From Phyllobacterium sp. T1293 (lineage in GTDB: Bacteria; Pseudomonadota; Alphaproteobacteria; Rhizobiales; Rhizobiaceae): a stretch of DNA of 64,000 bases. This document shows positions 1 to 64,000 of the stretch, one piece after another. The notes below the pieces were generated by a model. That model saw nothing but the letters and a program-made list of their open reading frames with translations. It ran no database searches and was not told where the DNA came from. The first letter of the stretch is position 1. Each line of letters begins with the position of its first letter. The stretch spans positions 124,001 to 188,000 of the forward strand of contig NZ_CP088275.1 in assembly GCF_020731415.2 (NCBI RefSeq). Direction: 5' to 3'. The translations under genes and the position numbers were made by a program.

Positions 1-132
1 GGCACAATGGCTGCGCTTTATGCCAAGGCACTGACCGTTGCGGGACTTACTTTCGACGTCGTCGATGCGGATGAAGCCGTACGCAAGGGGCTGTTTGTTG
101 CCGCATCCAAAATCTGGCCAGCCGAAGCATAA
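1..132 (+). CDS. dgoK: 2-dehydro-3-deoxygalactonokinase, C-terminal end (partial)
   Basis: The window opens inside this gene; only the last 43 codons are seen, ending in TAA. The tail (GTMAALYAKAL, then DADEAVRKGLFVAASKIW) fits the C-terminus of KDGal kinases, which phosphorylate 2-keto-3-deoxygalactonate with ATP in the cytoplasm. The kinase normally feeds the KDPGal aldolase, and that aldolase gene starts 11 bp downstream, which supports the call more than the short tail does. The start and the ATP-binding part lie outside the window. Confidence 0.72.
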   Translation, partial: GTMAALYAKALTVAGLTFDVVDADEAVRKGLFVAASKIWPAEA

Positions 133-143
133 GGACACTGATA

Positions 144-788
144 ATGACACAATCTTCCGCTCCCTGGCCCAAGCTCAAGCGCGATCTGATTGCCATATTG
201 CGCGGCGTCAAGCCTGACGAAGTGCTTGCGATTGGCGAAGAACTGGTGAAATCCGGTATTGATGTGATCGAGGTTCCGCTCAATTCGCCCGAGCCGTTCC
301 AGTCCATTGAGCTATTGGCAAAAAGCTTGCCATCGCATGTGTTGATTGGCGCTGGCACGGTGCTCGATCCTGCCGACGTAACACGCCTTGACGCGGCAGG
401 TGGCCGTCTGATGATCAGCCCGAATGTCGATGCTGCCGTGCTTGCCGCCGCCGCCAAGGCAAAGATGGTGACAATGCCTGGCGTTTTCACGCCAACAGAG
501 GCTTTGGCCGCGTTGAAAGCGGGCGCTTCGGGCCTCAAGTTTTTTCCGGCCAGCGTGCTGGGTCCTGATGGCATCAAAGCGATCAGCGCCATTCTGCCCA
601 AGGGTACGATTATCGGAGCTGTTGGCGGCGTGGATGAAAACAGCTTTGCTGCCTATTCCAAGGTTGGCGTTCGCACTTTCGGTTTGGGCTCAAGCCTTTA
701 CAAGGTCGGCGCATCGGCTGCCTATGTTGGCGAGCGGGCACGGGCAACCGTCGAGGCCTATGACCGGATATTTTCAGCCGGAGCATGA
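144..788 (+). CDS. dgoA: 2-dehydro-3-deoxy-6-phosphogalactonate aldolase
   Basis: A 214-residue class I aldolase of the KDPG/KDPGal family. It splits KDPGal into pyruvate and glyceraldehyde 3-phosphate, the last step of De Ley-Doudoroff galactonate breakdown. Visible family marks are IEVPLNSPEPF with Glu43, the phosphate-side loop GAGTVLD (about 69-75), and the Schiff-base lysine Lys132 in GLKFFPAS. Length is normal. It follows the dgoK end by 11 bp and overlaps the next gene by 4 bp, so the three genes are probably one operon. KDPG (Entner-Doudoroff) specificity cannot be fully excluded from sequence, but the neighbours favour galactonate. Confidence 0.9.
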   Translation: MTQSSAPWPKLKRDLIAILRGVKPDEVLAIGEELVKSGIDVIEVPLNSPEPFQSIELLAKSLPSHVLIGAGTVLDPADVTRLDAAGGRLMISPNVDAAVLAAAAKAKMVTMPGVFTPTEALAALKAGASGLKFFPASVLGPDGIKAISAILPKGTIIGAVGGVDENSFAAYSKVGVRTFGLGSSLYKVGASAAYVGERARATVEAYDRIFSAGA

Positions 789-1666
789 TGATGGATAAAC
801 CAGATATCCGTGTTTTTCATGATGTTCCCTGCGAACTGGGTGAAGGTCCGGGTTATGATCCGCTGACAAAAACCGTGTGGTGGTTTGATATTGTTACGGG
901 CCAGCTGTTTGAAAAAGCCCGTGCCGGAGGTGTGGTCGATGTCCACCCGCTGGGGCAGATGGCAAGCGCCCTTGCGGTGATCGATGCGGACCGCCAGTTG
1001 ATCTCGACGGAGACGGGCCTGTTTATCCGCGACCGCAAGTCTGGCCACACGGTTATGCACCAGCCCATTGAGGCGGATAACCCGATCACCCGGTCGAATG
1101 ATGCGCGTGTTCATCCAGCTGGTGCATTCTGGATCGGCACCATGGGCAAGAAATCACAACAGGGTGCTGGCTCGATTTATTGGTACAGGGAAGGGCAGCT
1201 GCGCACGCTCTTCACCGATATTACCATCACGAATTCGATCTGCTTTTCTCCCGATGGGCGCGTAAGCTATTTCGCCGATACCCGGAAGAACATCATCTGG
1301 CGTGTCGATACGGATTCTGAAACCGGTTTGCCGCTTGGCGAACCGGCTGTGTTCTATGAGCATAAGGATGCCGGTGGCATCGATGGCTCCATCGTTGATC
1401 GCGACGGCAACCTTTGGAACGCTTGCTGGGGCCGTGCGCATATCGATGTCTATTCGCCCGATGGAAAGCGCATTCGATCCATCGCAACTCCGGCGCGCCA
1501 ACCCTCATGCCCGGCCTTCATCGATGAAGACTCCGCAGCCATGGTGGTAACGACAGCCTATCACGATATGAGCGAAACCCAGCGCCGCTCCGACCCCAAT
1601 GCTGGCAAGACCTTTTTAATCGAGGTGGCAGGGAAGGGGCGGTTTGATCCGCCCGTCCGCCTATGA
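785..1666 (+). CDS. SMP-30/gluconolactonase-family sugar lactonase
   Basis: A 293-residue six-bladed beta-propeller lactonase. The expected metal-site residues are present: Glu20 in LGEGP, Asn150 in ITNSICFSPDG and Asp200 in AGGIDG; N105-D106 in the RSNDARVHPAG motif belong to the substrate side. In this operon the likely reaction is hydrolysis of galactonolactone to galactonate. Three consecutive ATG codons (785, 788, 791) could start it; the first overlaps the dgoA stop codon and suggests translational coupling. The substrate is inferred from the neighbours. A decayed relative of its 3' end lies about 1.1 kb downstream. Confidence 0.85.
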   Translation: MMMDKPDIRVFHDVPCELGEGPGYDPLTKTVWWFDIVTGQLFEKARAGGVVDVHPLGQMASALAVIDADRQLISTETGLFIRDRKSGHTVMHQPIEADNPITRSNDARVHPAGAFWIGTMGKKSQQGAGSIYWYREGQLRTLFTDITITNSICFSPDGRVSYFADTRKNIIWRVDTDSETGLPLGEPAVFYEHKDAGGIDGSIVDRDGNLWNACWGRAHIDVYSPDGKRIRSIATPARQPSCPAFIDEDSAAMVVTTAYHDMSETQRRSDPNAGKTFLIEVAGKGRFDPPVRL

Positions 1667-1698
1667 TTTCAAACTAAAGCAACAGACCAAGCCGATGC

Positions 1699-2424
1699 TC
1701 AGGTGATCATGTACCCGCCATCTACAGGCATGGCGATTCCATTGACCATTGCGGCTTCATCAGACAGAAGAAAAAGGATCGCCTCGGCCACATCAACGGG
1801 TTCAGCAAAACGGCCGACTGGAATGCGATTGAGCATTCCCGCCGATTTTTTTGGATCGCTCCACGCTTTCACTGCCATTGGCGTCAGAGTCACCGTCGGG
1901 TTGACCGCGTTCACGCGGATACCGTGGGGGGCAAGCTCCAGAGCCATTACCCGCGTCAGCCCATCGAGCCCACTTTTTGAAGCACAATAGGCGGCATGGT
2001 CAGCTATGCCGACAAAGGAGGCTACCGAGGAGACATTGACAATCGCCCCCTTCTGCCCCTTCGCAATGAGATCCCGGGCATATTCCTGCGCGACGATCAT
2101 GGGTGCCCGCGTATTGACCGCAATCAGATGATCAAAGGATTCGACCGAGGTCTCGACGAATGACTGCAGATCGGTGGTGCCTGCACAGTTCACGAGCAGA
2201 TCAGCCGGCAGGGCTTGGCGCGCCGCCTGCCGCGTCGCCTGCGCATTGCTCAGATCAACTTCGATTGCCGTGCATCCGGGCACATCGCGCAGTGCTTCAA
2301 CATCCCCGGCGCTTCTGGTAAGCGCAATGACGGATGCCCCACGGGCGCTTAGCATCTGCGTGAGCACACGGCCGATCCCCTTACCCGCACCGGTAATGAT
2401 GACCCTCTTCCCCGCGAATTCCAT
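1699..2424 (-). CDS. SDR oxidoreductase, L-xylulose reductase (DCXR)-like
   Basis: A 241-residue short-chain dehydrogenase. It has the NAD(P)-binding TGAGKGIG motif at 11-18, LLVNCAG at 76-82, and the catalytic Ser plus Tyr146-xxx-Lys150 (AAYCASK). The C-terminal half, with VNAVNPTVTLTPM, WSDPKK, MLNRIPVGRFAE and PVDGGY, closely resembles animal and bacterial dicarbonyl/L-xylulose reductases, so NADPH-dependent reduction of a ketopentose or dicarbonyl is the best guess. It faces the galactonate operon convergently. The natural substrate is not shown by sequence. Confidence 0.82.
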   Translation of the reverse strand: MEFAGKRVIITGAGKGIGRVLTQMLSARGASVIALTRSAGDVEALRDVPGCTAIEVDLSNAQATRQAARQALPADLLVNCAGTTDLQSFVETSVESFDHLIAVNTRAPMIVAQEYARDLIAKGQKGAIVNVSSVASFVGIADHAAYCASKSGLDGLTRVMALELAPHGIRVNAVNPTVTLTPMAVKAWSDPKKSAGMLNRIPVGRFAEPVDVAEAILFLLSDEAAMVNGIAMPVDGGYMIT

Positions 2425-2582
2425 GTCAAATCTCCTTAAATCCGCTTGACCATTATCAGGTCGAAAATACGAACTCGATGCGCATCGACCACCACAGGAT
2501 CGACGCGACCAAAGTTAAAAGTTTCTGATCAACGCCGGTTCGAAGACCGAAACGTTCACAGGAATTCCGGCTGCGCAAAGCG

Positions 2583-2760
2583 GGATATATTCAAGCCGTA
2601 TGGCAACGGCCCTTCCTTCCCGGCTCATCCATCGGAAGAGCGACGCTCTGTCGGTGGCAGCAACCTATCACGCTGGAAGCGAGACCGGACACCACACCGT
2701 CCCCAATGCGGTGATACTTTTTTGATCGAAGGGGCGGGAGATCACGCCATCAGGCTATGA
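2583..2760 (+). pseudogene. Decayed 3' remnant of an SMP-30-type lactonase gene
   Basis: The stretch reads as an eroded copy of the last roughly 60 codons of a lactonase like the one at 785-1666. One frame gives ATYHAGSETGHHTVPNA, comparable to TAYHDMSETQRRSDPNA in the intact gene. A shifted frame then gives TFLIEGAGDHAIRL and a stop, comparable to TFLIEVAGKG...PVRL. The reading frame changes at least once and no start or propeller core remains. The nearby bases 2425-2582 show no recognisable gene. It is probably the trace of a second lactonase gene lost by deletion. Confidence 0.7.
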
Positions 2761-2764
2761 TTTA

Positions 2765-4088
2765 TTACCCTTCGACTTGGCCGCTTGCTTTTCCAGATTT
2801 TCCTTCATCCGGAATTTGACAATCTCGCTCAAGGTAAGCTTGGCGGCCGAACAAGGCAATGATGGCAAAGCCAGCGGCGGGAAAGACAAGTGCCAGAACC
2901 AGCCAGCCCGGGGCGCCCCAACTCACCAGCAAAGCAGTCAGCAGAAATGGCCCGAGCATTTCAGCGGTTGCAGAACTGGTGTTGAAAAAACCCTGATACT
3001 CACCCTGCCGCCCCGGCGGCGCCAGACGGAAACTGAGATCCCAAGCTCCCGCCATATGCATCATCTCACCAAATACGTGGAGCAGCGCACCGAAGACGGC
3101 GAGCAGTACAGCGAGCCATACTGTCGATGACATGGCCATCGCGGCGAATGCGAGACAAGCGGCGGATAATAGAAGTGTCGCAGAAAAAATCGACCTGCGC
3201 GCATCCTTGGCTGTCGCGACACCCCGCGCCAATCGAACTTGCAGCAGCATGACACCTATGGTGTTCACCCCATAAAGAACGGGAGCGATCCAGAGAGGAG
3301 CTTTGGTATGCAAGGCGATCCATAAAGGTAGCGTCATATAAAGGTAGCGTCATATTGAGAAGTGGAATGTAGAGAAGAATAATCGTGTTGAGTAACGCCA
3401 AGACCACATAGGGCCGGTCCCTTAGCACCGCGAGAGTTGCGCCTTGTCTGATAGGGGCAAGCCCTGGCGCCTTGGCTGGCAGCGAGCGGTATACCAGAGC
3501 CGCGACGAGGAAAATTGCGCCTCCAATAGCAAAGGCCAACTGATAGGCCAGCAAACTGTCGAAATACAAAGCTAGGCTACCAATTAAAGCGCCCACAGAT
3601 AGACCACCGTTCCCAAGCGCATGAAGGTACGCACTCGTTTGCGTACGGTGGCTGGCGTCGATCAGGGACCCAATCATCGCCATACGCGCAGTCATGGCAC
3701 CGCGCAGACAGGCGGCAAAACAACAGGTGGCTATAATAAAAGCTGTTAATCCATTGACCAACAGAAAAAGCCAGTAGCTGAGACCAACGCCGACGGTCAG
3801 CCACGCGGCAATATTCCGTGCGCTCCAGCGATCGGCCAAAATGCCAAAGGGCAATGGCACCAGCAGGCCGACTACCCCTGATATCGTCAGGCCAAGCCCT
3901 ATTTCGAGTGGTGCCAAGCCAGAAGCTCGGGAGAAGAACAATGCAGAACTGGAGAAGTATATGCCACCAGCGATAGCGCCCATCGTCTGGGCGATGGCGA
4001 ACCCACAGACTGTCTTGTCTGCAGGCAATATACGCGACCGAAAGACGCTATATTTTGACCGGATTTTCGCCTGCAGAATGTCCGGCAT
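2765..4088 (-). pseudogene. MFS transporter split by a 16-bp tandem duplication
   Basis: The two halves of one 12-helix major facilitator protein lie in different frames. The N-terminal part (from ATG 4088, MPDILQAK) runs in frame through GFAIAQTMGAIAGG, the helix 2-3 loop PFGILADRWSAR and on to LLNMTLPLY. The C-terminal part restarts as MTLPLWIALHTKAPLW and ends at 2765. The break sits on two perfect copies of ATAAAGGTAGCGTCAT at 3322-3337 and 3338-3353. Removing one copy joins LLNMTLPL to WIALH and gives exactly 435 codons plus stop. Without slippage the product would be a truncated, probably inactive carrier. The substrate is unknown. Confidence 0.85.
3322..3353. repeat. Exact 16-bp tandem duplication inside the MFS gene
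   Basis: Two adjacent identical 16-mers (ATAAAGGTAGCGTCAT), the second beginning right after the first. Sixteen is not a multiple of three, so the duplication alone explains the frameshift. Everything on either side still reads as good MFS protein, which argues for a very recent event, a reversible slip, or a culture or assembly artefact. Confidence 0.95.
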
Positions 4089-4399
4089 TGTCAGTGTCGT
4101 ATCGCTCCATTTTAAAATCAAAGACTGTTCAGTCTGAACCCAACTGGACAACCTTCCATAGGCGAAATGCATAGCCTCACATAAAAAAGCTACATCAAAT
4201 CAAAATGCGTGAAAATTAGACCAACGGACTAGAAGCTGCCCGTTTTCCTTGCTTCCTTATGCCAAAACACCCGTATATTGATGTCGATCATGCAACACCC
4301 GGCGCGAACCGCGCTGCAACTCTTGCGAATTCATGCGGAACTCAACCTAGGGTAGTTGACAATAACCGCAAAGCTGCCAATCAGGCGGGAATATTAACC

Positions 4400-5911
4400 A
4401 TGTTCCTCCCGGCCGAGAGATTTCATCCCATGGACAAGTTCAATTTGCATCAGGACGAAATAGACGCATTTGATCTTGCTCCGATTTCGCTGTGGCTGGA
4501 AGATTTCAGCGCGGTGCGAGAACTCTTCGATTCCTTGCGCGGGGCAGGGGTTGATGACATCGTTGCCTATCTGCGGGAAGACGAAGCCCGTATCCGCGAA
4601 TGTGCCAGGCTGATCCGGGTGCAGAAGGTCAACAAGAAGACACTCTCGCTTTTTGAAGCCGCTGATTTCGCCGAGCTGGTCGCCAATCTCGGCGCTATTT
4701 TCCGTGATGACATGCTGCAAACGCATGTTCAGGAACTTGGACAGCTCTGGTCCGGCAAGGGTGAGTTCTCCAGCAATACGGTTAATTATACGCTTTCCGG
4801 CAAGCGGCTGGACATCCAGCTACGCGGCAAAATACTGCCAGGATATGAAGCGTCATGGGAAAAGGTCCTGATTTCGATCGAGGATGTCACCGACCGGGAA
4901 GATGCCAGAAGACAGCACGCCGCAAGTCAGCAATATGCCGAGGGACTTTTTGAACACTCTCCCGTCTCTCTATGGGTGGAAGATTTCAGCAAAATCAGGA
5001 AGCTGCTCAATGGTCTTCGCGAACGCGGTATCGAAGATTTCCGGGTCTTTACCGATGTTCACCCGGAGTTCGTCCAGCAATGCGCCAGTGAAATTCGGGT
5101 CATTGATGTTAATCGCGAAACGTTGAAGCTCTTCCAGGCGCCCGATGCAATGACGCTGTTGCGTCGTCTGCCCGATGTTTTCCGCGATGAAATGAACATC
5201 CATTTCCGTGAGCAGCTGATTGATCTGTGGAACGGCAAGCTGTTCCATCAGCGCGAGACGGTCAATTACGCCCTTGATGGGTCCGAACGGCATGTGCTGT
5301 TGCAGTTCTCGGTATTGCCCGGACATGAGAATGACTGGTCATTGGTCCAGATATCGCTGACCGATATTACCGCCCGCAAGAAGGCCGAAGCCTATCTGGA
5401 ATATCTCGGCAAGCATGACGTTCTGACGCGCCTGCACAATCGTGCATTCTATGTGGACGAGCTTAACCGGCTGGAACGCAGAGAGTTTTTCCCGGTTTCC
5501 ATCATCATTCTGGACCTGAACGGACTAAAGATCACCAATGATCAATGGGGCCATGGGGTTGGTGACAGTCTGCTTCGCCGCGCCGGTGAAATCCTCAGCG
5601 AAGCGGTGAAACCTCCGCATTACGCCGCGCGCATTGGCGGCGATGAATTCGCAGTGCTGTTGCCAGCCGTTGATGAGACCGGTGCGGTGGCGGTTGTCGA
5701 GGAGATTTCAAGCCTGATCGAAATCAACAACCAGTACTATTCGAATATCCCTTTGAGCTTCTCGATTGGCTGGGCCACAAGCGCTGCCGGCGAAAAGCTG
5801 GAAGCTGTTGCCAAGCGCGCCGATCTGTTGATGTATCAGGACAAACGCCTGCGCTACTCAACCATTGAAAGCGGCTGGCGCAACAACAAGCCTGAGAACG
5901 AACCACGCTGA
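4400..5911 (+). CDS. GGDEF diguanylate cyclase with two repeated N-terminal sensor domains
   Basis: A cytoplasmic protein of about 503 residues from ATG 4400 (GGGA ribosome site 9 nt upstream; ATG 4430 and a longer form from 4259 are alternatives). Two similar sensor units of about 140 residues follow each other. Both carry APISLWLEDF/SPVSLWVEDF, IRV.(K/D)VN(K/R)(K/E)TL.LF, VNY.L.G and LPG(Y/H)E..W, and end in a typical PAS-exit V.D(V/I)T.R. The C-terminal GGDEF domain has HDVLTRLHNR and RIGGDEFAVLLP, the intact active-site motif for making cyclic di-GMP. No transmembrane segment or EAL domain is seen. The sensed signal is unknown. Confidence 0.88.
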   Translation: MFLPAERFHPMDKFNLHQDEIDAFDLAPISLWLEDFSAVRELFDSLRGAGVDDIVAYLREDEARIRECARLIRVQKVNKKTLSLFEAADFAELVANLGAIFRDDMLQTHVQELGQLWSGKGEFSSNTVNYTLSGKRLDIQLRGKILPGYEASWEKVLISIEDVTDREDARRQHAASQQYAEGLFEHSPVSLWVEDFSKIRKLLNGLRERGIEDFRVFTDVHPEFVQQCASEIRVIDVNRETLKLFQAPDAMTLLRRLPDVFRDEMNIHFREQLIDLWNGKLFHQRETVNYALDGSERHVLLQFSVLPGHENDWSLVQISLTDITARKKAEAYLEYLGKHDVLTRLHNRAFYVDELNRLERREFFPVSIIILDLNGLKITNDQWGHGVGDSLLRRAGEILSEAVKPPHYAARIGGDEFAVLLPAVDETGAVAVVEEISSLIEINNQYYSNIPLSFSIGWATSAAGEKLEAVAKRADLLMYQDKRLRYSTIESGWRNNKPENEPR

Positions 5912-6090
5912 TAGTGATGACCATACGCCAGCAATGGCCGGATATTGGTAGCAGTATCTAGTTCCATAACAACTCTTATGCGATCTTTGTGTGTAGCCGG
6001 GGTGGGTTCTATTATGAAGTGCGACTTTGGCGGCGTTGAATATTGCCCTGCTCGACCCGAGCACAAGAGACTGCAAAGCTGACCTTCGCG

Positions 6091-6492
6091 TCAGATCAGA
6101 CTGGCGTCAAAGCGCTTCACCTCTTCTGCGAGAGTTACCCAATGATGTTTGGATTGCTCGAAGATTGATAGGGTTGGCGCCGGGAAATCTGGATCGGCCA
6201 ATGCACCGACAGCGACGCCAATCATTGCGGGTGCAGCGTCAGGCTTCCAATAGACTGTCGAACCGCAGATCGGGCAAAAATACATGCGTACATTGCGGCC
6301 ACTTTCGGCAACGCGATTGAACTCTGTAGCAGCTCCCGAAATCTCGACGGTATCAGCCGCATAGAATGCGTTGACACTGAATGATGTGCCGGTTCGCCGT
6401 TGGCAGGCTAGGCAATGACACACGGCAACCAGTTTTTCTGGCTCTCGCATTACAAGTCTGAGTGCTCCGCATACGCATTGGGCATTGGCCAT
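6091..6492 (-). CDS. GFA-family (glutathione-dependent formaldehyde-activating-like) zinc protein
   Basis: A 133-residue protein with the GFA cysteine pattern: C6-x-C8 in QCVCGAL, then CHCLACQRRTG, and FCPICGSTVYWK near residue 75. These cysteines bind two zinc ions in the family. Members include glutathione-dependent formaldehyde-activating enzyme and many centromere-V-like proteins of unknown substrate, so a specific reaction is not claimed. The start at 6492 is chosen because GGAGG lies just upstream; a longer in-frame start at 6615 adds sequence without family similarity. Confidence 0.85.
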   Translation of the reverse strand: MANAQCVCGALRLVMREPEKLVAVCHCLACQRRTGTSFSVNAFYAADTVEISGAATEFNRVAESGRNVRMYFCPICGSTVYWKPDAAPAMIGVAVGALADPDFPAPTLSIFEQSKHHWVTLAEEVKRFDASLI

Positions 6493-6871
6493 GGAAAATC
6501 CTCCGTCTTTCTCGGTGAGTTGCTTTTTGGGATGTGAGATGAGGCGCAGTGCAAACCGCCGTTGCAGGTCGGCGGCGCGTGAAAGTGACCCGTCGCGGAT
6601 CAGGATGCGCAACACTAAGGATTATCCAGCTTCACGGAACTGTCAATAACAAGGCTCCGCTACGGATCGGGTTGCACAACCCTGATCTGTTATTGGCATA
6701 TGACAGCACAAAGTCTTTGTAAGTTTCTTGCCCGCCCCCGCTAATCGAGCACGACCACCGCTTCGGGATGGTGCATTCAGAAAGGGCCTCGACTTCCTGC
6801 TCGACGGCCTCTTTCCCAGATAAATGCGATAGACTGCCTTCGGTTACGCGGCGAAACAGTAAAGGCTCGAA
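6493..6871. other. Non-coding stretch before the nucleotidyltransferase operators
   Basis: No supported gene lies here. A minus-strand open frame of 87 codons (6632-6895) exists, but its start is inside one of the palindromes described next and it shows no recognisable family. The stretch probably holds the promoter of the GFA gene. Confidence 0.4.
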
Positions 6872-6901
6872 GTTATAATGTTTCCACAAAAACATTATAA
6901 C
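6872..6901. promoter_or_regulatory. 30-bp perfect palindrome, operator copy 1
   Basis: Arms GTTATAATGTTT and AAACATTATAAC (12 bp, perfect) are separated by the 6-bp spacer CCACAA. An identical pair of arms occurs 53 bp downstream. This is typical of a tandem binding site for a dimeric repressor or for the neighbouring protein itself. Confidence 0.8.
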
Positions 6902-6924
6902 GACTTGCGAAGGCCTGCCAATAA

Positions 6925-6954
6925 GTTATAATGTTTTTGCGGAAACATTATAAC
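6925..6954. promoter_or_regulatory. 30-bp perfect palindrome, operator copy 2
   Basis: The same 12-bp arms as copy 1 with a different 6-bp spacer (TTGCGG). It ends 11 bp before the ATG at 6966. Centre-to-centre distance from copy 1 is 53 bp, about five helical turns, so two bound dimers would sit on the same DNA face. Its position over the start region suggests control of the nucleotidyltransferase gene. Confidence 0.8.
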
Positions 6955-6965
6955 TGGATAGTATC

Positions 6966-8063
6966 ATGCTCAAAGAGATCGATCTGGTCTATCGGACGAT
7001 GTTCGCAGAACTTGGGCAGCGGACACTCGATGCGAACTTCAAGGCAGACTTTGCGATCACGGGGCGGTTTGTAACCGTAACCGTCAAGGGCAATGAGTAC
7101 TGGTATTTTGACACGCCAACAGACAGTGGCGACAAGCGGACTTATGTTGGCCCCAAGAGCGACGCGGAAATCTCAAAGCGCGTTGCTGCCTTTAAGGAAA
7201 TCAAAGATGATCTGCGGGCCCGGCGGAAACTGGTTTCGACACTGACACGAGACGCCGGAATGACATCACCGGAACGGTTCACCGGAGACATTGTGGAAGT
7301 TTTGGCCAATGCCGGACTTTTCAGACTGAGGTCGGTTCTGGTTGGAACCGTCGCCTTCCAGACATACTCTGGCGTCCTTGGTATCAAGCTGCCCTCAGCG
7401 GCCATGCAAACGGGCGATGCGGATTTTGCCCAGTTTCATTCGATTTCCACGGCTGTCGGTGACACTATTCCACCGGTTCTCGACGTCCTGCGTCAGATCG
7501 ATCCGTCCTTTCGCGAAGTCCCGCATCAAAGCGGCAATCTCACAACGCAATTTGAGAACGCAAAAAAGTACAAGGTGGAGTTTCTCACGCCGAACACCGG
7601 AAGCGATGATTTTGCCAGCAAGCCCGCCAGCATGCCGGCACTCGGCGGTGCGGCGGCGGAACCACTGCGCTTTCTCGACTATCTGATCCATGAACCCGTG
7701 CGCACCGTATTGCTGCACAAGAGCGGCGTATCGGTGAATGTACCCGCCCCCGAACGCTATGCGGTTCACAAACTTATCGTCGCATCGCGCCGCCGGAGCG
7801 ATGATAACGGCATCAGCAAGCGCGATAAGGATGCGCAGCAGGCCGCCTTGTTGTGTGAAGCGCTGATAACCACCCGTCGCCAGTCTGATCTGGCCATTGC
7901 CTATGCCGAAGCTTGGGAACGAGGCCAAGCATGGCAGGAAGGCATCACGCGCGGCTGGAGCTTTATCGCAGAACGGCAAAGGGCAGATTTGATCACCGGG
8001 CTGGCGAAGGGCATGGGCGATATAGGATTAGACCCTGCTAGCTACTGGCTCAATATCAATTAG
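6966..8063 (+). CDS. GSU2403-type nucleotidyltransferase-fold protein
   Basis: A 365-residue protein. The N-terminal third contains VTVKGNEYWYFDTPTDSGDKRTYVGP, a typical start of this family. The centre has RLRSVLVGTVAFQTYSGVLG followed by TGDADFAQF, which matches the glycine-serine-like loop and the DxD metal site of nucleotidyltransferase folds (here D-A-D). Biochemical roles in this family are largely unknown; some nucleotidyltransferases of similar build act as toxins or phage-defence effectors, but that is inference. The gene stands alone behind two strong palindromic operators. Confidence 0.72.
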   Translation: MLKEIDLVYRTMFAELGQRTLDANFKADFAITGRFVTVTVKGNEYWYFDTPTDSGDKRTYVGPKSDAEISKRVAAFKEIKDDLRARRKLVSTLTRDAGMTSPERFTGDIVEVLANAGLFRLRSVLVGTVAFQTYSGVLGIKLPSAAMQTGDADFAQFHSISTAVGDTIPPVLDVLRQIDPSFREVPHQSGNLTTQFENAKKYKVEFLTPNTGSDDFASKPASMPALGGAAAEPLRFLDYLIHEPVRTVLLHKSGVSVNVPAPERYAVHKLIVASRRRSDDNGISKRDKDAQQAALLCEALITTRRQSDLAIAYAEAWERGQAWQEGITRGWSFIAERQRADLITGLAKGMGDIGLDPASYWLNIN

Positions 8064-8118
8064 ACCACCACATGCTATGATAAAGAATGATCAATATTCA
8101 ACGCCCGGAGTACCGGTC

Positions 8119-8529
8119 ATGCTGTTATCGAACTATCTTTTCTTTACAACGTCTTGCGAACAGGCCCTCGCCTTCTACACTCACTGTGGACTAGGCCGGA
8201 TCACCGAAGAACTGCGGTATGGCGCAAACGGCATGCCTGTGCGCACCGAAGCCATGCGTGGTAAGATTATGCATTCACGCTTCGAGGGTCCCGGCGTTCT
8301 CTTTTACGCCTCGGACAATGACGATGCCGAACCCATGCGCGGCTCCGCCCATATGCTTGTCATGGAAGACCGTGATGAAGCGGAAAGACTGTTCACACGT
8401 CTGGCCGTTGGCGGAACGATCACCACGCCGTTCGGGTTGCAAGTATGGGGCGACTTCTTTGGCAAGCTGACAGACCAGTTTGGCGTGCAATGGATGATCA
8501 ATGTCCCGACACAGGCCAAAGCGGACTAA
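8119..8529 (+). CDS. VOC-superfamily (PhnB/glyoxalase-like) protein
   Basis: A 136-residue protein beginning MLLSNYLFFTTSCEQALAFYTHC, the usual first beta-alpha unit of PhnB-like vicinal-oxygen-chelate proteins. The second unit ends VWGDFFGKLTDQFGVQWMIN, the family's diagnostic tail. ATG 8119 is preceded by CCCGGAG at a good distance; the longer start at 8077 adds residues outside the fold. VOC members include dioxygenases, isomerases and binding proteins, so no specific reaction is assigned. Confidence 0.82.
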   Translation: MLLSNYLFFTTSCEQALAFYTHCGLGRITEELRYGANGMPVRTEAMRGKIMHSRFEGPGVLFYASDNDDAEPMRGSAHMLVMEDRDEAERLFTRLAVGGTITTPFGLQVWGDFFGKLTDQFGVQWMINVPTQAKAD

Positions 8530-8535
8530 CCAGCT

Positions 8536-9312
8536 TCAGATGCCCTCGCCATGCATGTGTTGCCCCTCATGGGTCAATGTCGCAATAAAGCGCTTTGTGC
8601 GCTCCTGCTTCGGCTGCGTGAAGATATCGTGCGACGTGCCGGTTTCAACGATAACGCCGCCATCGAGCACGATCGCCTGATTGGCAATGCGCGAAGCCAG
8701 ACGCAAATCATGCGTTGCCATAACCATGGTCGTGCCTTCGCGCGCAAGCTGGGCCAGTACATCAACGACTTCACCTGATAGTTCCGGATCAAGCGCCGAT
8801 GTCGGCTCGTCACAGAGCAGGATTTTCGGCGACGGTGCCAATGCGCGGGCAATCGCCACGCGCTGTTGCTGCCCGCCTGATAGCGTTGATGGCCAGACGT
8901 CAGCTTTATGCGCCAGACCGACTTTCTCAAGCAACATCATGGCCCGTTCGCGCGCTTTTTCCTTTGGCCATTTCAAAACGGTCGTGAGGCCTTCGGTGAC
9001 ATTCTCGATAACCGTGCGATGCGGAAAAAGCTGGAAGTTCTGGAACACCATGCCCGAATGCCGGCGCACCGACTGAACAGCCTTGGTCGTGACTTTAACT
9101 CCCGGCTGAAATTCCAGTCTGTCACCATCGATTTCCACCGACCCGGATGTCGGAATTTCCAGAAGGTTCATGCAGCGCAGCAGCGTGCTTTTGCCACCAC
9201 CCGATGGCCCGACAAGCGCCATAACAGAGCCCTCGGCAATACTCAGCGAGACATTTTTAAGCACCGTCAGATCGCCGAAGCGCTTTTCGATATTCTTCAG
9301 TTCAATCATCAT
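8536..9312 (-). CDS. Polar amino acid (cystine-type) ABC transporter ATP-binding protein
   Basis: A 258-residue ATPase with Walker A GPSGGGKST (about 36-44), Q-loop FQNFQLFPH, signature LSGGQQQRV, and Walker B ILLCDEPTSALDPE. Its length and the FPHRTVIENV segment are typical of GlnQ/ArtP/TcyN-type ATPases. It overlaps the permease start by 4 bp and shares the operon with the binding protein at 10075, whose sequence points to cystine. Confidence 0.9.
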   Translation of the reverse strand: MMIELKNIEKRFGDLTVLKNVSLSIAEGSVMALVGPSGGGKSTLLRCMNLLEIPTSGSVEIDGDRLEFQPGVKVTTKAVQSVRRHSGMVFQNFQLFPHRTVIENVTEGLTTVLKWPKEKARERAMMLLEKVGLAHKADVWPSTLSGGQQQRVAIARALAPSPKILLCDEPTSALDPELSGEVVDVLAQLAREGTTMVMATHDLRLASRIANQAIVLDGGVIVETGTSHDIFTQPKQERTKRFIATLTHEGQHMHGEGI

Positions 9313-10013
9313 GACCGTGCCTCCAGAAATCCGCCATAACGATTGAGACGCGTTTCAAGCCGTGCCTGCAACGACGACAGGACCGAACTCAGGATGAGAT
9401 AGATAATCGCCGCCTCCACATAGAGGATCAGCGGCTCATATGTGGTGGCAACGATGCGTTGTGCCGCCTGAAACATTTCCGGAACCGTGATGGCCGCCGC
9501 CAGCGACGTATCTTTGACGAGTGAAATAAAGGTGTTCGACAATGGCGGCACAGCAACGCGTGCCGCCTGCGGCAGGATCGTGCGGCGCATGGCCTGCGAC
9601 CACGTCATGCCGATGGAATAAGCAGCCTCCCACTGTCCGCGCGGCACGGATGAAATCACCGCACGCAGGATTTCCGACGTATAGGCACCGATATTGAGGG
9701 TGAAACCAATCAATGCGGCGGTAAAGGCATCAAGCACGATGCCGACACTGGGCAGTCCGTAGAAAATAAGAAAGAGCTGCACGAGCAGCGGCGTGCCACG
9801 GATGATCCAAACGTAAAACTTGACGATGGCGGCAAAGGGCCAGGCGGCAAACAGCCGAACGAGCGCTGCAATCAAGCCCACAGCCAGTCCAAGTACAAAC
9901 GACAGAAGTGTCAGCGGAATGGTGAAAATCAGCCCGGCCCACAGCAACGGTCCAAGCGATTCAAGCATCAGTGTCAGCCAATGGGACAAGGCCGCGTCTC
10001 CCTCAAAAGGCAA
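9309..10013 (-). CDS. Polar amino acid (cystine-type) ABC transporter permease
   Basis: A 234-residue inner-membrane protein of the HisM/GlnP class with about five transmembrane helices. It has the permease motif VWIIRGTPLLVQLFLIFYGLP and the coupling-loop EAAYSIGMTWSQAMRRTILPQAARVAVPPL. Only one permease gene is present, so it would act as a homodimer with the ATPase at 8536. Confidence 0.9.
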   Translation of the reverse strand: MPFEGDAALSHWLTLMLESLGPLLWAGLIFTIPLTLLSFVLGLAVGLIAALVRLFAAWPFAAIVKFYVWIIRGTPLLVQLFLIFYGLPSVGIVLDAFTAALIGFTLNIGAYTSEILRAVISSVPRGQWEAAYSIGMTWSQAMRRTILPQAARVAVPPLSNTFISLVKDTSLAAAITVPEMFQAAQRIVATTYEPLILYVEAAIIYLILSSVLSSLQARLETRLNRYGGFLEARS

Positions 10014-10014
10014 A

Positions 10015-10038
10015 GGCAGGGAGTATCATCCCCCTGCC
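10015..10038 (-). terminator. Stem-loop between binding-protein and permease genes
   Basis: Arms GGCAGGG and CCCTGCC (7 bp) lie between the binding-protein stop and the permease start. There is only a short T run, so it is more likely an attenuating or mRNA-stabilising hairpin that lowers permease expression than a full terminator. Confidence 0.45.
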
Positions 10039-10074
10039 CTCTTAGAGCGTACTTTTTTCGAAGCGTAAACAGTC

Positions 10075-10860
10075 TTACTTCGAAACGTCCGCGCCGAAAT
10101 ACTTGTCGGCAATCTGCTTGTACGTGCCGTCAGCCTTGATGGTTTCGAGCGCCTTGTTGATGGCTGCAAGCAGGTCCGGCTCACCCTTGCGGATGATGAT
10201 GCCAGAGAAATCAGCATTCTCCTGCGTTGCCGCGATCTTCACGTTAGCGTCGGGCTTATGCTTCTTGAAATCGAGGAAGGACAGGCTGTCATTGATTGTG
10301 GCATCGGCGCGGCCGCTGAGCAGCAGCTGGATCGACTGGTCAAAACCATCGGTGCCAACAAGGTCAGCGCCATTGGCCTGCGCGATCTTGCCGAAATTGC
10401 TCGACAGTGACTGGGCAGACTTCTTGCCCTTAAGGTCGGCAAAGGTCTTGATATCGGTATTGTCGCCCTTGGTGATCAGCACGGCCTTGGAGGCAATATA
10501 GGGCTCGGAGAAATCATACTTCGCCTTGCGTGCGTCGGTGATACCAACCTGATTGATCACGGTGTCATAACGCTTTGCATCGAGGCCAGCGATCAGACCA
10601 TCCCATTTGCCTTCAAGGAACTCTGCCTTCACGCCGAGGTTCTTGGCAACGGCCTCGCCGATTTCCACATCGAAGCCGACAAGCTTGCCGGCAGCATCGT
10701 GATAGGTGAACGGCGCATAGGTGCCTTCCGTGCCGATCTTCAGTACACCGGCTGTCTTGATCTGCTCAAGGTTCGATTGCGCCTGCGCCTGAGTCTGCAT
10801 TGGCACGATGGCCAGAGCCTGCATTGCACCAACAACGAGTAGGGATTTGAGCCAATTCAT
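10075..10860 (-). CDS. Cystine-like periplasmic amino acid-binding protein
   Basis: A 261-residue secreted binding protein; the signal peptide is MNWLKSLLVVGAMQALAIVP followed by an alanine/glutamine-rich cleavage region near QAQAQS. Features shared with FliY/TcyJ cystine-binding proteins are GTYAPFTYHDAAGKLVGFDVE, KWDGLIAGLDAKRYDTVINQV, DARKAKYDFSEPY and the C-terminal KYFGADVSK. The start at 10860 is chosen for the signal peptide; a longer frame reaches 10998. With 9309 and 8536 it forms a full importer. Cystine is the likely, not proven, substrate. Confidence 0.82.
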   Translation of the reverse strand: MNWLKSLLVVGAMQALAIVPMQTQAQAQSNLEQIKTAGVLKIGTEGTYAPFTYHDAAGKLVGFDVEIGEAVAKNLGVKAEFLEGKWDGLIAGLDAKRYDTVINQVGITDARKAKYDFSEPYIASKAVLITKGDNTDIKTFADLKGKKSAQSLSSNFGKIAQANGADLVGTDGFDQSIQLLLSGRADATINDSLSFLDFKKHKPDANVKIAATQENADFSGIIIRKGEPDLLAAINKALETIKADGTYKQIADKYFGADVSK

Positions 10861-11046
10861 TTTTTTGTTTCCATCCAGAGTTTTCAAGCCTTTCGGCGGA
10901 TGATTGGAAAATGTCACTTTGCCTTGAGGATGCATAGGCACTATTCGCTGTCGCAAGACGCGAATTTGTGAATTTAATACCACAAACGGCCAATACAAGG
11001 AAAAATAATTCCTCGCATAGAATGAGGTGAGAACAGTGATTCAACC

Positions 11047-12126
11047 TCAGGCGGCAGGATCAATCCTCTGCCCTGTTGCGGGATTGAATACATGCACATC
11101 CCCGGCCTTGATCCCAATGTTCATTGTATCACCCGGCTTCCGGTCGGTTCGTCCCATCGCATAGATACAAACCTGCAAATCAGCCAGTGTTGTGTAGAAC
11201 TGGGTTGAGAGGCCCAGAGGCTCGATAACTTGGATTTTGGCCTTCAAAGCATCGGCGCTTCCGACTTCAATATTCTCCGGGCGGATGCCGATTGTGACCC
11301 GCTCGCCGTCTTCGACAGGCAATCGCGGATCAATAGCAATTGTCTGGCCATCGCTAAGCTGCGCCTCGACTTCGGTATTGTTGCGACTGACCACGGCGGG
11401 CAGAAAATTCATGCCCGGAGATCCGATGAAGCCTGCCACAAAAAGATTGGCCGGATGGTCATAAAGCTCAAGCGGTGTGCCCACCTGCTGGATCACACCA
11501 TCATGCATCACCACGATGCGGTCGGCCATGGTCATGGCTTCAACCTGATCATGGGTGACATAGACAGATGTTGTCTTCAGCTGCTGGTGCAACGCCTTGA
11601 TCTCGGTGCGCATATGAACACGCAGTTTCGCGTCCAGATTGGACAGCGGCTCATCAAAGAGAAACACCTGGGGATCACGCACAATAGCGCGGCCCATAGC
11701 AACGCGCTGACGTTGACCGCCTGAAAGCTGGCGTGGCAGCCGCTGCAGGAAAACATCCAGCCCCAACCGCTTGGCGGCAGCGCCAACCCGGTCGAACACC
11801 AGCTCCTTGGCGGTTTTGCGCAGCATCAGGCTGAAGCCCATATTGGATGCCACATCCATATGCGGATAAAGCGCATAGGACTGGAACACCATGGCGATAT
11901 CCCGGTCCTTTGGCGCGACATCATTGACGACGCGCTCGCCGATACGGATTTCACCGGCCGAGATTTCTTCGAGACCCGCGATCATGCGCAACAGGGTAGA
12001 CTTGCCACACCCGGACGGCCCGACAAGCACCACAAACTCGCCATCGGCAATGGAAAGGTCCACGGCTGACAGCACGTTCATCGCGCCATAATTTTTCTGA
12101 ACATTGGTAATGGTGACGGAAGCCAT
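11047..12126 (-). CDS. Sugar-type ABC transporter ATPase (MalK/UgpC family)
   Basis: A 359-residue ATPase with Walker A GPSGCGKST, Q-loop FQSYALYPHMDVASN, signature LSGGQRQRV, Walker B FLFDEPLSNLDAKL, and a C-terminal OB-fold (TOBE) regulatory part from about residue 235 containing IGIRPENIEV. This long form is typical of carbohydrate importers of the CUT1 class. It lies 17 bp after the permease gene 12144-12992 and belongs to that system. Confidence 0.9.
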   Translation of the reverse strand: MASVTITNVQKNYGAMNVLSAVDLSIADGEFVVLVGPSGCGKSTLLRMIAGLEEISAGEIRIGERVVNDVAPKDRDIAMVFQSYALYPHMDVASNMGFSLMLRKTAKELVFDRVGAAAKRLGLDVFLQRLPRQLSGGQRQRVAMGRAIVRDPQVFLFDEPLSNLDAKLRVHMRTEIKALHQQLKTTSVYVTHDQVEAMTMADRIVVMHDGVIQQVGTPLELYDHPANLFVAGFIGSPGMNFLPAVVSRNNTEVEAQLSDGQTIAIDPRLPVEDGERVTIGIRPENIEVGSADALKAKIQVIEPLGLSTQFYTTLADLQVCIYAMGRTDRKPGDTMNIGIKAGDVHVFNPATGQRIDPAA

Positions 12127-12143
12127 GAGCTTATCTCTTTCGA

Positions 12144-12992
12144 TTATCCCTTGACGGCACCGGCGGTGAGGCCAGTCACGAGGTAGCGTTGCAAGAAGCC
12201 GAAGAACAGGCAGGCCGGGATCAGCGCAAGCACTGAAGCCGCCATCATCTGTCCCCAGTCGACAGCGAATTTTCCAATGAAAGTCAGAAGGCCGACGGCA
12301 AATGTCTTTTGGCTGTCACTGCTGATCAGCATCAGCGCGAACAGCAGCTCGCTCCATGCGGCGGTGAAGACAAAACCAAGCGTTGCGCCCATACCCGGCA
12401 GGGTGAGCGGAATGATGACGCGGCGCAGCGCCTGACTACGGCTGCATCCATCAATCATCGCCGCCTCTTCCAGATCTTTCGGAATGCCATCAAAGAATGA
12501 CTGCATCAGGAAGGTGGCAAAGGCGATATTGAACGCCGTATAGATGATAATCAGGCCCGTCAGACTGTTGGTGAGGCCAAGCTCGCCCATGATGCGGTAG
12601 ATCGGCGGAATGACCATCACGAGCGGGAAAGTCTGCGTCAGCAGCAAAATCACCGCTACAGTGGTTTTCCCGCGAAACGAAAACCGCGACAGGGCATATC
12701 CGGCAGCCGAAGCAATAATGGTGACGAGCACCGCAGTCACCACAGAAACAATCACGCTGTTGAGGAAATAGCGCGGAAAGTCGGTTGCCCTCAGAACGGT
12801 CTTGTAATTCTCCCATGTGGCGGATGAAGGCCACATGGTAATGCCCTCGGAATAGAGCAGCGATTGCGGTGTCACCGAAATCTTCAGGGTCCAGAACAGT
12901 GGAAACAGCGCGAAGATGACATAGGCGGCAACGGCAGTGTAGAGGCCGATGCTTCCAAGAATACGGGCTTTGCGGGAACGGCCAGCAATCAT
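12144..12992 (-). CDS. CUT1 sugar ABC transporter permease (MalG type)
   Basis: A 282-residue inner-membrane protein with about six helices. Motifs are PRYFLNSVIVSVVTAVLVT, the coupling loop LEEAAMIDGCSRSQALRRVIIPLTLPG, and the tail QRYLVTGLTAGAVKG seen in MalG-type permeases. The ATG at 12992 overlaps the stop of the upstream permease as ATGA; the longer open frame up to 13280 is rejected because it covers that gene. Confidence 0.9.
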   Translation of the reverse strand: MIAGRSRKARILGSIGLYTAVAAYVIFALFPLFWTLKISVTPQSLLYSEGITMWPSSATWENYKTVLRATDFPRYFLNSVIVSVVTAVLVTIIASAAGYALSRFSFRGKTTVAVILLLTQTFPLVMVIPPIYRIMGELGLTNSLTGLIIIYTAFNIAFATFLMQSFFDGIPKDLEEAAMIDGCSRSQALRRVIIPLTLPGMGATLGFVFTAAWSELLFALMLISSDSQKTFAVGLLTFIGKFAVDWGQMMAASVLALIPACLFFGFLQRYLVTGLTAGAVKG

Positions 12993-13924
12993 CACGAATA
13001 CCTCACGAGCGAGCGGCGGATACGGATCAGCACGACCGCATAAAGGATAAGAAGCGCCAGAAGCAGCACGGCAACCGCCGAAGCATAACCCTTGTCCAGG
13101 GTCTTGAAGGCGCTGACATAAATATAGGTCGCAACCGTGTTGGTCGAACCGGCCGGACCACCCTCGGTCATGACATAGATGAGGTCGGCAAAGGTGGCGA
13201 TCCAGATTGTGCGCAGCATCACGGTGATCGCGATGGTTGGCGCAAGGAAAGGCAGTGTCACCTTGATGAAACGCTGCCATGGATTGGCACCGTCAATAGC
13301 GGCGGCTTCGTGCAGCTCGGAAGGAATGGATTTCAGCGCAGCCAGCAATGTGATGGCAAAAAACGGCACGCCGAACCAGACATTGGCGACAATCGGTCCC
13401 CACATCGCCGTGGCCGGATCGGAAAGAATATTGGTGGGTTCAGACTTCAGGCCAAGCGCGAAAAGCCAGTGCGGCAACGGCCCGACAATCGGATTGAACA
13501 ACCATGCCCATGTAAGGCCCGAAAGAAATGACGGCACGGCCCACGGCAGGAACACAATCGCCTGCACCACCTTCTTGCCGAAGAAGGGACGGTCCAGCAG
13601 CAAAGCAAGCCCCAGGCCGAGAAAGAACTGGAGAAACAGGCTCGCGACGGTCCACCACAAGGTGTTCATCAGCGCCTGACCAAGAACCGGGTCAGACAGC
13701 AAAGCCTTATATTGGGCCAGCCCAACATATTCAGACTTGAAGGCCGAGAATTTGCGGAAGGAATAACTGACACCGAAGATCAGCGGTACCACCAGAACGA
13801 CAAGCAGCAGAACAAGCGCAGGGCTGAGATAAAGCCATGGCTCGAAAGCGGCGCTGAAGCGACGCTTGCTGCTGGCCTTTCTCTCCTGTTGCGGCGTCAT
13901 TGCCGCTGTTGATTGCATTGCCAT
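12992..13924 (-). CDS. CUT1 sugar ABC transporter permease (MalF type)
   Basis: A 310-residue inner-membrane protein. It opens with a cytoplasmic basic stretch, then WLYLSPALVLLLVVLVVPL. The coupling loop is LHEAAAIDGANPWQRFIKVTLPFLAPT, followed by EGGPAGSTNTVATYIY, all standard for MalF/UgpA-type subunits. It pairs with the MalG-type subunit through a 4-bp overlap. Confidence 0.9.
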   Translation of the reverse strand: MAMQSTAAMTPQQERKASSKRRFSAAFEPWLYLSPALVLLLVVLVVPLIFGVSYSFRKFSAFKSEYVGLAQYKALLSDPVLGQALMNTLWWTVASLFLQFFLGLGLALLLDRPFFGKKVVQAIVFLPWAVPSFLSGLTWAWLFNPIVGPLPHWLFALGLKSEPTNILSDPATAMWGPIVANVWFGVPFFAITLLAALKSIPSELHEAAAIDGANPWQRFIKVTLPFLAPTIAITVMLRTIWIATFADLIYVMTEGGPAGSTNTVATYIYVSAFKTLDKGYASAVAVLLLALLILYAVVLIRIRRSLVRYS

Positions 13925-14000
13925 GTGTACGGCCCCTCTTTTGCCAATGGTCCCCCACCCCTCGCCTCCGATTTCACGGATTGGCGAAAGTCATGGGAAA

Positions 14001-14030
14001 GATGCCCCGGCACATCCGTACCAGGGCATC
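14001..14030 (-). terminator. Stem-loop between sugar-binding protein and first permease
   Basis: Perfect 7-bp arms GATGCCC and GGGCATC follow the stop of the binding-protein gene. The hairpin lacks a clear T run and probably acts as an attenuator or 3'-end protector, as is common behind abundant binding proteins. Confidence 0.45.
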
Positions 14031-14038
14031 GCACTTCA

Positions 14039-15322
14039 TTATTTCTTGTTCTTGGCCATCCAGGCCTGCTGCTGTTCGGTGAGGAACGCAGACCAGTCAT
14101 CAGCAACCTGCTTGGCGGTCTTCTGGCCGAGCAATACTTCCTGAAAATTCTTCACTGATACGGAGTCGTAGAAGTTACCGAGATTTTCCAGATGGGTCGG
14201 CGGCGTCACGAACTCGAACGTCTTTGGATCGCTCAATTCCTGGAACCAGCCCTTGAAGCTTTCCGAACCGAAATACGGGTCCTTATCCGCGCCATTATGG
14301 ATGGGCAGAACGCCGACATTCTTGGCAAATTCGAGATTATCAGCCGGGGCCAGCAAAGTACCCATCAGCTTCCACGCATCGTCCTTGACCTTGGAATTGG
14401 CAAACATGGCCCAGCCGGCATAACCAAGTGTCGGGTAGGATTTGCCGTTTGGTCCCGTTGGCATCGGCGCAACGCCGAAATCTTCAGGCTTCATCTTCTC
14501 GGCAATACCGATCAGCGCATCAGGGTCCTGATCGAGCATCGCGCAGGTGCCGGAATAAAAGCCGGTGACGATTTCGTTGAAGCCCCAGCTGACACTGTCC
14601 TTCGGCGCGTAGCCCTTTTTGTAGATATCGGCGAGCATTTCGAGGCCCTTGACCGAACCCGGTTCGTTCAAGGTCGCCGTGCCATCGGCATTGAAATAAG
14701 CACCCTTGCCATTGGCAATGTTCATGAACATCTGGACGCCATTGAAACCGCCGGGACCGCCACGCAGGCAATAGCCATACTTGCCCTTGATCGCGGAAAT
14801 CTTCTTGTTGGCTTCCATGAACTCATCAAGCGTCTTTGGCGCTTCCTTGAGCCCTGCCTCGGCAAATAATTTCTTGTTCCAGAACATCGCCCGGACATAA
14901 TAGCCGTAAGGGATCATGTACTGCTTGTTATCGACGACGGAGCCGAACTGCTTGGCGCGCTCACCCAATGTGCCGCCATCTTTCCATTTGGCAACATAAG
15001 GCCCGAGATCTTCAAGCTGGCCATTATTCGCATAAAGGCCCATCCAACGCTCCGGCATTTCGACCACATCGGGCGTGTCACCGGCCTGAACCATTGTCAG
15101 GAATTTTTCAAATGCCTGACCCCAAGGAAGCGAGACAAGCTCCACCTTGACCCCCGGATTGGCCTGTTCAAAGCTCGCAATCTGCTTTTTCAAAAGCTCC
15201 GTGCGCGGCGGACTTGTGATCACTTCGACCATCTTGATGGTCGTGTCAGCGAAGGCTGACGATACGGTCATCGCCAGTGCGGCCATCGCACCGGCAAGAA
15301 ATGTTCCCATTCTTTTTTGCAT
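14039..15322 (-). CDS. Family 1 extracellular solute-binding protein (sugar-type)
   Basis: A 427-residue periplasmic protein with signal peptide MQKRMGTFLAGAMAALAMTVSSAFA. The mature part starts TTIKMVEVITSP and shows FEQANPGVKVELV and FLTMVQAGDTPDVVEMP, which define family 1 binding proteins. It is the first transporter gene after the PLP-enzyme gene in this minus-strand cluster. The ligand cannot be read from sequence; the adjacent PLP lyase raises the possibility of a sulfur-containing conjugate rather than a plain sugar. Confidence 0.87.
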   Translation of the reverse strand: MQKRMGTFLAGAMAALAMTVSSAFADTTIKMVEVITSPPRTELLKKQIASFEQANPGVKVELVSLPWGQAFEKFLTMVQAGDTPDVVEMPERWMGLYANNGQLEDLGPYVAKWKDGGTLGERAKQFGSVVDNKQYMIPYGYYVRAMFWNKKLFAEAGLKEAPKTLDEFMEANKKISAIKGKYGYCLRGGPGGFNGVQMFMNIANGKGAYFNADGTATLNEPGSVKGLEMLADIYKKGYAPKDSVSWGFNEIVTGFYSGTCAMLDQDPDALIGIAEKMKPEDFGVAPMPTGPNGKSYPTLGYAGWAMFANSKVKDDAWKLMGTLLAPADNLEFAKNVGVLPIHNGADKDPYFGSESFKGWFQELSDPKTFEFVTPPTHLENLGNFYDSVSVKNFQEVLLGQKTAKQVADDWSAFLTEQQQAWMAKNKK

Positions 15323-15348
15323 TTTATGCTCCCACTTCAGTTTTCTGT

Positions 15349-16536
15349 TTAGCGTTTTGCTTTATCCAGGGCATTCACAAGGTCGGCCCACAGCTCCTCT
15401 ACATTTTCAAGTCCCACATGCAGACGGATGGTTCGCGGGCTCACACCAAAGCGCCCGATTGAATTGGCGTCAGGTGTTTGCTGCAACGAGGCCATTGCCG
15501 GAACGACGAGGCTTTCATGCCCGCCCCAGCTGACACCGATGCGGAACAGCTTGAGTGCGTCGACGAATGTCGGCACGTCGATCTCTTCAGTGACTTCGAA
15601 GGAGAACAGCCCGGTATATCCGGTAAGTGTCGCCTTACCCGGATGATTGGAATAGGCAGGGTGAATGACCCGCTCGACATCGCCGCGTCCTTTCAGACGC
15701 TCGGCGATGGTCAGACCACTCTTCATATGGTGCGGCAGGCGCAGGGTCAGCGTGCGCAGCCCGCGCAGCAAAAGCCATGCCTCAAAGGGTGAAAGCTTTG
15801 CGCCAAGATAAGAATAGGTGCGGCCATTAATCCGGTCGATCATTTCGCGCGATCCCGCGACCACACCGGCCACGGTATCACTGTGCCCACCAAGATATTT
15901 CGAGGCGGAATGCAAGACGAGATCAATGCCATGACTGATCGGCTTCTGGAACAGCGGTGTTGCATAGGAATTATCAATGGTGGTGACAACACCATGCTGC
16001 TTGGCCAGTTGCGCATAATGCGCAATGTCCTGCAGCTCGAACATCATCGAGCTTGGGCTTTCCAGATAAAGCAGCTTGGCACCGGGAAGCGCCGCAGCAA
16101 CCGCATCGGGATCAGAACCATCGACATAATCGACCTTGATACCGAGATGTGGCAGCAGGCGCTCAAACAGACGATACGCATCGCCATAGCAATTGCGCAC
16201 GGCAACGATCCGGTCCCCTGCTCCAACAAAGGCGAGCACCGTGGCGCTGATCGCGCCCATGCCACTCGAAAAAGCGCGGGCAGCTTCGGCCCCCTCAAGT
16301 GCTGCGATCTTGCCTTCAAATTCCATCACGGTCGGATTGTCGCCGCGTGAATAGATCGGCTGGCGTTTGCGACCGGCAAAGGTGTCGGCCATGTCAGCAT
16401 AGTTTTCGAAGGTGAAGAGCGATGTCTGATAGATCGGCGGAACGACCGACCCACCGGGAAACGGGTCATCATGAGCGAGCAAAGTTGCGGCCTGCGCCAT
16501 CATATCCTGATCATAGAAAAAGGGATTGTCGTTCAT
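15349..16536 (-). CDS. Cys/Met-metabolism PLP-dependent enzyme (cystathionine lyase/synthase family)
   Basis: A 395-residue enzyme of the trans-sulfuration family. Visible are PPIYQTSLFTF, YSRGDNPTVMEFEGKIAALEGAE, Asp188 (TIDNSYATP) for the PLP ring nitrogen, and the Schiff-base Lys213 in HSASKYLGGHSD. Members act as cystathionine beta- or gamma-lyases, gamma-synthases or methionine gamma-lyases; the exact reaction is not decided here. It sits between a GntR regulator (4-codon-scale overlap in the longer reading) and an ABC importer, which suggests that the imported compound is its substrate. Confidence 0.86.
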   Translation of the reverse strand: MNDNPFFYDQDMMAQAATLLAHDDPFPGGSVVPPIYQTSLFTFENYADMADTFAGRKRQPIYSRGDNPTVMEFEGKIAALEGAEAARAFSSGMGAISATVLAFVGAGDRIVAVRNCYGDAYRLFERLLPHLGIKVDYVDGSDPDAVAAALPGAKLLYLESPSSMMFELQDIAHYAQLAKQHGVVTTIDNSYATPLFQKPISHGIDLVLHSASKYLGGHSDTVAGVVAGSREMIDRINGRTYSYLGAKLSPFEAWLLLRGLRTLTLRLPHHMKSGLTIAERLKGRGDVERVIHPAYSNHPGKATLTGYTGLFSFEVTEEIDVPTFVDALKLFRIGVSWGGHESLVVPAMASLQQTPDANSIGRFGVSPRTIRLHVGLENVEELWADLVNALDKAKR

Positions 16537-17267
16537 GTCTTGCTCTGCTTCTTGAGATTTGCGGCGCCGCGCCGAAGGTCATTTTCGACAGTGGCAATAA
16601 GTTTCAATGCCTCGGCGCGTGCTCCAACGGGATCACGCGCTGCAATGCAGTTGAACAGGGTACGGTGATAGGGAAAGCTTGCGTGGCCAAAGTCACGCAC
16701 GCCAAGCGGGTGCTCCCAGAACCGGTGAAACATTTCATACATGGCGGCGATGATCTGCTCGAAGAGTGGATTTCCGGATGTGCGGAAGACGGCAAGGTGG
16801 AAATCCCAGTCCTCTTCAGCCGACATGCCTTCGCGGGCGTGGAATGCCTCTTCCATAACAATCAGCTTCTGTTCGATAAAGGCGATGTCTTCATCACTCG
16901 CCCGTTCCGCACATAGAACCGCTGCTTCCGCCTCAAGCCCACGTCGAATTTCCAATGTGTGCATCAGGCTTTTGAAATCATTGCCCGATGGCAATGTCAG
17001 GGGCATATGCAGCATGTTCCGCGTCACCGCTGAACGCAGATAGGTGCCGCTGCCCTGCCGCCGTTCGACAAGTCCGAGTTCCTGCCAGCGGGTGAGCGCT
17101 TCACGCACCGTTGTGCGGCTGACTTTCAGATATTCCGCAAGCACCCGTTCGGTCGGCAAACGGTCGCCGGGTTTCAGCCCTTCGCTGGCAACAAAATCCA
17201 CCAATGCATTCAGCACCGCGTCATCGCGCGATGATGTGTGAACCGGTGAAAGGATCGGATTGATCAC
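16533..17267 (-). CDS. GntR/FadR-family transcriptional regulator
   Basis: About 244 residues: N-terminal winged helix (GLKPGDRLPTERVLAEYLKVSRTTVREAL, ERRQGSGTYL) followed by an FCD ligand domain of all-alpha type. The GTG at 17267 is chosen: AAGG lies 6 nt upstream, while the in-frame ATG at 17312 overlaps a probable promoter (TTGACA on the minus strand at 17331-17326) and an inverted repeat. The longer form would add 15 residues. It most likely controls the 8.5-17.3 kb cluster. Confidence 0.82.
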   Translation of the reverse strand: MINPILSPVHTSSRDDAVLNALVDFVASEGLKPGDRLPTERVLAEYLKVSRTTVREALTRWQELGLVERRQGSGTYLRSAVTRNMLHMPLTLPSGNDFKSLMHTLEIRRGLEAEAAVLCAERASDEDIAFIEQKLIVMEEAFHAREGMSAEEDWDFHLAVFRTSGNPLFEQIIAAMYEMFHRFWEHPLGVRDFGHASFPYHRTLFNCIAARDPVGARAEALKLIATVENDLRRGAANLKKQSKT

Positions 17268-17281
17268 GAAACGCCTTGCAT

Positions 17282-17306
17282 AATTGGTTGGACCATTGTG
17301 CCAATT
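17282..17306. promoter_or_regulatory. Inverted repeat and promoter of the GntR/PLP/ABC cluster
   Basis: AATTGG at 17282-17287 and CCAATT at 17301-17306 flank a core with TTGGACCA. On the minus strand TTGACA (17331-17326) precedes TGAATT (17308-17303) by 17 bp, so the repeat would sit over the start site, a usual place for GntR autoregulation. The -10 match is weak. Confidence 0.45.
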
Positions 17307-17591
17307 CAGCATGGAAATAGGGTCGTGTCAAATGCCGGGTCACAATTTTTGCACAGGAATGGTTGAGTCAGCGCGGCGGAAGATGATAATCGCAATTCCC
17401 ACCCCTCTTGCGAATACAATACGCCTTATTGTTCGGCACCCTCGGAAACATGTCTACTATTTCCCAAGCGGGTGTATCTCATTGTGCCCCGACTGGGCCG
17501 ATACCAATGTATTTTTGAACGACGTTGCACAGAACTACAAATATTGCGTTTGGCATTGATCAATGCCCTCCCCGGAGCGGAGTTCTTGTAA
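17307..17591. other. Intergenic region between divergent GntR and AraC genes
   Basis: No gene is supported. It holds the GntR-cluster promoter at its left end and presumably the AraC-gene promoter at its right end, and marks a change to more A+T-rich sequence on the AraC side. Confidence 0.4.
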
Positions 17592-18362
17592 ATGAAGCAG
17601 AAGCGATTTGTCGGTAATGACTATGAGGTAGCCGTGATCTGGTCCGACCGCATTTCGTTTTCACCGCACAGTCACGATGAATATGTTCTAAGCCATAATA
17701 TTTCCGGTCACGAGCGGCTCAAGTTGGATCGCGTTAAGATCGATGCGCCACAAGGAAGCACTACTTTCTACAATCCGGGCCAGATACAATCGGGCGATGG
17801 GGCCGATTTTATTGTGAGCATCTATCTCAGCACGACATTTTTTCAGAGCGCACAGATATTCAACGGCACGTTTGAGTTCCAAAAGCCCCTAATCTGTGAC
17901 CGGAAGATAGGACGATTGTTTCGAAATTTGATCTCTCTTGGGTTTGATCAGGACGCTTCTCCAGTGATCGACGAGACAATTCTCACCATAATAGATCACA
18001 CCTCCTGTCGCGGTATTGCCTCTCATACGGTCGATAAATCCATTGCACTCACCAGTGTTGCGATGAAAGCCCAGAAAATACTGCTGTCGAATATAGATAC
18101 CGAATTGAGTTTAACTGAGTTATCCGCGCAAATGGCTATCGATAAGGTATCGCTTGTACGCGCCTTCACAAAGGAAACTGGCGTACCGCCAATGACTTGG
18201 CAACGAGCGAAACGGATCGAACTCGCACGCGATCTCCTCAGAAAAGGCTTTTCACCAAGTGATGTTGCCTATCGAGCAGGTTTTGCCGATCAAGCACATC
18301 TAACGCGATGGTTTGCACGATCGTATGGTATCACACCTGCTCGTTTCGCCAAAAAGCAATAG
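17592..18362 (+). CDS. AraC-family transcriptional regulator
   Basis: A 256-residue regulator with an N-terminal cupin-like sensing half (FSPHSHDEYVLSHNISG) and two C-terminal helix-turn-helix units: LTELSAQMAIDKVSLVRAFTKETGVPPMTW, then SPSDVAYRAGFADQAHLTRWFARSYGITPARF. It is directly upstream of, and codirectional with, an oxygenase and a LysE-type exporter gene, and probably activates them in response to an amino acid. The base composition of this gene and the next two is visibly more A+T-rich than the flanks, suggesting acquisition as a unit. Confidence 0.87.
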   Translation: MKQKRFVGNDYEVAVIWSDRISFSPHSHDEYVLSHNISGHERLKLDRVKIDAPQGSTTFYNPGQIQSGDGADFIVSIYLSTTFFQSAQIFNGTFEFQKPLICDRKIGRLFRNLISLGFDQDASPVIDETILTIIDHTSCRGIASHTVDKSIALTSVAMKAQKILLSNIDTELSLTELSAQMAIDKVSLVRAFTKETGVPPMTWQRAKRIELARDLLRKGFSPSDVAYRAGFADQAHLTRWFARSYGITPARFAKKQ

Positions 18363-18441
18363 CGTTCAAGATTCTGATCACCGCATCCCCTACAGCTGAG
18401 CCATTGGAAAACATACAGTGTCTTAGCTTCAAAGGTGTAGT

Positions 18442-19194
18442 ATGAATTTTGACAAAAGATTGAAAGATCATATTTCCTCATTATCGCCGCAACTGCAAAA
18501 AGCGCTGAAAGAGCGGTTTAAACGAGAAGGGACTGTTCAGATTGAACAATTGGTTCCTTCCGATATTGCTGCTGAAATGCATGCACAAGCAAAACGCCTC
18601 TTGAATGAAAACGCAAAAAGGCGCGATCTCAATCTGGCATCAACTGGCAATACTCCGCGTCACTACCGCAGCGTTGGGCGGGATGTGGTCCACACCGATA
18701 ACGGCATAATTACAACCTTCTTTGAATCCGAAGAAATTCGCCGTTATCTTTCGAATATTGCTGACGAAAATCTGAATAAGGTTCCCTACGAACCCGAGGA
18801 GTACATAATCAACTCGCAGGAGAAATCTGGTGATACCCATGGTTGGCACTGGGATGATTACGCATTCGCCCTGATCTGGGTCGTTGACGCTCCTCATCCA
18901 CTCCGTGGTGGACGTATCGAATATGTTAACGACACCGTTTGGGACAAAGAAAATCCCGAGAAGAATCTTGCCGACATATTATCTTCTCGCGAAGTCAAAA
19001 GCATATATGTCAATTCGGGAACCTGCTACCTCATGCGTGCAAATACGACATTGCATCGGGTCGCGCCATTGACTGGACAAACACAGCGGACGGTTATCGT
19101 TTTCACCTATGCCTCGTTGTCGGACATGACGGATACTAGTATCTCGCATGAGACGATGGAGGCGATTTATTCTCCTGAGATTAGCGCCGCCTGA
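18442..19194 (+). CDS. BesD/ArpA-like Fe(II)/2-oxoglutarate-dependent oxygenase
   Basis: A 250-residue protein with no signal peptide. The iron site reads HGWHWDDYAFALIW, giving His136-x-Asp138, with distal His205 in TTLHRVAPLTG and Arg216 in QTQRTVIVFTY for 2-oxoglutarate. Spacing and surrounding residues resemble the free-amino-acid radical halogenase BesD (from memory, iron ligands at His137 and His204 with Gly at 139). Here Asp replaces that Gly, so hydroxylation rather than halogenation is expected. The next gene is a LysE-type exporter, so a basic or other free amino acid is the likely substrate. Regiochemistry is unknown. Confidence 0.75.
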   Translation: MNFDKRLKDHISSLSPQLQKALKERFKREGTVQIEQLVPSDIAAEMHAQAKRLLNENAKRRDLNLASTGNTPRHYRSVGRDVVHTDNGIITTFFESEEIRRYLSNIADENLNKVPYEPEEYIINSQEKSGDTHGWHWDDYAFALIWVVDAPHPLRGGRIEYVNDTVWDKENPEKNLADILSSREVKSIYVNSGTCYLMRANTTLHRVAPLTGQTQRTVIVFTYASLSDMTDTSISHETMEAIYSPEISAA

Positions 19195-19223
19195 AAGAGC
19201 AGACATAGGCTCAAACACTGGCC

Positions 19224-19904
19224 TTGTACTGTACTCCGGGGCCAGATACCCTCGAAAGTTTACCATTCGTGTATGAGAAATTATTTGCTTTTGCGCTGGT
19301 CGAATTGGTCTTCAGCCTGGCACCAGGACCGGCGGTTTTCCTTGTCATCTCCAAATCGATGAGAAAAGGATTTTGGGTAGGAGCGGTTGCAGCCATCGGT
19401 GTTATTGCTGTCAATATACTCTATTTTTTGTTGTCAGCTTTTGGTGTTGGCGCGGCCCTTGCGGCTGCGCCAGTTGCATTTGCAACCCTCAAATATGGTG
19501 GGGCAGCCTATTTAACGTGGAGCGCTATTGGTATTGCACGAGAGATGCACTCGGCGGGCTACAAAGATCAGATAATTGTGCCTGAAAATAAGGACATTCG
19601 GGGCTTAGGACTAACCGACGCGCTTTTCTCGGCCATAGCTGTACAAGCTTCCAGCATAAAGACAATCATCATTTTCCTTTCGATCATTCCCCAATTCATA
19701 GATCCTTCGCAAAGTGCAACACCACAGTTTGTCGTACTTTGCATAATCTCAATCATCGTAGAATTACCCGTTCTCCTTGCATATGCGTTTGCGGCTTCCA
19801 GTGCAGCAAAGCGCTTTCAGAGCATAAGGCTCCGAATGGCCCTAGACGGTATTTCGGCACTTGTTCTGCTCGGTATTGCCGGTGCTATCATCCTAAGAGG
19901 GTGA
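19224..19904 (+). CDS. LysE/RhtB-family amino acid exporter
   Basis: A 226-residue inner-membrane protein. The family start FALVELVFSLAPGPAVFLVISKSMRKGFWVG is intact, followed by KYGGAAYLTWSAIGIAR and about five further helices. LysE/RhtB proteins export amino acids by proton exchange. A start nearer residue 16 (GTG, 19269) is possible because the first 15 residues are unusual. It lies 29 bp after the oxygenase gene, which suggests export of the oxidised amino acid or relief from excess substrate. Confidence 0.85.
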   Translation: MYCTPGPDTLESLPFVYEKLFAFALVELVFSLAPGPAVFLVISKSMRKGFWVGAVAAIGVIAVNILYFLLSAFGVGAALAAAPVAFATLKYGGAAYLTWSAIGIAREMHSAGYKDQIIVPENKDIRGLGLTDALFSAIAVQASSIKTIIIFLSIIPQFIDPSQSATPQFVVLCIISIIVELPVLLAYAFAASSAAKRFQSIRLRMALDGISALVLLGIAGAIILRG

Positions 19905-20313
19905 CAGCAACACCGGTGATAGCCGTGCAGCTGTCTTTATTCAGGCCACTAGAGCAAAACATTGGTTGCCGATATCAACAGCTTCCCGAAAGGGCTATCC
20001 GTGATTTCGTCAAGCAGGAACCTGTCATTATGTGCCCGGTGGGTCGAATACTTCCTTGTCGAACCCGGCTAAACGCAGGCTTCGGCGCGTGTCTTTGCTG
20101 AATATCCCTTCTCTCTCGCCACCGTTTTCCGGGTCTCACGCCTCTCCTGTGCAAAACCAAATCGAAGCCGCTTGTCAAAACTGAAATATTAGAATATTTA
20201 TATTTCACTCGCGATCGTGACTTGCGAAAAGCTGTGAGAAACCGCTCAATACGAGTGGAACAGAATTGCCAGAAGGCGGTGCTCAACCACTGCAGAACCA
20301 AAGGACAACCGGC
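19905..20313. other. Intergenic region before the kdu regulator gene
   Basis: About 400 bp with no gene I can support. It contains the palindrome at 20183-20206; the left part shows no clear repeat, RNA or remnant. Confidence 0.4.
20183..20206. promoter_or_regulatory. A+T-rich palindrome upstream of the kdu regulator
   Basis: Arms GAAATAT (20183-20189) and ATATTTC (20200-20206) flank a central TAGAATATTT. Placement about 110 bp before the GntR start suggests an operator of that regulator or of the whole kdu cluster. Confidence 0.45.
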
Positions 20314-21078
20314 ATGCTCACAGATGACGAAAAAACCAATGATAACGACAGGAAGCGTGACCGGACGCATCCCCTTTCCTCATCTCAAACAGCCTATGTG
20401 CAGCAACGCGCCGCGACACCGCGCGCAGCGACACACATTTATAAAGAACTGCTGGAAGAGATTATCTCCCTGCGGCGCAAGCCGATGGAGCCTATTTCCG
20501 AGAAGGAGATTGCGGCACATTTCGGTGTCAGCCGCACGCCCGTTCATCAGGCGGTGCTGCGTCTGGCCGATGATGGACTGATCGACATTTTTCCGCAGTC
20601 AGGAACCTTTGTCTCCCGCATCCCGCGGCGCGCGCTTTACGAAGCCATCCTCATCCGCAAATCGCTTGAGGAGACAACTGTGAAGCTGGCGGCTGAACAG
20701 GCAAATGCCGCCGATATCAAGCGCCTTGAAGCCAGCATTACTGATCTCGCTCTGGCCGAGGCTGTGAGTGACAATGAACTGTTTCACCAAGCCGATACAA
20801 GTTTTCATCTTCAAATCAATGCGATAGCGGGGTTTCCTGGCATCTGGAATGTCATTCAGCAGGTAAAGATGCAGATCGATCGCTATCGGCGACTGACTCT
20901 GCCGCAGCGCGGACGCTTGACCCGTGTGATTGACGAACATGAAGCCATTCTCGACGGCATCCGCCGGCACGACACCGCCCACGCTATCGAGGCGATGGGC
21001 TTCCATCTCGGCCAAATGCTCAACGAAGTGAAAGAAATGCGCAACGTCAATCCGAGCTACTTCATCGACGATGTATAG
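20314..21078 (+). CDS. GntR-family regulator (FCD type) of the kdu cluster
   Basis: About 254 residues from ATG 20314 (AAAGGA upstream); a longer frame begins at 20266. The winged helix is EPISEKEIAAHFGVSRTPVHQAVLRLADDGLIDIFPQSGTFVSRI, and the C-terminal FCD domain has HQADTSFHLQINAIAG and VIDEHEAILDGIRRHD. It immediately precedes kduI and the transport genes, which it likely represses until an uronate-derived ligand appears. Confidence 0.85.
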   Translation: MLTDDEKTNDNDRKRDRTHPLSSSQTAYVQQRAATPRAATHIYKELLEEIISLRRKPMEPISEKEIAAHFGVSRTPVHQAVLRLADDGLIDIFPQSGTFVSRIPRRALYEAILIRKSLEETTVKLAAEQANAADIKRLEASITDLALAEAVSDNELFHQADTSFHLQINAIAGFPGIWNVIQQVKMQIDRYRRLTLPQRGRLTRVIDEHEAILDGIRRHDTAHAIEAMGFHLGQMLNEVKEMRNVNPSYFIDDV

Positions 21079-21121
21079 CCCGTTCACGGGCACAATCTAC
21101 AGAACAGAACAAAGGTAAGAC

Positions 21122-21958
21122 ATGAAAATCGAAGTCAGACAGGTTTCCCACCCCGACGCGGTCCGCGCCTATGGCACAGATGATTTGCGCCGTCACTTTC
21201 TGATTGAAAGCATTTTCGAAACGGATGAAATCGTCCTTACCTATAGCCATATCGACCGCCTTGTCATTGGCGGCGCCCTGCCCGCAACCAGGCCTTTGAC
21301 TTTGAGCGCGCCAACGGCAATCGGACAGGAGTTCTTTCTTGCGCAGCGCGAACTGGGCGTTATCAACATTGGCGGTGCCGGTCGCATTTCCTTGGACGGC
21401 GCTGTGCATGAACTCGCATCCAGAGATTGTCTTTATATCGGCAAAGGTGTGGTCAACGTTATATTCGAGAGCATCGATACAGCAAACCCGGCAAAATTCT
21501 ATCTTCTGTCGACACCTGCCCACGCTGCCCATCCAAGCACGCTCATCAAGCCTGATCGGGCCAAACAGGTGAAGCTAGGCGATCAGCTGACATCGAACAA
21601 GCGCACCATATTCCAGTATATTCACCCTGACGTATGCGACAGCTGCCAGCTTGTCATGGGCCTGACCCAGCTGGAACCCGGCAATATGTGGAACACCATG
21701 CCTTCCCACACCCATGACCGGCGTTCCGAAGCCTATCTTTATTTCGACGTGCCAAGCGATCAGCGAATTTTCCACATGATGGGTGATCCTTCCGAGACGC
21801 GCCATCTGGTCGTTGCCAATGAACAGGCGATCATTTCCCCCGGCTGGTCCATTCATTCGGGCGTCGGCACCGCGAACTATGCCTTCATCTGGGCGATGGG
21901 CGGTGACAATAAGAGCTTTACGGATATGGATCATATCCCGATCAGTTCCCTACGGTGA
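21122..21958 (+). CDS. kduI: 5-dehydro-4-deoxy-D-glucuronate isomerase
   Basis: A 278-residue cupin isomerase of normal length. It opens with EVRQVSHPDAVRAYGTDDLRRHFLIESIF, and has KRTIFQYIHPD, LVMGLTQLEPGNMWNTMPSHTHDRRSEAYLYFD (zinc-binding histidines) and the tail WAMGGDNKSFTDMDHI. It converts 5-keto-4-deoxyuronate to 3-deoxy-D-glycero-2,5-hexodiulosonate in pectin or uronate breakdown. An AAGGTAAG ribosome site precedes the ATG. It overlaps kduD by 4 bp. Confidence 0.95.
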   Translation: MKIEVRQVSHPDAVRAYGTDDLRRHFLIESIFETDEIVLTYSHIDRLVIGGALPATRPLTLSAPTAIGQEFFLAQRELGVINIGGAGRISLDGAVHELASRDCLYIGKGVVNVIFESIDTANPAKFYLLSTPAHAAHPSTLIKPDRAKQVKLGDQLTSNKRTIFQYIHPDVCDSCQLVMGLTQLEPGNMWNTMPSHTHDRRSEAYLYFDVPSDQRIFHMMGDPSETRHLVVANEQAIISPGWSIHSGVGTANYAFIWAMGGDNKSFTDMDHIPISSLR

Positions 21959-22719
21959 ATAAATTGGCACAACTCTTTGATCTGACAGATAAAATTGCCA
22001 TTGTTACCGGCGCCAATACGGGCATCGGACAGGGCATTGCACTGGCGCTTGCACAAGCCGGGGCATCCATTGCCGCCGTTGGTCGGTCATCAATGGATGA
22101 AACGCGCGCTCTGGTTGAAACAACCGGGGCTCAATTCCACGCAATAAGAGCTGATCTCGCGACCATTGCCCCCACGGCATCCATTGTTGAGGAGACGCTG
22201 AAAACTTTTGGCGGTCTCGACATCCTTGTCAATAATGCCGGTATCATCAGGCGCAACGATGCGGTTGATTTCACCGAGGAAGATTGGGACGCGGTTATCG
22301 ACACCAATCTCAAATCGGCGTTCTTTCTGTCTCAGGCAGCCGGAAAACATATGATTGCATCGGGACAGGGCAAGATCATCAACATTGCCTCGCTGCTGTC
22401 ATTTCAGGGCGGTATCCGTATCCCTTCCTATACGGCTTCCAAGAGCGGGCTTGCCGGAATTACCAGACTTTTGGCATGCGAATGGGCTGCAAAAGGCGTC
22501 AACGTCAATGCTATCGCCCCCGGTTATTTTATCACCAACAACACAACAGCCTTAAGGGAGGATCAGGACCGAAGCGCCCAGATTCTGGCTCGCATTCCAG
22601 CTGGTCGCTGGGGTGATCCCTCGGATATTGGTGGTGCCGCGGTTTTTCTGGCATCCCGAGCCTCCGACTATGTGCATGGAACAGTTCTGCCCGTCGATGG
22701 CGGCTGGCTGGCACGATAA
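21955..22719 (+). CDS. kduD: 2-deoxy-D-gluconate 3-dehydrogenase / KduD-type SDR
   Basis: A 254-residue SDR with TGANTGIGQGIA, NNAGIIRR, the catalytic Tyr-xxx-Lys in YTASKSG, and the KduD-typical ANAIAPG-like VNAIAPGYFITNNT, ARIPAGRWG and PVDGGWLAR. It reduces 2,5-diketo-3-deoxygluconate to 2-keto-3-deoxygluconate with NADH. It starts with GTG inside the kduI stop (GTGA overlap), evidence of translational coupling. Confidence 0.93.
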   Translation: MNKLAQLFDLTDKIAIVTGANTGIGQGIALALAQAGASIAAVGRSSMDETRALVETTGAQFHAIRADLATIAPTASIVEETLKTFGGLDILVNNAGIIRRNDAVDFTEEDWDAVIDTNLKSAFFLSQAAGKHMIASGQGKIINIASLLSFQGGIRIPSYTASKSGLAGITRLLACEWAAKGVNVNAIAPGYFITNNTTALREDQDRSAQILARIPAGRWGDPSDIGGAAVFLASRASDYVHGTVLPVDGGWLAR

Positions 22720-22733
22720 GTGGGAAAAGCGCC

Positions 22734-23417
22734 ATGAATTACCAGTTTGATTTTGAGGCGCTCCTGCCCTACTGGCAAAGCTTTCTTCAGGGCGCGATCA
22801 CAACAATCCAGATGACCATCGTCGCGGTGGCCATCGGGCTCGTCATCGGCGTTCTTTGTGCAGTTGCCCGGCGCAGCGCCTATCCATGGCTGCGCTTCCT
22901 CGTCGGCATTTATATCGAAACCGTGCGTAATACGCCGTTTATCGTGCAGATATTCTTCATATTCTTCGGATTGTCCTCCATGGGCCTGACCATGCCGGTG
23001 TTTTTCGCCTCGGTCTTCGCCATGGTCATCAATGTCGGGGCCTATACGGCTGAAATCGTCCGCGCGGGCATGGAAGCCGTGCATCCCAGCCAGATCGAAG
23101 CGGCGGAGGCGCTTGGCCTCTCCCGTTTCCAGATCTATCGCGACATCATCCTCATGCCGTCGATCGAGCGGGTTTATCCCGCCCTGACCAGCCAATTCAT
23201 CCTGATGATGCTATCGACATCGATCACCTCGCAGATTTCTGCGGAGGAGCTGACCGGCGTTGCCAACAATATCCAGTCCTACACCTTCCGCTCGTTCGAA
23301 ACCTATATCGTCATCGCCGTGATCTATCTGATGATCACCTATCTGCTCCGCTTCGGGTTTTATGCGATAGCGCTCGCCATTTTCCCACGCCGCCGCAAAC
23401 TCGGCACACCATTGTGA
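22734..23417 (+). CDS. Polar amino acid-type ABC transporter permease 1
   Basis: A 227-residue HisQ/GlnP-class permease with about five helices; it has YIETVRNTPFIVQIFFIFFGLSSMGL and the coupling loop IEAAEALGLSRFQIYRDIILMPSIERVYPAL. It follows kduD by 14 bp, so this amino-acid-type transporter is in the same operon as uronate enzymes, an unusual pairing. Confidence 0.9.
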   Translation: MNYQFDFEALLPYWQSFLQGAITTIQMTIVAVAIGLVIGVLCAVARRSAYPWLRFLVGIYIETVRNTPFIVQIFFIFFGLSSMGLTMPVFFASVFAMVINVGAYTAEIVRAGMEAVHPSQIEAAEALGLSRFQIYRDIILMPSIERVYPALTSQFILMMLSTSITSQISAEELTGVANNIQSYTFRSFETYIVIAVIYLMITYLLRFGFYAIALAIFPRRRKLGTPL

Positions 23418-23427
23418 GGAACCAGCC

Positions 23428-24081
23428 ATGACCGACGGTTTCACCACAAATCATCTCTTTTATTTGCTGAACGGGCTTGTCTGGACAGTCGTCCTTTCCG
23501 CCCTCGCCTTCGCGTTGGGTGGCATTGCGGGATTCTTTGTCATGCTCGCCCGCACCTCAACCATGCGATGGCTGCGGCGCCTATCCCTTGTTTATGTTCA
23601 GATTATTCAGGGAACACCCCTCTTAATCCTGATGTTTGTCATTTATTTCGGCCTCGGCGTCATCGGCATCGAACTGCCGCCCCTCATGGCTGCTGGTGTT
23701 GGCATGATGATCTATTCCAGCGCTTATCTTGGTGAAATTTGGCGTGGTTGCGTTGAATCCGTGCCGCGAACCCAGTTTGAAGCTGCCGAATGCCTCGCCC
23801 TGACGCGCTGGCAGGTGCTGACAGACGTAATTTTGCCGCAAGCCCTGCGCATCGCCACCCCGCCAACGGTCGGTTTCATGGTGCAGCTCGTCAAAAACAC
23901 CTCACTTGCGTCGGTTGTCGGCTTTGTTGAGCTTACCCGTGCGGCGCAGGTCATCAATAATTCGCTGTTCCAGCCATTTCTCATCTTTGGCATCGCTGCC
24001 GCCTTCTATTTTTGCGTCTGCTATCCGCTTTCGGTCTGGAGCCGTTCTCTCGAGAGGAAACTGAATGTCGGCCGCCGTTAA
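23428..24081 (+). CDS. Polar amino acid-type ABC transporter permease 2
   Basis: A 217-residue permease of the same class: VYVQIIQGTPLLILMFVIYFGLGV and coupling loop FEAAECLALTRWQVLTDVILPQALRIATPP. Together with permease 1 it would form a heterodimer. The gene overlaps the ATPase gene by 17 bp. Confidence 0.9.
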   Translation: MTDGFTTNHLFYLLNGLVWTVVLSALAFALGGIAGFFVMLARTSTMRWLRRLSLVYVQIIQGTPLLILMFVIYFGLGVIGIELPPLMAAGVGMMIYSSAYLGEIWRGCVESVPRTQFEAAECLALTRWQVLTDVILPQALRIATPPTVGFMVQLVKNTSLASVVGFVELTRAAQVINNSLFQPFLIFGIAAAFYFCVCYPLSVWSRSLERKLNVGRR

Positions 24082-24793
24082 ACTCCACGAAGTCATCAAG
24101 CGTTTCGGTACCGTCGAGGTTCTCAAGGGTGTCTCTTTCGATGTCGCACCGGGGGAAGTGGTGGCACTCATCGGCCAGTCGGGTTCGGGGAAAAGCACTG
24201 CCCTGCGCTGCATCAACCGGCTTGAGACAATTCAGGGCGGGTCGATTGAAGTGTGTGGTCACCGCGTGCAGTCACCCGATCTGAGCATTCGTGCCCTGCG
24301 TCAGGACGTTGGGATGGTATTTCAGAGCTACAATCTGTTTCCGCATATGAATGTGGCTGAAAACATCATGTTGGCGCTGCGCCGCGTCAAGAATGTCGAC
24401 CGCGCCGAGGCCATGGAGACAGCAAAATCAGTCTTGGCAAAGGTCGGATTACTTCAGAAAATCGACGCCTACCCCGAACAACTATCCGGCGGGCAGCAGC
24501 AACGTGTAGCCATTGCCCGCTCACTCGCCATGCAACCCAAAGTGATGTTGTTTGACGAGGTCACATCCGCACTCGATCCACAGCTGACCGGCGAAGTTCT
24601 GCGCGTGATGGAGGATCTCGCCAAGGGCGGAATGACCATGATCGTCGTGACCCACGAAATGGCTTTCGCGCGCAAAGTCGCAAACCGCGTCATCTACATG
24701 AACACTGGCCGGGTCTGGGAGACCGGTACCGGTGACATGCTCGTGCGGCCTGAAACCCAGGAACTGAAGGACTTTCTGGCGAACGGCCTCTGA
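24065..24793 (+). CDS. Polar amino acid-type ABC transporter ATPase
   Basis: A 242-residue ATPase with Walker A GQSGSGKST, Q-loop FQSYNLFPHMNV, signature LSGGQQQRV, Walker B MLFDEVTSALDPQ and switch His in VVTHEMAFA. The Walker B segment has DEVTS rather than the common DEPTS, which occurs in some family members and keeps the catalytic Glu. It completes the importer with the two permeases before it. Confidence 0.9.
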   Translation: MSAAVKLHEVIKRFGTVEVLKGVSFDVAPGEVVALIGQSGSGKSTALRCINRLETIQGGSIEVCGHRVQSPDLSIRALRQDVGMVFQSYNLFPHMNVAENIMLALRRVKNVDRAEAMETAKSVLAKVGLLQKIDAYPEQLSGGQQQRVAIARSLAMQPKVMLFDEVTSALDPQLTGEVLRVMEDLAKGGMTMIVVTHEMAFARKVANRVIYMNTGRVWETGTGDMLVRPETQELKDFLANGL

Positions 24794-24842
24794 CATCAAC
24801 CCGGCTTGTCCGGCGAGACTGAAATCAACTGGGAGAGAGAAA

Positions 24843-25631
24843 ATGAAAACCATAATGAAAGTTGCCGTCGCTGCTACAGCGGCACTCATGATAGTCGCAA
24901 CCGCGGCGCAGGCGGATATCCTTGAAAACATTAAGAAATCCGGCAAAGTCCGCATTGCTGTCGCCATGGGCAGCCCTGAATATTCCTATGTCGACGGCGA
25001 TCTGAAGGCGACCGGCTCCGATGTCGAGACCGCGCGCCTCATTGCCAAAGATCTTGGCGTGAAACTGGAACTGATCGAGATCACCAACGCAGCCCGTGTT
25101 CCGACCGTTCAGACCGGAAAAGCCGATTTGCTCGTCTCAGCCCTCGGCATTACGGACGAGCGCAAGAAAGCCATCGATTACTCCGTACCCTATGCAACAC
25201 TCAGCCTCATTGTTGCCGCGCCCAAAACCGTCGAGATTAAAAACTACGCCGATCTTGCCGGTAAGCGCATTGGCGTTACCCGCGCGACCACCAACGACAT
25301 GGACATCACCCAGAACGCGCCCGGCGCGCAAATCGTGCGCTTCGAAGACGACGCAACGCTGATTACCGCCGCCGTATCCGGCCAGGTCGACATTATCTCC
25401 AGCCAGTCGGCCGTGCTTGGCGGTCTCAACAAAAAACGCACAAGCAATCCGCTTGAACTGAAGTTCACCCAGAAGGAAACCAATCTCGGCATCGCCCTTC
25501 CGAAGGGAGAGAAGCCTTTGCAGGATTGGCTGAACAACTGGGTAAAAACCAACTTTGCCAATGGCACATTGCGGACTGTGTTCAAAGAGTTTCACAACCG
25601 CGATCTGCCTGATGATCTGACTTCGCGCTAA
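24843..25631 (+). CDS. Periplasmic amino acid-type solute-binding protein of the kdu operon
   Basis: A 262-residue secreted protein: signal peptide MKTIMKVAVAATAALMIVATAAQA, then ILENIKKSGKVRIAVAMGSPEYSYVDGDLKATGSDVETARLIAKDLGVKLELI, the standard family 3 fold. LVSALGITDERKKAIDYSVPY is also standard. The ligand-gripping residues differ from cystine or glutamine binders enough that I do not name a ligand. GAGAGA precedes the ATG. Context suggests a uronate- or amino-acid-conjugate. Confidence 0.87.
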   Translation: MKTIMKVAVAATAALMIVATAAQADILENIKKSGKVRIAVAMGSPEYSYVDGDLKATGSDVETARLIAKDLGVKLELIEITNAARVPTVQTGKADLLVSALGITDERKKAIDYSVPYATLSLIVAAPKTVEIKNYADLAGKRIGVTRATTNDMDITQNAPGAQIVRFEDDATLITAAVSGQVDIISSQSAVLGGLNKKRTSNPLELKFTQKETNLGIALPKGEKPLQDWLNNWVKTNFANGTLRTVFKEFHNRDLPDDLTSR

Positions 25632-25662
25632 TTAGAGCTTGGTTTCTATAGAGACCTATAAA

Positions 25663-25690
25663 GAGTAGAGGCATTTCAACGCCTCTGCTC
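25663..25690. terminator. Bidirectional terminator hairpin
   Basis: GAGTAGAGGC and GCCTCTGCTC form a 10-bp stem (one G-U pair) with an 8-nt loop, midway between two genes that converge on it. T-rich sequence follows on the right. Confidence 0.7.
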
Positions 25691-25716
25691 ACTTATATTG
25701 AGCTATTTATGAATCT

Positions 25717-26790
25717 TTACCGCACGTCCTTTAAGGTTCGAGCGAAGGCCTCAGCTATGATCTCCCCCAACTCGGCATGGATATCAGTTCGAGACCTGCC
25801 GCCTCCATCGTCGCAAAGGGCGTCCGTTTCACCGATAGATTTCAGCAGTTGAGGGCCACCGCTCCTGCAATTAGCAAGAAAGCTGAAATGAACAGCATCA
25901 TTCACGTTGATCAGTTCACTATTGGGCGTTAGTTCGGACAGCTTTTGCGCGGCAACAGCAACTGGAACACCCCCAACCCTGCCCAAATTTATGAAATGCG
26001 TCGGTATGCCTATCTTCTTCAAGCTTTCTACATCGTAAGCCTGTGCCAACGCAGGATCAATGAGCACAGCTGATTTGATACGCGGGTCAAGGTTGGATTG
26101 CTCGAAACGCACTTTGTCAATCTTCCGCAAGTCAACAACTTCCGTAGAAACTGCTTCGCCGTTCACATAACCCTTGCCACCAGCATACCAGATACAATCC
26201 GACATCGTTTTATAAGTGTCGCAGTACCGGGCATAGGCTTCAAGATTAGCTCTGGCGCCTGAAAGTTCCATAGCCGCCGCCCCACCAAGTGAAAAACCAA
26301 GCACTCCAACGCGCTCCTTAACTATAGAACCGCTCCATTGCCCTGCGGCGGTTAACGCGCTTACGACCTCTGACAAATCGTTTGTACGTTCCCAAAGTTT
26401 AGGTGTATCCGCAGGTGTCGAATCCCGGCTCGTAGTGCCCGGATGATTTGGCCCGGCAACGATAAATCCGGCCTCGGCGAGGTGGGAAGCAATCCATCCC
26501 AGATCCTCAATACGTCCACCCGATCCATGAGAAACGACGATAAGCGGATATCGACCACCAGCGATCGGCGCGTCACGAAAAGCTCTGGTTCCTTCAAACA
26601 ACTTGCTTTCCGCCAATAATATTTCTTGGCCACCTTCAGTTGCAGGGTACCAAATCGTGACGGAAAGATTTCTTCCACGCTCCAGCGACGCAATAGTCAT
26701 CTGTGTCACACCAATATGGCCATCCGCTAAAACCGTAGCGGTAGCGGTTACGCTCCAAAACAGGCCGAGCATAAGAGAAAGAAACTTCAT
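25717..26790 (-). CDS. Secreted alpha/beta hydrolase (dienelactone hydrolase/PAF-acetylhydrolase-like)
   Basis: A 357-residue protein from ATG 26790 (GGAG 6 nt upstream); signal peptide MKFLSLMLGLFWSVTATATVLA. The fold marks are YPLIVVSHGSGGR (oxyanion side), LGWIASHLAEAGFIVAGPNHPG, and the nucleophile elbow GFSLGG. A likely acid Asp and the His in DAVHFSF complete the triad. Two cysteine pairs in the C-terminal part fit export. The natural ester or lactone is unknown. Confidence 0.8.
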   Translation of the reverse strand: MKFLSLMLGLFWSVTATATVLADGHIGVTQMTIASLERGRNLSVTIWYPATEGGQEILLAESKLFEGTRAFRDAPIAGGRYPLIVVSHGSGGRIEDLGWIASHLAEAGFIVAGPNHPGTTSRDSTPADTPKLWERTNDLSEVVSALTAAGQWSGSIVKERVGVLGFSLGGAAAMELSGARANLEAYARYCDTYKTMSDCIWYAGGKGYVNGEAVSTEVVDLRKIDKVRFEQSNLDPRIKSAVLIDPALAQAYDVESLKKIGIPTHFINLGRVGGVPVAVAAQKLSELTPNSELINVNDAVHFSFLANCRSGGPQLLKSIGETDALCDDGGGRSRTDIHAELGEIIAEAFARTLKDVR

Positions 26791-26935
26791 CAATATCTCC
26801 AAAGTTGAACATTGTTTAAAACACGCTCACTTTGGCGCCACTTTCTTCTCCCTTGCGTCCTCAATCACGTTCAAGGTCGTAATTAAACGCAGATAGCCAC
26901 CCTCTCCGAACTATTCGGTACTGATTTTGCAGCCT

Positions 26936-28279
26936 TCAAACACGCCCCTCACCATTCAGTGCCTTGATAACGGGAACAACCGAATACTGACCAATCTCGG
27001 CCCTGTCGGTGAGTGCCCGCAAATACCCGCCCGGCGAGCGAATTTCCCCTGCGCGCTCCAATATCGCGGCAATCGTGATCGAGGCGTTGATGTCGCCCAT
27101 GGTGTCACGCGCCCTTTCCCATGCATCCGGCGAAATACCGAGCATCGAGCGGACCAAAGCCGCCGTTTGCATCAGATCGCGCCAATCCGCGATGTCATTG
27201 CGGGCATAATCGCGAATTTGCGGGCAAGCTTCCAGCACCGCGCCCAAAGGCAATGCGGCCGTCTTCATTTGCCCCGCGGGCAACTCACCCGGCATTGCAT
27301 CCCGGTGCTGCCCGCGTTTCAGTTTGGCATCCAGCAACCGTTGGCGCATTTTCAACATTGCCTGGCTGCGTCCGGCTTCCGTCTTGTTCTTTCCGGATTC
27401 AGCATTCCTCATATCTTCAGTTTCAGGCGCTGCCGTTTGTTTCTGGCTTTTTTCGGAAGCCCTTTCAAAATGAGATTCTATATTTGAATTCTGAATATGG
27501 TGCTCAAAAGAGGAGTCAGTGCCGCTCATTTCTTCGTTTGAAAGTGTATCCAAATAGGCTTTTTCCACCTTGCTGCGGAGGGTCGCAAGTGCATCACGCC
27601 TCACCTTCATCGTCTCCAAGGGCAGATGCCTGCTCACGCGCCCCGAAAGGGCTGCCAGTTCATCCGCATAGGCTTCCCAATCGCCGGAGCGTTCTTCACT
27701 GAGACCCGCATCAATGGTTTTGGAAACGTCACGCAAATGAATGGTGATTTCGCTGCGGATACGATGAATAGCCCGCTCCAAATCCCGTGCAGCTGCCGCA
27801 TGTTCACTGATTTCATCAACGCGCAGCGCCAATGGTGACAGATCAAAACCGAATGCATGTTCGATTTCTCCACCCTCGCCGCGCCTGGCATAGCGTTTGC
27901 CATTTGGACTATCGCGCCGGATGATCAATCCCGCTTCCACGAGCGCCGCGAGATGCCTGCGAATAGTCGCAGAAGACATGCCACGCGTGCGCATCGACAG
28001 TTCCGCATTGGATGGGAACACCACCACAGGCGTGCTTCCGTCCAATAAGGTCTCCGGATAGAAGCTCAGAAGGGCTTCCAGCACGGCAATCGTACGATCC
28101 GAAAGAAAGAATGCCGCGCGCGCCTGCGTTAATTCACGCAAAAGCGCCCATTTTTCCGGGTGATTGGCGTCTGTACCCGCCAGCTTTTCACGGGCACGCG
28201 CTGTCTTTTCCTGCACGGCGAACATGGCATGGGACAGCGATCGCCCGCCAAAAGGCGTCGTTGCAAAACGATCAGTCAT
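26936..28279 (-). CDS. repC: Replication initiator RepC
   Basis: About 447 residues from ATG 28279 (GAGG 7 nt upstream; a longer frame starts at 28303). The N-terminal domain carries TTPFGGRSLSHAMF, KWALLRELTQARAAFFLSDRTIAVLEALLSFYPE, PSNAELSMRTRGMSSATIRRHLAALVEAGLIIRRDSPNGKRYARR, the RepC DNA-binding signature. The end has WRDLMQTAALVRSMLGISPDAWERA. RepC starts replication of repABC replicons; the origin usually lies inside its own coding sequence in an A+T-richer part (here around 27460-27500). Confidence 0.95.
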   Translation of the reverse strand: MTDRFATTPFGGRSLSHAMFAVQEKTARAREKLAGTDANHPEKWALLRELTQARAAFFLSDRTIAVLEALLSFYPETLLDGSTPVVVFPSNAELSMRTRGMSSATIRRHLAALVEAGLIIRRDSPNGKRYARRGEGGEIEHAFGFDLSPLALRVDEISEHAAAARDLERAIHRIRSEITIHLRDVSKTIDAGLSEERSGDWEAYADELAALSGRVSRHLPLETMKVRRDALATLRSKVEKAYLDTLSNEEMSGTDSSFEHHIQNSNIESHFERASEKSQKQTAAPETEDMRNAESGKNKTEAGRSQAMLKMRQRLLDAKLKRGQHRDAMPGELPAGQMKTAALPLGAVLEACPQIRDYARNDIADWRDLMQTAALVRSMLGISPDAWERARDTMGDINASITIAAILERAGEIRSPGGYLRALTDRAEIGQYSVVPVIKALNGEGRV

Positions 28280-28368
28280 TTTCTCTACCTCAAATTGAGG
28301 CAAGGGAAAGGTGTTGCCGGAACGCGTCCGACTCTTGACAAGTCAGGTAGGAAGTGATTCTCTAAAAT

Positions 28369-28419
28369 TGCTACATTGAAGAGGGCTTCCGGGGCGGTAA
28401 CGTTCTGGGGGCCTTTTTT
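28369..28419 (+). ncRNA. Counter-transcribed RNA of the repABC operon (incA-type ctRNA)
   Basis: A small RNA of about 50 nt opposite to the repB-repC leader is expected from family knowledge. The sequence shows its intrinsic terminator: GGCTTCCGG (28384-28392) pairs with CTGGGGGCC (28405-28413, with G-U pairs), followed by TTTTTT. A TTGACA box lies about 30 bp before the expected start. In related replicons this RNA lowers repC expression and determines incompatibility. The 5' end is estimated. Confidence 0.7.
28384..28419 (+). terminator. Intrinsic terminator of the ctRNA
   Basis: A 9-bp stem with a 12-nt loop directly followed by six T residues on the plus strand. Confidence 0.75.
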
Positions 28420-28486
28420 CTTGCCGTTGTTCCTTCTCTCTGTTCTTTCTGTTCAACGCTTACACAAAACCAGATTACGCCGTAGT

Positions 28487-29557
28487 TCAGGCCTTTCGCT
28501 CGCTTCTGTAGCGCTGCAAAAGCCCGTTTAACTCGCCAGCCACAAAATCCACGAAGCCTTCGGGAACCGTGTCTGCAAAACCGATAGATCGCTCCTTTTT
28601 GTTGTTCAGAAGCTGCGCAATGACATCACCATTGCCGTCGCATATGTCCCTTGCAGCAGCAGGATCAGTCTTTCCCGCCTTTGTGGCAGCCGGTTTGTTG
28701 AGATCCAGCAACCGCTCAAACACCGCATCGAAGCGACCGTCACTGCCGTGCAACTTGAAATGATCCTGCTGAACCACTTTTTGAGCGGCATCGCGCCCTT
28801 CGGGCTTTCTCAGCATATCAGCCAATTTAACCCAGCGCGGCCGGCCAACCTTGGGTGCGGGCCCGATTGCCTGCAGGATCGGCTTCGGAATGGCGTCCAC
28901 AACCTGCAGATAACGGGTCATCTCTGCCTTGTGCAGAGCCAAAGCATCCTGCACGACCGAGCGGCTAAACCCCCGGTCAATCAGATTGCGGGCAAAGAAC
29001 GCACGCTCGATGAATGAGAGATCGCGGCGCTCGGCGTTCTCCTTGCCCTGCGCCACCACAAGTTGGGCGTCGCTCAGTTCACGGATAATCGCCTGCACAG
29101 GCAGCTTAAGCTCGGCTGCAGCCCGCAAACGGCGATGGCCATAGGCGGTCTGATAGTAGCCGTGCCGCTCCGGATGCGGGCGGACAAGGATCGGCACCTG
29201 CTGACCGTTCAGCTTGATGCTCTCGACCAGTTCCCGGAAGGTCTCATCGAGGCCGAAATTGTGGCTCAGCCTATCTTCGACAAAAGAATACTCAATAAGC
29301 TGGGGATCAATCTCGATGACCCGTTCCGAACCTTCAAGACTTTCTCTAATCTTGCGGGCATCCTCAAGCTCACGCGAGATACCCCCGAGCGAAAGGCCCA
29401 TAGCTTTAATAGCACCAGAAGCTGTCCGCTGCTTTGGTTGCTCTGGTAAATTGTCTTCCACTGGAGCCGGATTGACCGGTTTGGGCTCCGGCTGGGGAGC
29501 CGTATCCACCGTTCCAAAAAGTGCCTTGAGTTGATCCCTGCGGTTCTTGTCAGTCAT
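28487..29557 (-). CDS. repB: Partition protein RepB (ParB family)
   Basis: A 356-residue ParB-like centromere-binding protein. It shows QQVPILVRPHPERHGYYQTAYGHRRLRAAAELKLPVQAIIRELSDAQLVVAQGKENAERRDLSFIERAFFA, the ParB nuclease/CTPase region, then a helix-turn-helix (GFSRSVVQDALALHKAEMTRYLQV). It acts with RepA to segregate the replicon and to regulate the operon. It lies 8 bp after repA. Confidence 0.95.
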   Translation of the reverse strand: MTDKNRRDQLKALFGTVDTAPQPEPKPVNPAPVEDNLPEQPKQRTASGAIKAMGLSLGGISRELEDARKIRESLEGSERVIEIDPQLIEYSFVEDRLSHNFGLDETFRELVESIKLNGQQVPILVRPHPERHGYYQTAYGHRRLRAAAELKLPVQAIIRELSDAQLVVAQGKENAERRDLSFIERAFFARNLIDRGFSRSVVQDALALHKAEMTRYLQVVDAIPKPILQAIGPAPKVGRPRWVKLADMLRKPEGRDAAQKVVQQDHFKLHGSDGRFDAVFERLLDLNKPAATKAGKTDPAAARDICDGNGDVIAQLLNNKKERSIGFADTVPEGFVDFVAGELNGLLQRYRSERKA

Positions 29558-29565
29558 CGCTCACC

Positions 29566-30849
29566 TCACACAGGCCGGTTCCAGGCCTTGAAGATCAGGC
29601 TCTGGATTTCAGCGTTGACGGAGGACAGCGATTCAATCGCCCGGTCATAGGTGGCCCGGGTGAAACTATCGCGCGAGACTTCGTAAAGTGTCTGCTTGGT
29701 CAGGCCCGCATCAGAAAAGGCAGTTGATTTGACAACAGCCGATGTGAGGACCCGATCACCGAACAGCGAGCGCAGGAAGCCGGCAATCTGCTGCTGTGGC
29801 GCATCATTGGGTTCGAAGCGGGTAATCAGATAGCGCATGAAATCGAAATTGAGTTCACCGCCTGCTTCCCGCACAACGGCCAGAAGATCGGCTGTCATGA
29901 ACAGGAACTGGCTCATGGACGCCACATCAAGCATCTGGGGATGCACGGTGACGAGAACCGATGTCGCGGCGCAAAGTGCAGAAAGCGTCAAAAAGCCCAG
30001 CTGCGGCGGGCAATCAATGACGACCACATCGTAATCATCCGATATTGTATCGAGTGCTGCCTGAACGCGGGCAAAGAAAAGCTGCTGTTCGATGCTCTGC
30101 TGCGCGCCATGCTGGCGGTCAGCAAGCATTTGCGGCGTGGTATGCTCGAACTCCTGCAATTCAAGATTGCCCGGAATAAGATCAAGCCCGTCAAAATAGG
30201 TCTTGCGGATAATATCGCGCATCAACCGCCGTTCGCCATCATAGCGAATGGCACCGTAGAGCGTGTCATTACCGGTCAGATCGAGTTCCGGCTGATAGCC
30301 AAACAAGGCTGACATGGAAGCCTGCGGATCAAGATCGACCGCAAGCACACGAAAACCTGCCATGGCCAGATGCTGGGCAAGGTGCGCGCTGGTGGTGGTC
30401 TTGCCGGAACCGCCTTTGAAGTTGGTGACGGCAATCACCTGCATATGTTCATTGGCAGATGGATCGCGATGCGGCAGATAGGTTTTCGCCTTTGGTCCGC
30501 CAGCATCGGCGAGATGATGACGCAGCGCATTGATTTCAGCGAGCGAATAGAGCCGGCGGCCATTTGCCCCGGTTTCAGGCTGCGGGCCCTCTCCTGCGAT
30601 GGAAAGCTGACGCAAATAACCGTCTGAAACACCAATGAGCTTGGCAGCCTCGCCACTTGTGAACTTGCGCAGTGTTTTTTGCGCCGTCGGTGGAAACAAC
30701 CGGTTACGCATTGCCTGCAGCTGTGCCGACAGCATTTCGGCGTCAGCAGCAATAGCCCGGTCAGCGGTCAAGGCAGCGGATGGCTGTGGTACAGCCGCTA
30801 TTTGCGCACCATCCGTTTGTGTTGTCTGTACCGCGTTCATCATAGTCAC
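29566..30849 (-). CDS. repA: Partition ATPase RepA (ParA family)
   Basis: A 427-residue ParA ATPase. An N-terminal helix-turn-helix region (KFTSGEAAKLIGVSDGYLRQL) is typical of RepA proteins that autorepress the operon. The deviant Walker A FKGGSGKTTTS is at 144-154, followed by VDLDPQASMSALFG and VVIDCPPQLGFLTLSAL. The GTG at 30849 has AGGA at a good distance; ATG codons at 30843 and 30840 are alternatives. It is the first gene of the operon. Confidence 0.95.
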   Translation of the reverse strand: MTMMNAVQTTQTDGAQIAAVPQPSAALTADRAIAADAEMLSAQLQAMRNRLFPPTAQKTLRKFTSGEAAKLIGVSDGYLRQLSIAGEGPQPETGANGRRLYSLAEINALRHHLADAGGPKAKTYLPHRDPSANEHMQVIAVTNFKGGSGKTTTSAHLAQHLAMAGFRVLAVDLDPQASMSALFGYQPELDLTGNDTLYGAIRYDGERRLMRDIIRKTYFDGLDLIPGNLELQEFEHTTPQMLADRQHGAQQSIEQQLFFARVQAALDTISDDYDVVVIDCPPQLGFLTLSALCAATSVLVTVHPQMLDVASMSQFLFMTADLLAVVREAGGELNFDFMRYLITRFEPNDAPQQQIAGFLRSLFGDRVLTSAVVKSTAFSDAGLTKQTLYEVSRDSFTRATYDRAIESLSSVNAEIQSLIFKAWNRPV

Positions 30850-31140
30850 GTATTGATCCTGTGCGCCTGTTCAAAAGAATCGCATCAGCGCAAGGTAAGA
30901 TGCGCCGATTCGATAGAAAAACCAAAAGGGTAACGCTGGTTGGTAGTTTAACGCCGTAAAAGGGCACTAACATTCAGATTTACGTGTAACGCTTATATCG
31001 CAGGATACCCCTTAAAACCGTAAGTAAACTGCGCAAAGAACCGAGTCGCGTCAAGCACTTTATAGTTAACGCAAATTAACCATTAAGGCAGATGATGGCT
31101 GTTGCAGCAAGCGACAGCTTAGTTGCATGAGTAGGGTCTG
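30850..31140. promoter_or_regulatory. repA control region with repeated TAACGC and a GTTAA palindrome
   Basis: About 290 bp without a gene. TAACGC occurs four times in the same orientation, at 30931, 30949, 30987 and 31067. At 31065-31080 GTTAA and TTAAC arms flank CGCAAA. The 16-mer at 30947 resembles the alphaproteobacterial parS pattern GTT-N4-GC-N4-AAC with one mismatch at the last base. These are candidate RepA operator and RepB centromere sites. Confidence 0.5.
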
Positions 31141-31141
31141 G

Positions 31142-32011
31142 CTAATGTGGATGCAGGTCATTTTTTGGCGAATTGCCAAACAGCTTGCGATATTCCCGGC
31201 TGAATTGGGATTGGTTCTCATATCCCACAGCATATGCGACCGTGCCGATTTTAACGCCACCGAGTTGGAGCTGGCGCCGTGCTTCATGCAGCCTCAGGCG
31301 CGTTCGAAATTGCAGTGGGCTCATCGCTGTCGCAGACTTGAAGGCACGATAATATGATGTCTGGCTCATACCCGCCATCTCAGCCAAATTGGCAATAGAG
31401 AGCGCCTTGTCAAAATTGGATTTGATCCAGACAGTGGTGCGTGCAATGCGCGCAAGACCAGAGGTGGCAATTGTGCTTTGAACAATCATGTCACCAAGAC
31501 TGCCCTGAACAAGCCGGTAGATGAGTTCCCGGTAGATGAGAGGTGCCATTGTTTTTATATCCTCGGGCCGATCCAGAAGCCGCATCAACCGCTCGAGTGG
31601 CTCGAGAATATCGCGCGTCACGGCAGAGGTCGCAGCACCTGCCGTTTTCGCGATCGGCGATGATTGATCGCTGTCACCGGCGACAATCTCGGCAATGATT
31701 TGCGGATCAAGATCAAGAGTTACCGCATAGTGCCGTAATCCGGGGCTGGCCTGCGAAACTCGGGCGCTCACCGGGAGGTCGAGAACGACCACGAGATATT
31801 CCTCCGGACTGATCTCAATAAGGTTACGGTCAATTATGATTTCTTTTTTGCCCTGCAAAACAACGCAGAGGCGAGGATTGTAAAGGCTGCGGACCGGGGC
31901 GGTTGGGCGTTCGCTGCGAAACAGCGTCAAACCGGGGACCACGGTCGTCTGCTTGTCCGATTTACAATGGAAACTCACCAACTCGATCAATTGCCGCCGC
32001 ACTGCATCCAT
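31142..32011 (-). CDS. AraC-family regulator with AraC_N domain
   Basis: A 289-residue regulator from ATG 32011. The N-terminal half (YNPRLCVVLQGKKEIIIDRNLIEISPEEYLVVVLDLPVSARV) is the AraC_N type found with redox-enzyme genes. The C-terminal helix-turn-helix pair is SIANLAEMAGMSQTSYYRAFKSATAMSPLQF and KIGTVAYAVGYENQSQFSREYRKLFG. It is divergent from the SDR gene at 32166, its likely target. Confidence 0.87.
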   Translation of the reverse strand: MDAVRRQLIELVSFHCKSDKQTTVVPGLTLFRSERPTAPVRSLYNPRLCVVLQGKKEIIIDRNLIEISPEEYLVVVLDLPVSARVSQASPGLRHYAVTLDLDPQIIAEIVAGDSDQSSPIAKTAGAATSAVTRDILEPLERLMRLLDRPEDIKTMAPLIYRELIYRLVQGSLGDMIVQSTIATSGLARIARTTVWIKSNFDKALSIANLAEMAGMSQTSYYRAFKSATAMSPLQFRTRLRLHEARRQLQLGGVKIGTVAYAVGYENQSQFSREYRKLFGNSPKNDLHPH

Positions 32012-32165
32012 CTTTTTCGGACCTCTGTTCACGAACAGGCAAAGTAACAAGAATGGTAGGATTGTGCAAAACTCTGGAATGATAGGTCTAAGCGGATCGC
32101 TGCTTCTAGCTTATCTCCCTGTCAGCGGGATCGTCGATATCCCGGAAGACGCAAAGGAGAAAACC

Positions 32166-33008
32166 ATGTCAGCGGAAACGTCAGTTTGGCTTATCACGGG
32201 AGCATCATCAGGTTTGGGACGCGCTCTTGCCGAGGTAGTCCTTGAAGCGGGAAACACTGCCGTGGTCACGGCAAGAAATATCAGGGCACTCGACGATCTT
32301 GTTGAGAAATTTCCAAAAAAAGCTGTTGCAGCAAAGCTTGATGTGACCGACCCCGAAACGATCAAGCAGGTCGTTGAACAGACCCAAGAGCGCTTTGGTC
32401 GAATAGATGTACTGGTGAACGCGGCGGGATATGGCTATCTCGCTGCGATCGAGGAAGGTGAGGACGATGGAGTACGAGCACAGTTCGAGACAAATGTCTT
32501 TGGATTGCTCGCTGTTACCAAGTCCGTGCTTCCTGGCATGCGCGCTCGGCGGAGCGGATGTATCGTCAACTTCTCGTCGCTCGGTGGATTGGTCGCATTT
32601 CCGGCAACTGGATATTATCACGCCACCAAATTCGCCGTGGAAGCCCTCTCGGAATCATTGTTCAAGGAAGTTTCGCCGCTTGGCATCAAGGTGCTTATCG
32701 TAGAGCCCGGTGCTTTCCGGACCGATTGGGGAGGCCGGTCTATGCTTGAATCAACGACCGTCATTGACGACTACGCGGAAACGGCAGGCAAAAGGCGGGC
32801 CGCAACGCGTGCCGTCTCCGGTTTGCAGCCGGGAGATCCAAGAAAGGCGGCAGAAGCCATCATCAAAACTGTCAACGCCGAACAACCGCCGCTTCGGCTG
32901 CTCCTTGGAGCCTCTGCTCTCAAAATTGCCATTGAACGGCTGGACTCTCTAAGGGTGCAGTTCGAGGCTTGGGCAGATGTCACGACAAGTGTCGATTTTG
33001 AAAGCTGA
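32166..33008 (+). CDS. SDR oxidoreductase (classical, ketoreductase-like)
   Basis: About 280 residues from ATG 32166 (AAGGAG upstream; the open frame extends to 31953 but that part covers the regulator promoter). It has TGASSGLGRALAE, VNAAGYGYLAAIEE, FSSLGG and the catalytic YYHATK, followed by a long C-terminal part like NADP-dependent SDRs of the oxidoreductase YusZ-like group. The substrate is unknown; pairing with an AraC_N regulator is common for aldehyde or ketone detoxification genes. Confidence 0.85.
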   Translation: MSAETSVWLITGASSGLGRALAEVVLEAGNTAVVTARNIRALDDLVEKFPKKAVAAKLDVTDPETIKQVVEQTQERFGRIDVLVNAAGYGYLAAIEEGEDDGVRAQFETNVFGLLAVTKSVLPGMRARRSGCIVNFSSLGGLVAFPATGYYHATKFAVEALSESLFKEVSPLGIKVLIVEPGAFRTDWGGRSMLESTTVIDDYAETAGKRRAATRAVSGLQPGDPRKAAEAIIKTVNAEQPPLRLLLGASALKIAIERLDSLRVQFEAWADVTTSVDFES

Positions 33009-33116
33009 CGGGTTTCCATAGGCAGTTTTCAACACCGCCATGTATATTGGTGCGCGCATTGTGACGCGCGCGCCACTACACCGAACGAATTGACACATGT
33101 CCCTTCGCTGATCCAA

Positions 33117-33725
33117 TCAAGCATCGAAACGCTCTTTAAGCCCCCATACAACTTCATCAACGATTTCGTGAAGTTCCTCCACAGTCGCACCATCGCGGGC
33201 TTGTATGGAAATCCCCTGCATGACAGACAGGACATGCCGGGCAATGCGCTTCGTCTTCTCGCCGCATGCAAAACGGGCCAGCACATCGGCGAGCTGCTGC
33301 AATGATTTCTCACGTCGCATGGCGAGGTCACGCGCCAGTTCGTCATTATCGGGATGACAGGTAATGAGGCCCGTGGAAACCATGCATCCACGTTCCTTTT
33401 CACGTCTTGTTGCGATCGCTACGGCTGCCTCCAACAGTAGTTTCACCGCGTCAGGCAAGCCGCCTGCCGAATTGGTAATCTCGACATCAAGATAGCCTGC
33501 CCCTGCCTCATATCTGTCCAGTACAGACTTGTAGAGACCAGCCTTGCTTCCGAACGCGGCATAAAGGCTTGGCGGCGCAACACCAATCGCCTTTGTCAAA
33601 TCGGCAAGAGAAACGCCTTCATAGCCATGACGCCAGAAGAGAGTCATCGCCATATGCAGCGCTTTGTCGCGATCAAAACTCCAGGGCCTGCCGCCGCGCG
33701 GCTTATCGTCAAGTGTATGTTTCAT
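33117..33725 (-). CDS. TetR-family repressor
   Basis: A 202-residue regulator from ATG 33725. The N-terminal helix-turn-helix is FDRDKALHMAMTLFWRHGYEGVSLADLTKAIGVAPPSLYAAFGSKAGLYKSVL; the rest is an all-alpha ligand domain with RREKERGCMVSTGL, common in the AcrR/YezE-like group. It is divergent from a secreted hydrolase gene, and a long inverted repeat lies between the two. Confidence 0.88.
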   Translation of the reverse strand: MKHTLDDKPRGGRPWSFDRDKALHMAMTLFWRHGYEGVSLADLTKAIGVAPPSLYAAFGSKAGLYKSVLDRYEAGAGYLDVEITNSAGGLPDAVKLLLEAAVAIATRREKERGCMVSTGLITCHPDNDELARDLAMRREKSLQQLADVLARFACGEKTKRIARHVLSVMQGISIQARDGATVEELHEIVDEVVWGLKERFDA

Positions 33726-33728
33726 ATC

Positions 33729-33781
33729 GATCACTAAACAACATATTGACAGCATCGGTCAAGGTATGTTGTTTAGTGATC
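33729..33781. promoter_or_regulatory. Long inverted repeat between TetR and hydrolase genes
   Basis: GATCACTAAACAACAT (33729-33744) and ATGTTGTTTAGTGATC (33766-33781) are perfect 16-bp arms with a 21-bp spacer containing TTGACA. It overlaps both divergent promoters and is the obvious TetR operator, probably bound by two dimers. Confidence 0.75.
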
Positions 33782-33803
33782 AATAATCAACATAGGAAGT
33801 GCT

Positions 33804-34754
33804 ATGAAAAGTTCTCTCAGATCAGCGCTCGTCGCTGCCGCTATCCTGATCTCACCGATTCTGGCCTCGCCACATGTCGTGGCAGCGGAAGCAGTGAACT
33901 CAACCAATGTTTCCGCGGAACAGGTCAGCACTGTGGAAAGATTCTCGGTAAGATCTTCCGATGGCACCATGCTTGCGGTGGAAGCGAAAGGGAATCCAGC
34001 CGCGCCGGAAATTCTCTTCATTCATGGCCTGAGACAAAGCGGGCTTAGCTGGGACAAACAATTTGACGATCCGACGTTGTCAGGTTTTCGACTCGTGCGT
34101 TTTGATCTTCGGGGACACGGGGATTCGGGGAAACCGGAAGATCCCGAAAGCTACTCGGACCCCAAGCTTTGGGCCGATGATATCAAGGCTGTGATTGATG
34201 GCGCGAAATTACACCGTCCGGTTCTGGTCGGCTGGTCCCTCGGTGGTTACGTCGCCGGCGCATATCTTAATAGATATGGCGGTTCGCATATTGCGGGCAT
34301 CAACCTTGTCGATGCGGTGGTGAAGCTGTCCCCGGACCTTCTAACACCTCTGGCGGGTCAGTTCTCCGAAACGGCGACGTCGCGTGACCTTGCTGTTCGC
34401 AGCAAAGCGACCGCCGAATTTCTGGCAAGCTGCTTTAACATACAGCCTACGCCAGAAGAGTTTGATAGGATGCTTGTCATCAATGGCATGACGGCACGAG
34501 CCGTCAATGAAGGTTTTATTCAAACATCACTCACCGATCTTCTGCCGGTCTTTCAGACTTATAGCGGTCCCATTCTTCTTACTCACGGCGTGCATGACAG
34601 GCTCGTTCGCGTTGCCACCTCGGAACGTGTTCGCGATCTTCACCCTGACAGTAAATTGCAACTCTATGAGAATAGCGGTCATAGCCCCTTTTTCGAAGAG
34701 CCGGAACGTTACGGACATGATCTTAAAGCGTTCGTTCTGAGTGCGAACAACTAG
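33804..34754 (+). CDS. Exported alpha/beta hydrolase
   Basis: A 316-residue protein: signal peptide MKSSLRSALVAAAILISPILASPHVVAA, then the hydrolase fold with EILFIHGLRQSGLSW (oxyanion HG), the nucleophile elbow GWSLGG, and the triad His in NSGHSPFFEEPERYG. It resembles epoxide hydrolase/haloperoxidase-like esterases. AGGAAG precedes the ATG. TetR repression suggests induction by a xenobiotic or ester. Confidence 0.85.
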   Translation: MKSSLRSALVAAAILISPILASPHVVAAEAVNSTNVSAEQVSTVERFSVRSSDGTMLAVEAKGNPAAPEILFIHGLRQSGLSWDKQFDDPTLSGFRLVRFDLRGHGDSGKPEDPESYSDPKLWADDIKAVIDGAKLHRPVLVGWSLGGYVAGAYLNRYGGSHIAGINLVDAVVKLSPDLLTPLAGQFSETATSRDLAVRSKATAEFLASCFNIQPTPEEFDRMLVINGMTARAVNEGFIQTSLTDLLPVFQTYSGPILLTHGVHDRLVRVATSERVRDLHPDSKLQLYENSGHSPFFEEPERYGHDLKAFVLSANN

Positions 34755-34794
34755 ATATTTGGCGCAAGCCACAAGTCTGGCATCAGTGAGTTGC

Positions 34795-35217
34795 TTACGA
34801 TTGGTCCACAGTACCGTGCAGTCTGGAGATGTTTTTGTCAGGATTTTCAGTTCGAAACAAAATCTCAGCAATCCAGGCAATCGAAGCTCCGACTGCATAG
34901 GCCAGAACATCCCACCAATCAGGTGTGGCTCCAAAAACAATCCTCAATAATCGATTGGAAATAGCGATGTTAAAATAAACGGTGAGGTATTGTGCCAGTT
35001 CGACGCCCAACCCAAATCCAAGCGCCAGAAAAACAAGATAGGCTGGCCGCGCTTCGATCACGGATTTGAAGACAAAATACAGCCAGATGGTCGCCAGAAC
35101 ATCCCCTGCCCAGCTCCTTATCCATCCCAACTGTGCTCCGAATGTTGCCAGAAGCACCAGCACAAAAAGCAGGAAGACGGCCACAGTAAATGACGTGCGA
35201 TCAAAGCGGAGTATCAT
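34795..35217 (-). CDS. DUF2809-type small membrane protein
   Basis: A 140-residue integral membrane protein with four or so helices. AGDVLATIWLYFVFKSV, LGFGLGVELAQYLTVY and FGATPDWWDVLAYAVGA match the DUF2809 pattern; VanZ-like proteins have related spacing. No function is known. It is isolated, convergent with the hydrolase gene. Confidence 0.75.
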   Translation of the reverse strand: MILRFDRTSFTVAVFLLFVLVLLATFGAQLGWIRSWAGDVLATIWLYFVFKSVIEARPAYLVFLALGFGLGVELAQYLTVYFNIAISNRLLRIVFGATPDWWDVLAYAVGASIAWIAEILFRTENPDKNISRLHGTVDQS

Positions 35218-35472
35218 GAGAGGTGTCTAACGGGTGATAGGCCCTCTGTCCATCTGTCAGACTGGGTACACCATCCAAATGTTACCCGCTGCGCCAATGA
35301 CCAACAGTTTCTTTTGCTTATTGGTCATTCTCATCGGTCGCCGTAGCGCATTTTCATCGCGATTTATGGTTAAGATTGGGATTCAGCTTTTCCTAGTAAT
35401 TTACTGATAGCAATTGAGATTGATGAATCCAGCCGGGTTCATTTGGGTCATTGATCGCTATTTCGAGTACGG
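35218..35472. other. Intergenic region before the GH25 gene
   Basis: No gene seen. The end nearest the lysozyme gene is T-rich and probably contains its promoter. Confidence 0.35.
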
Positions 35473-36507
35473 GTGCTTATGCGTGTTCCATGTGTGCTAA
35501 CAGTCATGCTTACGTGCCTGGTCCTGGCGAGTTGCGGATCAAGCTCCAGCCTTGATGACCTTGCGATACAGCGCCCCTCGCGGGAAACAACCAGTTCGGT
35601 TGTCAGGCCACGCGATCCTGTGCCTCAGGTTGATGTGAGAACCGTCACCTCCCCGCCTGTGCATCGGCAGGAGATGCTGGCATGGGCCGGACCTGTACCA
35701 GAACCAACGGCATTCATACCGCCCGCGAAGATAATTGCTGTCCCGGCTCCTCCGGAAAAGACAGTCGCACAGCTTATCCCGGCAGACCCCACAATGCGTC
35801 CGGCCCGGGAAGGCCGTATGCAGATTTACAGCCGCCGTTTCCGCGACGCAAAACCCATCAATTTCGGCCGGGCATCGCCAAGGAAACTCGCTGTGCATGG
35901 CGTCGATGTTTCGCGCTGGCAGGGTGACGTCGACTGGGTAAACCTGCGCTCGCAGGGCGCGAACTTCGCTTACATCAAGGCCACTGATGGTGGGGATCAT
36001 ATGGACCCCATGTTCCGGACGAACTGGCGCAATACCAAAGAGGCTGGCCTGAAACGCGGTGCCTATCACTTCTTCTATTGGTGCCGTACGGCAGGTGAAC
36101 AGGCCGATTGGTTCATTCGCAATGTACCGCGCGAGGCTGGGGCCCTCCCGCCGGCAATCGATGTCGAATGGAATGGCGAGTCGAGCTGCAAACGGCGCCC
36201 TTCACGCGAAGTTGTGCTGGAAAAAATGCAGGTATTCATGGACAAGCTGGAGAAGCATTACGGCCAGCGCCCAATCATATATACCGCTCCGGATTTCTAT
36301 CGGGACAATCTGAAGGATGCGTTTCCCAACTATCACTTCTGGCTGCGCGCCGTAGCAGAACATCCGTCCAAAGTTTATCCCGGACGGCGCTGGCTCTTCT
36401 GGCAATATTCAGGCTCGGGCCTGTCGCATGGCGTCGATGGCCGGATCGACCTCAATGTATTCCATGGCAGCGAAGACGAATGGCATGATTGGGTGACTGC
36501 GCGATAG
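35473..36507 (+). CDS. GH25-family lysozyme-like lipoprotein
   Basis: A 344-residue protein with a lipoprotein signal (lipobox LASC, Cys21), a proline-rich linker of about 110 residues, then a glycoside hydrolase 25 domain from about residue 140. Active-site residues are Asp145 in HGVDVSRWQG and Asp230-x-Glu232 in AIDVEWNG; YHFFYWC and WLFWQYSGSG are also diagnostic. Such enzymes cleave the MurNAc-GlcNAc bond of peptidoglycan. It would be anchored to a membrane face in the periplasm for wall remodelling. Confidence 0.9.
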   Translation: MLMRVPCVLTVMLTCLVLASCGSSSSLDDLAIQRPSRETTSSVVRPRDPVPQVDVRTVTSPPVHRQEMLAWAGPVPEPTAFIPPAKIIAVPAPPEKTVAQLIPADPTMRPAREGRMQIYSRRFRDAKPINFGRASPRKLAVHGVDVSRWQGDVDWVNLRSQGANFAYIKATDGGDHMDPMFRTNWRNTKEAGLKRGAYHFFYWCRTAGEQADWFIRNVPREAGALPPAIDVEWNGESSCKRRPSREVVLEKMQVFMDKLEKHYGQRPIIYTAPDFYRDNLKDAFPNYHFWLRAVAEHPSKVYPGRRWLFWQYSGSGLSHGVDGRIDLNVFHGSEDEWHDWVTAR

Positions 36508-36523
36508 CTGATAATTCCGGGGC

Positions 36524-37681
36524 CTATCTTAGCCTCAGGTTCTCGCGGCTAAGCTGATCCACCGAGGTGCAACCCATAAGCTTCATCCCGCGCTCGACCT
36601 CCACTTTCAGTTGGCCGAGCGCGCGCTCCACACCGGGCTGACCCGCGGCGGCAAGAGGATAAAGGTAATAGCGCCCCACGCCGACGGCTTTGGCACCCAG
36701 AGAAAGCGCCTTGATCACATGCGTTCCACGCTGGATGCCGCCATCCATGATCACATCGATTTTATCACCAACAGCATCAACAATTTCGGCAAGCTGATCG
36801 AAACCTGCACGCGAACCATCCAGCTGCCGCCCGCCATGGTTTGACAGAATGATACCCGTGCATCCAATCTCAACCGCCTTCTTGGCGTCAGCCACCGACA
36901 TGATACCTTTCAGACAGAACTGTCCTGACCAGTACTGAACCATTTCGGCCACATCATCCCAAGTCATCGATGGGTCGAGCATTTCGGTAAAATACCGGCT
37001 GATCGACATGGCGCCGCCACCCATGTCCACATGCTCGTCAAGTTGCGGCAGACTGAAGCGTTCATGGGTAAGGTAATTCAAAGCCCATTGCGGCTTGATT
37101 GCGAATTGTAACATGCCCGCCAGATTAAGCTTGAAAGGGATCGAAAATCCGGTGCGCAGATCGCGCTCGCGATTACCCCCGGTGATGCTGTCCACAGTCA
37201 GCATCATCACTTCGACACCCGCATCTTTGGCGCGCTGCATCATCGCCCTGTTCAGACCGCGATCCTTGTGGAAATAGAACTGATAAACCTGTGGTCCGGA
37301 ATGGGACTTGCGCAGCTCTTCAAGACTAACCGTGCCAAGCGAGGACACTCCGAACATTGTCCCGTATTTGGCGGCCGCTGCGGCAACCGCACGCTCACCC
37401 TGATAATGAAACAATCTCTGCAGCGCTGTTGGCGAACAGTAGAACGGCACCGCAAGCTTCTGCCCCATCACAGTGACGGATGTATCGATATTTTTGACCC
37501 CGCGTAAAACGTTTGGAATCAGATCACAATGTTCAAAACTCTCCGTATTGCGGCGATAGGTGACTTCATCATCGGCTGCGCCGTCAATATAATTGAAGAT
37601 CGGTCCCGGCAACCGGCGCCTGGCCAAACGTCTGAAATCATGGAAATTGTGGCAATCGCGCAGACGCATAATTCGCTTCAA
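36524..37681 (-). CDS. lldD: FMN-dependent L-lactate (alpha-hydroxyacid) dehydrogenase
   Basis: A 385-residue flavoenzyme of normal family length. It has FNYIDGAADDEVTYRRN, PTALQRLFHYQGE, the substrate-binding SNHGGRQLDGS (catalytic His282, Arg285) and DGGIQRGTHVIKALSLGAKAVGVGR for FMN phosphate. It oxidises L-lactate or a related 2-hydroxyacid to the keto acid, passing electrons to the quinone pool. The GntR gene 85 bp upstream on the same strand is a likely LldR-like regulator. Confidence 0.88.
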   Translation of the reverse strand: MKRIMRLRDCHNFHDFRRLARRRLPGPIFNYIDGAADDEVTYRRNTESFEHCDLIPNVLRGVKNIDTSVTVMGQKLAVPFYCSPTALQRLFHYQGERAVAAAAAKYGTMFGVSSLGTVSLEELRKSHSGPQVYQFYFHKDRGLNRAMMQRAKDAGVEVMMLTVDSITGGNRERDLRTGFSIPFKLNLAGMLQFAIKPQWALNYLTHERFSLPQLDEHVDMGGGAMSISRYFTEMLDPSMTWDDVAEMVQYWSGQFCLKGIMSVADAKKAVEIGCTGIILSNHGGRQLDGSRAGFDQLAEIVDAVGDKIDVIMDGGIQRGTHVIKALSLGAKAVGVGRYYLYPLAAAGQPGVERALGQLKVEVERGMKLMGCTSVDQLSRENLRLR

Positions 37682-37765
37682 TCCTTAGTTGATTCAAATC
37701 CATAGATATATCTGAATAGTTGCTGACGCATAAATGTACGGAAATGACGACGCTTGCTCGTAAAT

Positions 37766-38446
37766 TTAAGGTCGGTTCTCGACCGCGTCGGTGAGTGTGA
37801 GGCAGCCTATCTGCAGATGGCATGTCAGCCGTTCGATCGCCAGTGTCTCATTTCCCTCACGACAGGCAGCAATAATATCACGGTGCTCCGCACCGGAACG
37901 GCCGCGAAAATCTCTGATGGTAGAAAGAAACCGGATATAGCGCTCGGCAGCGTTGTTCTGCGCTTCGATCACCCCAAGCAATCGCTTGTTCTTGCATGGC
38001 CGGTAAAGGATCATGTGGAACTCGAGATTGAGCATACCCCATTGGCTGAAATCAGTGCTCTCCTCGATAAGATCAAGGATATGGTCCGCATCGTCCAGAA
38101 CTTTTGCAGTGAGATGCGGGAAAGCATCCCGCAGGGCAGCACATTCCAACAATTGCCGCAGCATGAAAATTTCACGAATCTCACCCGTATCAATCAGCGA
38201 GACAAAGGTTCCGCGCGTCGGATGGATCGAAACAAAGCCTTCTGCCTCCAAAAGGCGAAGCGCATCCCGGATAGGCATTCTGCTGATACCAAATTTAGTC
38301 GCCAGATCGTCCTGCCGCAAAGCGGTACCGGCTTCGATGAGACCTTTAACGATCGCTTCGCGAAGTCTATCTGCGACATGATCAGCCGCTGTCCTCGGCT
38401 TGACCATCCGACGGCCTGCAATTTCATCAAGCGAATTCATTCTCAC
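37766..38446 (-). CDS. GntR-family regulator (FCD type) upstream of lldD
   Basis: A 226-residue protein. The winged helix (GTALRQDDLATKFGISRMPIRDALRLLEAEGFVSIHPTRGTFVSLI) is followed by an FCD domain with LNLEFHMILYRPCKN. It reads in the direction of lldD and may regulate it; the ligand is not known. ATG 38440 is an equally good start. Confidence 0.85.
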   Translation of the reverse strand: MRMNSLDEIAGRRMVKPRTAADHVADRLREAIVKGLIEAGTALRQDDLATKFGISRMPIRDALRLLEAEGFVSIHPTRGTFVSLIDTGEIREIFMLRQLLECAALRDAFPHLTAKVLDDADHILDLIEESTDFSQWGMLNLEFHMILYRPCKNKRLLGVIEAQNNAAERYIRFLSTIRDFRGRSGAEHRDIIAACREGNETLAIERLTCHLQIGCLTLTDAVENRP

Positions 38447-38718
38447 CTACCCACGTCTTTGGTTTCACATGACAAAACTCGATCTTAAATGTCAACTCGA
38501 GAACCGGGCAGGCATTTGGATTTTATCGAATTCAGCAATCAACCGCTGTCCACGCAGCGCCATTCAATTGACGGCAGCCACAGCCATTTAGACGGATGGC
38601 GGGTCAGCATTGAGGCGAGAAACCCTAGAGGATGAGTATGGTGTTCTACTGACATCCTGTCGTATCAACTTGGATCTGCACTAGGTTGCATCGGGATTCA
38701 GGCAGTACAGGATATCGC
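38447..38718. other. Intergenic region between divergent GntR and kinase genes
   Basis: About 270 bp with no gene supported. It must hold both promoters; I see no clear palindrome of more than 6 bp per arm. Confidence 0.35.
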
Positions 38719-39807
38719 ATGGGACAGACCGTAACAGTACCCACCAGTGTTTTGGACACCAATCAATTGCGCGGCATTACCTTGCGACTTGCCCTTATAT
38801 ACACGGCTGCGGAGTACTTGATCAGCAGCCCAATCTGGTTTTTCATCGGCGATAATCCAATCAAGCCCGCACTTGGAAAACTTGTTCTCGCCATTGTTTT
38901 TGTACTCGTGGCTATGTTCATCGCCCACCTGCTTATTCGCATGAAAGGTGTAGGCTATGTCGCACAAATCACCGTCTGCTTCCTGCTGTCGCTCGTTGCA
39001 TCATTGTCTACGTCGATGTTGGACTACTATCTCTATTATCTGATCATGCTACCCGCTGTCGTGCCGTTCAGCCTGGCAGATTATGGCTACGCAGTTTGCT
39101 ACCGCATGTCGATTTTCTTTGGCTGGTCATTTCTGTTCGTCGCGCTGCTCAACCATCTGGACGTTCGTGATCGCGACCTGAAATTGATTGCCTCGCGTGA
39201 AGAGGCATTATCAGCTCAAATGCGTGCGTTGCAGTATCAGGTAAATCCGCATTTCCTTTTCAATACGCTCAACTCTGTTACTGGCCTGATTGAGGAAGGC
39301 GCGTCGGAAAGAGCCGAGCGTATGATCATGTCCCTCTCTTCATTCCTGCGGTCAACCCTAGAACTCGACCCCATGAAGGAGTTGCGGTTAGCCGATGAAT
39401 TGGCTTTGCAGAATGAGTATCTCAAAATCGAGAAGGAAAGATTTTCAGATCGTATGGTCATACGTTTTGACATTCCGTCTGAACTCGATGGCGCGATGGT
39501 CCCTAGCCTGATCTTGCAACCCCTCATCGAAAACGCTGTGAAACACGGGGTGGGGCGCTCACCCGGTAAAGTTGAAATTGTCATCAGTGCAGCGAGAAAC
39601 GGACGGACGCTGCATCTGTCAGTCGAAAATGACGTTGCTGCCAATATCGTCAATAGGGGCGCTCAAAGTCTTGGCATTGGACTGGCGAACGTTGCTCATC
39701 GCGTTAAGGCGCATTTTCCCGGAGAGGCTTCACTGGTAACAGAACACGTTGCAGCGGGACGGTTTCGAGCCTCATTGCACATGCCGTTGCGGATGGAGGA
39801 CGGCTAA
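38719..39807 (+). CDS. LytS/YpdA-type sensor histidine kinase
   Basis: About 362 residues from ATG 38719 (a start at 38686 is possible). Four or five membrane helices cover residues 15-150. The kinase core has the family phosphorylation motif ALQYQVNPHFLFNTLNSV (His178), then LELDPMKELRLADELALQNEYLKIEKERF and the ATP-binding LILQPLIENAVKHG and GIGLANVAHRV. The cognate LytTR-type response regulator is not next to it, so it is an orphan kinase within the window. Confidence 0.87.
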   Translation: MGQTVTVPTSVLDTNQLRGITLRLALIYTAAEYLISSPIWFFIGDNPIKPALGKLVLAIVFVLVAMFIAHLLIRMKGVGYVAQITVCFLLSLVASLSTSMLDYYLYYLIMLPAVVPFSLADYGYAVCYRMSIFFGWSFLFVALLNHLDVRDRDLKLIASREEALSAQMRALQYQVNPHFLFNTLNSVTGLIEEGASERAERMIMSLSSFLRSTLELDPMKELRLADELALQNEYLKIEKERFSDRMVIRFDIPSELDGAMVPSLILQPLIENAVKHGVGRSPGKVEIVISAARNGRTLHLSVENDVAANIVNRGAQSLGIGLANVAHRVKAHFPGEASLVTEHVAAGRFRASLHMPLRMEDG

Positions 39808-39824
39808 ACAGGCTGAGAATTCAT

Positions 39825-40565
39825 CTATTCGTCAAAATAATCGGCGTGTTTTTTGGCAAGACTGGACAGGGCATTGAGGATCGATCCCAGATGAATGCGG
39901 GTGGCCTCTATAGCTTCTGATTTGTCGCGGCTGACAATCGTGCCCAGCATGCGCTTATGCTCTTCGATCAACACAAGCTGGTGGTCGGCATTCCGCAATG
40001 AGAGCACGCGCAAGCGATCAAGCGGCATCTTCTCCCGCTCCAAAAGCCCGGCAACCCGCTCAAAACCTGTCGCGCGCGCCAGCGTCAAATGGAACTGATC
40101 GTCAAGCGCCTGAAATGCGAGGTCACTGTGCTGATCAACCATCGACTGCTGTTTGACGATGAGTTCGGCAAGCTCCCGCTCAAACTCAGGAGCCAGCCCA
40201 ACATCACACAATTTGATGACATTGGCGATTTCGATAGCTTCCCGGATAAAGTGCGCTTCAAGGAAGCGTTTGAGATTGAGCTTGGTAACAAACGTACCAC
40301 GACTTGGCCGTGTCGTTATCAGATCGGCCTCGCGAAGTTGGGCGAATGCCTCGCGCACCGGCGTGCGGCTGGCACCAAACCGCGCACCGACTTCCATCTC
40401 GGAAATCAGGCGTCCCGGTTCCAAATCCATTTTGAGAATGGCATTTTTCAGGACAGGATAAATCTGGGATGCTGTCGGCCGGTCATATTCCAGCTGGCCA
40501 AAAGATATATTGGCCAGTCCACCAGCCGGTACGTCACTATCCGAAGATTTGGTGCCATCTGACAC
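39825..40565 (-). CDS. GntR-family regulator (FCD type) of the MocA/ABC cluster
   Basis: A 246-residue regulator; the winged helix reads GRLISEMEVGARFGASRTPVREAFAQLREADLITTRPSRGTFVTKL, and the FCD part has FQALDDQFHLTLARATG and EEHKRMLGTIVSRDKSEAI. It is divergent from the first MocA-type gene, with palindromes between them. Confidence 0.87.
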   Translation of the reverse strand: MSDGTKSSDSDVPAGGLANISFGQLEYDRPTASQIYPVLKNAILKMDLEPGRLISEMEVGARFGASRTPVREAFAQLREADLITTRPSRGTFVTKLNLKRFLEAHFIREAIEIANVIKLCDVGLAPEFERELAELIVKQQSMVDQHSDLAFQALDDQFHLTLARATGFERVAGLLEREKMPLDRLRVLSLRNADHQLVLIEEHKRMLGTIVSRDKSEAIEATRIHLGSILNALSSLAKKHADYFDE

Positions 40566-40605
40566 GTCTGGTTTACCTTGCGAATGCTGAATATGCTTAG
40601 CCAGT

Positions 40606-40615
40606 ATACCGGTAT
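40606..40615. promoter_or_regulatory. Palindrome ATACCGGTAT (operator half)
   Basis: Perfect 10-bp palindrome within GTATACCGGTAT, 24 bp before a related, longer palindrome. It is probably one of two GntR sites controlling the divergent genes. Confidence 0.6.
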
Positions 40616-40629
40616 TCTCTGGATTTACA

Positions 40630-40643
40630 ACCGGTATACCGGT
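40630..40643. promoter_or_regulatory. Perfect palindrome ACCGGTATACCGGT
   Basis: A 14-bp perfect palindrome sharing GTATACCGGT with the site at 40604-40613. It lies 60 bp before the ATG at 40703, a usual operator distance. Confidence 0.65.
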
Positions 40644-40702
40644 GTGCTATCGAAGACATATCGGTGGACTTTGCATCACCGGCATTGGCGCAGGGAGGCC
40701 CG

Positions 40703-41746
40703 ATGAAAATTGCCCTGATCGGATTGGGTATGGTTGCAAGCACGCACATCAGGGCGATTGCCGCGCTAACACCCGACATCCACCTCAAAGCCATTTGTGG
40801 TCGAAACAGGGAGCGCACCACCCAATTTGCCGATGAGGCTGCTGTCATTCTCGGCTATCGCCCCGAACCGGTGTTTTCAGTCGAAGCGATTGCCAGCGAT
40901 CCCGCCATAGACTTTGTAATTGTCGCAACGCCGCCTAATGCGCGTTTGGAGATGACCAAGACGCTTGCAGCTGCGGGCAAATCCATTCTCATGGAAAAGC
41001 CAATCGAACGAACGCTCGAAAGCGCGAAGACAATCGTCGGTCTTTGTGAAGACCATCATGTCAAGCTTGGCATTATCTTTCAGCACCGCGTCCGGCAGGC
41101 GTCAATTCAGCTTCGTGACATGCTCAAAACCGGGGCACTCGGGTCAATCCGTATTGCAGAAATTATAGTGCCGTGGTGGCGGGAACAATCCTATTATGAC
41201 GCGCCGGGACGCGGAACTTACGCCCGGGACGGCGGCGGCGTTCTTATCTCGCAGGCAATCCATTCGCTTGATCTTGCCCTCTCCCTTGCTGGTCCAGTAC
41301 GGAAAGTGCAGGCCATGGCAAAAACCAGCCCGTTCCACCAGATGGAAGCTGAAGACTACGTTACCGCAGGGCTGGAATTCGATAGTGGTGCCATTGGCTC
41401 GCTCGTTGCAAGTACAGCCAGTTTTCCCGGCACTGGCGAAACCATCACCCTTCATTGTGACAAGGCGTCCGCGCGTCTGGATGCGGGGCAACTGATTGTC
41501 ACCTGGCGCACCGGCAAAACTGATGTTTTCGGTGAAGAAGCAGGCACCGGCGGCGGTGCCAATCCGATGGCCTTCACCCATGAATGGCATCAGGAGATTA
41601 TCCGCGATTTCTCCAATGCGGTTGCCAACAACACCGAGCCGCTCATTTCAGGCAGAGCGGGTCTTGCCGTCCACGCCTTGATTGATGCGCTTGTCACATC
41701 AGCAAACACCGAACGTTCCGTAACCCTCGCCCCGTGGAATATATGA
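40703..41746 (+). CDS. Gfo/Idh/MocA oxidoreductase 1
   Basis: About 347 residues from ATG 40703. The Rossmann start is MKIALIGLGMVASTHIRAI; the family EKP motif is ILMEKPIERTLESAK and the catalytic-site region is GGGVLISQAIHSLDLALSLAG. These enzymes oxidise or reduce sugars and cyclitols with NAD(P). The next gene begins directly after its TGA (41747). The substrate is unknown. Confidence 0.88.
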   Translation: MKIALIGLGMVASTHIRAIAALTPDIHLKAICGRNRERTTQFADEAAVILGYRPEPVFSVEAIASDPAIDFVIVATPPNARLEMTKTLAAAGKSILMEKPIERTLESAKTIVGLCEDHHVKLGIIFQHRVRQASIQLRDMLKTGALGSIRIAEIIVPWWREQSYYDAPGRGTYARDGGGVLISQAIHSLDLALSLAGPVRKVQAMAKTSPFHQMEAEDYVTAGLEFDSGAIGSLVASTASFPGTGETITLHCDKASARLDAGQLIVTWRTGKTDVFGEEAGTGGGANPMAFTHEWHQEIIRDFSNAVANNTEPLISGRAGLAVHALIDALVTSANTERSVTLAPWNI

Positions 41747-42775
41747 ATGTCAAAGCCTCTCAAATTCGCCGCCATCGGCATCGATCACCGGCACATTTTC
41801 GGCCAATCGGAAAACATGATGAATGTTGGAGCCGAATTTGTCGGCTGGTGGACGGAGGGAACACCCGAGACCCTCGACAGTTTCGTCAAACGGTTTCCCG
41901 ATATCCCGCGCGCGGCAACACGTGAAGAACTGTTGAACAATCCAGAGATTGATCTCGTGCTGATTGCCGATGTGCCGTCGCGGCGCGCTGTCAGGGCCAT
42001 TGAAGCCATGGAGCACGGCAAAGATGTCATGGTTGATAAGCCGGGCTGCACCACGTTGGAACAGCTCGAAGCCATCCGGAAAACCGTCAACCAAACCGGA
42101 CGGATCTGGTCAATCGATTTTTCAGAACGCTTTGAAGTTCCCTGCGTGACAAAAGCCGCCGAACTCGTGCAGGCCGGCGCAATCGGAAAAGTCGTGCAGA
42201 CAGTTGGTCTCGGTCCGCATCGTCTTAACCGTCACCTGCGGCCGCAATGGTTTTTTGAACGGGATAAATATGGCGGCATTCTCTGCGATATCGCTTCGCA
42301 TCAGATCGACCAGTTCCTGTTTTTCACTGGCTCTGATGACGCTGAAATCCTGTTTGCCGAAGTCGCCAACCACGCCAATCCGGATGATCCGGGCTTGCAG
42401 GATTTTGGCTGTCTGGCGCTGCGCAGCGATAAGGGCCACTGCTATATCCGCGTTGACTGGTACACGCCTGACGCCCTGCCAACCTGGGGTGACGGACGTC
42501 TGACCATCCTTGGAACAGAAGGCTATATTGAGCTGCGCAAATATGTCGATGTGGCACGCGACAATGGCACCGATCATCTCTACCTTGTCAACGGTACGCG
42601 CTGCGAGAGGATCGACGCATCTGATGCCGGTCTTCCCTATTTTGCCAGGCTGGCGGATGATATCCGCAACCGTACGAACAATGCGATGCCACAGGCACAC
42701 GCGTTCAAAGTCATGGAACTTGCCATCAAGGCACAGTTACTAGCCGAAGCCACTGCAGGTGCGCGCCATGGCTAA
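41747..42775 (+). CDS. Gfo/Idh/MocA oxidoreductase 2
   Basis: A 342-residue paralogue of unusual type. Its N-terminus is KFAAIGIDHRHIFGQSENMM instead of the classic GxGxxG start, and the EKP motif reads VMVDKPGCTTLEQL. It still has DIASHQIDQFLFFTG at the active-site position. It overlaps the third gene, so the three are translated together. The loss of the usual dinucleotide loop suggests altered cofactor binding. Confidence 0.85.
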   Translation: MSKPLKFAAIGIDHRHIFGQSENMMNVGAEFVGWWTEGTPETLDSFVKRFPDIPRAATREELLNNPEIDLVLIADVPSRRAVRAIEAMEHGKDVMVDKPGCTTLEQLEAIRKTVNQTGRIWSIDFSERFEVPCVTKAAELVQAGAIGKVVQTVGLGPHRLNRHLRPQWFFERDKYGGILCDIASHQIDQFLFFTGSDDAEILFAEVANHANPDDPGLQDFGCLALRSDKGHCYIRVDWYTPDALPTWGDGRLTILGTEGYIELRKYVDVARDNGTDHLYLVNGTRCERIDASDAGLPYFARLADDIRNRTNNAMPQAHAFKVMELAIKAQLLAEATAGARHG

Positions 42776-43835
42776 TCCAATTCGCGTGGCCATCATTGGT
42801 GCCGGTATCGGCGCAAGCCATCTCAAGGGCTATCGAGCCCTCCCCGATCGCTTCACGGTTTCTGTGCTGTGTGATCTTGATCAGGAGCGTGCAGCAAAAG
42901 TAGCGGGCGCTGCCCCCTCAATCCGAATTGAACCGGATCTCGACCGGGTATTGGCTGATCCCAACATCGACCTCATTGATATTTGCCTGCCGCCACACCT
43001 GCATTTCAAAGTGTCGATGGCAGCGCTTACAGCCGGAAAACATGTCGTCTGTGAGAAGCCCTTTGTTAGCTCGCTGCATGAAGCGGATTTGCTCGCGGCG
43101 GCCGTCCAGAAATCCGGGCGCATCCTTTCGCCTGTTTTCCAATATCGTTTTGGCCGGGGATTTGCCCAACTGCGCGCGCTTATCGACAAGGGACTTGCGG
43201 GCAAAGCCTATACATCAAGCATTGAAACGCATTGGTGCCGACGTGCTGAATATTATGACATTCCATGGCGCGGCACATGGAAGGGCGAACAGGGTGGTGT
43301 TGTTCTCAGCCATGCAATCCATAATCACGACCTGCTCTGTTATGTCATGGGCAATGTCAGGCGCCTGACGGCGTTCACCGCGACGCGGGTCAATCCCATC
43401 GAGACAGAGGATTGCGCGTCTATCGTGTTTGAAATGGAGAGTGGAGCATTGGCTACCAGCTCTATAACACTTGGCGCTGCTGATGATACCAGCCACTTCC
43501 GGTTTTGCTTCGAAGGCTTCACCGCCGAAAGCGGAAAAGCCCCCTATACACCGGCTGAAGATACGTGGCATTTTCTTGCCCGGGACCCCGCACGGCAGGC
43601 GGAAATCGATGCGGTGGTCAATGCTGTTCCAGAGGTGCATTCCGGTTTTGCCGGTTTCTTCGATGCTCTTGCCGATGCCATCGAAGGCCAGAGCGGAAAC
43701 GAAGTAACGGTTGCGGACGGGCGGCGCTCGCTTGAAATGGTAACAGCGATTTATCATACGGCGCGCACGGGAGGAACTGCCGAGCTGCCGCTCAACCACG
43801 AACACCCGCTCTATAAGGGATGGACACCGAAATAG
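42768..43835 (+). CDS. Gfo/Idh/MocA oxidoreductase 3
   Basis: About 355 residues from ATG 42768 (MANPIRVAIIGAGIGASHLKGY); 42759 is an alternative start. It has HVVCEKPFVSSLHEADLL and GGVVLSHAIHNHDLLCYVMG. It resembles the first paralogue more than the second. The operon continues with a sugar ABC transporter, so the three enzymes probably modify the imported sugar or cyclitol in steps. Confidence 0.87.
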   Translation: MANPIRVAIIGAGIGASHLKGYRALPDRFTVSVLCDLDQERAAKVAGAAPSIRIEPDLDRVLADPNIDLIDICLPPHLHFKVSMAALTAGKHVVCEKPFVSSLHEADLLAAAVQKSGRILSPVFQYRFGRGFAQLRALIDKGLAGKAYTSSIETHWCRRAEYYDIPWRGTWKGEQGGVVLSHAIHNHDLLCYVMGNVRRLTAFTATRVNPIETEDCASIVFEMESGALATSSITLGAADDTSHFRFCFEGFTAESGKAPYTPAEDTWHFLARDPARQAEIDAVVNAVPEVHSGFAGFFDALADAIEGQSGNEVTVADGRRSLEMVTAIYHTARTGGTAELPLNHEHPLYKGWTPK

Positions 43836-43879
43836 CCTAAAATCAGATCAATGTTCACAACGATATGGGAGGATATCAG

Positions 43880-45157
43880 ATGGACAAGCGCAATCTCAAA
43901 TGGACTGGTGCAGCTCTGGCGTCGGTCATTGCTTTGTGGACTGGCTCTGCGGCGGCGGATGATATTCGTTTCATGTGCGCTGCCGATGGTAATGAATGTG
44001 CCACGCTAAAATCCCTTTTTGATCGATATGAGAAAGACAATCCCGGCACACACGTTGTTATCGATGAGGTAGGCTACAAGGCCATTCTGGAAAACCTGCC
44101 TGTCCAGCTTGCCGGGGGTACTGGCCCGGATATGGCGCTGGTTACAGATTTTGGCGGACTGGCCAAGTACTTTCTCGACCTGACGCCCTATGTCGACGCC
44201 AATTACTGGAACACCAATTTTGGCAATACACTGCGGTGGTCACGCACCAGCCCTGACGATAAGGGCATCTATGGCATGAACATCCAGTTGACCATTACCG
44301 GCGCCTATATCAACAAGACCCTTTTCGAACAGGCTGGTGTTGCGGTGCCGGGTGAAAAGGCAACCTGGGACGAATGGGCTGAGGCATCGCGTCAGGTTGC
44401 CAAGGCAACAGGCGTGCCATTCCCCATGGCAATGGACCGCTCAGGACATCGCATAGCGGGTCCGGCCATTTCCAACGGCGCGAAAATCTTTGACGATGCC
44501 GGAAATCCCATTCTTGTCGACGCACCATTTGCAGACTTCATGCGCAAGTTTGTCGACTGGAACAAGGACGGCACCATGGCAAAGGATGTCTGGGCTGGTA
44601 TCGGTGGCACAAGCTATCAGGATGCGGCGCAGGAATTCATCAATGCCCAACTCGTATTCTACTACTCCGGAAGCTGGCAGGTTCAGCGTCTCGACAAGGC
44701 AATCGGCGACAGTTTCGACTGGGAAGTTGTCGGCTCGCCCTGTGGACCTGCCGCTTGTTCCGGCATGCCCGGTGGTTCGGGTCTCGTCGGCTTCAAGCAG
44801 ACCAAAAACCCAGAGGCTGTAGCCAAACTCATCAATTATATCGCCCAGAAGGACAATTACGCCGAGTTTATCGGCAAGACCCGCAACGTCCCTGCCCATG
44901 AAGGTGTGGCAAAGGAGGGTGTGGCCTATACCGATGCTTCGCAGAACGTGGCAAAGGCTCTCAAGGGCTGGAATGCCCAGATCGCCAAACTGTCACCCAT
45001 CGCTTATTCCTATCAGGGCTATAAGAACAGCCGCACCATGTACAACATAACGGTGCAACGCGTGACGCAGGCGATCGTCGGCGAATTGTCTATTGATGAA
45101 GCAATGGAAAAGGCCAAGCAGGATGTGGCGGCGGCGATTCAGTCGGCAGGCAAATAA
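43880..45157 (+). CDS. Family 1 extracellular sugar-binding protein
   Basis: About 425 residues from ATG 43880. The signal peptide is MDKRNLKWTGAALASVIALWTGSAAA, and the mature part has CAADGNECATLKSLFDRYEKDNPGTHVVIDEVGYKAILENLPVQLAGGTGPDMALV. Cysteine pairs (CAADGNEC and SPCGPAACSG) are notable and may form disulfides. A family 1 binder of the CUT1 importer encoded next. Confidence 0.88.
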   Translation: MDKRNLKWTGAALASVIALWTGSAAADDIRFMCAADGNECATLKSLFDRYEKDNPGTHVVIDEVGYKAILENLPVQLAGGTGPDMALVTDFGGLAKYFLDLTPYVDANYWNTNFGNTLRWSRTSPDDKGIYGMNIQLTITGAYINKTLFEQAGVAVPGEKATWDEWAEASRQVAKATGVPFPMAMDRSGHRIAGPAISNGAKIFDDAGNPILVDAPFADFMRKFVDWNKDGTMAKDVWAGIGGTSYQDAAQEFINAQLVFYYSGSWQVQRLDKAIGDSFDWEVVGSPCGPAACSGMPGGSGLVGFKQTKNPEAVAKLINYIAQKDNYAEFIGKTRNVPAHEGVAKEGVAYTDASQNVAKALKGWNAQIAKLSPIAYSYQGYKNSRTMYNITVQRVTQAIVGELSIDEAMEKAKQDVAAAIQSAGK

Positions 45158-45217
45158 CGCCGATAAACTGCTCGCTACCCGACCTGACGCAATATCAACC
45201 GTGAAGGGATGTGCAAC

Positions 45218-46186
45218 ATGACCGCCCTCCTGAATGCGATCATGAACATTATCGAGATACCCATGCGCTTTGCTCAAAGGCGGCTTGGCCTGCGGCGCAT
45301 CGCATGGGTGTTTCTTCTGCCAAATCTCATCCTCTTCGGGATATTCGCTTTTCTGCCTGTCATTTTGAACATCATTTATGCCCTGACTGGAACCGATCAG
45401 GTCATGCTGAGTGACCGGACATTTGCCGGGTTCGACAATTTCATAACACTGGCCACCTGCACCAACCATCTCGACCCGAACACCTGCACGCAGGATCTGT
45501 TCTGGCGCGCCATTTACAATTCGCTCTGGTTCGTGACCTTACAGGTCGGGTTTATGGTCGGCCTGTCTCTCGTTACGGCCATTGTTCTGAATGGCAAAAT
45601 ACGAGCGCGCGGCTTTTTCCGCAGCGTGTTCTTCTTTCCTGTTCTTCTATCGCCGGTGGTGGTTGCGCTGATCTGGAAGTGGATTTTGCAGCGCGAGGGA
45701 CTTCTCAACGCCGGAATGGATGCGTTCGGCCTCACCCCGTACAATTGGTTACTTGACCGGAACTGGGCATTTATCTGGTCAATTTTCCTGTCAGTCTGGG
45801 CCCATATGGGCTTTTACACATTGATCCTGCTTGCCGGGCTGCAGGCTATTCCACGCGATGTCTACGACGCGGCGCTCATGGATGCCGCCTCGCCCTTCCG
45901 GACGTTCCGGCGGATCACGCTGCCGCTGCTTATGCCAACCATGATTGTCGTCCTGCTGCTTGCCTTGATCAAGGGCGTCCAGACCTTTGATGAAGTCTAT
46001 GCCTTTACCGGTGGCGGACCGGGTTCGGCGACGACGTTCATTATCCAGTATATTTACGAAACGGGTTTCGCCGGAACGCCGCGTCTGTTCGGTCTGGCCG
46101 CCGCCGCTTCCATCCTGCTGGCGATCGTTCTTATTGGACTCACCCTCATTCAGCTTTCTGTCACCAGGAGCAAAGCCGATGGGTAA
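45218..46186 (+). CDS. CUT1 sugar ABC transporter permease (MalF type)
   Basis: About 322 residues from ATG 45218 (MTALLN; 45209 alternative). It has six helices, an inserted cysteine-containing periplasmic loop (LATCTNHLDPNTCTQDLF), and the coupling loop VYDAALMDAASPFRTFRRITLPLLMPT. GGGPGSATTFIIQYIYE is typical. It precedes and slightly overlaps the second permease. Confidence 0.88.
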   Translation: MTALLNAIMNIIEIPMRFAQRRLGLRRIAWVFLLPNLILFGIFAFLPVILNIIYALTGTDQVMLSDRTFAGFDNFITLATCTNHLDPNTCTQDLFWRAIYNSLWFVTLQVGFMVGLSLVTAIVLNGKIRARGFFRSVFFFPVLLSPVVVALIWKWILQREGLLNAGMDAFGLTPYNWLLDRNWAFIWSIFLSVWAHMGFYTLILLAGLQAIPRDVYDAALMDAASPFRTFRRITLPLLMPTMIVVLLLALIKGVQTFDEVYAFTGGGPGSATTFIIQYIYETGFAGTPRLFGLAAAASILLAIVLIGLTLIQLSVTRSKADG

Positions 46187-47231
46187 AATTTTTGCCTTCC
46201 TGACGAAAACCCGTGGCATAGGCCGGTTGCATTGGACGGATTGGGCGTCTTACGCCTATCTCCTGTTCGGTATTGTCATCATGTTCGGGCCGGTGCTTTG
46301 GCTGGTGCTTTCATCCTTCAAGAGTGAAGCGGAGCTGCAACGCTTTCCACCCACGCTCCTGCCCTATGCTCAGGAGATGATCAGCATTGACGGGTACGAC
46401 AAACCGCTCCCGCTGTTCGAAATTACTAATGGCGAATTTGCGGGCAAGCAAGCCGGTCAGGTCAGGCGCATTGGCCTTGTCTCGCAGCTTGTCAGACCCG
46501 AAGCGCCCAAGGACCTTATTAAGGTGCCGCTGGCCGACCGCAAACCAGTCGAACGCATTGATTTTGCCTTCGAAAACTATGGCGATCTGTTCAAGCGTTT
46601 TGATTTTCTGCGCTATCTCTGGAACAGTGTGTTTATCACAACCATGGCAACGCTCATCATGTTGCTGGTCAATTCCATGGCCGCCTTTGCCCTGTCGAAA
46701 TATCATTTCCGCGGACGCAGCACCGTGCTCGCCATGATTGTCGGTACTTTGATGGTTCCGCAAACGGTGGTGCTGGTCCCGCTCTTTTTGATCACCCGCG
46801 AGCTTGGCATGCTGAACAGTCTCTGGGGTGTCATCATTCCCGGCGCCGCGACGCCCACAGGCGTGTTTCTGCTGCGCCAGTACATGCTCACCATTCCCGA
46901 TGAAATTCTCGATGCAGCCCGCATGGACAAGGCCAGCGAGTGGAAAATCTTCTGGCGTATTGTCCTGCCGCTCAGTGCCCCGGCAATCGCTGTCCTTGCC
47001 ATCCTTGCCATCATGTGGCGTTGGAATGATTTTCTCTGGCCGCTCATCGTCCTGTCCCAGAACGATAAGTTCACATTGCAATTGGCGCTCAATTCATTCC
47101 AGGGACAGCTGACTACCCAGTGGAGCAATCTGCTCGCCATGACGGTGCTGGTGCTTGTTCCAATCGCCATTGTCTTCGCATTTCTGCAAAAATACATCGC
47201 GACCGGCATCGCCTCTACGGGTGGCAAATGA
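46179..47231 (+). CDS. CUT1 sugar ABC transporter permease (MalG type)
   Basis: A 350-residue permease. The ATG at 46179 (AGGAGC upstream) starts MGKIFAFLTK and overlaps the previous gene by 8 bp. A periplasmic segment of about 110 residues after the first helix is longer than usual for MalG-type subunits. The coupling loop is ILDAARMDKASEWKIFWRIVLPLSAPA and the tail QKYIATGIASTGGK. Confidence 0.88.
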   Translation: MGKIFAFLTKTRGIGRLHWTDWASYAYLLFGIVIMFGPVLWLVLSSFKSEAELQRFPPTLLPYAQEMISIDGYDKPLPLFEITNGEFAGKQAGQVRRIGLVSQLVRPEAPKDLIKVPLADRKPVERIDFAFENYGDLFKRFDFLRYLWNSVFITTMATLIMLLVNSMAAFALSKYHFRGRSTVLAMIVGTLMVPQTVVLVPLFLITRELGMLNSLWGVIIPGAATPTGVFLLRQYMLTIPDEILDAARMDKASEWKIFWRIVLPLSAPAIAVLAILAIMWRWNDFLWPLIVLSQNDKFTLQLALNSFQGQLTTQWSNLLAMTVLVLVPIAIVFAFLQKYIATGIASTGGK

Positions 47232-47269
47232 TGCGTAACGTCAACCTGACCACGGGGAGTTAGCCGCCA

Positions 47270-48358
47270 ATGTCGAGACTTGTGCTTCGCAACGTCAGGA
47301 AAAACTATGGTGAGCTTGAGGTCATCAAGGGTGTTGATCTCGATATTGCCTTTGGTGAGTTTTGTGTCTTTGTCGGCCCGTCAGGTTGCGGCAAGTCCAC
47401 ATTGCTCAAGATGATTTCCGGTCTCGAACCGATCAGTGATGGAGAGATTGCCATTGATGATGAAGTGGTCAACGACGTTCCGCCCGCTGACCGGGGCCTT
47501 GCCATGGTGTTCCAGTCCTATGCGCTCTATCCGCATATGTCTGTTCGCCAGAACCTATCCTTTGGTCTTGAAAATCTCAACACACCAAAGGCTGCGATTG
47601 CCCAGAAGATCGCTGAGGTTGCAAAGATGCTGCAAATCGAGCCTTTGCTGAACAGACGCCCCGGGCAGCTATCGGGCGGACAGCGCCAGCGCGTTGCCAT
47701 TGGCCGCGCCGTGGTGCGTGAGCCGAAAATATTCCTGTTCGATGAACCGCTATCCAATCTCGATGCGGAACTGCGTGTGGAAATGCGCGGCGAGATCGCC
47801 CGGTTGCACAGACGTCTCGGCAATACAATGATTTACGTTACCCATGATCAGGTCGAAGCCATGACCATGGCTGACAAGATTGCAGTGTTACGCAGCGGAA
47901 AAGTTGAACAGTTCGGCGCACCACTGGAACTTTACAACAACCCTGCCAATGTCTTCGTCGCCGGGTTCATTGGTTCGCCCAAAATGAACTTCTTTCAGGG
48001 AACAATCCATGCCGCTGATGGCCAGGAGGCCTTTGTTCAGTTCAACTCGGGCGAGCGTATCCCGGTGAGCCGCGAGACGTTCCTTGTGTCCCATGGCCTG
48101 CCCGTGACACTGGGAATTCGCCCAGGTCATGTCACGCTCGGCCCTGTCGAAACAACAGATATCAAAGGCGTGGTTCAAAACATCGAGCAGCTGGGCGGAG
48201 AGTCGCATCTGTATATCAGTGCCGCCGATGGCACCCCGACAGCCGTACATGTCGATGGTCAAACCGAGATTGCACTCGGCGACACAATTGGGCTTAAACT
48301 TGATACCAGCAAAATTCAGCTCTTTTCGCGTGACACTGGCGGGACGCTTCGACGTTGA
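47270..48358 (+). CDS. Sugar-type ABC transporter ATPase (MalK/UgpC family)
   Basis: A 362-residue ATPase with Walker A GPSGCGKST, FQSYALYPHMSVRQN, LSGGQRQRV, FLFDEPLSNLDAEL and the C-terminal TOBE part with LGIRPGHVTLGP. It closes the operon 40703-48358. Confidence 0.9.
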   Translation: MSRLVLRNVRKNYGELEVIKGVDLDIAFGEFCVFVGPSGCGKSTLLKMISGLEPISDGEIAIDDEVVNDVPPADRGLAMVFQSYALYPHMSVRQNLSFGLENLNTPKAAIAQKIAEVAKMLQIEPLLNRRPGQLSGGQRQRVAIGRAVVREPKIFLFDEPLSNLDAELRVEMRGEIARLHRRLGNTMIYVTHDQVEAMTMADKIAVLRSGKVEQFGAPLELYNNPANVFVAGFIGSPKMNFFQGTIHAADGQEAFVQFNSGERIPVSRETFLVSHGLPVTLGIRPGHVTLGPVETTDIKGVVQNIEQLGGESHLYISAADGTPTAVHVDGQTEIALGDTIGLKLDTSKIQLFSRDTGGTLRR

Positions 48359-48434
48359 ATTAACATTCGACGGTTGCGCGTAATGTGCCATGGCGGCAAA
48401 ACAGCCGCCATGAGCAGAGAGACGAACCGTCTTC

Positions 48435-51400
48435 CTAGAAGCTGACATTCAGCTTCGCATCAACGGCATTTTGCGTAAGACCCGAGCCATACTGTCCGGT
48501 ATAGGTGAGACCGAGTGTTGCCCGGCGGCTGAGCTTGACGTCGACACCTGCTTCAACCATCGCCGTATCCTCGGCAATTGGCACACCCGCTACCGAGAAA
48601 GCATTGCCAGTGGCAAAGGCAAGTGTCGAGTTTGGTGTGATATCACCATAGGCATGTTGCCAGCCGATTGTTCCGCGCGCCTCGATATCCATCGTTCCCA
48701 GTGCAAAGGGTGCCGATGCGCGAAGACCCAGCGTGGTGAAGGTCGTATCGGTGGTATCGCTTCTGGCTGTCAGTGCTGCTGCACCGCCCTTTTCCGTAAA
48801 GCCATCGGTCTTCACCCGGACATGTGCCAGATTGGCAAAGGGTTCAAAGGCAACCCTGTTTGTATCAATCCGGTAGCCCAGTTCACCAAAGGCCTGGAAG
48901 GTTGATGCATCATAATCGGCATTCAGATGTTCGGCAAAGCCGGGGAAGGCAACCGAACGGGCCGTTTCGATCGAATGCCAGCTATAGGCAAGACCGGAGC
49001 GCAGGGACAGACCGCCCCAATGACCACCGCCATAGACACCGACATGATAATTGTCGCTGTTGCCGGAAGAGCCCTTGCCATCGACATCAAAGGTCGAGCG
49101 GCTATAGCCTGCCATGACGCCCAGACGCCAGCTTTCGGCGAGCGCCGTATCAAAGCCGGTGACAAAGCCGCCGGTTGACTGATCAAGCTTGGCCGCATTG
49201 CCATTGGACTTTGTCTCACTCCACACACCGAAGGCCTGACCCCAGGCGGCCATCACAGGTGCATCAGACGGAACCAGCGCCTTGGCATCCGGGCCATAGC
49301 CCATGACGGGGATATCAACGGCCGCCACATCGCCAAAGGCTGCCCTGATCCGGTCATTGGCCGCATTGCGCAACAACTGGCTGCTATTGACCAGTGCTGT
49401 CTTGGTCGAGGCATGTGCCTCACCCGACAACCGGTCAAATGCAGCACGCGCTTCATCGGCGCTCGCCTGTAGAACAACAGCGTCATAAACAGCGTTGCCG
49501 CCGCCCAGTGTTTCGACCGCTGCTGCCGTCATCCGCTGATTGGCTGTTACGCCAACCGAGGGAAACAGGACTTTATTGCGGGCAATATCGAGATAAACAG
49601 TACGGGGGTCATAGGCGAGACCAAGGTCAACAAATGGCATATTCTGGCTGAGGTTTCCAAAAGTGCCGGTAATGCCGCCATCTGCACTCAAAATGGTATA
49701 ACGACGTCCCGGCATGTAGTTGCCCAAGACTTTGACCACATCCACATTGGCACCCGCGATAACAGCCGATCCGCTTGCCGCAATCCTGTCGCTTGCTCCA
49801 GCAGGATCAATCTCAACGCGATAGGTGGAACCAGCACCGAGGCTGACATTGCCCGCAACAGACAGCGTGCCAATCGAATTGCCCGGAGCAATCGTACCGC
49901 CGCTTGCTACGGTCAAACCGCCGATTGTCCCAATGCCGCCAAGGGTCGAACCTGCGCCGACAGTTACATTGCCCGTAAGCTTGGCGCCCGGATGATCAGC
50001 GTCACCGACGACCAAGCCGCCGCCGTTGATCAAGGTTGAGCCGCTATAGCTGTTCTGTCCGTTGAGGACCAGCCAGCCATCACCCGATTTGGTCAGATTG
50101 CCGGTACCGTCAATATTGCCATTATAGCGGGTGTTGATCGTCTGGTTCACACCGAGTGACGCGCTGCCAAGCTTGATGCTTCCGCCCTGACCCGATAGCG
50201 ACGACATCGACAGGCTGTAATTATTGAGGTCAAGACTGCCGCCATTGACCTGATAGTTGGTATCATTGACGAACCCACCGGCAACGCCTGATTTCAGGGT
50301 GCCTTTCTCGACAAATGTCCCGCCCGTGTAGCTGTTGGCACTGGCAAAGACCAAAGTTCCATCACCGAGTTTTGTCAGGCTGCCAGCCCCCGTCACGCCC
50401 TGATCCACGGATACACTATTGCCGGCATCGGATATATCAATCCAGCCCGGCTGTTCCAAAGATACAGCGCGGTCCAGATTGTGCATGGATCGACCAACGA
50501 CTCGAAGGCCACCATAGGCAAGCCTGAGTTTGGCCTGACGTCCCCCCAAAGCCGCATCTTCATCAACAATAACAGTGCCACCATCGGTAACGAGCGTTTC
50601 GCCAATGAATGAATGATCGTCAATGCAATAGTCCTTGATCGCCTGTTGGAAACGGGCATCTGTGCTTTTGCAATTCAGCAGCGTCTTCTTTTCAGCGAGT
50701 GTCAGGCCAGTGAGGATAGGATTGCCATCAGCATCGGCAATCTGGCCGAGATAAACATCGTTGCGATTATTGTTGCGGGTTAGATAAAATTCCTTGTTTC
50801 GCCCGGCGAAATTATAAGCACCAGAGCCCCAGACGAGCCGGGTTTTTTCTCCTGCACCTTCGGTATAATTTTCAAGCTGCGGCCCAATCCAGCGCAAATC
50901 CTGTGCCACAGGTTCGTGATCGGACAAAGAGCCTCCCGATGGCAGGCGGGCGCTACCGGAAAGATTGCCGGTGGATTTACCCGTATCGCCAATCTCGGTC
51001 CATTTCGCGAACGGCCGCGACATCATGATATGATCAATGGTGACGCGATCCCAGCTGGCCCATGTATTGGTTGCATCTTCGCCATCGCTGGTCCAGGTGG
51101 CACGTTCATCGCCCACCCGGCTCGGCTGAAACTGCTCCCTGTTCCGCTCCAACTGGAAAAGCTGATACTGCTTTTTCAGAATATTCATCGTCACTGGCAG
51201 ATTGTCGGCAACAGGATAGGTTTCATCCTGCAGGCCGGTATCCTTTCCAGCCTTCATGGCTGTCTCCAGAGCCGTCCCCCACTGCGCCCACGATAATGAA
51301 TCAATGTTTTTGCCGGGAAATGCATCCTGAATTGTCTGCCGGTATTTTGCTGTATCAGCTAGCGCCAGATATTCGTTAGCGAGCTTTTTATAAAAGCTGT

Positions 51401-52115
51401 TTCCGCCAGCCGCTTTGATGACCAGCAGTTGCTGCTCTTTCCTGTTCAACCCGCGCTCGGATATATCGCCCGCATTGAAGTCACCGAGGATGACTGTTGG
51501 AATGGGGCTGGCAGCAGCGGCAATGTTGAGTTCCTTTGATTGCCTTATCCGGTTTGTCGACTCGTCGTAATAGTTCAGATGGACGCTGTTGACGATCGCG
51601 GTTGGAAAGCCGTTACCCGGATTGATCCTGACCGAGTCTCCGGGCAAATTTTGAAAGGCAACGGATGAAAAGATGCTGCCGCTGCCCTTCGCGCCTTCAT
51701 CCGGATTTTTCTGAGCTGTGACGAAGCTGTCTTGCTTTCGTGGTCCGCTGTTCATCACGTCAAGCGTGTTCTGCGCGAACCAATCGGCGACACTTGTACC
51801 TTTGAACGTAGCGCTTCCGTTATTATTCAATTCCGGGAGCACGAGCACATCCGGTGCCGCGCTGCGAAGCAATTGCTTCATTGCATCGGTGTAGACAAGA
51901 TTACCGGCCTGTTTTTGCGCCGGGTCCCAAATTTTCGAGTTGGCCCCAAGATTCCAGATATTAAAGGCCATGAACTTTACAGAGTAATTTTTTGTGTTCG
52001 CATCCTGTGCCGATGCCGGGGATGAAACCCCGCAGGCGAAGACTGCAATGGCACCGCTAGCCATTCCAATCCTCAATGTTGTCAGTGTGCTATTCCGCTT
52101 CTGCTGCTTTTGCAT
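48435..52115 (-). CDS. Autotransporter with an endonuclease/exonuclease/phosphatase-like passenger
   Basis: A 1226-residue secreted protein. A signal peptide covers about residues 1-36 (GMASGAIAVFACGVSSPASAQ). Residues 42-410 form an EEP-fold domain with Glu95 (LVLPELNN), GDFN at 211-214, DH at 361-362 and SDH at 398-400, the metal and catalytic motifs of this superfamily. Residues about 580-740 carry autotransporter repeats (LTKLGDGTLVFASANSYTGGT; LTKSGDGWLVLNGQNSYSGST). The last about 270 residues are a 12-strand beta-barrel ending in LNVSF. The passenger could cleave nucleic acid, phospholipid or inositol phosphate; the target is not readable. Confidence 0.88.
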   Translation of the reverse strand: MQKQQKRNSTLTTLRIGMASGAIAVFACGVSSPASAQDANTKNYSVKFMAFNIWNLGANSKIWDPAQKQAGNLVYTDAMKQLLRSAAPDVLVLPELNNNGSATFKGTSVADWFAQNTLDVMNSGPRKQDSFVTAQKNPDEGAKGSGSIFSSVAFQNLPGDSVRINPGNGFPTAIVNSVHLNYYDESTNRIRQSKELNIAAAASPIPTVILGDFNAGDISERGLNRKEQQLLVIKAAGGNSFYKKLANEYLALADTAKYRQTIQDAFPGKNIDSLSWAQWGTALETAMKAGKDTGLQDETYPVADNLPVTMNILKKQYQLFQLERNREQFQPSRVGDERATWTSDGEDATNTWASWDRVTIDHIMMSRPFAKWTEIGDTGKSTGNLSGSARLPSGGSLSDHEPVAQDLRWIGPQLENYTEGAGEKTRLVWGSGAYNFAGRNKEFYLTRNNNRNDVYLGQIADADGNPILTGLTLAEKKTLLNCKSTDARFQQAIKDYCIDDHSFIGETLVTDGGTVIVDEDAALGGRQAKLRLAYGGLRVVGRSMHNLDRAVSLEQPGWIDISDAGNSVSVDQGVTGAGSLTKLGDGTLVFASANSYTGGTFVEKGTLKSGVAGGFVNDTNYQVNGGSLDLNNYSLSMSSLSGQGGSIKLGSASLGVNQTINTRYNGNIDGTGNLTKSGDGWLVLNGQNSYSGSTLINGGGLVVGDADHPGAKLTGNVTVGAGSTLGGIGTIGGLTVASGGTIAPGNSIGTLSVAGNVSLGAGSTYRVEIDPAGASDRIAASGSAVIAGANVDVVKVLGNYMPGRRYTILSADGGITGTFGNLSQNMPFVDLGLAYDPRTVYLDIARNKVLFPSVGVTANQRMTAAAVETLGGGNAVYDAVVLQASADEARAAFDRLSGEAHASTKTALVNSSQLLRNAANDRIRAAFGDVAAVDIPVMGYGPDAKALVPSDAPVMAAWGQAFGVWSETKSNGNAAKLDQSTGGFVTGFDTALAESWRLGVMAGYSRSTFDVDGKGSSGNSDNYHVGVYGGGHWGGLSLRSGLAYSWHSIETARSVAFPGFAEHLNADYDASTFQAFGELGYRIDTNRVAFEPFANLAHVRVKTDGFTEKGGAAALTARSDTTDTTFTTLGLRASAPFALGTMDIEARGTIGWQHAYGDITPNSTLAFATGNAFSVAGVPIAEDTAMVEAGVDVKLSRRATLGLTYTGQYGSGLTQNAVDAKLNVSF

Positions 52116-52459
52116 GATGTAGCCCCCGCCTTACGATCAATGTCAAATTGACGAATTCAAAATGTTATTTTTCAAACATTAGACGATGCATATGTCAGTT
52201 TAACAACATTTCTTGCGGAGAGTCTCGCTTTCCTGTCATTTGATCAACGCAAACAGCGTCGAACAAACCAACCCTCTGGAATGACAGGGAATATCGGGAA
52301 GATAATTTGTCAGCTTTGGCGCAAGCGGATCGCACTATATTGGGTGCCTGCTACGAAACACGCTTTGAGCACGTTGCCAGAGCGTTTCCGGCGTCTTGAT
52401 CCTGTGACCTATTTGACGCGAGTACCGGTTGATCCAAAATCACTTCAACCGGCGCTAAT
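52116..52459. other. Intergenic region between autotransporter and dmeF
   Basis: No gene. At 52142-52152 GTCAA-A-TTGAC is a perfect odd palindrome and ATGTT/AACAT repeats follow, likely in the autotransporter promoter. The right end carries the stem-loop described separately, and 52370-52470 resembles dispersed intergenic repeats of the Brucella/Ochrobactrum group. Confidence 0.4.
52425..52452. terminator. Stem-loop behind dmeF
   Basis: CCGGTTGA and TCAACCGG form a perfect 8-bp stem with a 12-nt loop just after the dmeF stop. No T run follows on the minus strand; it may be part of a dispersed palindromic repeat that doubles as a terminator. Confidence 0.5.
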
Positions 52460-53404
52460 TCAAGCCGCTTTCTGCTCAACTTCGACCGTTATATGCGACA
52501 GATCATGAATATGCGACAGTTTTGCGCGATAGGAAGACGGCGCTTCCGGGTGATCGCTTATGATTGATACAATCGCTCCGTGATGACCCGGTCCAAGCTG
52601 CCACACGTGAAGGTCCGTGATGACATCGCCTTCCAGTTCAATGGCTGTGCGAATTTCTTCCGGTAAATCCTCGTTTGACGGAACATAATCAAGCAGAACA
52701 CCGCCCGCGTTGCGGATGAGGCCCCACGACCAGTTAGCGATGACGAGAGCACCAACAATACCAATTGCTGGATCAAGCCAGAGCCATCCATAGAGACTTC
52801 CCGCCGTAAGCGCGCCGATTGCCAATACAGAGGTCAGCGCGTCAGCCAGCACATGCACATATGCCGCTTGCAGATTATTATCATGCGCATGGGTGTGATG
52901 GTGATCATGGTCGTGGTCATGGTGCCCGTGATGCGCATGATCATCCCGCAAAAGCCAGGCGCAGATCAGATTAACGGCAAGACCAACAACGGCGATAGAT
53001 ATCGCCTGCGGGAAATTAATCGGGATCGGATTGGTCAGTCGCAGGAAACTCTCCCAGCCAATCAGTATGGCGATGAGAGCAAGAACCACGGCGCTGGCAA
53101 ACGCAGCCAAATCACCGAATTTCCCGGTTCCAAAGGTAAAACGCGGATTGCGGGCATGTTTCCTTGCGTAGAGATAGGCCAGTGCTGCAATCAGCATAGC
53201 TGCCGCATGGGTGGACATATGCCAGCCATCAGCGACCAATGCCATCGAGCCATAGATTGTGCCTGCAATAATTTCTGCAACCATCATTACTGTCGTCAGG
53301 ATGATGACAAGCCATGTCCGGCGCTCATTACGCGCATGATTGTCACCAAGGAACACATGATCGTGCGAGCCTGACGCAGAATGCGTAGACTGGTTCTGTG
53401 TCAT
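52460..53404 (-). CDS. dmeF: Cation diffusion facilitator, DmeF-type divalent metal exporter
   Basis: A 314-residue CDF transporter with six helices. Metal-site motifs are ALVADGWHMSTHAAAM and AYVHVLADALTSVLA (HxxxD pairs). A His/Asp-rich loop (about 150-175, HHGHHDHDHDHHHTHAHD) collects cytoplasmic metal. DmeF proteins export Co2+ and Ni2+ in related bacteria. The ATG overlaps the dmeR stop by 4 bp; the pair is a known efflux operon. Confidence 0.9.
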   Translation of the reverse strand: MTQNQSTHSASGSHDHVFLGDNHARNERRTWLVIILTTVMMVAEIIAGTIYGSMALVADGWHMSTHAAAMLIAALAYLYARKHARNPRFTFGTGKFGDLAAFASAVVLALIAILIGWESFLRLTNPIPINFPQAISIAVVGLAVNLICAWLLRDDHAHHGHHDHDHDHHHTHAHDNNLQAAYVHVLADALTSVLAIGALTAGSLYGWLWLDPAIGIVGALVIANWSWGLIRNAGGVLLDYVPSNEDLPEEIRTAIELEGDVITDLHVWQLGPGHHGAIVSIISDHPEAPSSYRAKLSHIHDLSHITVEVEQKAA

Positions 53405-53679
53405 TTGAGATATTTCCTCACAACATCAATAAGTTCGGCGGCCCCTTGCGCCCTCCCGGCATCTCGGTCTTTGTCCGGATCGACCACATGCATCCGAATG
53501 TGGTCTTCGATGAGTTCGCCCATCAGGCCATTCACTGCCCCCCGCACGGAAGCGACGAGGTTCAGGATTTCGCCGCACGGCACCTCCGCTTCCAGACCGC
53601 GCTCAACAGCCTCCATTTGCCCTTTCAGGCGACGGATGCGAGCGATCAGTTTGGCCTTTTCTGCAGTTGTATGGCTCAT
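53401..53679 (-). CDS. dmeR: Metal-responsive repressor DmeR (RcnR/CsoR family)
   Basis: A 92-residue all-helical repressor from ATG 53679. LIARIRRLKGQMEAVERGLEAEVPCGEIL holds the conserved Cys, followed by VRGAVNGLMGELIEDHIRMHV with the His ligands. In the family Ni2+ or Co2+ binding releases DNA and allows export. The preceding C-run site is its probable operator. Confidence 0.88.
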   Translation of the reverse strand: MSHTTAEKAKLIARIRRLKGQMEAVERGLEAEVPCGEILNLVASVRGAVNGLMGELIEDHIRMHVVDPDKDRDAGRAQGAAELIDVVRKYLK

Positions 53680-53680
53680 A

Positions 53681-53701
53681 ACATACCCCCCTACCCTATA
53701 T
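53681..53701. promoter_or_regulatory. Probable DmeR operator
   Basis: TACCCCCCTA at 53684-53693, flanked by A/T sequence, lies 2-22 bp before the dmeR ATG. A run of G or C with TA ends is the core of RcnR-type operators. Confidence 0.55.
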
Positions 53702-53830
53702 TTTGCTTTCATGCAAGATGGGCGCGCCAGCCAGCCGTTGCGCAGAGCGGTATCAAATCAACCGCGCCGGGTTCATTCCGCGCCGGTAAAACTGTTTAGA
53801 TGTACGAGGGGTATGGGTTCTGTCTCAGCC

Positions 53831-54436
53831 TCACATCACCACAACTTTTGCGCCAATTTTAACCCGCCCATACAAATCATTGACGTGGCTGTTCAGCATC
53901 CGGAAACATCCTGATGACGATGTTGTTCCGATGGTTTCCGGCTCATTCGTACCGTGAATTCGATAAAGAGTTTGACCGAGATAAATTGCCCGTGATCCAA
54001 GCGGATTGTCGGGCCCGCCAGACATTGAAACGGGCAAATCCGGGCGTCTCTTCAGCATATCGGCTGGTGGGGTCCAACTTGGCCATTCTGCCTTGCGGCT
54101 CACCTGTTCAACACCGTGCCATGCGAAACCCTCGCGGCCAACACCAATTGGATAAAGCAGCGCCCTGTCTCCAAGCACAAACAGAAGCGACATCTTCCGC
54201 GTGTCGATAATGATCGTTCCAGCAGCTTCATTGCCCGTATATGTGACGTATTTCGGGGCCGCTACTTTGGTTGAGCGATGCGACCGCTGCGCGGAGTTCG
54301 ATCCGGATTCGCCAAACAGAAAATCACGGTATTCAGGTGAAATGGCATCCACTAGTTGGTTCTGTGCATGTGCAGACTGCATCCCAAACAGAAGTATGGA
54401 AGCGGCAAGAAATGCAAAATATCTGAATGATAACAA
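53831..54436 (-). CDS. L,D-transpeptidase (YkuD family)
   Basis: A 201-residue exported enzyme (signal peptide to about AHA24). The active site HGTNEPETIGTTSSSGCFRM has His161 and catalytic Cys177. Such enzymes make 3-3 peptidoglycan cross-links or attach proteins to it. The start is TTG with GGAGA 7 nt upstream. It is 25 bp after the stop of sctU on the same strand, so it belongs to the T3SS transcript and may help fit the apparatus through the wall. Confidence 0.88.
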   Translation of the reverse strand: MLSFRYFAFLAASILLFGMQSAHAQNQLVDAISPEYRDFLFGESGSNSAQRSHRSTKVAAPKYVTYTGNEAAGTIIIDTRKMSLLFVLGDRALLYPIGVGREGFAWHGVEQVSRKAEWPSWTPPADMLKRRPDLPVSMSGGPDNPLGSRAIYLGQTLYRIHGTNEPETIGTTSSSGCFRMLNSHVNDLYGRVKIGAKVVVM

Positions 54437-54460
54437 GAGATGTCTCCGGCTGTCGTTGAT

Positions 54461-55498
54461 TCAAATCACCTTGGCCGCCACCAGATAATTGGCTACGGCA
54501 CTAAATCTGCGTTCAGGAACAGGCGTTCCGATGCTGACAGCCTCAAGATCCTGTGCGAGTTCTTCATCCTCATACATCGGAATGGCCAGCGCCTGAGCCC
54601 GGGCAAGCATGACGTGATAATTATCTGCTGTAGAACGGCAGGTCAGTACGGGCACAGGTGTCTCTCCCGCCACATAGCGCACACCTATGACGAGGCGATC
54701 ACGGCTTATGATAAGAAGTGAACTGTGTTTGAGACCAACTCTCACCGCACTTGTGGCGCGCCGCTCTGCCAGCCGCTCACGTTGTACTGCCGGATCGCCT
54801 TCAATGTCCTTGCGCTCGCGCTTAAGCTCACTTTGCGTCATCTGCATTTCACGCAGGAACAACCAGCGTTGCAGCACAACATCAATGGCACCAACGATCA
54901 AAAAGGCAATGATCGTCGTTATCGCCAGCGGGCGAACCATCGCCCAAAAGGTTTCCTGCGTGCATGCGCCACCGCAGGAAGGCGATTGAAACAGAGCTTC
55001 CAGCCCCGACCGGAACACAATGATAAAAGCCACGCCGAGGCATGATATCTTCACGATGCCCTTCAGGAATTCCACGACGCTTTTCAGGGAGAATATCCGC
55101 TTGAAACCCGTCGTAGGACTGATCCGGCTGAAATCCGGCTTCAACGGGTCTGTCGAGAACACAAAGCCTCCGGTAATGGCCGCATTTGTAACTATGATGA
55201 TGGCAATTGTGATGATGAGGATAGGCAGTACGGATGTAAGGAAGCCGCCAATAGCTATCCGGGTCATTCGGTACAACACATCTGCAAACGGTTGTTCATA
55301 AAATCGCGCAGCTTCCTCGAACATTGATTCAGCGCGAAATTGCAGCGATGCCAATATGCTGGAAAGAAACACGATTCCACCCAGCAATGTCGCTCCCGAT
55401 ACCATGTCCGTGCTGTGCGCTACCTGTCCCTTCTCGCGCGCATCATCAATTTTCTTGTCTGACGCCGGCAGGTTTTTTTCTTCACTGGTATCTGTCAC
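54461..55498 (-). CDS. sctU: T3SS export apparatus switch protein SctU (YscU/FlhB family), NPTH motif absent
   Basis: A 345-residue membrane protein with four helices (about 33-52, 81-105, 143-165, 190-212) and a cytoplasmic C-terminal domain. It has the family start EEKNLPASDKKIDDAREKGQVAHSTD and TGFKRIFSLKSVVEFLKGIVKI. The self-cleavage motif NPTH, expected after SSLLII, is replaced by SRDR at 265-268; downstream LVIGVRYVAGETPVPVL aligns normally. It should still serve as a gate subunit but not self-cleave. The gene is divergent from the TPR lipoprotein gene. Confidence 0.9.
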   Translation of the reverse strand: MTDTSEEKNLPASDKKIDDAREKGQVAHSTDMVSGATLLGGIVFLSSILASLQFRAESMFEEAARFYEQPFADVLYRMTRIAIGGFLTSVLPILIITIAIIIVTNAAITGGFVFSTDPLKPDFSRISPTTGFKRIFSLKSVVEFLKGIVKISCLGVAFIIVFRSGLEALFQSPSCGGACTQETFWAMVRPLAITTIIAFLIVGAIDVVLQRWLFLREMQMTQSELKRERKDIEGDPAVQRERLAERRATSAVRVGLKHSSLLIISRDRLVIGVRYVAGETPVPVLTCRSTADNYHVMLARAQALAIPMYEDEELAQDLEAVSIGTPVPERRFSAVANYLVAAKVI

Positions 55499-55630
55499 TG
55501 CTCATATCCGCATTTCAGTCCGTCACTTGTGCCACAAACGGCAACGCTCACAAAACGAATTATGAAACTTGTGAAATTGATATCATATGCGCTATTGAGT
55601 TAGTTGTGAATATTCGCGGGGGAGAGTCGC

Positions 55631-56425
55631 ATGGCACTACGTTGGGCGAATGCTTTGGCATATGGCGGGGTACTGCTCGCGCTGTCCGGTTGTAATACCA
55701 CACCCGAAAAACCAACTCCGCAAATGACCGATCAAGCCCGGTTGATGAAACTTGCTGCCGATGTTGAGAAGCGTGGCGACAAGGGAACAGCGCTTGCGCT
55801 TTACGAACGCGCAGCAACATCCTCGACAGATCCGGCCATCCAGTTGCGCTTGGCAAAGGCGCGTGAGGCTGCGGATGATCTCGGAGGCGCCGAAACGGTT
55901 TATCGCAGCATCCTGACTGCAAACCCCAATAACAGTGAAGCATTGACGGGGTTGGGTTCAATACAGTTGCAGAGCGGCGATGCGCAGGGTGCCATTCGCT
56001 CGCTTACCGCGGCTGCAACGCAGAAGCCAACAGGCAGAATCTATAACAAGCTGGGCACAGCCTATATTCTGCTCGGTCAAACAGAAAATGCGGAAAGCGC
56101 TTTCAACAAGGCGCTCGCAATCGAACCCGGCAAGCTCGACACGCGCACTAATCTCGCATTGGCACAGGCAATTGGCGGAAAGTTCCCCGTTGCCACCTCG
56201 ACAATGCAGGAAGTGGTCAATTCGCCATTGGTGGAAAGACGCCAGCTTATCAATTACGCCGTTATCTTGCGTATGTCAGGCCGTACCGACGAAGCCCGTG
56301 CGGTCAATGTCCCTGAGATGACAGCAGCAGGCAAGGAAACCATCCTTCGTCAGGCTGCCAATGCTGTGACAATCAAAGATCCCGCATCCCGCGCCAAAGC
56401 GATCGGTGTGATCGCTTCCGGCTGA
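55631..56425 (+). CDS. TadD-like TPR lipoprotein of the T3SS locus
   Basis: A 264-residue lipoprotein (signal MALRWANALAYGGVLLALSGC, Cys21). Tetratricopeptide repeats follow: RGDKGTALALYERA, DLGGAETVYRSILTANPNNSEALTGLGSIQL, RIYNKLGTAYILLGQTENAESAFNKALAIEPG. It resembles TadD, a pilotin-like partner of the Tad secretin. GGGGGAG precedes the ATG. It probably helps insert the secretin 56921-58279 in the outer membrane. Confidence 0.8.
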   Translation: MALRWANALAYGGVLLALSGCNTTPEKPTPQMTDQARLMKLAADVEKRGDKGTALALYERAATSSTDPAIQLRLAKAREAADDLGGAETVYRSILTANPNNSEALTGLGSIQLQSGDAQGAIRSLTAAATQKPTGRIYNKLGTAYILLGQTENAESAFNKALAIEPGKLDTRTNLALAQAIGGKFPVATSTMQEVVNSPLVERRQLINYAVILRMSGRTDEARAVNVPEMTAAGKETILRQAANAVTIKDPASRAKAIGVIASG

Positions 56426-56433
56426 TGCGCATA

Positions 56434-56460
56434 GCAGGTTCTGCGTAAAGCGGAACCTGC
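56434..56460. terminator. Bidirectional terminator hairpin
   Basis: An 11-bp stem (GCAGGTTCTGC with GCGGAACCTGC, one G-U pair) and 5-nt loop between the converging TPR and CpaD-like genes. Confidence 0.7.
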
Positions 56461-56466
56461 CTGAAA

Positions 56467-56916
56467 TCAGTTTCCCCCAAGATTGGTGGTGGACTCCGCT
56501 GGCTTGCTTCCAACGCGCTCATCACCCTCGATTATGCGCTTGGCTGCCCGCGCAACGGGCGCTGCCATGGCCGGGCCCATGTCTCGACCGCGTACCAGAT
56601 CGCTCTCTTTTTCCGCCATCAGTTGCAGATTGAGATTGTTGGCGCACCCTGAAGGCAGATACAGCGCATCCGGCGTATTGTCAGGTGTAGTACATGCGTC
56701 CGGAACAAGCATTCTGCCCTCAGCGGCATAACCTTTCTCACCAGGCCTGTCATACCCCTTGCGCACGATCTTGCCTTTGCTGCCTGCCGCAACAGGGCCC
56801 GTGGAAACATAGTGATAATTGGGGGAATAGGGTTCAGGCTGGGTCTGGCAACCACCCACACCCAAGAGGGCGCACAACCCGGCAAAATGAAGGATCTGGC
56901 GTGGGCTTATTTTCAT
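56467..56916 (-). CDS. Short CpaD-like lipoprotein of the T3SS locus
   Basis: A 149-residue lipoprotein from ATG 56916 (GGGAG 8 nt upstream); lipobox GVGGC. The middle reads LPSGCANNLNLQLMAEKESDLVRGRDMGPAMA, a CpaD (Tad pilus) hallmark. CpaD is usually longer, so this is a reduced version. CpaD accompanies CpaC in Tad pili, and here the secretin gene lies immediately upstream. Confidence 0.75.
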   Translation of the reverse strand: MKISPRQILHFAGLCALLGVGGCQTQPEPYSPNYHYVSTGPVAAGSKGKIVRKGYDRPGEKGYAAEGRMLVPDACTTPDNTPDALYLPSGCANNLNLQLMAEKESDLVRGRDMGPAMAAPVARAAKRIIEGDERVGSKPAESTTNLGGN

Positions 56917-56920
56917 ATTC

Positions 56921-58279
56921 TTAATCTCCCACATAGAACCCGTATCCTTTTTTCGCTACCTGCCGTTTCTTGGCAACCGGCGCAGACAGCGCACCACTTG
57001 GACTGTCGAGCGGCGTTTTCAGCGACCTGTCGGATCGTGGCTGAACCAGATAGGGCGTTATGAGAATGACAAGCTCGGTCTCATTGCGTTGAAACTTTTT
57101 CGATTTGAACAGGCTTCCAAGGATCGGAACGTCGCCAAGAATAGGTGTTTTTTCCAGTTCCCGCGTCTCTTCCCGTTGAAATAGACCCGCTATGGCAAAT
57201 GTCTGACCACTGCCAATTTCGACGGTTGTATCGGCCCTGCGAACCTTGAAACCCGGCACACTGATACCGCCGATAGAGACACCCGTGGCAGCCGAGATCG
57301 TGCTGACCTCAGGTTTTACCTGCAGCGAAATGCGGTTGTTGGGAAGAAGCGCCGGCGTGAATTGCAGCGAGACACCAAATTGCTTGTATTCAATACCGAT
57401 TTGCCGGTCGCCAGCTGGGACTGGAATCGGTACCTCGCCACCGGCGAGGAAACTCGCAGTCTGACCGGTTACAGCTGTGATATTCGGCTCCGCGAGAACC
57501 GTCAAAATGCCGTTGTTCTGCAGGGCGTCCAGCAGAACATCAACATTCACATTCCCTGTACCAAGATGCGCATTGATGCCACCGGGAACCGTCGCAAGAG
57601 GACTACCCTTTACGATGCCAAATGAGAATGAGCCGCTATCAATCAAGGCGCTCCAGTTCAATCCATAACGTTCGAGCGAATTGCGCGAAACTTCCGCAAA
57701 TCGCACGCGGATATTGACCTGATTGGCACCCTGTATCGTGGTATTGTTGACAGGAGGGTTGCCGGGCTTTGCATAGGACTGGATGACCGATTCCGTATCC
57801 ACCGCTTCGCCGACCGACCGGGCTTTACCCGTTGCAACCGTCTTTTCACCAAAGAGCTTTACATCGATGACCGTGTTGGGCTGCAACGTCTTCATCGACT
57901 GTTTTGCAGGGTCCGTATTGCCTGAAATAATAAGCTTCATCGTCCCGCGCAAACTCTGGTCCGCATTGAGCGCAATGAGGTTGGTGGTACCGACAGCTGA
58001 ACCGAACACGTAGATTGCTCCGGGGGAGACGACGCGAACATCGGCTATCTGGGTGTCAGCAACAAAGACTGACTCAACGGGCTGGTCAAAACGGATAATG
58101 ACACCCTGCCCCTGTATCAGTTTCAACGGCTGACCGGTCATCGCATCCACGCTGATTGTTTGCGAGAACGCAGTTCCGTCCATGAAGATCATCGATATTG
58201 CGCCCAGAAGCAGAGCACACAGCATCATGCCGCGCCGCCAGCCAAGGGACCGTTTTATATTGAGTATCAGGTATTTCAC
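56921..58279 (-). CDS. Outer-membrane secretin of CpaC/Tad type (T3SS SctC core)
   Basis: About 452 residues from GTG 58279 (GGGGGA 7-8 nt upstream); the ATG at 58336 lacks a ribosome site and overlaps sctV. After the signal peptide comes a pilus-type N-domain (IIRFDQPVESVFVADTQIADVRVVSPGAIYVFGS) and then a secretin barrel: VRFAEVSRNSLERYGLNW, GGEVPIPV, VSLQFTPALL, TTVEIGSGQTFAIAGLF and FQRNETELVILITPYLV. It forms the outer ring; the missing T3SS N-domains are on the separate protein at 62714-63385. Confidence 0.88.
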   Translation of the reverse strand: MKYLILNIKRSLGWRRGMMLCALLLGAISMIFMDGTAFSQTISVDAMTGQPLKLIQGQGVIIRFDQPVESVFVADTQIADVRVVSPGAIYVFGSAVGTTNLIALNADQSLRGTMKLIISGNTDPAKQSMKTLQPNTVIDVKLFGEKTVATGKARSVGEAVDTESVIQSYAKPGNPPVNNTTIQGANQVNIRVRFAEVSRNSLERYGLNWSALIDSGSFSFGIVKGSPLATVPGGINAHLGTGNVNVDVLLDALQNNGILTVLAEPNITAVTGQTASFLAGGEVPIPVPAGDRQIGIEYKQFGVSLQFTPALLPNNRISLQVKPEVSTISAATGVSIGGISVPGFKVRRADTTVEIGSGQTFAIAGLFQREETRELEKTPILGDVPILGSLFKSKKFQRNETELVILITPYLVQPRSDRSLKTPLDSPSGALSAPVAKKRQVAKKGYGFYVGD

Positions 58280-58310
58280 TATTCTGGGTCCCCCGACCTT
58301 GCATGCCGGA

Positions 58311-60425
58311 CTATCCGGCAGTTTCCGTCTGGTCATTGCGTTCAGCCTTCAGCGATGAAGGTTTTTCCGGTGCAGGCAGTGCGATAGTTGCCAGTGATTG
58401 CACATTGAATTCAGAGGCGATCTCTTGATAGGAAAGCACCGGGATATCGACATTCTGGCCAGCAAGAACGCTGTAAATCTGCCTGCGAATATCAATCGAT
58501 GTCAGCACCGAGCGCTTCAACATCGGGTCGCCGGAATTCAGGAGCGCGCTGATCTGATCAATGAGCGGCTTCAACACATCGTCCTGTATATAGTTGCCTT
58601 GTCTCAACGCCGTCCGGATCGCTTCTTCAATCTGCCGTGTCAGAATAAACACCGGAATGATCCGGTTTTTCTCGGCACGGCGATGGCTGATCTGCCGTGC
58701 CAGACCGCCCCGAACAAGTTCGGCCATCTGATGAGCATTTTCGACTTGTGGTGCATTTTCCACGATCGTTTCAAGGATGGCCCGCATATTGGTGATAGGC
58801 ACATCTTCCTCGACAAGACGGCGCAAAACCTCGGAAATCTTCTGCACCGAAGAGACTTCAACCGCTTCCTTCACCAATTCCCCGTATTGGCTTTCGCAAG
58901 CGGCAAGCAGGGCTTTTGTTTCCTGAATGCCGGCGAAATGCGAAGCATAGCGCCGCAAGGCGTGGAACATGATTTCAAGAAGAACAGCATCAGGAGCGTG
59001 AAATGTTATGCCCGCATCAATGAGCTGCTGCTCGTGCTGCTTGTGAACCCAATAGGTCGATCTGCGGCCTATAAGCGATCCCGCATCCTCATAGTCTATG
59101 CTCATCAAATCCAGATCTGTCGCTGAATCCAGAACAAGAAGATGCTCGGGTTCGATCGCACCCTCGACAATCGGCACACCCTCAAGATCAATGCGGAAAT
59201 CGTTCTTGTCGCCATCTTCGGTTGGCCAGAGCTGGGCTTGCGGAATATTGATGCCGAGATCAATGAAGATACGGCGCTTGATTGTATCGGCACCCGAGTT
59301 GAACTTTTCGGCTGAAATCGCCTTGCCAAGGTCCTCACCAAGCCAGACTGCCAGTCGCGACATGGTTTCACGCGATGGTTCCGGTGCCGCAGGTTCCACG
59401 TCCCTGCTTTCATTTTCGAGCGCAAAGACTGCATTTTCAGCCTTGATCTGACGCTTACGCATGAATGCCAAGCCGCCAGCCACGGCTGCAAGGGACAGAA
59501 AAACAGTCACGGGCATGCCTGGGACAAAGGCAAGCAGGAAAAGGATGACGGCGGCGAGAGAGATCGCGCGCGGATCGGCACCAAGCTGGCCAATGATTTC
59601 GGTTCCCAGATCCTGATTACCGTGCGAAGCAACGCGCGTTACGACTGCGCCCGAAGCGACGGAGACAAGCAGCGCCGGTATCTGGGCAATCAGACCGTCA
59701 CCGACAGTCAGCAGCGAATAGGTATGAGCCGCCTCGCCAAAGGACAGTCCACGCTGCCAGATACCAATGCTGAGGCCACCGATCAAATTGATACCGATAA
59801 TGATAATACCGGCAATGGCATCGCCCTTGATGAATTTCATAGCGCCGTCCATGGCGCCATAAAATTGGTTTTCCCGTTCGAGATTCTGCCGTTTGACCTT
59901 GGCTTCAGCCGCGTCTATGTCGCCATTGCGCACTTCATTGTCGATACTGATCTGCTTGCCCGGCAACGCGTCAAGTGTGAAACGCGCGGCCACCTCCGCC
60001 ACACGTTCCGCGCCTTTGGTGATAACCACGAACTGGGCAACGGTGATCACGAGGAAGACAACGAGGCCAACGACAATCTCGCCGCCCACGACAAAATTCC
60101 CGAATGTATTGACCACATCGCCAGCGTCCGCCTGCAGCAGGATAAGACGCGTTGTCGTGATGGTAAGAGACAGGCGAAACAATGTTCCCAGCAAGACCAC
60201 AGATGGCAGCGCCGAGAACTCCACAGGCTTGGAAATATAGAAAGCAACGATCAGCACCATCAAGCTGAAAGCGAGATTGATCCCGATCAATACATCGACC
60301 ATTACGGTTGGCAAAGGCAGGATCATCATGCTGATTGCCAATAGCACCATGATGGCCACGACCAGATCGGTGCGCTTTGCCGCCATGCGGGCCAATTGGT
60401 TCAACTGCAGGAGTATCTTCATCAT
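58311..60425 (-). CDS. sctV: T3SS export gate protein SctV (FlhA/LcrD family)
   Basis: A 704-residue protein. About eight N-terminal helices (17-330) and the FHIPEP-family region LGTLFRLSLTITTTRLIL...VITKGAERVAEVAARFTLDALPGKQ, NQFYGAMDGAMKFIKGDAIAGI and SLLTVGDGLIAQIPALLVS are intact. The C-terminal cytoplasmic ring has ILETIVENAPQVENAHQMAELVRGGLARQI. It conducts substrates in the T3SS and distinguishes this locus from a flagellar one by gene context. It overlaps sctY by 4 bp. Confidence 0.95.
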   Translation of the reverse strand: MMKILLQLNQLARMAAKRTDLVVAIMVLLAISMMILPLPTVMVDVLIGINLAFSLMVLIVAFYISKPVEFSALPSVVLLGTLFRLSLTITTTRLILLQADAGDVVNTFGNFVVGGEIVVGLVVFLVITVAQFVVITKGAERVAEVAARFTLDALPGKQISIDNEVRNGDIDAAEAKVKRQNLERENQFYGAMDGAMKFIKGDAIAGIIIIGINLIGGLSIGIWQRGLSFGEAAHTYSLLTVGDGLIAQIPALLVSVASGAVVTRVASHGNQDLGTEIIGQLGADPRAISLAAVILFLLAFVPGMPVTVFLSLAAVAGGLAFMRKRQIKAENAVFALENESRDVEPAAPEPSRETMSRLAVWLGEDLGKAISAEKFNSGADTIKRRIFIDLGINIPQAQLWPTEDGDKNDFRIDLEGVPIVEGAIEPEHLLVLDSATDLDLMSIDYEDAGSLIGRRSTYWVHKQHEQQLIDAGITFHAPDAVLLEIMFHALRRYASHFAGIQETKALLAACESQYGELVKEAVEVSSVQKISEVLRRLVEEDVPITNMRAILETIVENAPQVENAHQMAELVRGGLARQISHRRAEKNRIIPVFILTRQIEEAIRTALRQGNYIQDDVLKPLIDQISALLNSGDPMLKRSVLTSIDIRRQIYSVLAGQNVDIPVLSYQEIASEFNVQSLATIALPAPEKPSSLKAERNDQTETAG

Positions 60426-60781
60426 CGCGATCCCGCCGGAGCAGTCGAGGATGCGGATCTCTTGGTCATGAAGTCAGAGAACGTTTCACGGGCTTCCTGA
60501 TACTGGCCCGCCGTCCACAAGGCGCGGCTCTCCAGCGCTGCCAATTCCAGCTCAAACTCCTCACCCAATCCTGCAATGCGATCGATGGTCGTCAGTGCGC
60601 GGGCGGCCGCGCCCTGTTCGATGAACACCACGGCAAGCGTCTTGAGAATGGTCACATCGTCAGGCGCAATACGCGCTGCAAGCAGCAGGAATACCAGACC
60701 GCGATCCAGATTTCCTGCCCGCCAATAGAGCCGACCTAAAGTATGAAGATATTCGGCGCTTTCACGCTCGCTGAAGTTCAA
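60422..60781 (-). CDS. SctY-like TPR chaperone of the T3SS
   Basis: A 119-residue protein of TPR type (AEYLHTLGRLYWRAGNLDRGLVFLLLAARIAPDDVTILKTLAVVFIEQGAAARALTTIDRI). Size, fold and place directly upstream of sctV match SctY (YscY, rhizobial y4yS). It starts with TTG preceded by GAGG at 9 nt, inside the end of the upstream gene. It likely binds SctX and SctV to help early substrate export. Confidence 0.78.
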   Translation of the reverse strand: MNFSERESAEYLHTLGRLYWRAGNLDRGLVFLLLAARIAPDDVTILKTLAVVFIEQGAAARALTTIDRIAGLGEEFELELAALESRALWTAGQYQEARETFSDFMTKRSASSTAPAGSR

Positions 60782-61157
60782 CGGACTTTACCTCTGCAAT
60801 TCGACCGTTCACATCCCGGCATTTATCAATTTCTTCCTGCATCAACTCCGCTGCGATGGCGGCAATTTCCGACCCAAGTTCGAGAACGGGCAAGACATGT
60901 TCCAGAATGTGCAGAAGCATTTCTTCGCTGTGGAAGCCCTTCAGCTTGCCGATTGCAGATGTATCAACCCGCGAAAATTTGTCCGTACGCTTGCGGTTTG
61001 CATTCTTCCCGCGTTCGTTGAAAAGCTTGGTGCTGCGCAGCGCTGCTTCAAAAGACTGAACATCCGTTGCTGCATTCGCGCCGGCACGATCACCAACAGT
61101 CGGCAACAGCCGTTCCGCCCGCTCCCGCCCTTCTGTACGACGCAGATCAAGCGCCAT
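60762..61157 (-). CDS. Probable SctX-type T3SS protein
   Basis: A 131-residue protein without recognised domain. Its size, helical C-terminus (EMLLHILEHVLPVLELGSEIAAIAAELMQEEIDKC) and place in the X-Y-V gene order, overlapping sctY, suggest SctX (YscX), an early exported partner of SctY. Sequence similarity is too weak to be certain. GGGGAGAG precedes the ATG. Confidence 0.5.
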   Translation of the reverse strand: MALDLRRTEGRERAERLLPTVGDRAGANAATDVQSFEAALRSTKLFNERGKNANRKRTDKFSRVDTSAIGKLKGFHSEEMLLHILEHVLPVLELGSEIAAIAAELMQEEIDKCRDVNGRIAEVKSVELQRA

Positions 61158-61176
61158 TGGCCTCTCTCCCCGCCCG

Positions 61177-62082
61177 TTAGAATGTCAATGTGAATTCTTC
61201 GACATTGCGCTTGACGACAAGCCTGTCAGCCCCGATCTCCTTGATGATCCAACCATCCTCCAGCGCGGCGCCCGTGTAGAGACGCGAACCGTCAGCTGCA
61301 ATTGCGTAGGGTTTTTCTCCGAACCAGATCGCCTGCAATTTGAACTTTGGTTGAATCTTCTTTGCCACTTCATGCACGCTGCTCGACACGACGTTGTGGC
61401 TGCCATACTGGCTGTCAAATCTGTACTGGACATCAGCCCATTTCTTCATCTGTTCCTGGTCAACTGCGCCGTCCACATGGACACGCGAGCCATCCCACTG
61501 AACATCCAGAGCACTAAGGCCATTGTCCGCCAGCATCTGGTTGAGCACCTGCTGGGGATCAGCCGCAGCCGAAACATCGGGAACAACCTGCGATGCAGCG
61601 GCAATTGTCGAACTCGTACGACCACCATCAAGATTGCTGGCAACACCAGCCTGAACGAGTGCGATCGACAGGCCCAACAGCGCCACGCAACCACCGAACA
61701 ACCCGACTTTGCGCAAAGGCTGAAGATAGGGTTGCAGACTATGCCGCGCATTGGCTGGACCATCCAGAACCATGGAGACACCGCCAGCCAAGATTTTCAC
61801 GGGCAGCTTGGTGCGCATTCCCTTACCGACATCAAGTTTTGTGCGGTCATTAATGATCACTTCGCCGCCATGGGCGCCGATAACCACCATTGCTCCGGCA
61901 CGGCGAATAGAAAAGTGCCGACTCTCTATCGAGCTGTCACTCAGAAAGAGGTCACAATCCGTTGACGAGCCGATCTCGCAATCGTCAGTGGAAATGGGAA
62001 CGGTTACGCCGCGATGGACACCATCAAGAACATTCAACGTCAATTCACTTGTGGCGCCAGAAATTTGCTTCATCAACATCAT
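61177..62082 (-). CDS. sctD: T3SS inner-membrane ring protein SctD
   Basis: About 301 residues from ATG 62082 (62079 and 62073 also possible). The N-terminal FHA-like cytoplasmic domain reads LTLNVLDGVHRGVTVPISTDDCEIGSSTDCDLFLSDSSIESRHFSI; one helix follows near GLFGGCVALLGLSIALVQAGVA; and a periplasmic BON-type domain contains LDVQWDGSRVHVDGAVDQEQ. It is short for SctD. It lies 19 bp before sctX. Confidence 0.85.
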   Translation of the reverse strand: MMLMKQISGATSELTLNVLDGVHRGVTVPISTDDCEIGSSTDCDLFLSDSSIESRHFSIRRAGAMVVIGAHGGEVIINDRTKLDVGKGMRTKLPVKILAGGVSMVLDGPANARHSLQPYLQPLRKVGLFGGCVALLGLSIALVQAGVASNLDGGRTSSTIAAASQVVPDVSAAADPQQVLNQMLADNGLSALDVQWDGSRVHVDGAVDQEQMKKWADVQYRFDSQYGSHNVVSSSVHEVAKKIQPKFKLQAIWFGEKPYAIAADGSRLYTGAALEDGWIIKEIGADRLVVKRNVEEFTLTF

Positions 62083-62184
62083 GTGAAACCTGCATTTGTT
62101 GTGGTCGCCAGCATTCGCACCCCATGGCGCGCGCAAAGAAAAAAGAGAGCGGACGGCTTGGGGCCATCCGCTCTCCGGTAGAAG

Positions 62185-62355
62185 TTAGCCAATTTTTGCC
62201 TTGGCGATATCCAGAACGCTCTGACCATCCATTGTAGCAAGCTTTGTCTGCGTTGCTTCTTTCTGGATGCGATCAAATGCTTCCTTCAGGGAAGCAAGAT
62301 TGCTGTCGAAGTTGGTGGATGATGAGGAAGCGTTTACGGAACCTGACTGAGCCAT
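62185..62355 (-). CDS. Small Ser/Asn-rich helical protein, candidate T3SS needle subunit
   Basis: A 56-residue protein (MAQSGSVNASSSSTNFDSNL, then helical LKEAFDRIQKEATQTKLA, ending DGQSVLDIAKAKIG). AAGGGA lies 7 nt before the ATG. A polar head, an amphipathic helical hairpin and no Cys or Trp fit needle proteins (SctF/NopA-like, usually 60-85 residues). It is the first gene of the minus-strand T3SS unit next to sctD. No firm sequence match, so a needle or small secreted protein is inferred. Confidence 0.5.
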   Translation of the reverse strand: MAQSGSVNASSSSTNFDSNLASLKEAFDRIQKEATQTKLATMDGQSVLDIAKAKIG

Positions 62356-62713
62356 GATGAATCCCTTTTGCGTTTCAATTAACCATCAGCTCGACACTGC
62401 GAGCCTTGTTAAAGCACAAATCAGTGCTAACTCACAACTAACAGCATACTCATATGTTGGCAATATTACAGAAAGGAGATCGGACTTACCAATCACTCTT
62501 TTGTCTTACAAATATTACAACGCAGCCTTGGGAAGATGGATCGATCTCTCATTAATGCATTGTTTTACAACATGTTTCTTATCCAGCACAGATAATATCG
62601 CGGCGCTTATATGAGGTTTCAAACACTCACAGATGCATCACAATAACATTGACAGTGAATACTCACAATTGTAATCCTTCAACGGTGAGTTTGCTGAACC
62701 GGGATGTGAAAGC
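62356..62713. promoter_or_regulatory. Divergent T3SS promoter region
   Basis: A 358-bp A+T-rich gap between the two T3SS transcription units. ACTCACA occurs at 62429, 62626 and 62661, and AATATTACA at 62463 and 62512. Similar TCACAA/TTGTGA words appear before the divergent sctU-TPR pair. These may be regulator sites; no rhizobial tts-box was recognised. Confidence 0.45.
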
Positions 62714-63385
62714 GTGGGAGAAAATATCGCCTATTTGGGTCATTCCGCTTTCCTGACGGCACTCGCCGCAGTGATAGTAATATCAGGCGTGTCAGTCGCA
62801 GCTGCGCTCCCGGAATGGACAAGCAGACCTTATAATTATGTGTTGATCAATCAGGACTTGCCAGGAGCCATGAAGGAATTTGGCCGAAATCTTGGATTTC
62901 CCGTTGTGCTTGATGGTCAGGTACGTGGCCAAATCCGTGGACAGATCAAAGCACAGACGGCTGGGCAATTTCTCGATGAACTCGCAGAAGGCAATGGCCT
63001 GAACTGGTATTTCGACGGAGCGATTCTTCACGTCAGCCCCAGTGACGAATTCAAGACGCAGGTCATCGAGCTGGGGCGACTCACTGGTGATGTCGTCCTG
63101 AGTGAAATGAAACGTATGAAGCTGTACGACGAGCGTTTCTCGATCAACTACAGCAAGAATGCCGCGGCGCTGCGTGTCTCCGGGCCGCCATCCTATATCG
63201 AAGTAACAAGGGAGGTTATCTCAACCATCCAGCCTCCCCCTGCAGCTGACGACGATCCGAGAGTGCGCGTGTTTCGCGGGCGCGGTTCAACCGTTGATGA
63301 AACCGTTGAACTACAGTCAGCCCGCAAACGCGTGGATAGCCAGGGATCAAAGCCCGCCAACACGTCGCCCAAAACGACAAACTGA
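62714..63385 (+). CDS. T3SS secretin N-domain protein (RhcC1/NolW-like SctC part)
   Basis: A 223-residue exported protein (signal to about AAA) starting with GTG. It holds the SctC-specific N-domains, YNYVLINQDLPGAMKEFGRNLGFPVVLDGQVRG, GLNWYFDGAILHVSPSDE, INYSKNAAALRVSGPPSYIEV, but no secretin barrel. Rhizobial systems split SctC in the same way (NolW/RhcC1 plus RhcC2). It must work with the separate Tad-type secretin. It leads the plus-strand unit. Confidence 0.85.
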   Translation: MGENIAYLGHSAFLTALAAVIVISGVSVAAALPEWTSRPYNYVLINQDLPGAMKEFGRNLGFPVVLDGQVRGQIRGQIKAQTAGQFLDELAEGNGLNWYFDGAILHVSPSDEFKTQVIELGRLTGDVVLSEMKRMKLYDERFSINYSKNAAALRVSGPPSYIEVTREVISTIQPPPAADDDPRVRVFRGRGSTVDETVELQSARKRVDSQGSKPANTSPKTTN

Positions 63386-63397
63386 GGAGATTCAAAC

Positions 63398-63583
63398 ATG
63401 ACTGTAGAACGGACAACAGCGGTTACTCCGCAGCAGGCAACACCCCCTGCGGATGATGCGGCGCAGAAGCAATTCGAAGAGGCTCTGCAGGAATCAATGA
63501 TCTCGGGTGCCACATCGATGTTCACCCAGTTCATCATGGATATTGCGGGTGATCAAATGAGCGAAGCCAATTCGTCCGAATAA
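63398..63583 (+). CDS. Small T3SS-locus protein of unknown function
   Basis: A 61-residue protein, GAGGAG before the ATG. Pro/Ala-rich head, then the amphipathic AQKQFEEALQESMISGATSMFTQFIMDIAG. It is codirectional with and between the secretin N-domain gene and an inner-rod-like gene, so it is probably a T3SS component or small exported protein. No family recognised. Confidence 0.6.
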   Translation: MTVERTTAVTPQQATPPADDAAQKQFEEALQESMISGATSMFTQFIMDIAGDQMSEANSSE

Positions 63584-63618
63584 GTATCAGCCGTAACCCA
63601 TCAACGAGGTACTCTCCA

Positions 63619-64000
63619 ATGGTCACTCAAATTGCTCCGGTCAGCGGCGTTTCGCAGCACCAGCTTGTCGAGCCGATCTCGGCCAATCAGCAGAATATCT
63701 ATGAGCATGTCGCAACAACTATTCAGTCGATGCCCCATGGTGCCAGCCCTGTCGATGTTGGCCGCAGTCTCGGCACTGCATTCAAGACAGTTGCTGACCG
63801 GCTTGAAAGCGGACGGGTAGAGGTTCAACGTTTCTTCGCATCAGGTGATGGAACTGCAACAACCGCTGGTCAGCCCAAAGATCAGTCTTCGCTGAGCAAG
63901 GACAAGATGGGAAACCTCATACAGGGGCTCACCATGTCGTTTGATCTGATGCAGCGCCAACACATGATCGCAAATGTGCCTGTTCAGTTGACCACAAGTG
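63619..64000 (+). CDS. SctI/NolB-like T3SS inner-rod protein (partial)
   Basis: The frame is open from ATG 63619 (GAGG upstream) to the window edge, 127 codons seen. A low-complexity polar N-terminus is followed by GNLIQGLTMSFDLMQRQHMIANVPVQLTTS, similar in character to the C-terminal helix of inner-rod proteins. In rhizobial loci nolB follows the NolW gene and precedes rhcJ, the same position. The C-terminus is outside. Confidence 0.55.
   Translation, partial: MVTQIAPVSGVSQHQLVEPISANQQNIYEHVATTIQSMPHGASPVDVGRSLGTAFKTVADRLESGRVEVQRFFASGDGTATTAGQPKDQSSLSKDKMGNLIQGLTMSFDLMQRQHMIANVPVQLTTS

Follow-up and report, generated by a model that had tools for sequence, protein, structure and literature searches.

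A candidate amino-acid hydroxylation and export unit with a putative AraC operator in a variable slot of a Phyllobacterium genome

The Bacillus IDO operon encodes a hydroxylase of free isoleucine along with a reductase and an exporter of the RhtA family, and it is the nearest precedent of the gene unit described here, which is without a second enzyme (PMC3684760). According to that article, IDO of Bacillus thuringiensis and the Hil operons likewise combine a free-amino-acid hydroxylase with an exporter; however, they differ from our unit in having a PF10014 dioxygenase, an added reductase and RhtA or MFS exporters rather than LysE, and the Hil operons have a LysR-type regulator where our unit has an AraC protein. 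On the enzyme side the reference is BesD, which has Gly instead of Asp at its iron site and whose lysine-binding site includes R77, E123, H137 and D143 as well as D239 and W241 of the lid; the BesD-family lysine hydroxylase Hydrox (PDB 7jsd) was converted to a halogenase by D142G with N149I and V223N, the Asp to Gly substitution being the key change (PMC13244439). Lysine, ornithine, leucine, isoleucine or norleucine are given as substrates of the BesD-group halogenases in PMC10187165. A survey of titles and abstracts in an open-access collection of papers found no description of the cassette reported below, and no account of a natural role for BesD-family members of the Asp type was found in that collection. 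Each of its parts is of a known kind, and the combination, with its switch site, looks new.

The window, that is, the whole stretch of DNA that we analysed, comprises 64,000 nucleotides (contig C3, 124001-188000) of the plant-associated bacterium Phyllobacterium sp. T1293, whose genome (G000) amounts to 5.07 Mb in four contigs. The original prediction placed an oxygenase gene here with an AraC regulator and a LysE-type exporter alongside, and all three were found on the forward strand, in the order araC, oxygenase, lysE, between positions 17592 and 19904, with Pfam matches above the cut-offs. The regulator (17592..18362, 256 aa) has an N-terminal cupin-like domain (PF02311, AraC_binding) and a C-terminal HTH_18 domain (67.2 bits, cut-off 33.6). 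After a gap of 79 bases it is followed by the gene for a BesD/HalD-family Fe(II)/2-oxoglutarate oxygenase (18442..19194, 250 aa), a predicted free-amino-acid hydroxylase, and after about 74 further bases by that for the exporter (19269..19904), for which GTG at 19269 is the probable start and TTG at 19224 a possible one. No PF10014 match was obtained in the unit at an E-value of 0.01 (Pfam). Scans for promoter and terminator signals gave background levels and were discarded; a terminator-like hairpin 3' of the exporter gene (19918..19935, forward strand) is not above chance, since two hairpins were found against 3.2 expected by shuffling, with a fold z of -0.91.

That the oxygenase is BesD-like is clear from its match to PF23169, the HalD family, over residues 16-243 (295.8 bits, cut-off 26; E 2.4e-88), and with 171.7 bits it stays below the cut-off of 450 of the BesD equivalog NF042920 (L-lysine 4-chlorinase). 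The iron site is complete and invariant across the alignments: H136 (CAC, 18847-18849) and D138 (GAT, 18853-18855) of the H136-W137-D138 motif (18847..18855) are two of the three ligands, and alignment identifies the third as H205 (19054..19056; H207 of the BesD chain) and the 2-oxoglutarate-binding Arg as R216 (19087..19089; R218 of the BesD chain). It had also been proposed that Asp replaces Gly in H136-x-D138, and the alignment agrees, as these residues correspond to His/Gly in BesD, HalB and HalD and to His/Asp in the lysine hydroxylase 7jsd. HalB, HalD, HalA and BesD (PDB 7u6i/7u6j, 7u6h, 9oer and 6nie) carry Gly at the position of Asp138 of the window oxygenase and Asn at that of Val220. 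Residues D138, I145 and V220 are the counterparts of D142, N149 and V223 of Hydrox, so that at the second position Ile stands in place of Asn. Ile is also found at this position in BesD, HalB and HalD; however, it is usual in the Asp clade to which the window oxygenase belongs (51/51 nearest homologues counted), and for that reason we rejected it as a mark of a halogenase. Since I145 is usual in this clade and D138 sits in the ligand place, the iron site is predicted to be of the hydroxylase type, and a halogenase reading was rejected because Asp138 occupies the place of the halide. The C-terminal HETM (236-239) was discarded as a HalB-like mark, since H236 is present in 199/199 rows and ETM is common; the BesD and Hydrox pieces end earlier.

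The Asp ligand is present in all of the 120 homologues listed (the best 120 of 365) and in 81/81 genomic loci, a count that is biased because one scan pattern was HGWHWDDY and that omits the window loci L081 and L082 and the minus-strand loci L086-L088 and L090 (L086-L089 are identical places to L001, L003, L005 and L007). Five homologues (P0034, P0059, P0084, P0085 and P0119) bear the public name HalD/BesD family halogenase despite a hydroxylase-type Asp, which is probably a misnaming judging from their sequences; 'ArpA protein' is the UniRef name of one Bacillus homologue. A near-identical homologue, P0002 (209 aa), leaves the reading frame of the window oxygenase after residue 186 and is therefore without the third iron ligand; it is either a defective copy or the result of an error in sequencing a sister strain, and was omitted from the tree and from the residue counts.

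The BesD lysine-site residues R77, E123, H137 and D143 (chain numbering) correspond to R73, E119, H133 and D139 of the window oxygenase, in a comparison that ends before the lid residues D239 and W241. In simulations these BesD residues are reported to bind lysine by its amino and carboxylate groups (PMC13244439). R73, E119 and H133 occur in 199/199 rows counted (some of them duplicates) and D139 in all but two, and this family-wide conservation favours a free amino acid as the substrate, though not which one: because BesD-group halogenases take varied side chains, the conserved residues do not fix the side chain, and neither does the fold. The structure model of the oxygenase (pLDDT 94.8) has the fold of the solved PF23169 members, namely HalB, HalD, BesD and HalA (chains named lysine halogenase) and Hydrox; its best structural match is HalB with lysine, and it is closest to lysine- and ornithine-bound structures. 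HalB and HalD, which PDB titles pair with lysine and ornithine respectively, yield 5-chlorolysine and 4-chloroornithine. The substrate would most likely be lysine or ornithine, hydroxylated at C4 or C5.

To name lysine itself would be a guess, because the oxygenase sits in a clade of its own, apart from the references of solved structure. In a tree built by a quick method from 95 proteins, a starred branch (97) separates the nine proteins from araC-oxygenase-lysE units from the four references; BesD groups with Hydrox (95*) and HalB with HalD, and several branches are long. Close kinship with Hydrox was thus not found, the clade of the window oxygenase lying elsewhere in this long-branched quick tree. 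The smallest starred set holding all nine units has 26 rows and also includes L011, L013, L014, L019 and L020, which are without the araC-oxygenase-lysE order. The tree leaves out P0002, six loci whose proteins are identical, and 104 of the 120 listed homologues.

A genome scan found 111 relatives of the oxygenase, from which 80 loci were kept. Looking for the three-gene set in other genomes had been put forward as a check on the unit, and its order does recur: the eight closest loci, all from Alphaproteobacteria, have araC, oxygenase and lysE in the order and strand of the window, and a ninth unit is L090 in genome G138. Among the window and L001-L008, no other gene family was seen at more than two loci (neighbours compared without a domain check; ORF calls in L008 are unreliable). 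Relatives of the regulator, 32-48% identical, adjoin related oxygenases. L071 (Allorhizobium) shares the gene order of the window with a distant oxygenase (36%) and exporter (19%), yet has the most similar AraC (48%), and in L013 (Aureimonas) the order is oxygenase-araC-lysE. A LysE HMM built from the units gave no further match in the 80 loci at an E-value of 1e-5, and 70/80 loci gave no LysE hit, among which L023 and L062 cover less than 1 kb downstream. Strict co-inheritance of the three genes was considered and not adopted, as support from gene distances in ten units was weak (Mantel, Spearman: AraC-oxygenase 0.39, p 0.036; oxygenase-LysE 0.21, p 0.14; AraC-LysE 0.24, p 0.11). We also noted an orphan relative of the AraC protein (L124, G103:C8:53441-54181), which has neither an oxygenase nor a LysE gene within 1.5 kb; its genome shares a genus code with G138, the bearer of a whole unit.

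A putative AraC operator, AATAGCGTTCAAGA, straddles the araC stop codon (18358..18371, forward strand), and its core, GTTCAAGA (18364-18371), starts 78 bp upstream of the oxygenase ATG. Eleven units have a core in common beside the araC stop, in 8/11 as the strict form RTHCAAGA and in 11/11 as a degenerate form, against a mean of 0.17 (maximum 2) and 0.87 (maximum 5), respectively, in 1000 rounds of shuffling. A motif-free test gave a best 7-mer with one free position in 8/11 units, compared with a maximum of 6 in 200 shuffles; with the first seed, loci taken singly were mostly not significant (p 0.16 for the window). Out of sample, the strict core is found 73-77 bp 5' of the oxygenase gene in L013, L019 and L020, where araC is located elsewhere, and it is absent from L009, L010, L011, L012 and L014, which are without this AraC. 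With all 80 loci taken together, 11/12 AraC-positive ones have the strict core 50-200 bp upstream, as against 0/68 AraC-negative ones. Within 60-120 bp the figures are 10/12 and 0/68 (Fisher 4e-11), a p value that is weakened because the loci are related and most AraC-negative upstream regions are GC-rich (0.59 against 0.51 in AraC-positive loci; 45/68 negatives at 0.6 or more). One locus is lost in the narrower range because the strict core of L071 lies inside araC; at the expected place L071, like L006, has the degenerate form only. That form is found within 50-200 bp in 12/12 AraC-positive and 2/68 AraC-negative loci. We conclude that the conserved site is probably the operator of the linked AraC protein, and the claim that the genes act as a set gains in that their linkage is backed, at the level of sequence, by recurrent order and by this site.

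The window and only 5/12 AraC-positive loci match an extended 14-base form, AATNNCRTNCAAGA. This form has three exact matches in the 5.07 Mb genome of the window, and candidate further targets of the AraC protein were dropped, since the two other matches fall inside ORFs. In L004 (Breoghania) a second copy lies upstream of araC (7055-7068, minus strand), which suggests self-regulation there, and the AraC-negative locus L010 has a copy inside a permease ORF (7523-7536, minus strand).

The unit had further been described as more A+T-rich than its surroundings and as transferable. It can be seen that araC, oxygenase and exporter genes have the three lowest GC contents (0.475, 0.467 and 0.480) of 52 genes (mean 0.543, sd 0.024; 60 ORFs of at least 200 aa minus 8 overlapping others), and that the 2313-bp segment ranks in the lowest 0.35% of segments of its size. 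The oxygenase is found in 1/20 genomes of the genus and 6/397 of the order, its own included; the protein search of the 20 genus genomes recovered the window's own oxygenase as a positive control. The flanks of the unit match Phyllobacterium plasmids at 80-83%, and repC, repB and repA lie at 26936-30849. Outside the unit, a FadR/GntR regulator gene (16533..17312, minus strand) on the left is present in 19/20 genus genomes, and a GntR regulator gene 5' of kduI and kduD (20266..21078, forward strand) on the right in 7/20. These two regulators are close together in five genomes (G000, G015, G008, G003 and G013) and tens of kb apart in G012 and G006. In the close relative G015, whose flanks are 94% identical, homology ends at window position 17359 and restarts at 20051, leaving the segment 17360..20050 without a counterpart. 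The slot beside repABC (17313-20265) is variable in the genus: G015 has an acetolactate synthase large-subunit gene there, as do G008 and G003 (protein identity 83%), and G013 has an EAL-domain gene. From this comparison the unit most likely displaced earlier slot content, and together with low GC and patchy spread such a replacement supports the view that the unit is transferable.

Several other candidates at the slot were set aside. The best acetolactate synthase match in the window's genome is 72% identical and the next 35%, and we did not take either as a displaced copy; short matches at 17476-17500 and 19998-20038, the best of which was reached in 1/200 shuffles, are not claimed as remnants. 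Spread of the cassette on plasmids was likewise not adopted, the search giving a single 143-base match (71%) in a Peribacillus plasmid. On the plasmids of P. zundukense and T1018 the left flank is followed by other genes, and the right flank is missing. The slot has on its two sides the arms of a perfect inverted repeat of 12 bp, TTTTGCACAGGA / TCCTGTGCAAAA (17347-17358 and 20145-20156); the left arm is also present in G015 and is therefore not part of the insert.

The label 'LysE-type' for the exporter stands at the level of the LysE superfamily (PF01810, 93.3 bits, cut-off 25.6; E 1.8e-26) and does not extend to the lysine-exporter subfamily: PF01810 is common to RhtB and LysE exporters, and the protein falls below the cut-offs of both TIGR00948 (L-lysine exporter; 28.3 bits, cut-off 213.65) and its best subfamily model, TIGR00949 (RhtB, homoserine/threonine efflux; 85.7 bits, cut-off 183.95), to which it is nearer. 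Among solved structures, sequence comparison matched the AraC protein in its DNA-binding domain only and gave no sound match for the exporter. On balance we favour, with moderate confidence, a self-contained, horizontally acquired 'hydroxylate and export' unit. The AraC protein would detect an amino acid or related effector, bind the site around RTNCAAGA and activate the oxygenase and exporter genes, as gene order, site and family suggest; the oxygenase, with Fe(II), O2 and 2-oxoglutarate, would place a hydroxyl group on a carbon in the side chain of a free L-amino acid, and the RhtB-like exporter would release the hydroxy amino acid, a role in keeping with the transport of homoserine and threonine by relatives of the exporter. 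The unit has no other conserved enzyme, and the probable end product is therefore the hydroxy amino acid itself. More tentatively, the unit may be a minimal mobile system for secreting a single hydroxylated free amino acid, with a dedicated AraC protein and an RTNCAAGA-core operator, in which one type of regulator and site serves BesD-family hydroxylases across Alpha- and Gammaproteobacteria, enzyme and exporter are exchangeable and the product serves as an antimetabolite or signal outside the cell.

The same parts might serve the opposite purpose, the unit sensing an amino acid that is foreign (from a plant, for example) or present in excess, oxidising it and pumping it out. LysE-superfamily exporters can relieve amino-acid overload, the regulator is local, its extended site occurring nowhere else in the genome outside ORFs, and the scarcity of further enzyme families shared among the nine units (by the same comparison of neighbours without a domain check) would suit such detoxification. 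However, oxidising first costs 2-oxoglutarate, needlessly so if the exporter accepts the parent compound, and relatives of the oxygenase in other groups sit in seemingly biosynthetic clusters; we regard this explanation as rather unlikely.

Those other relatives adjoin ATP-grasp ligases, methyltransferases, EamA/MFS transporters, ORFs of very large size, or a decarboxylase together with a permease, which raises the possibility that the hydroxy amino acid feeds a ligase or synthetase encoded at another place in the genome and that the exporter releases a finished peptide. Sister-clade oxygenases lie near ATP-grasp ligases in L009, L012, L014, L019 (7992-12480) and L020 (7050-11546), loci from Pantoea, Variovorax and Bacillales, mostly with a methyltransferase (L009, L014, L019 and L020) and an EamA/MFS transporter; the Pantoea ligase (L020) is related to the dapdiamide synthase DdaF (216 bits, below the cut-off of 840), and such loci perhaps encode a dipeptide pathway. 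In L015 and L018 the relatives adjoin ORFs of more than 2000 aa that may be NRPSs. Against tailoring of this kind, the ligase and methyltransferase families are not common to the close units (L090 being covered over 3.7 kb and the ORF calls of L008 unreliable), and RhtB-like exporters carry single amino acids, so that we consider it improbable for the window. In L010 (4637-8681, Ectobacillus) a 52% relative has an Orn/Lys/Arg decarboxylase on one side and an amino-acid permease on the other, a neighbourhood that hints at a basic amino acid as the substrate there. Other chemistry despite Asp138 (desaturation, halogenation or cleavage) seems very improbable, for although Fe/2OG enzymes with the same ligands can desaturate and Ile145 is shared with BesD, HalB and HalD, Asp fills the halide place, its exchange for Gly was the key change in making Hydrox a halogenase, and Ile145 is the usual residue of the Asp clade.

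In the 'hydroxylate and export' reading, the natural role of the Asp-type members of the BesD family becomes testable through the inducer and the secreted product, as the three genes come with a switch site of their own, and the unit could serve as a ready set of sensor, enzyme and exporter for making hydroxylated amino acids.
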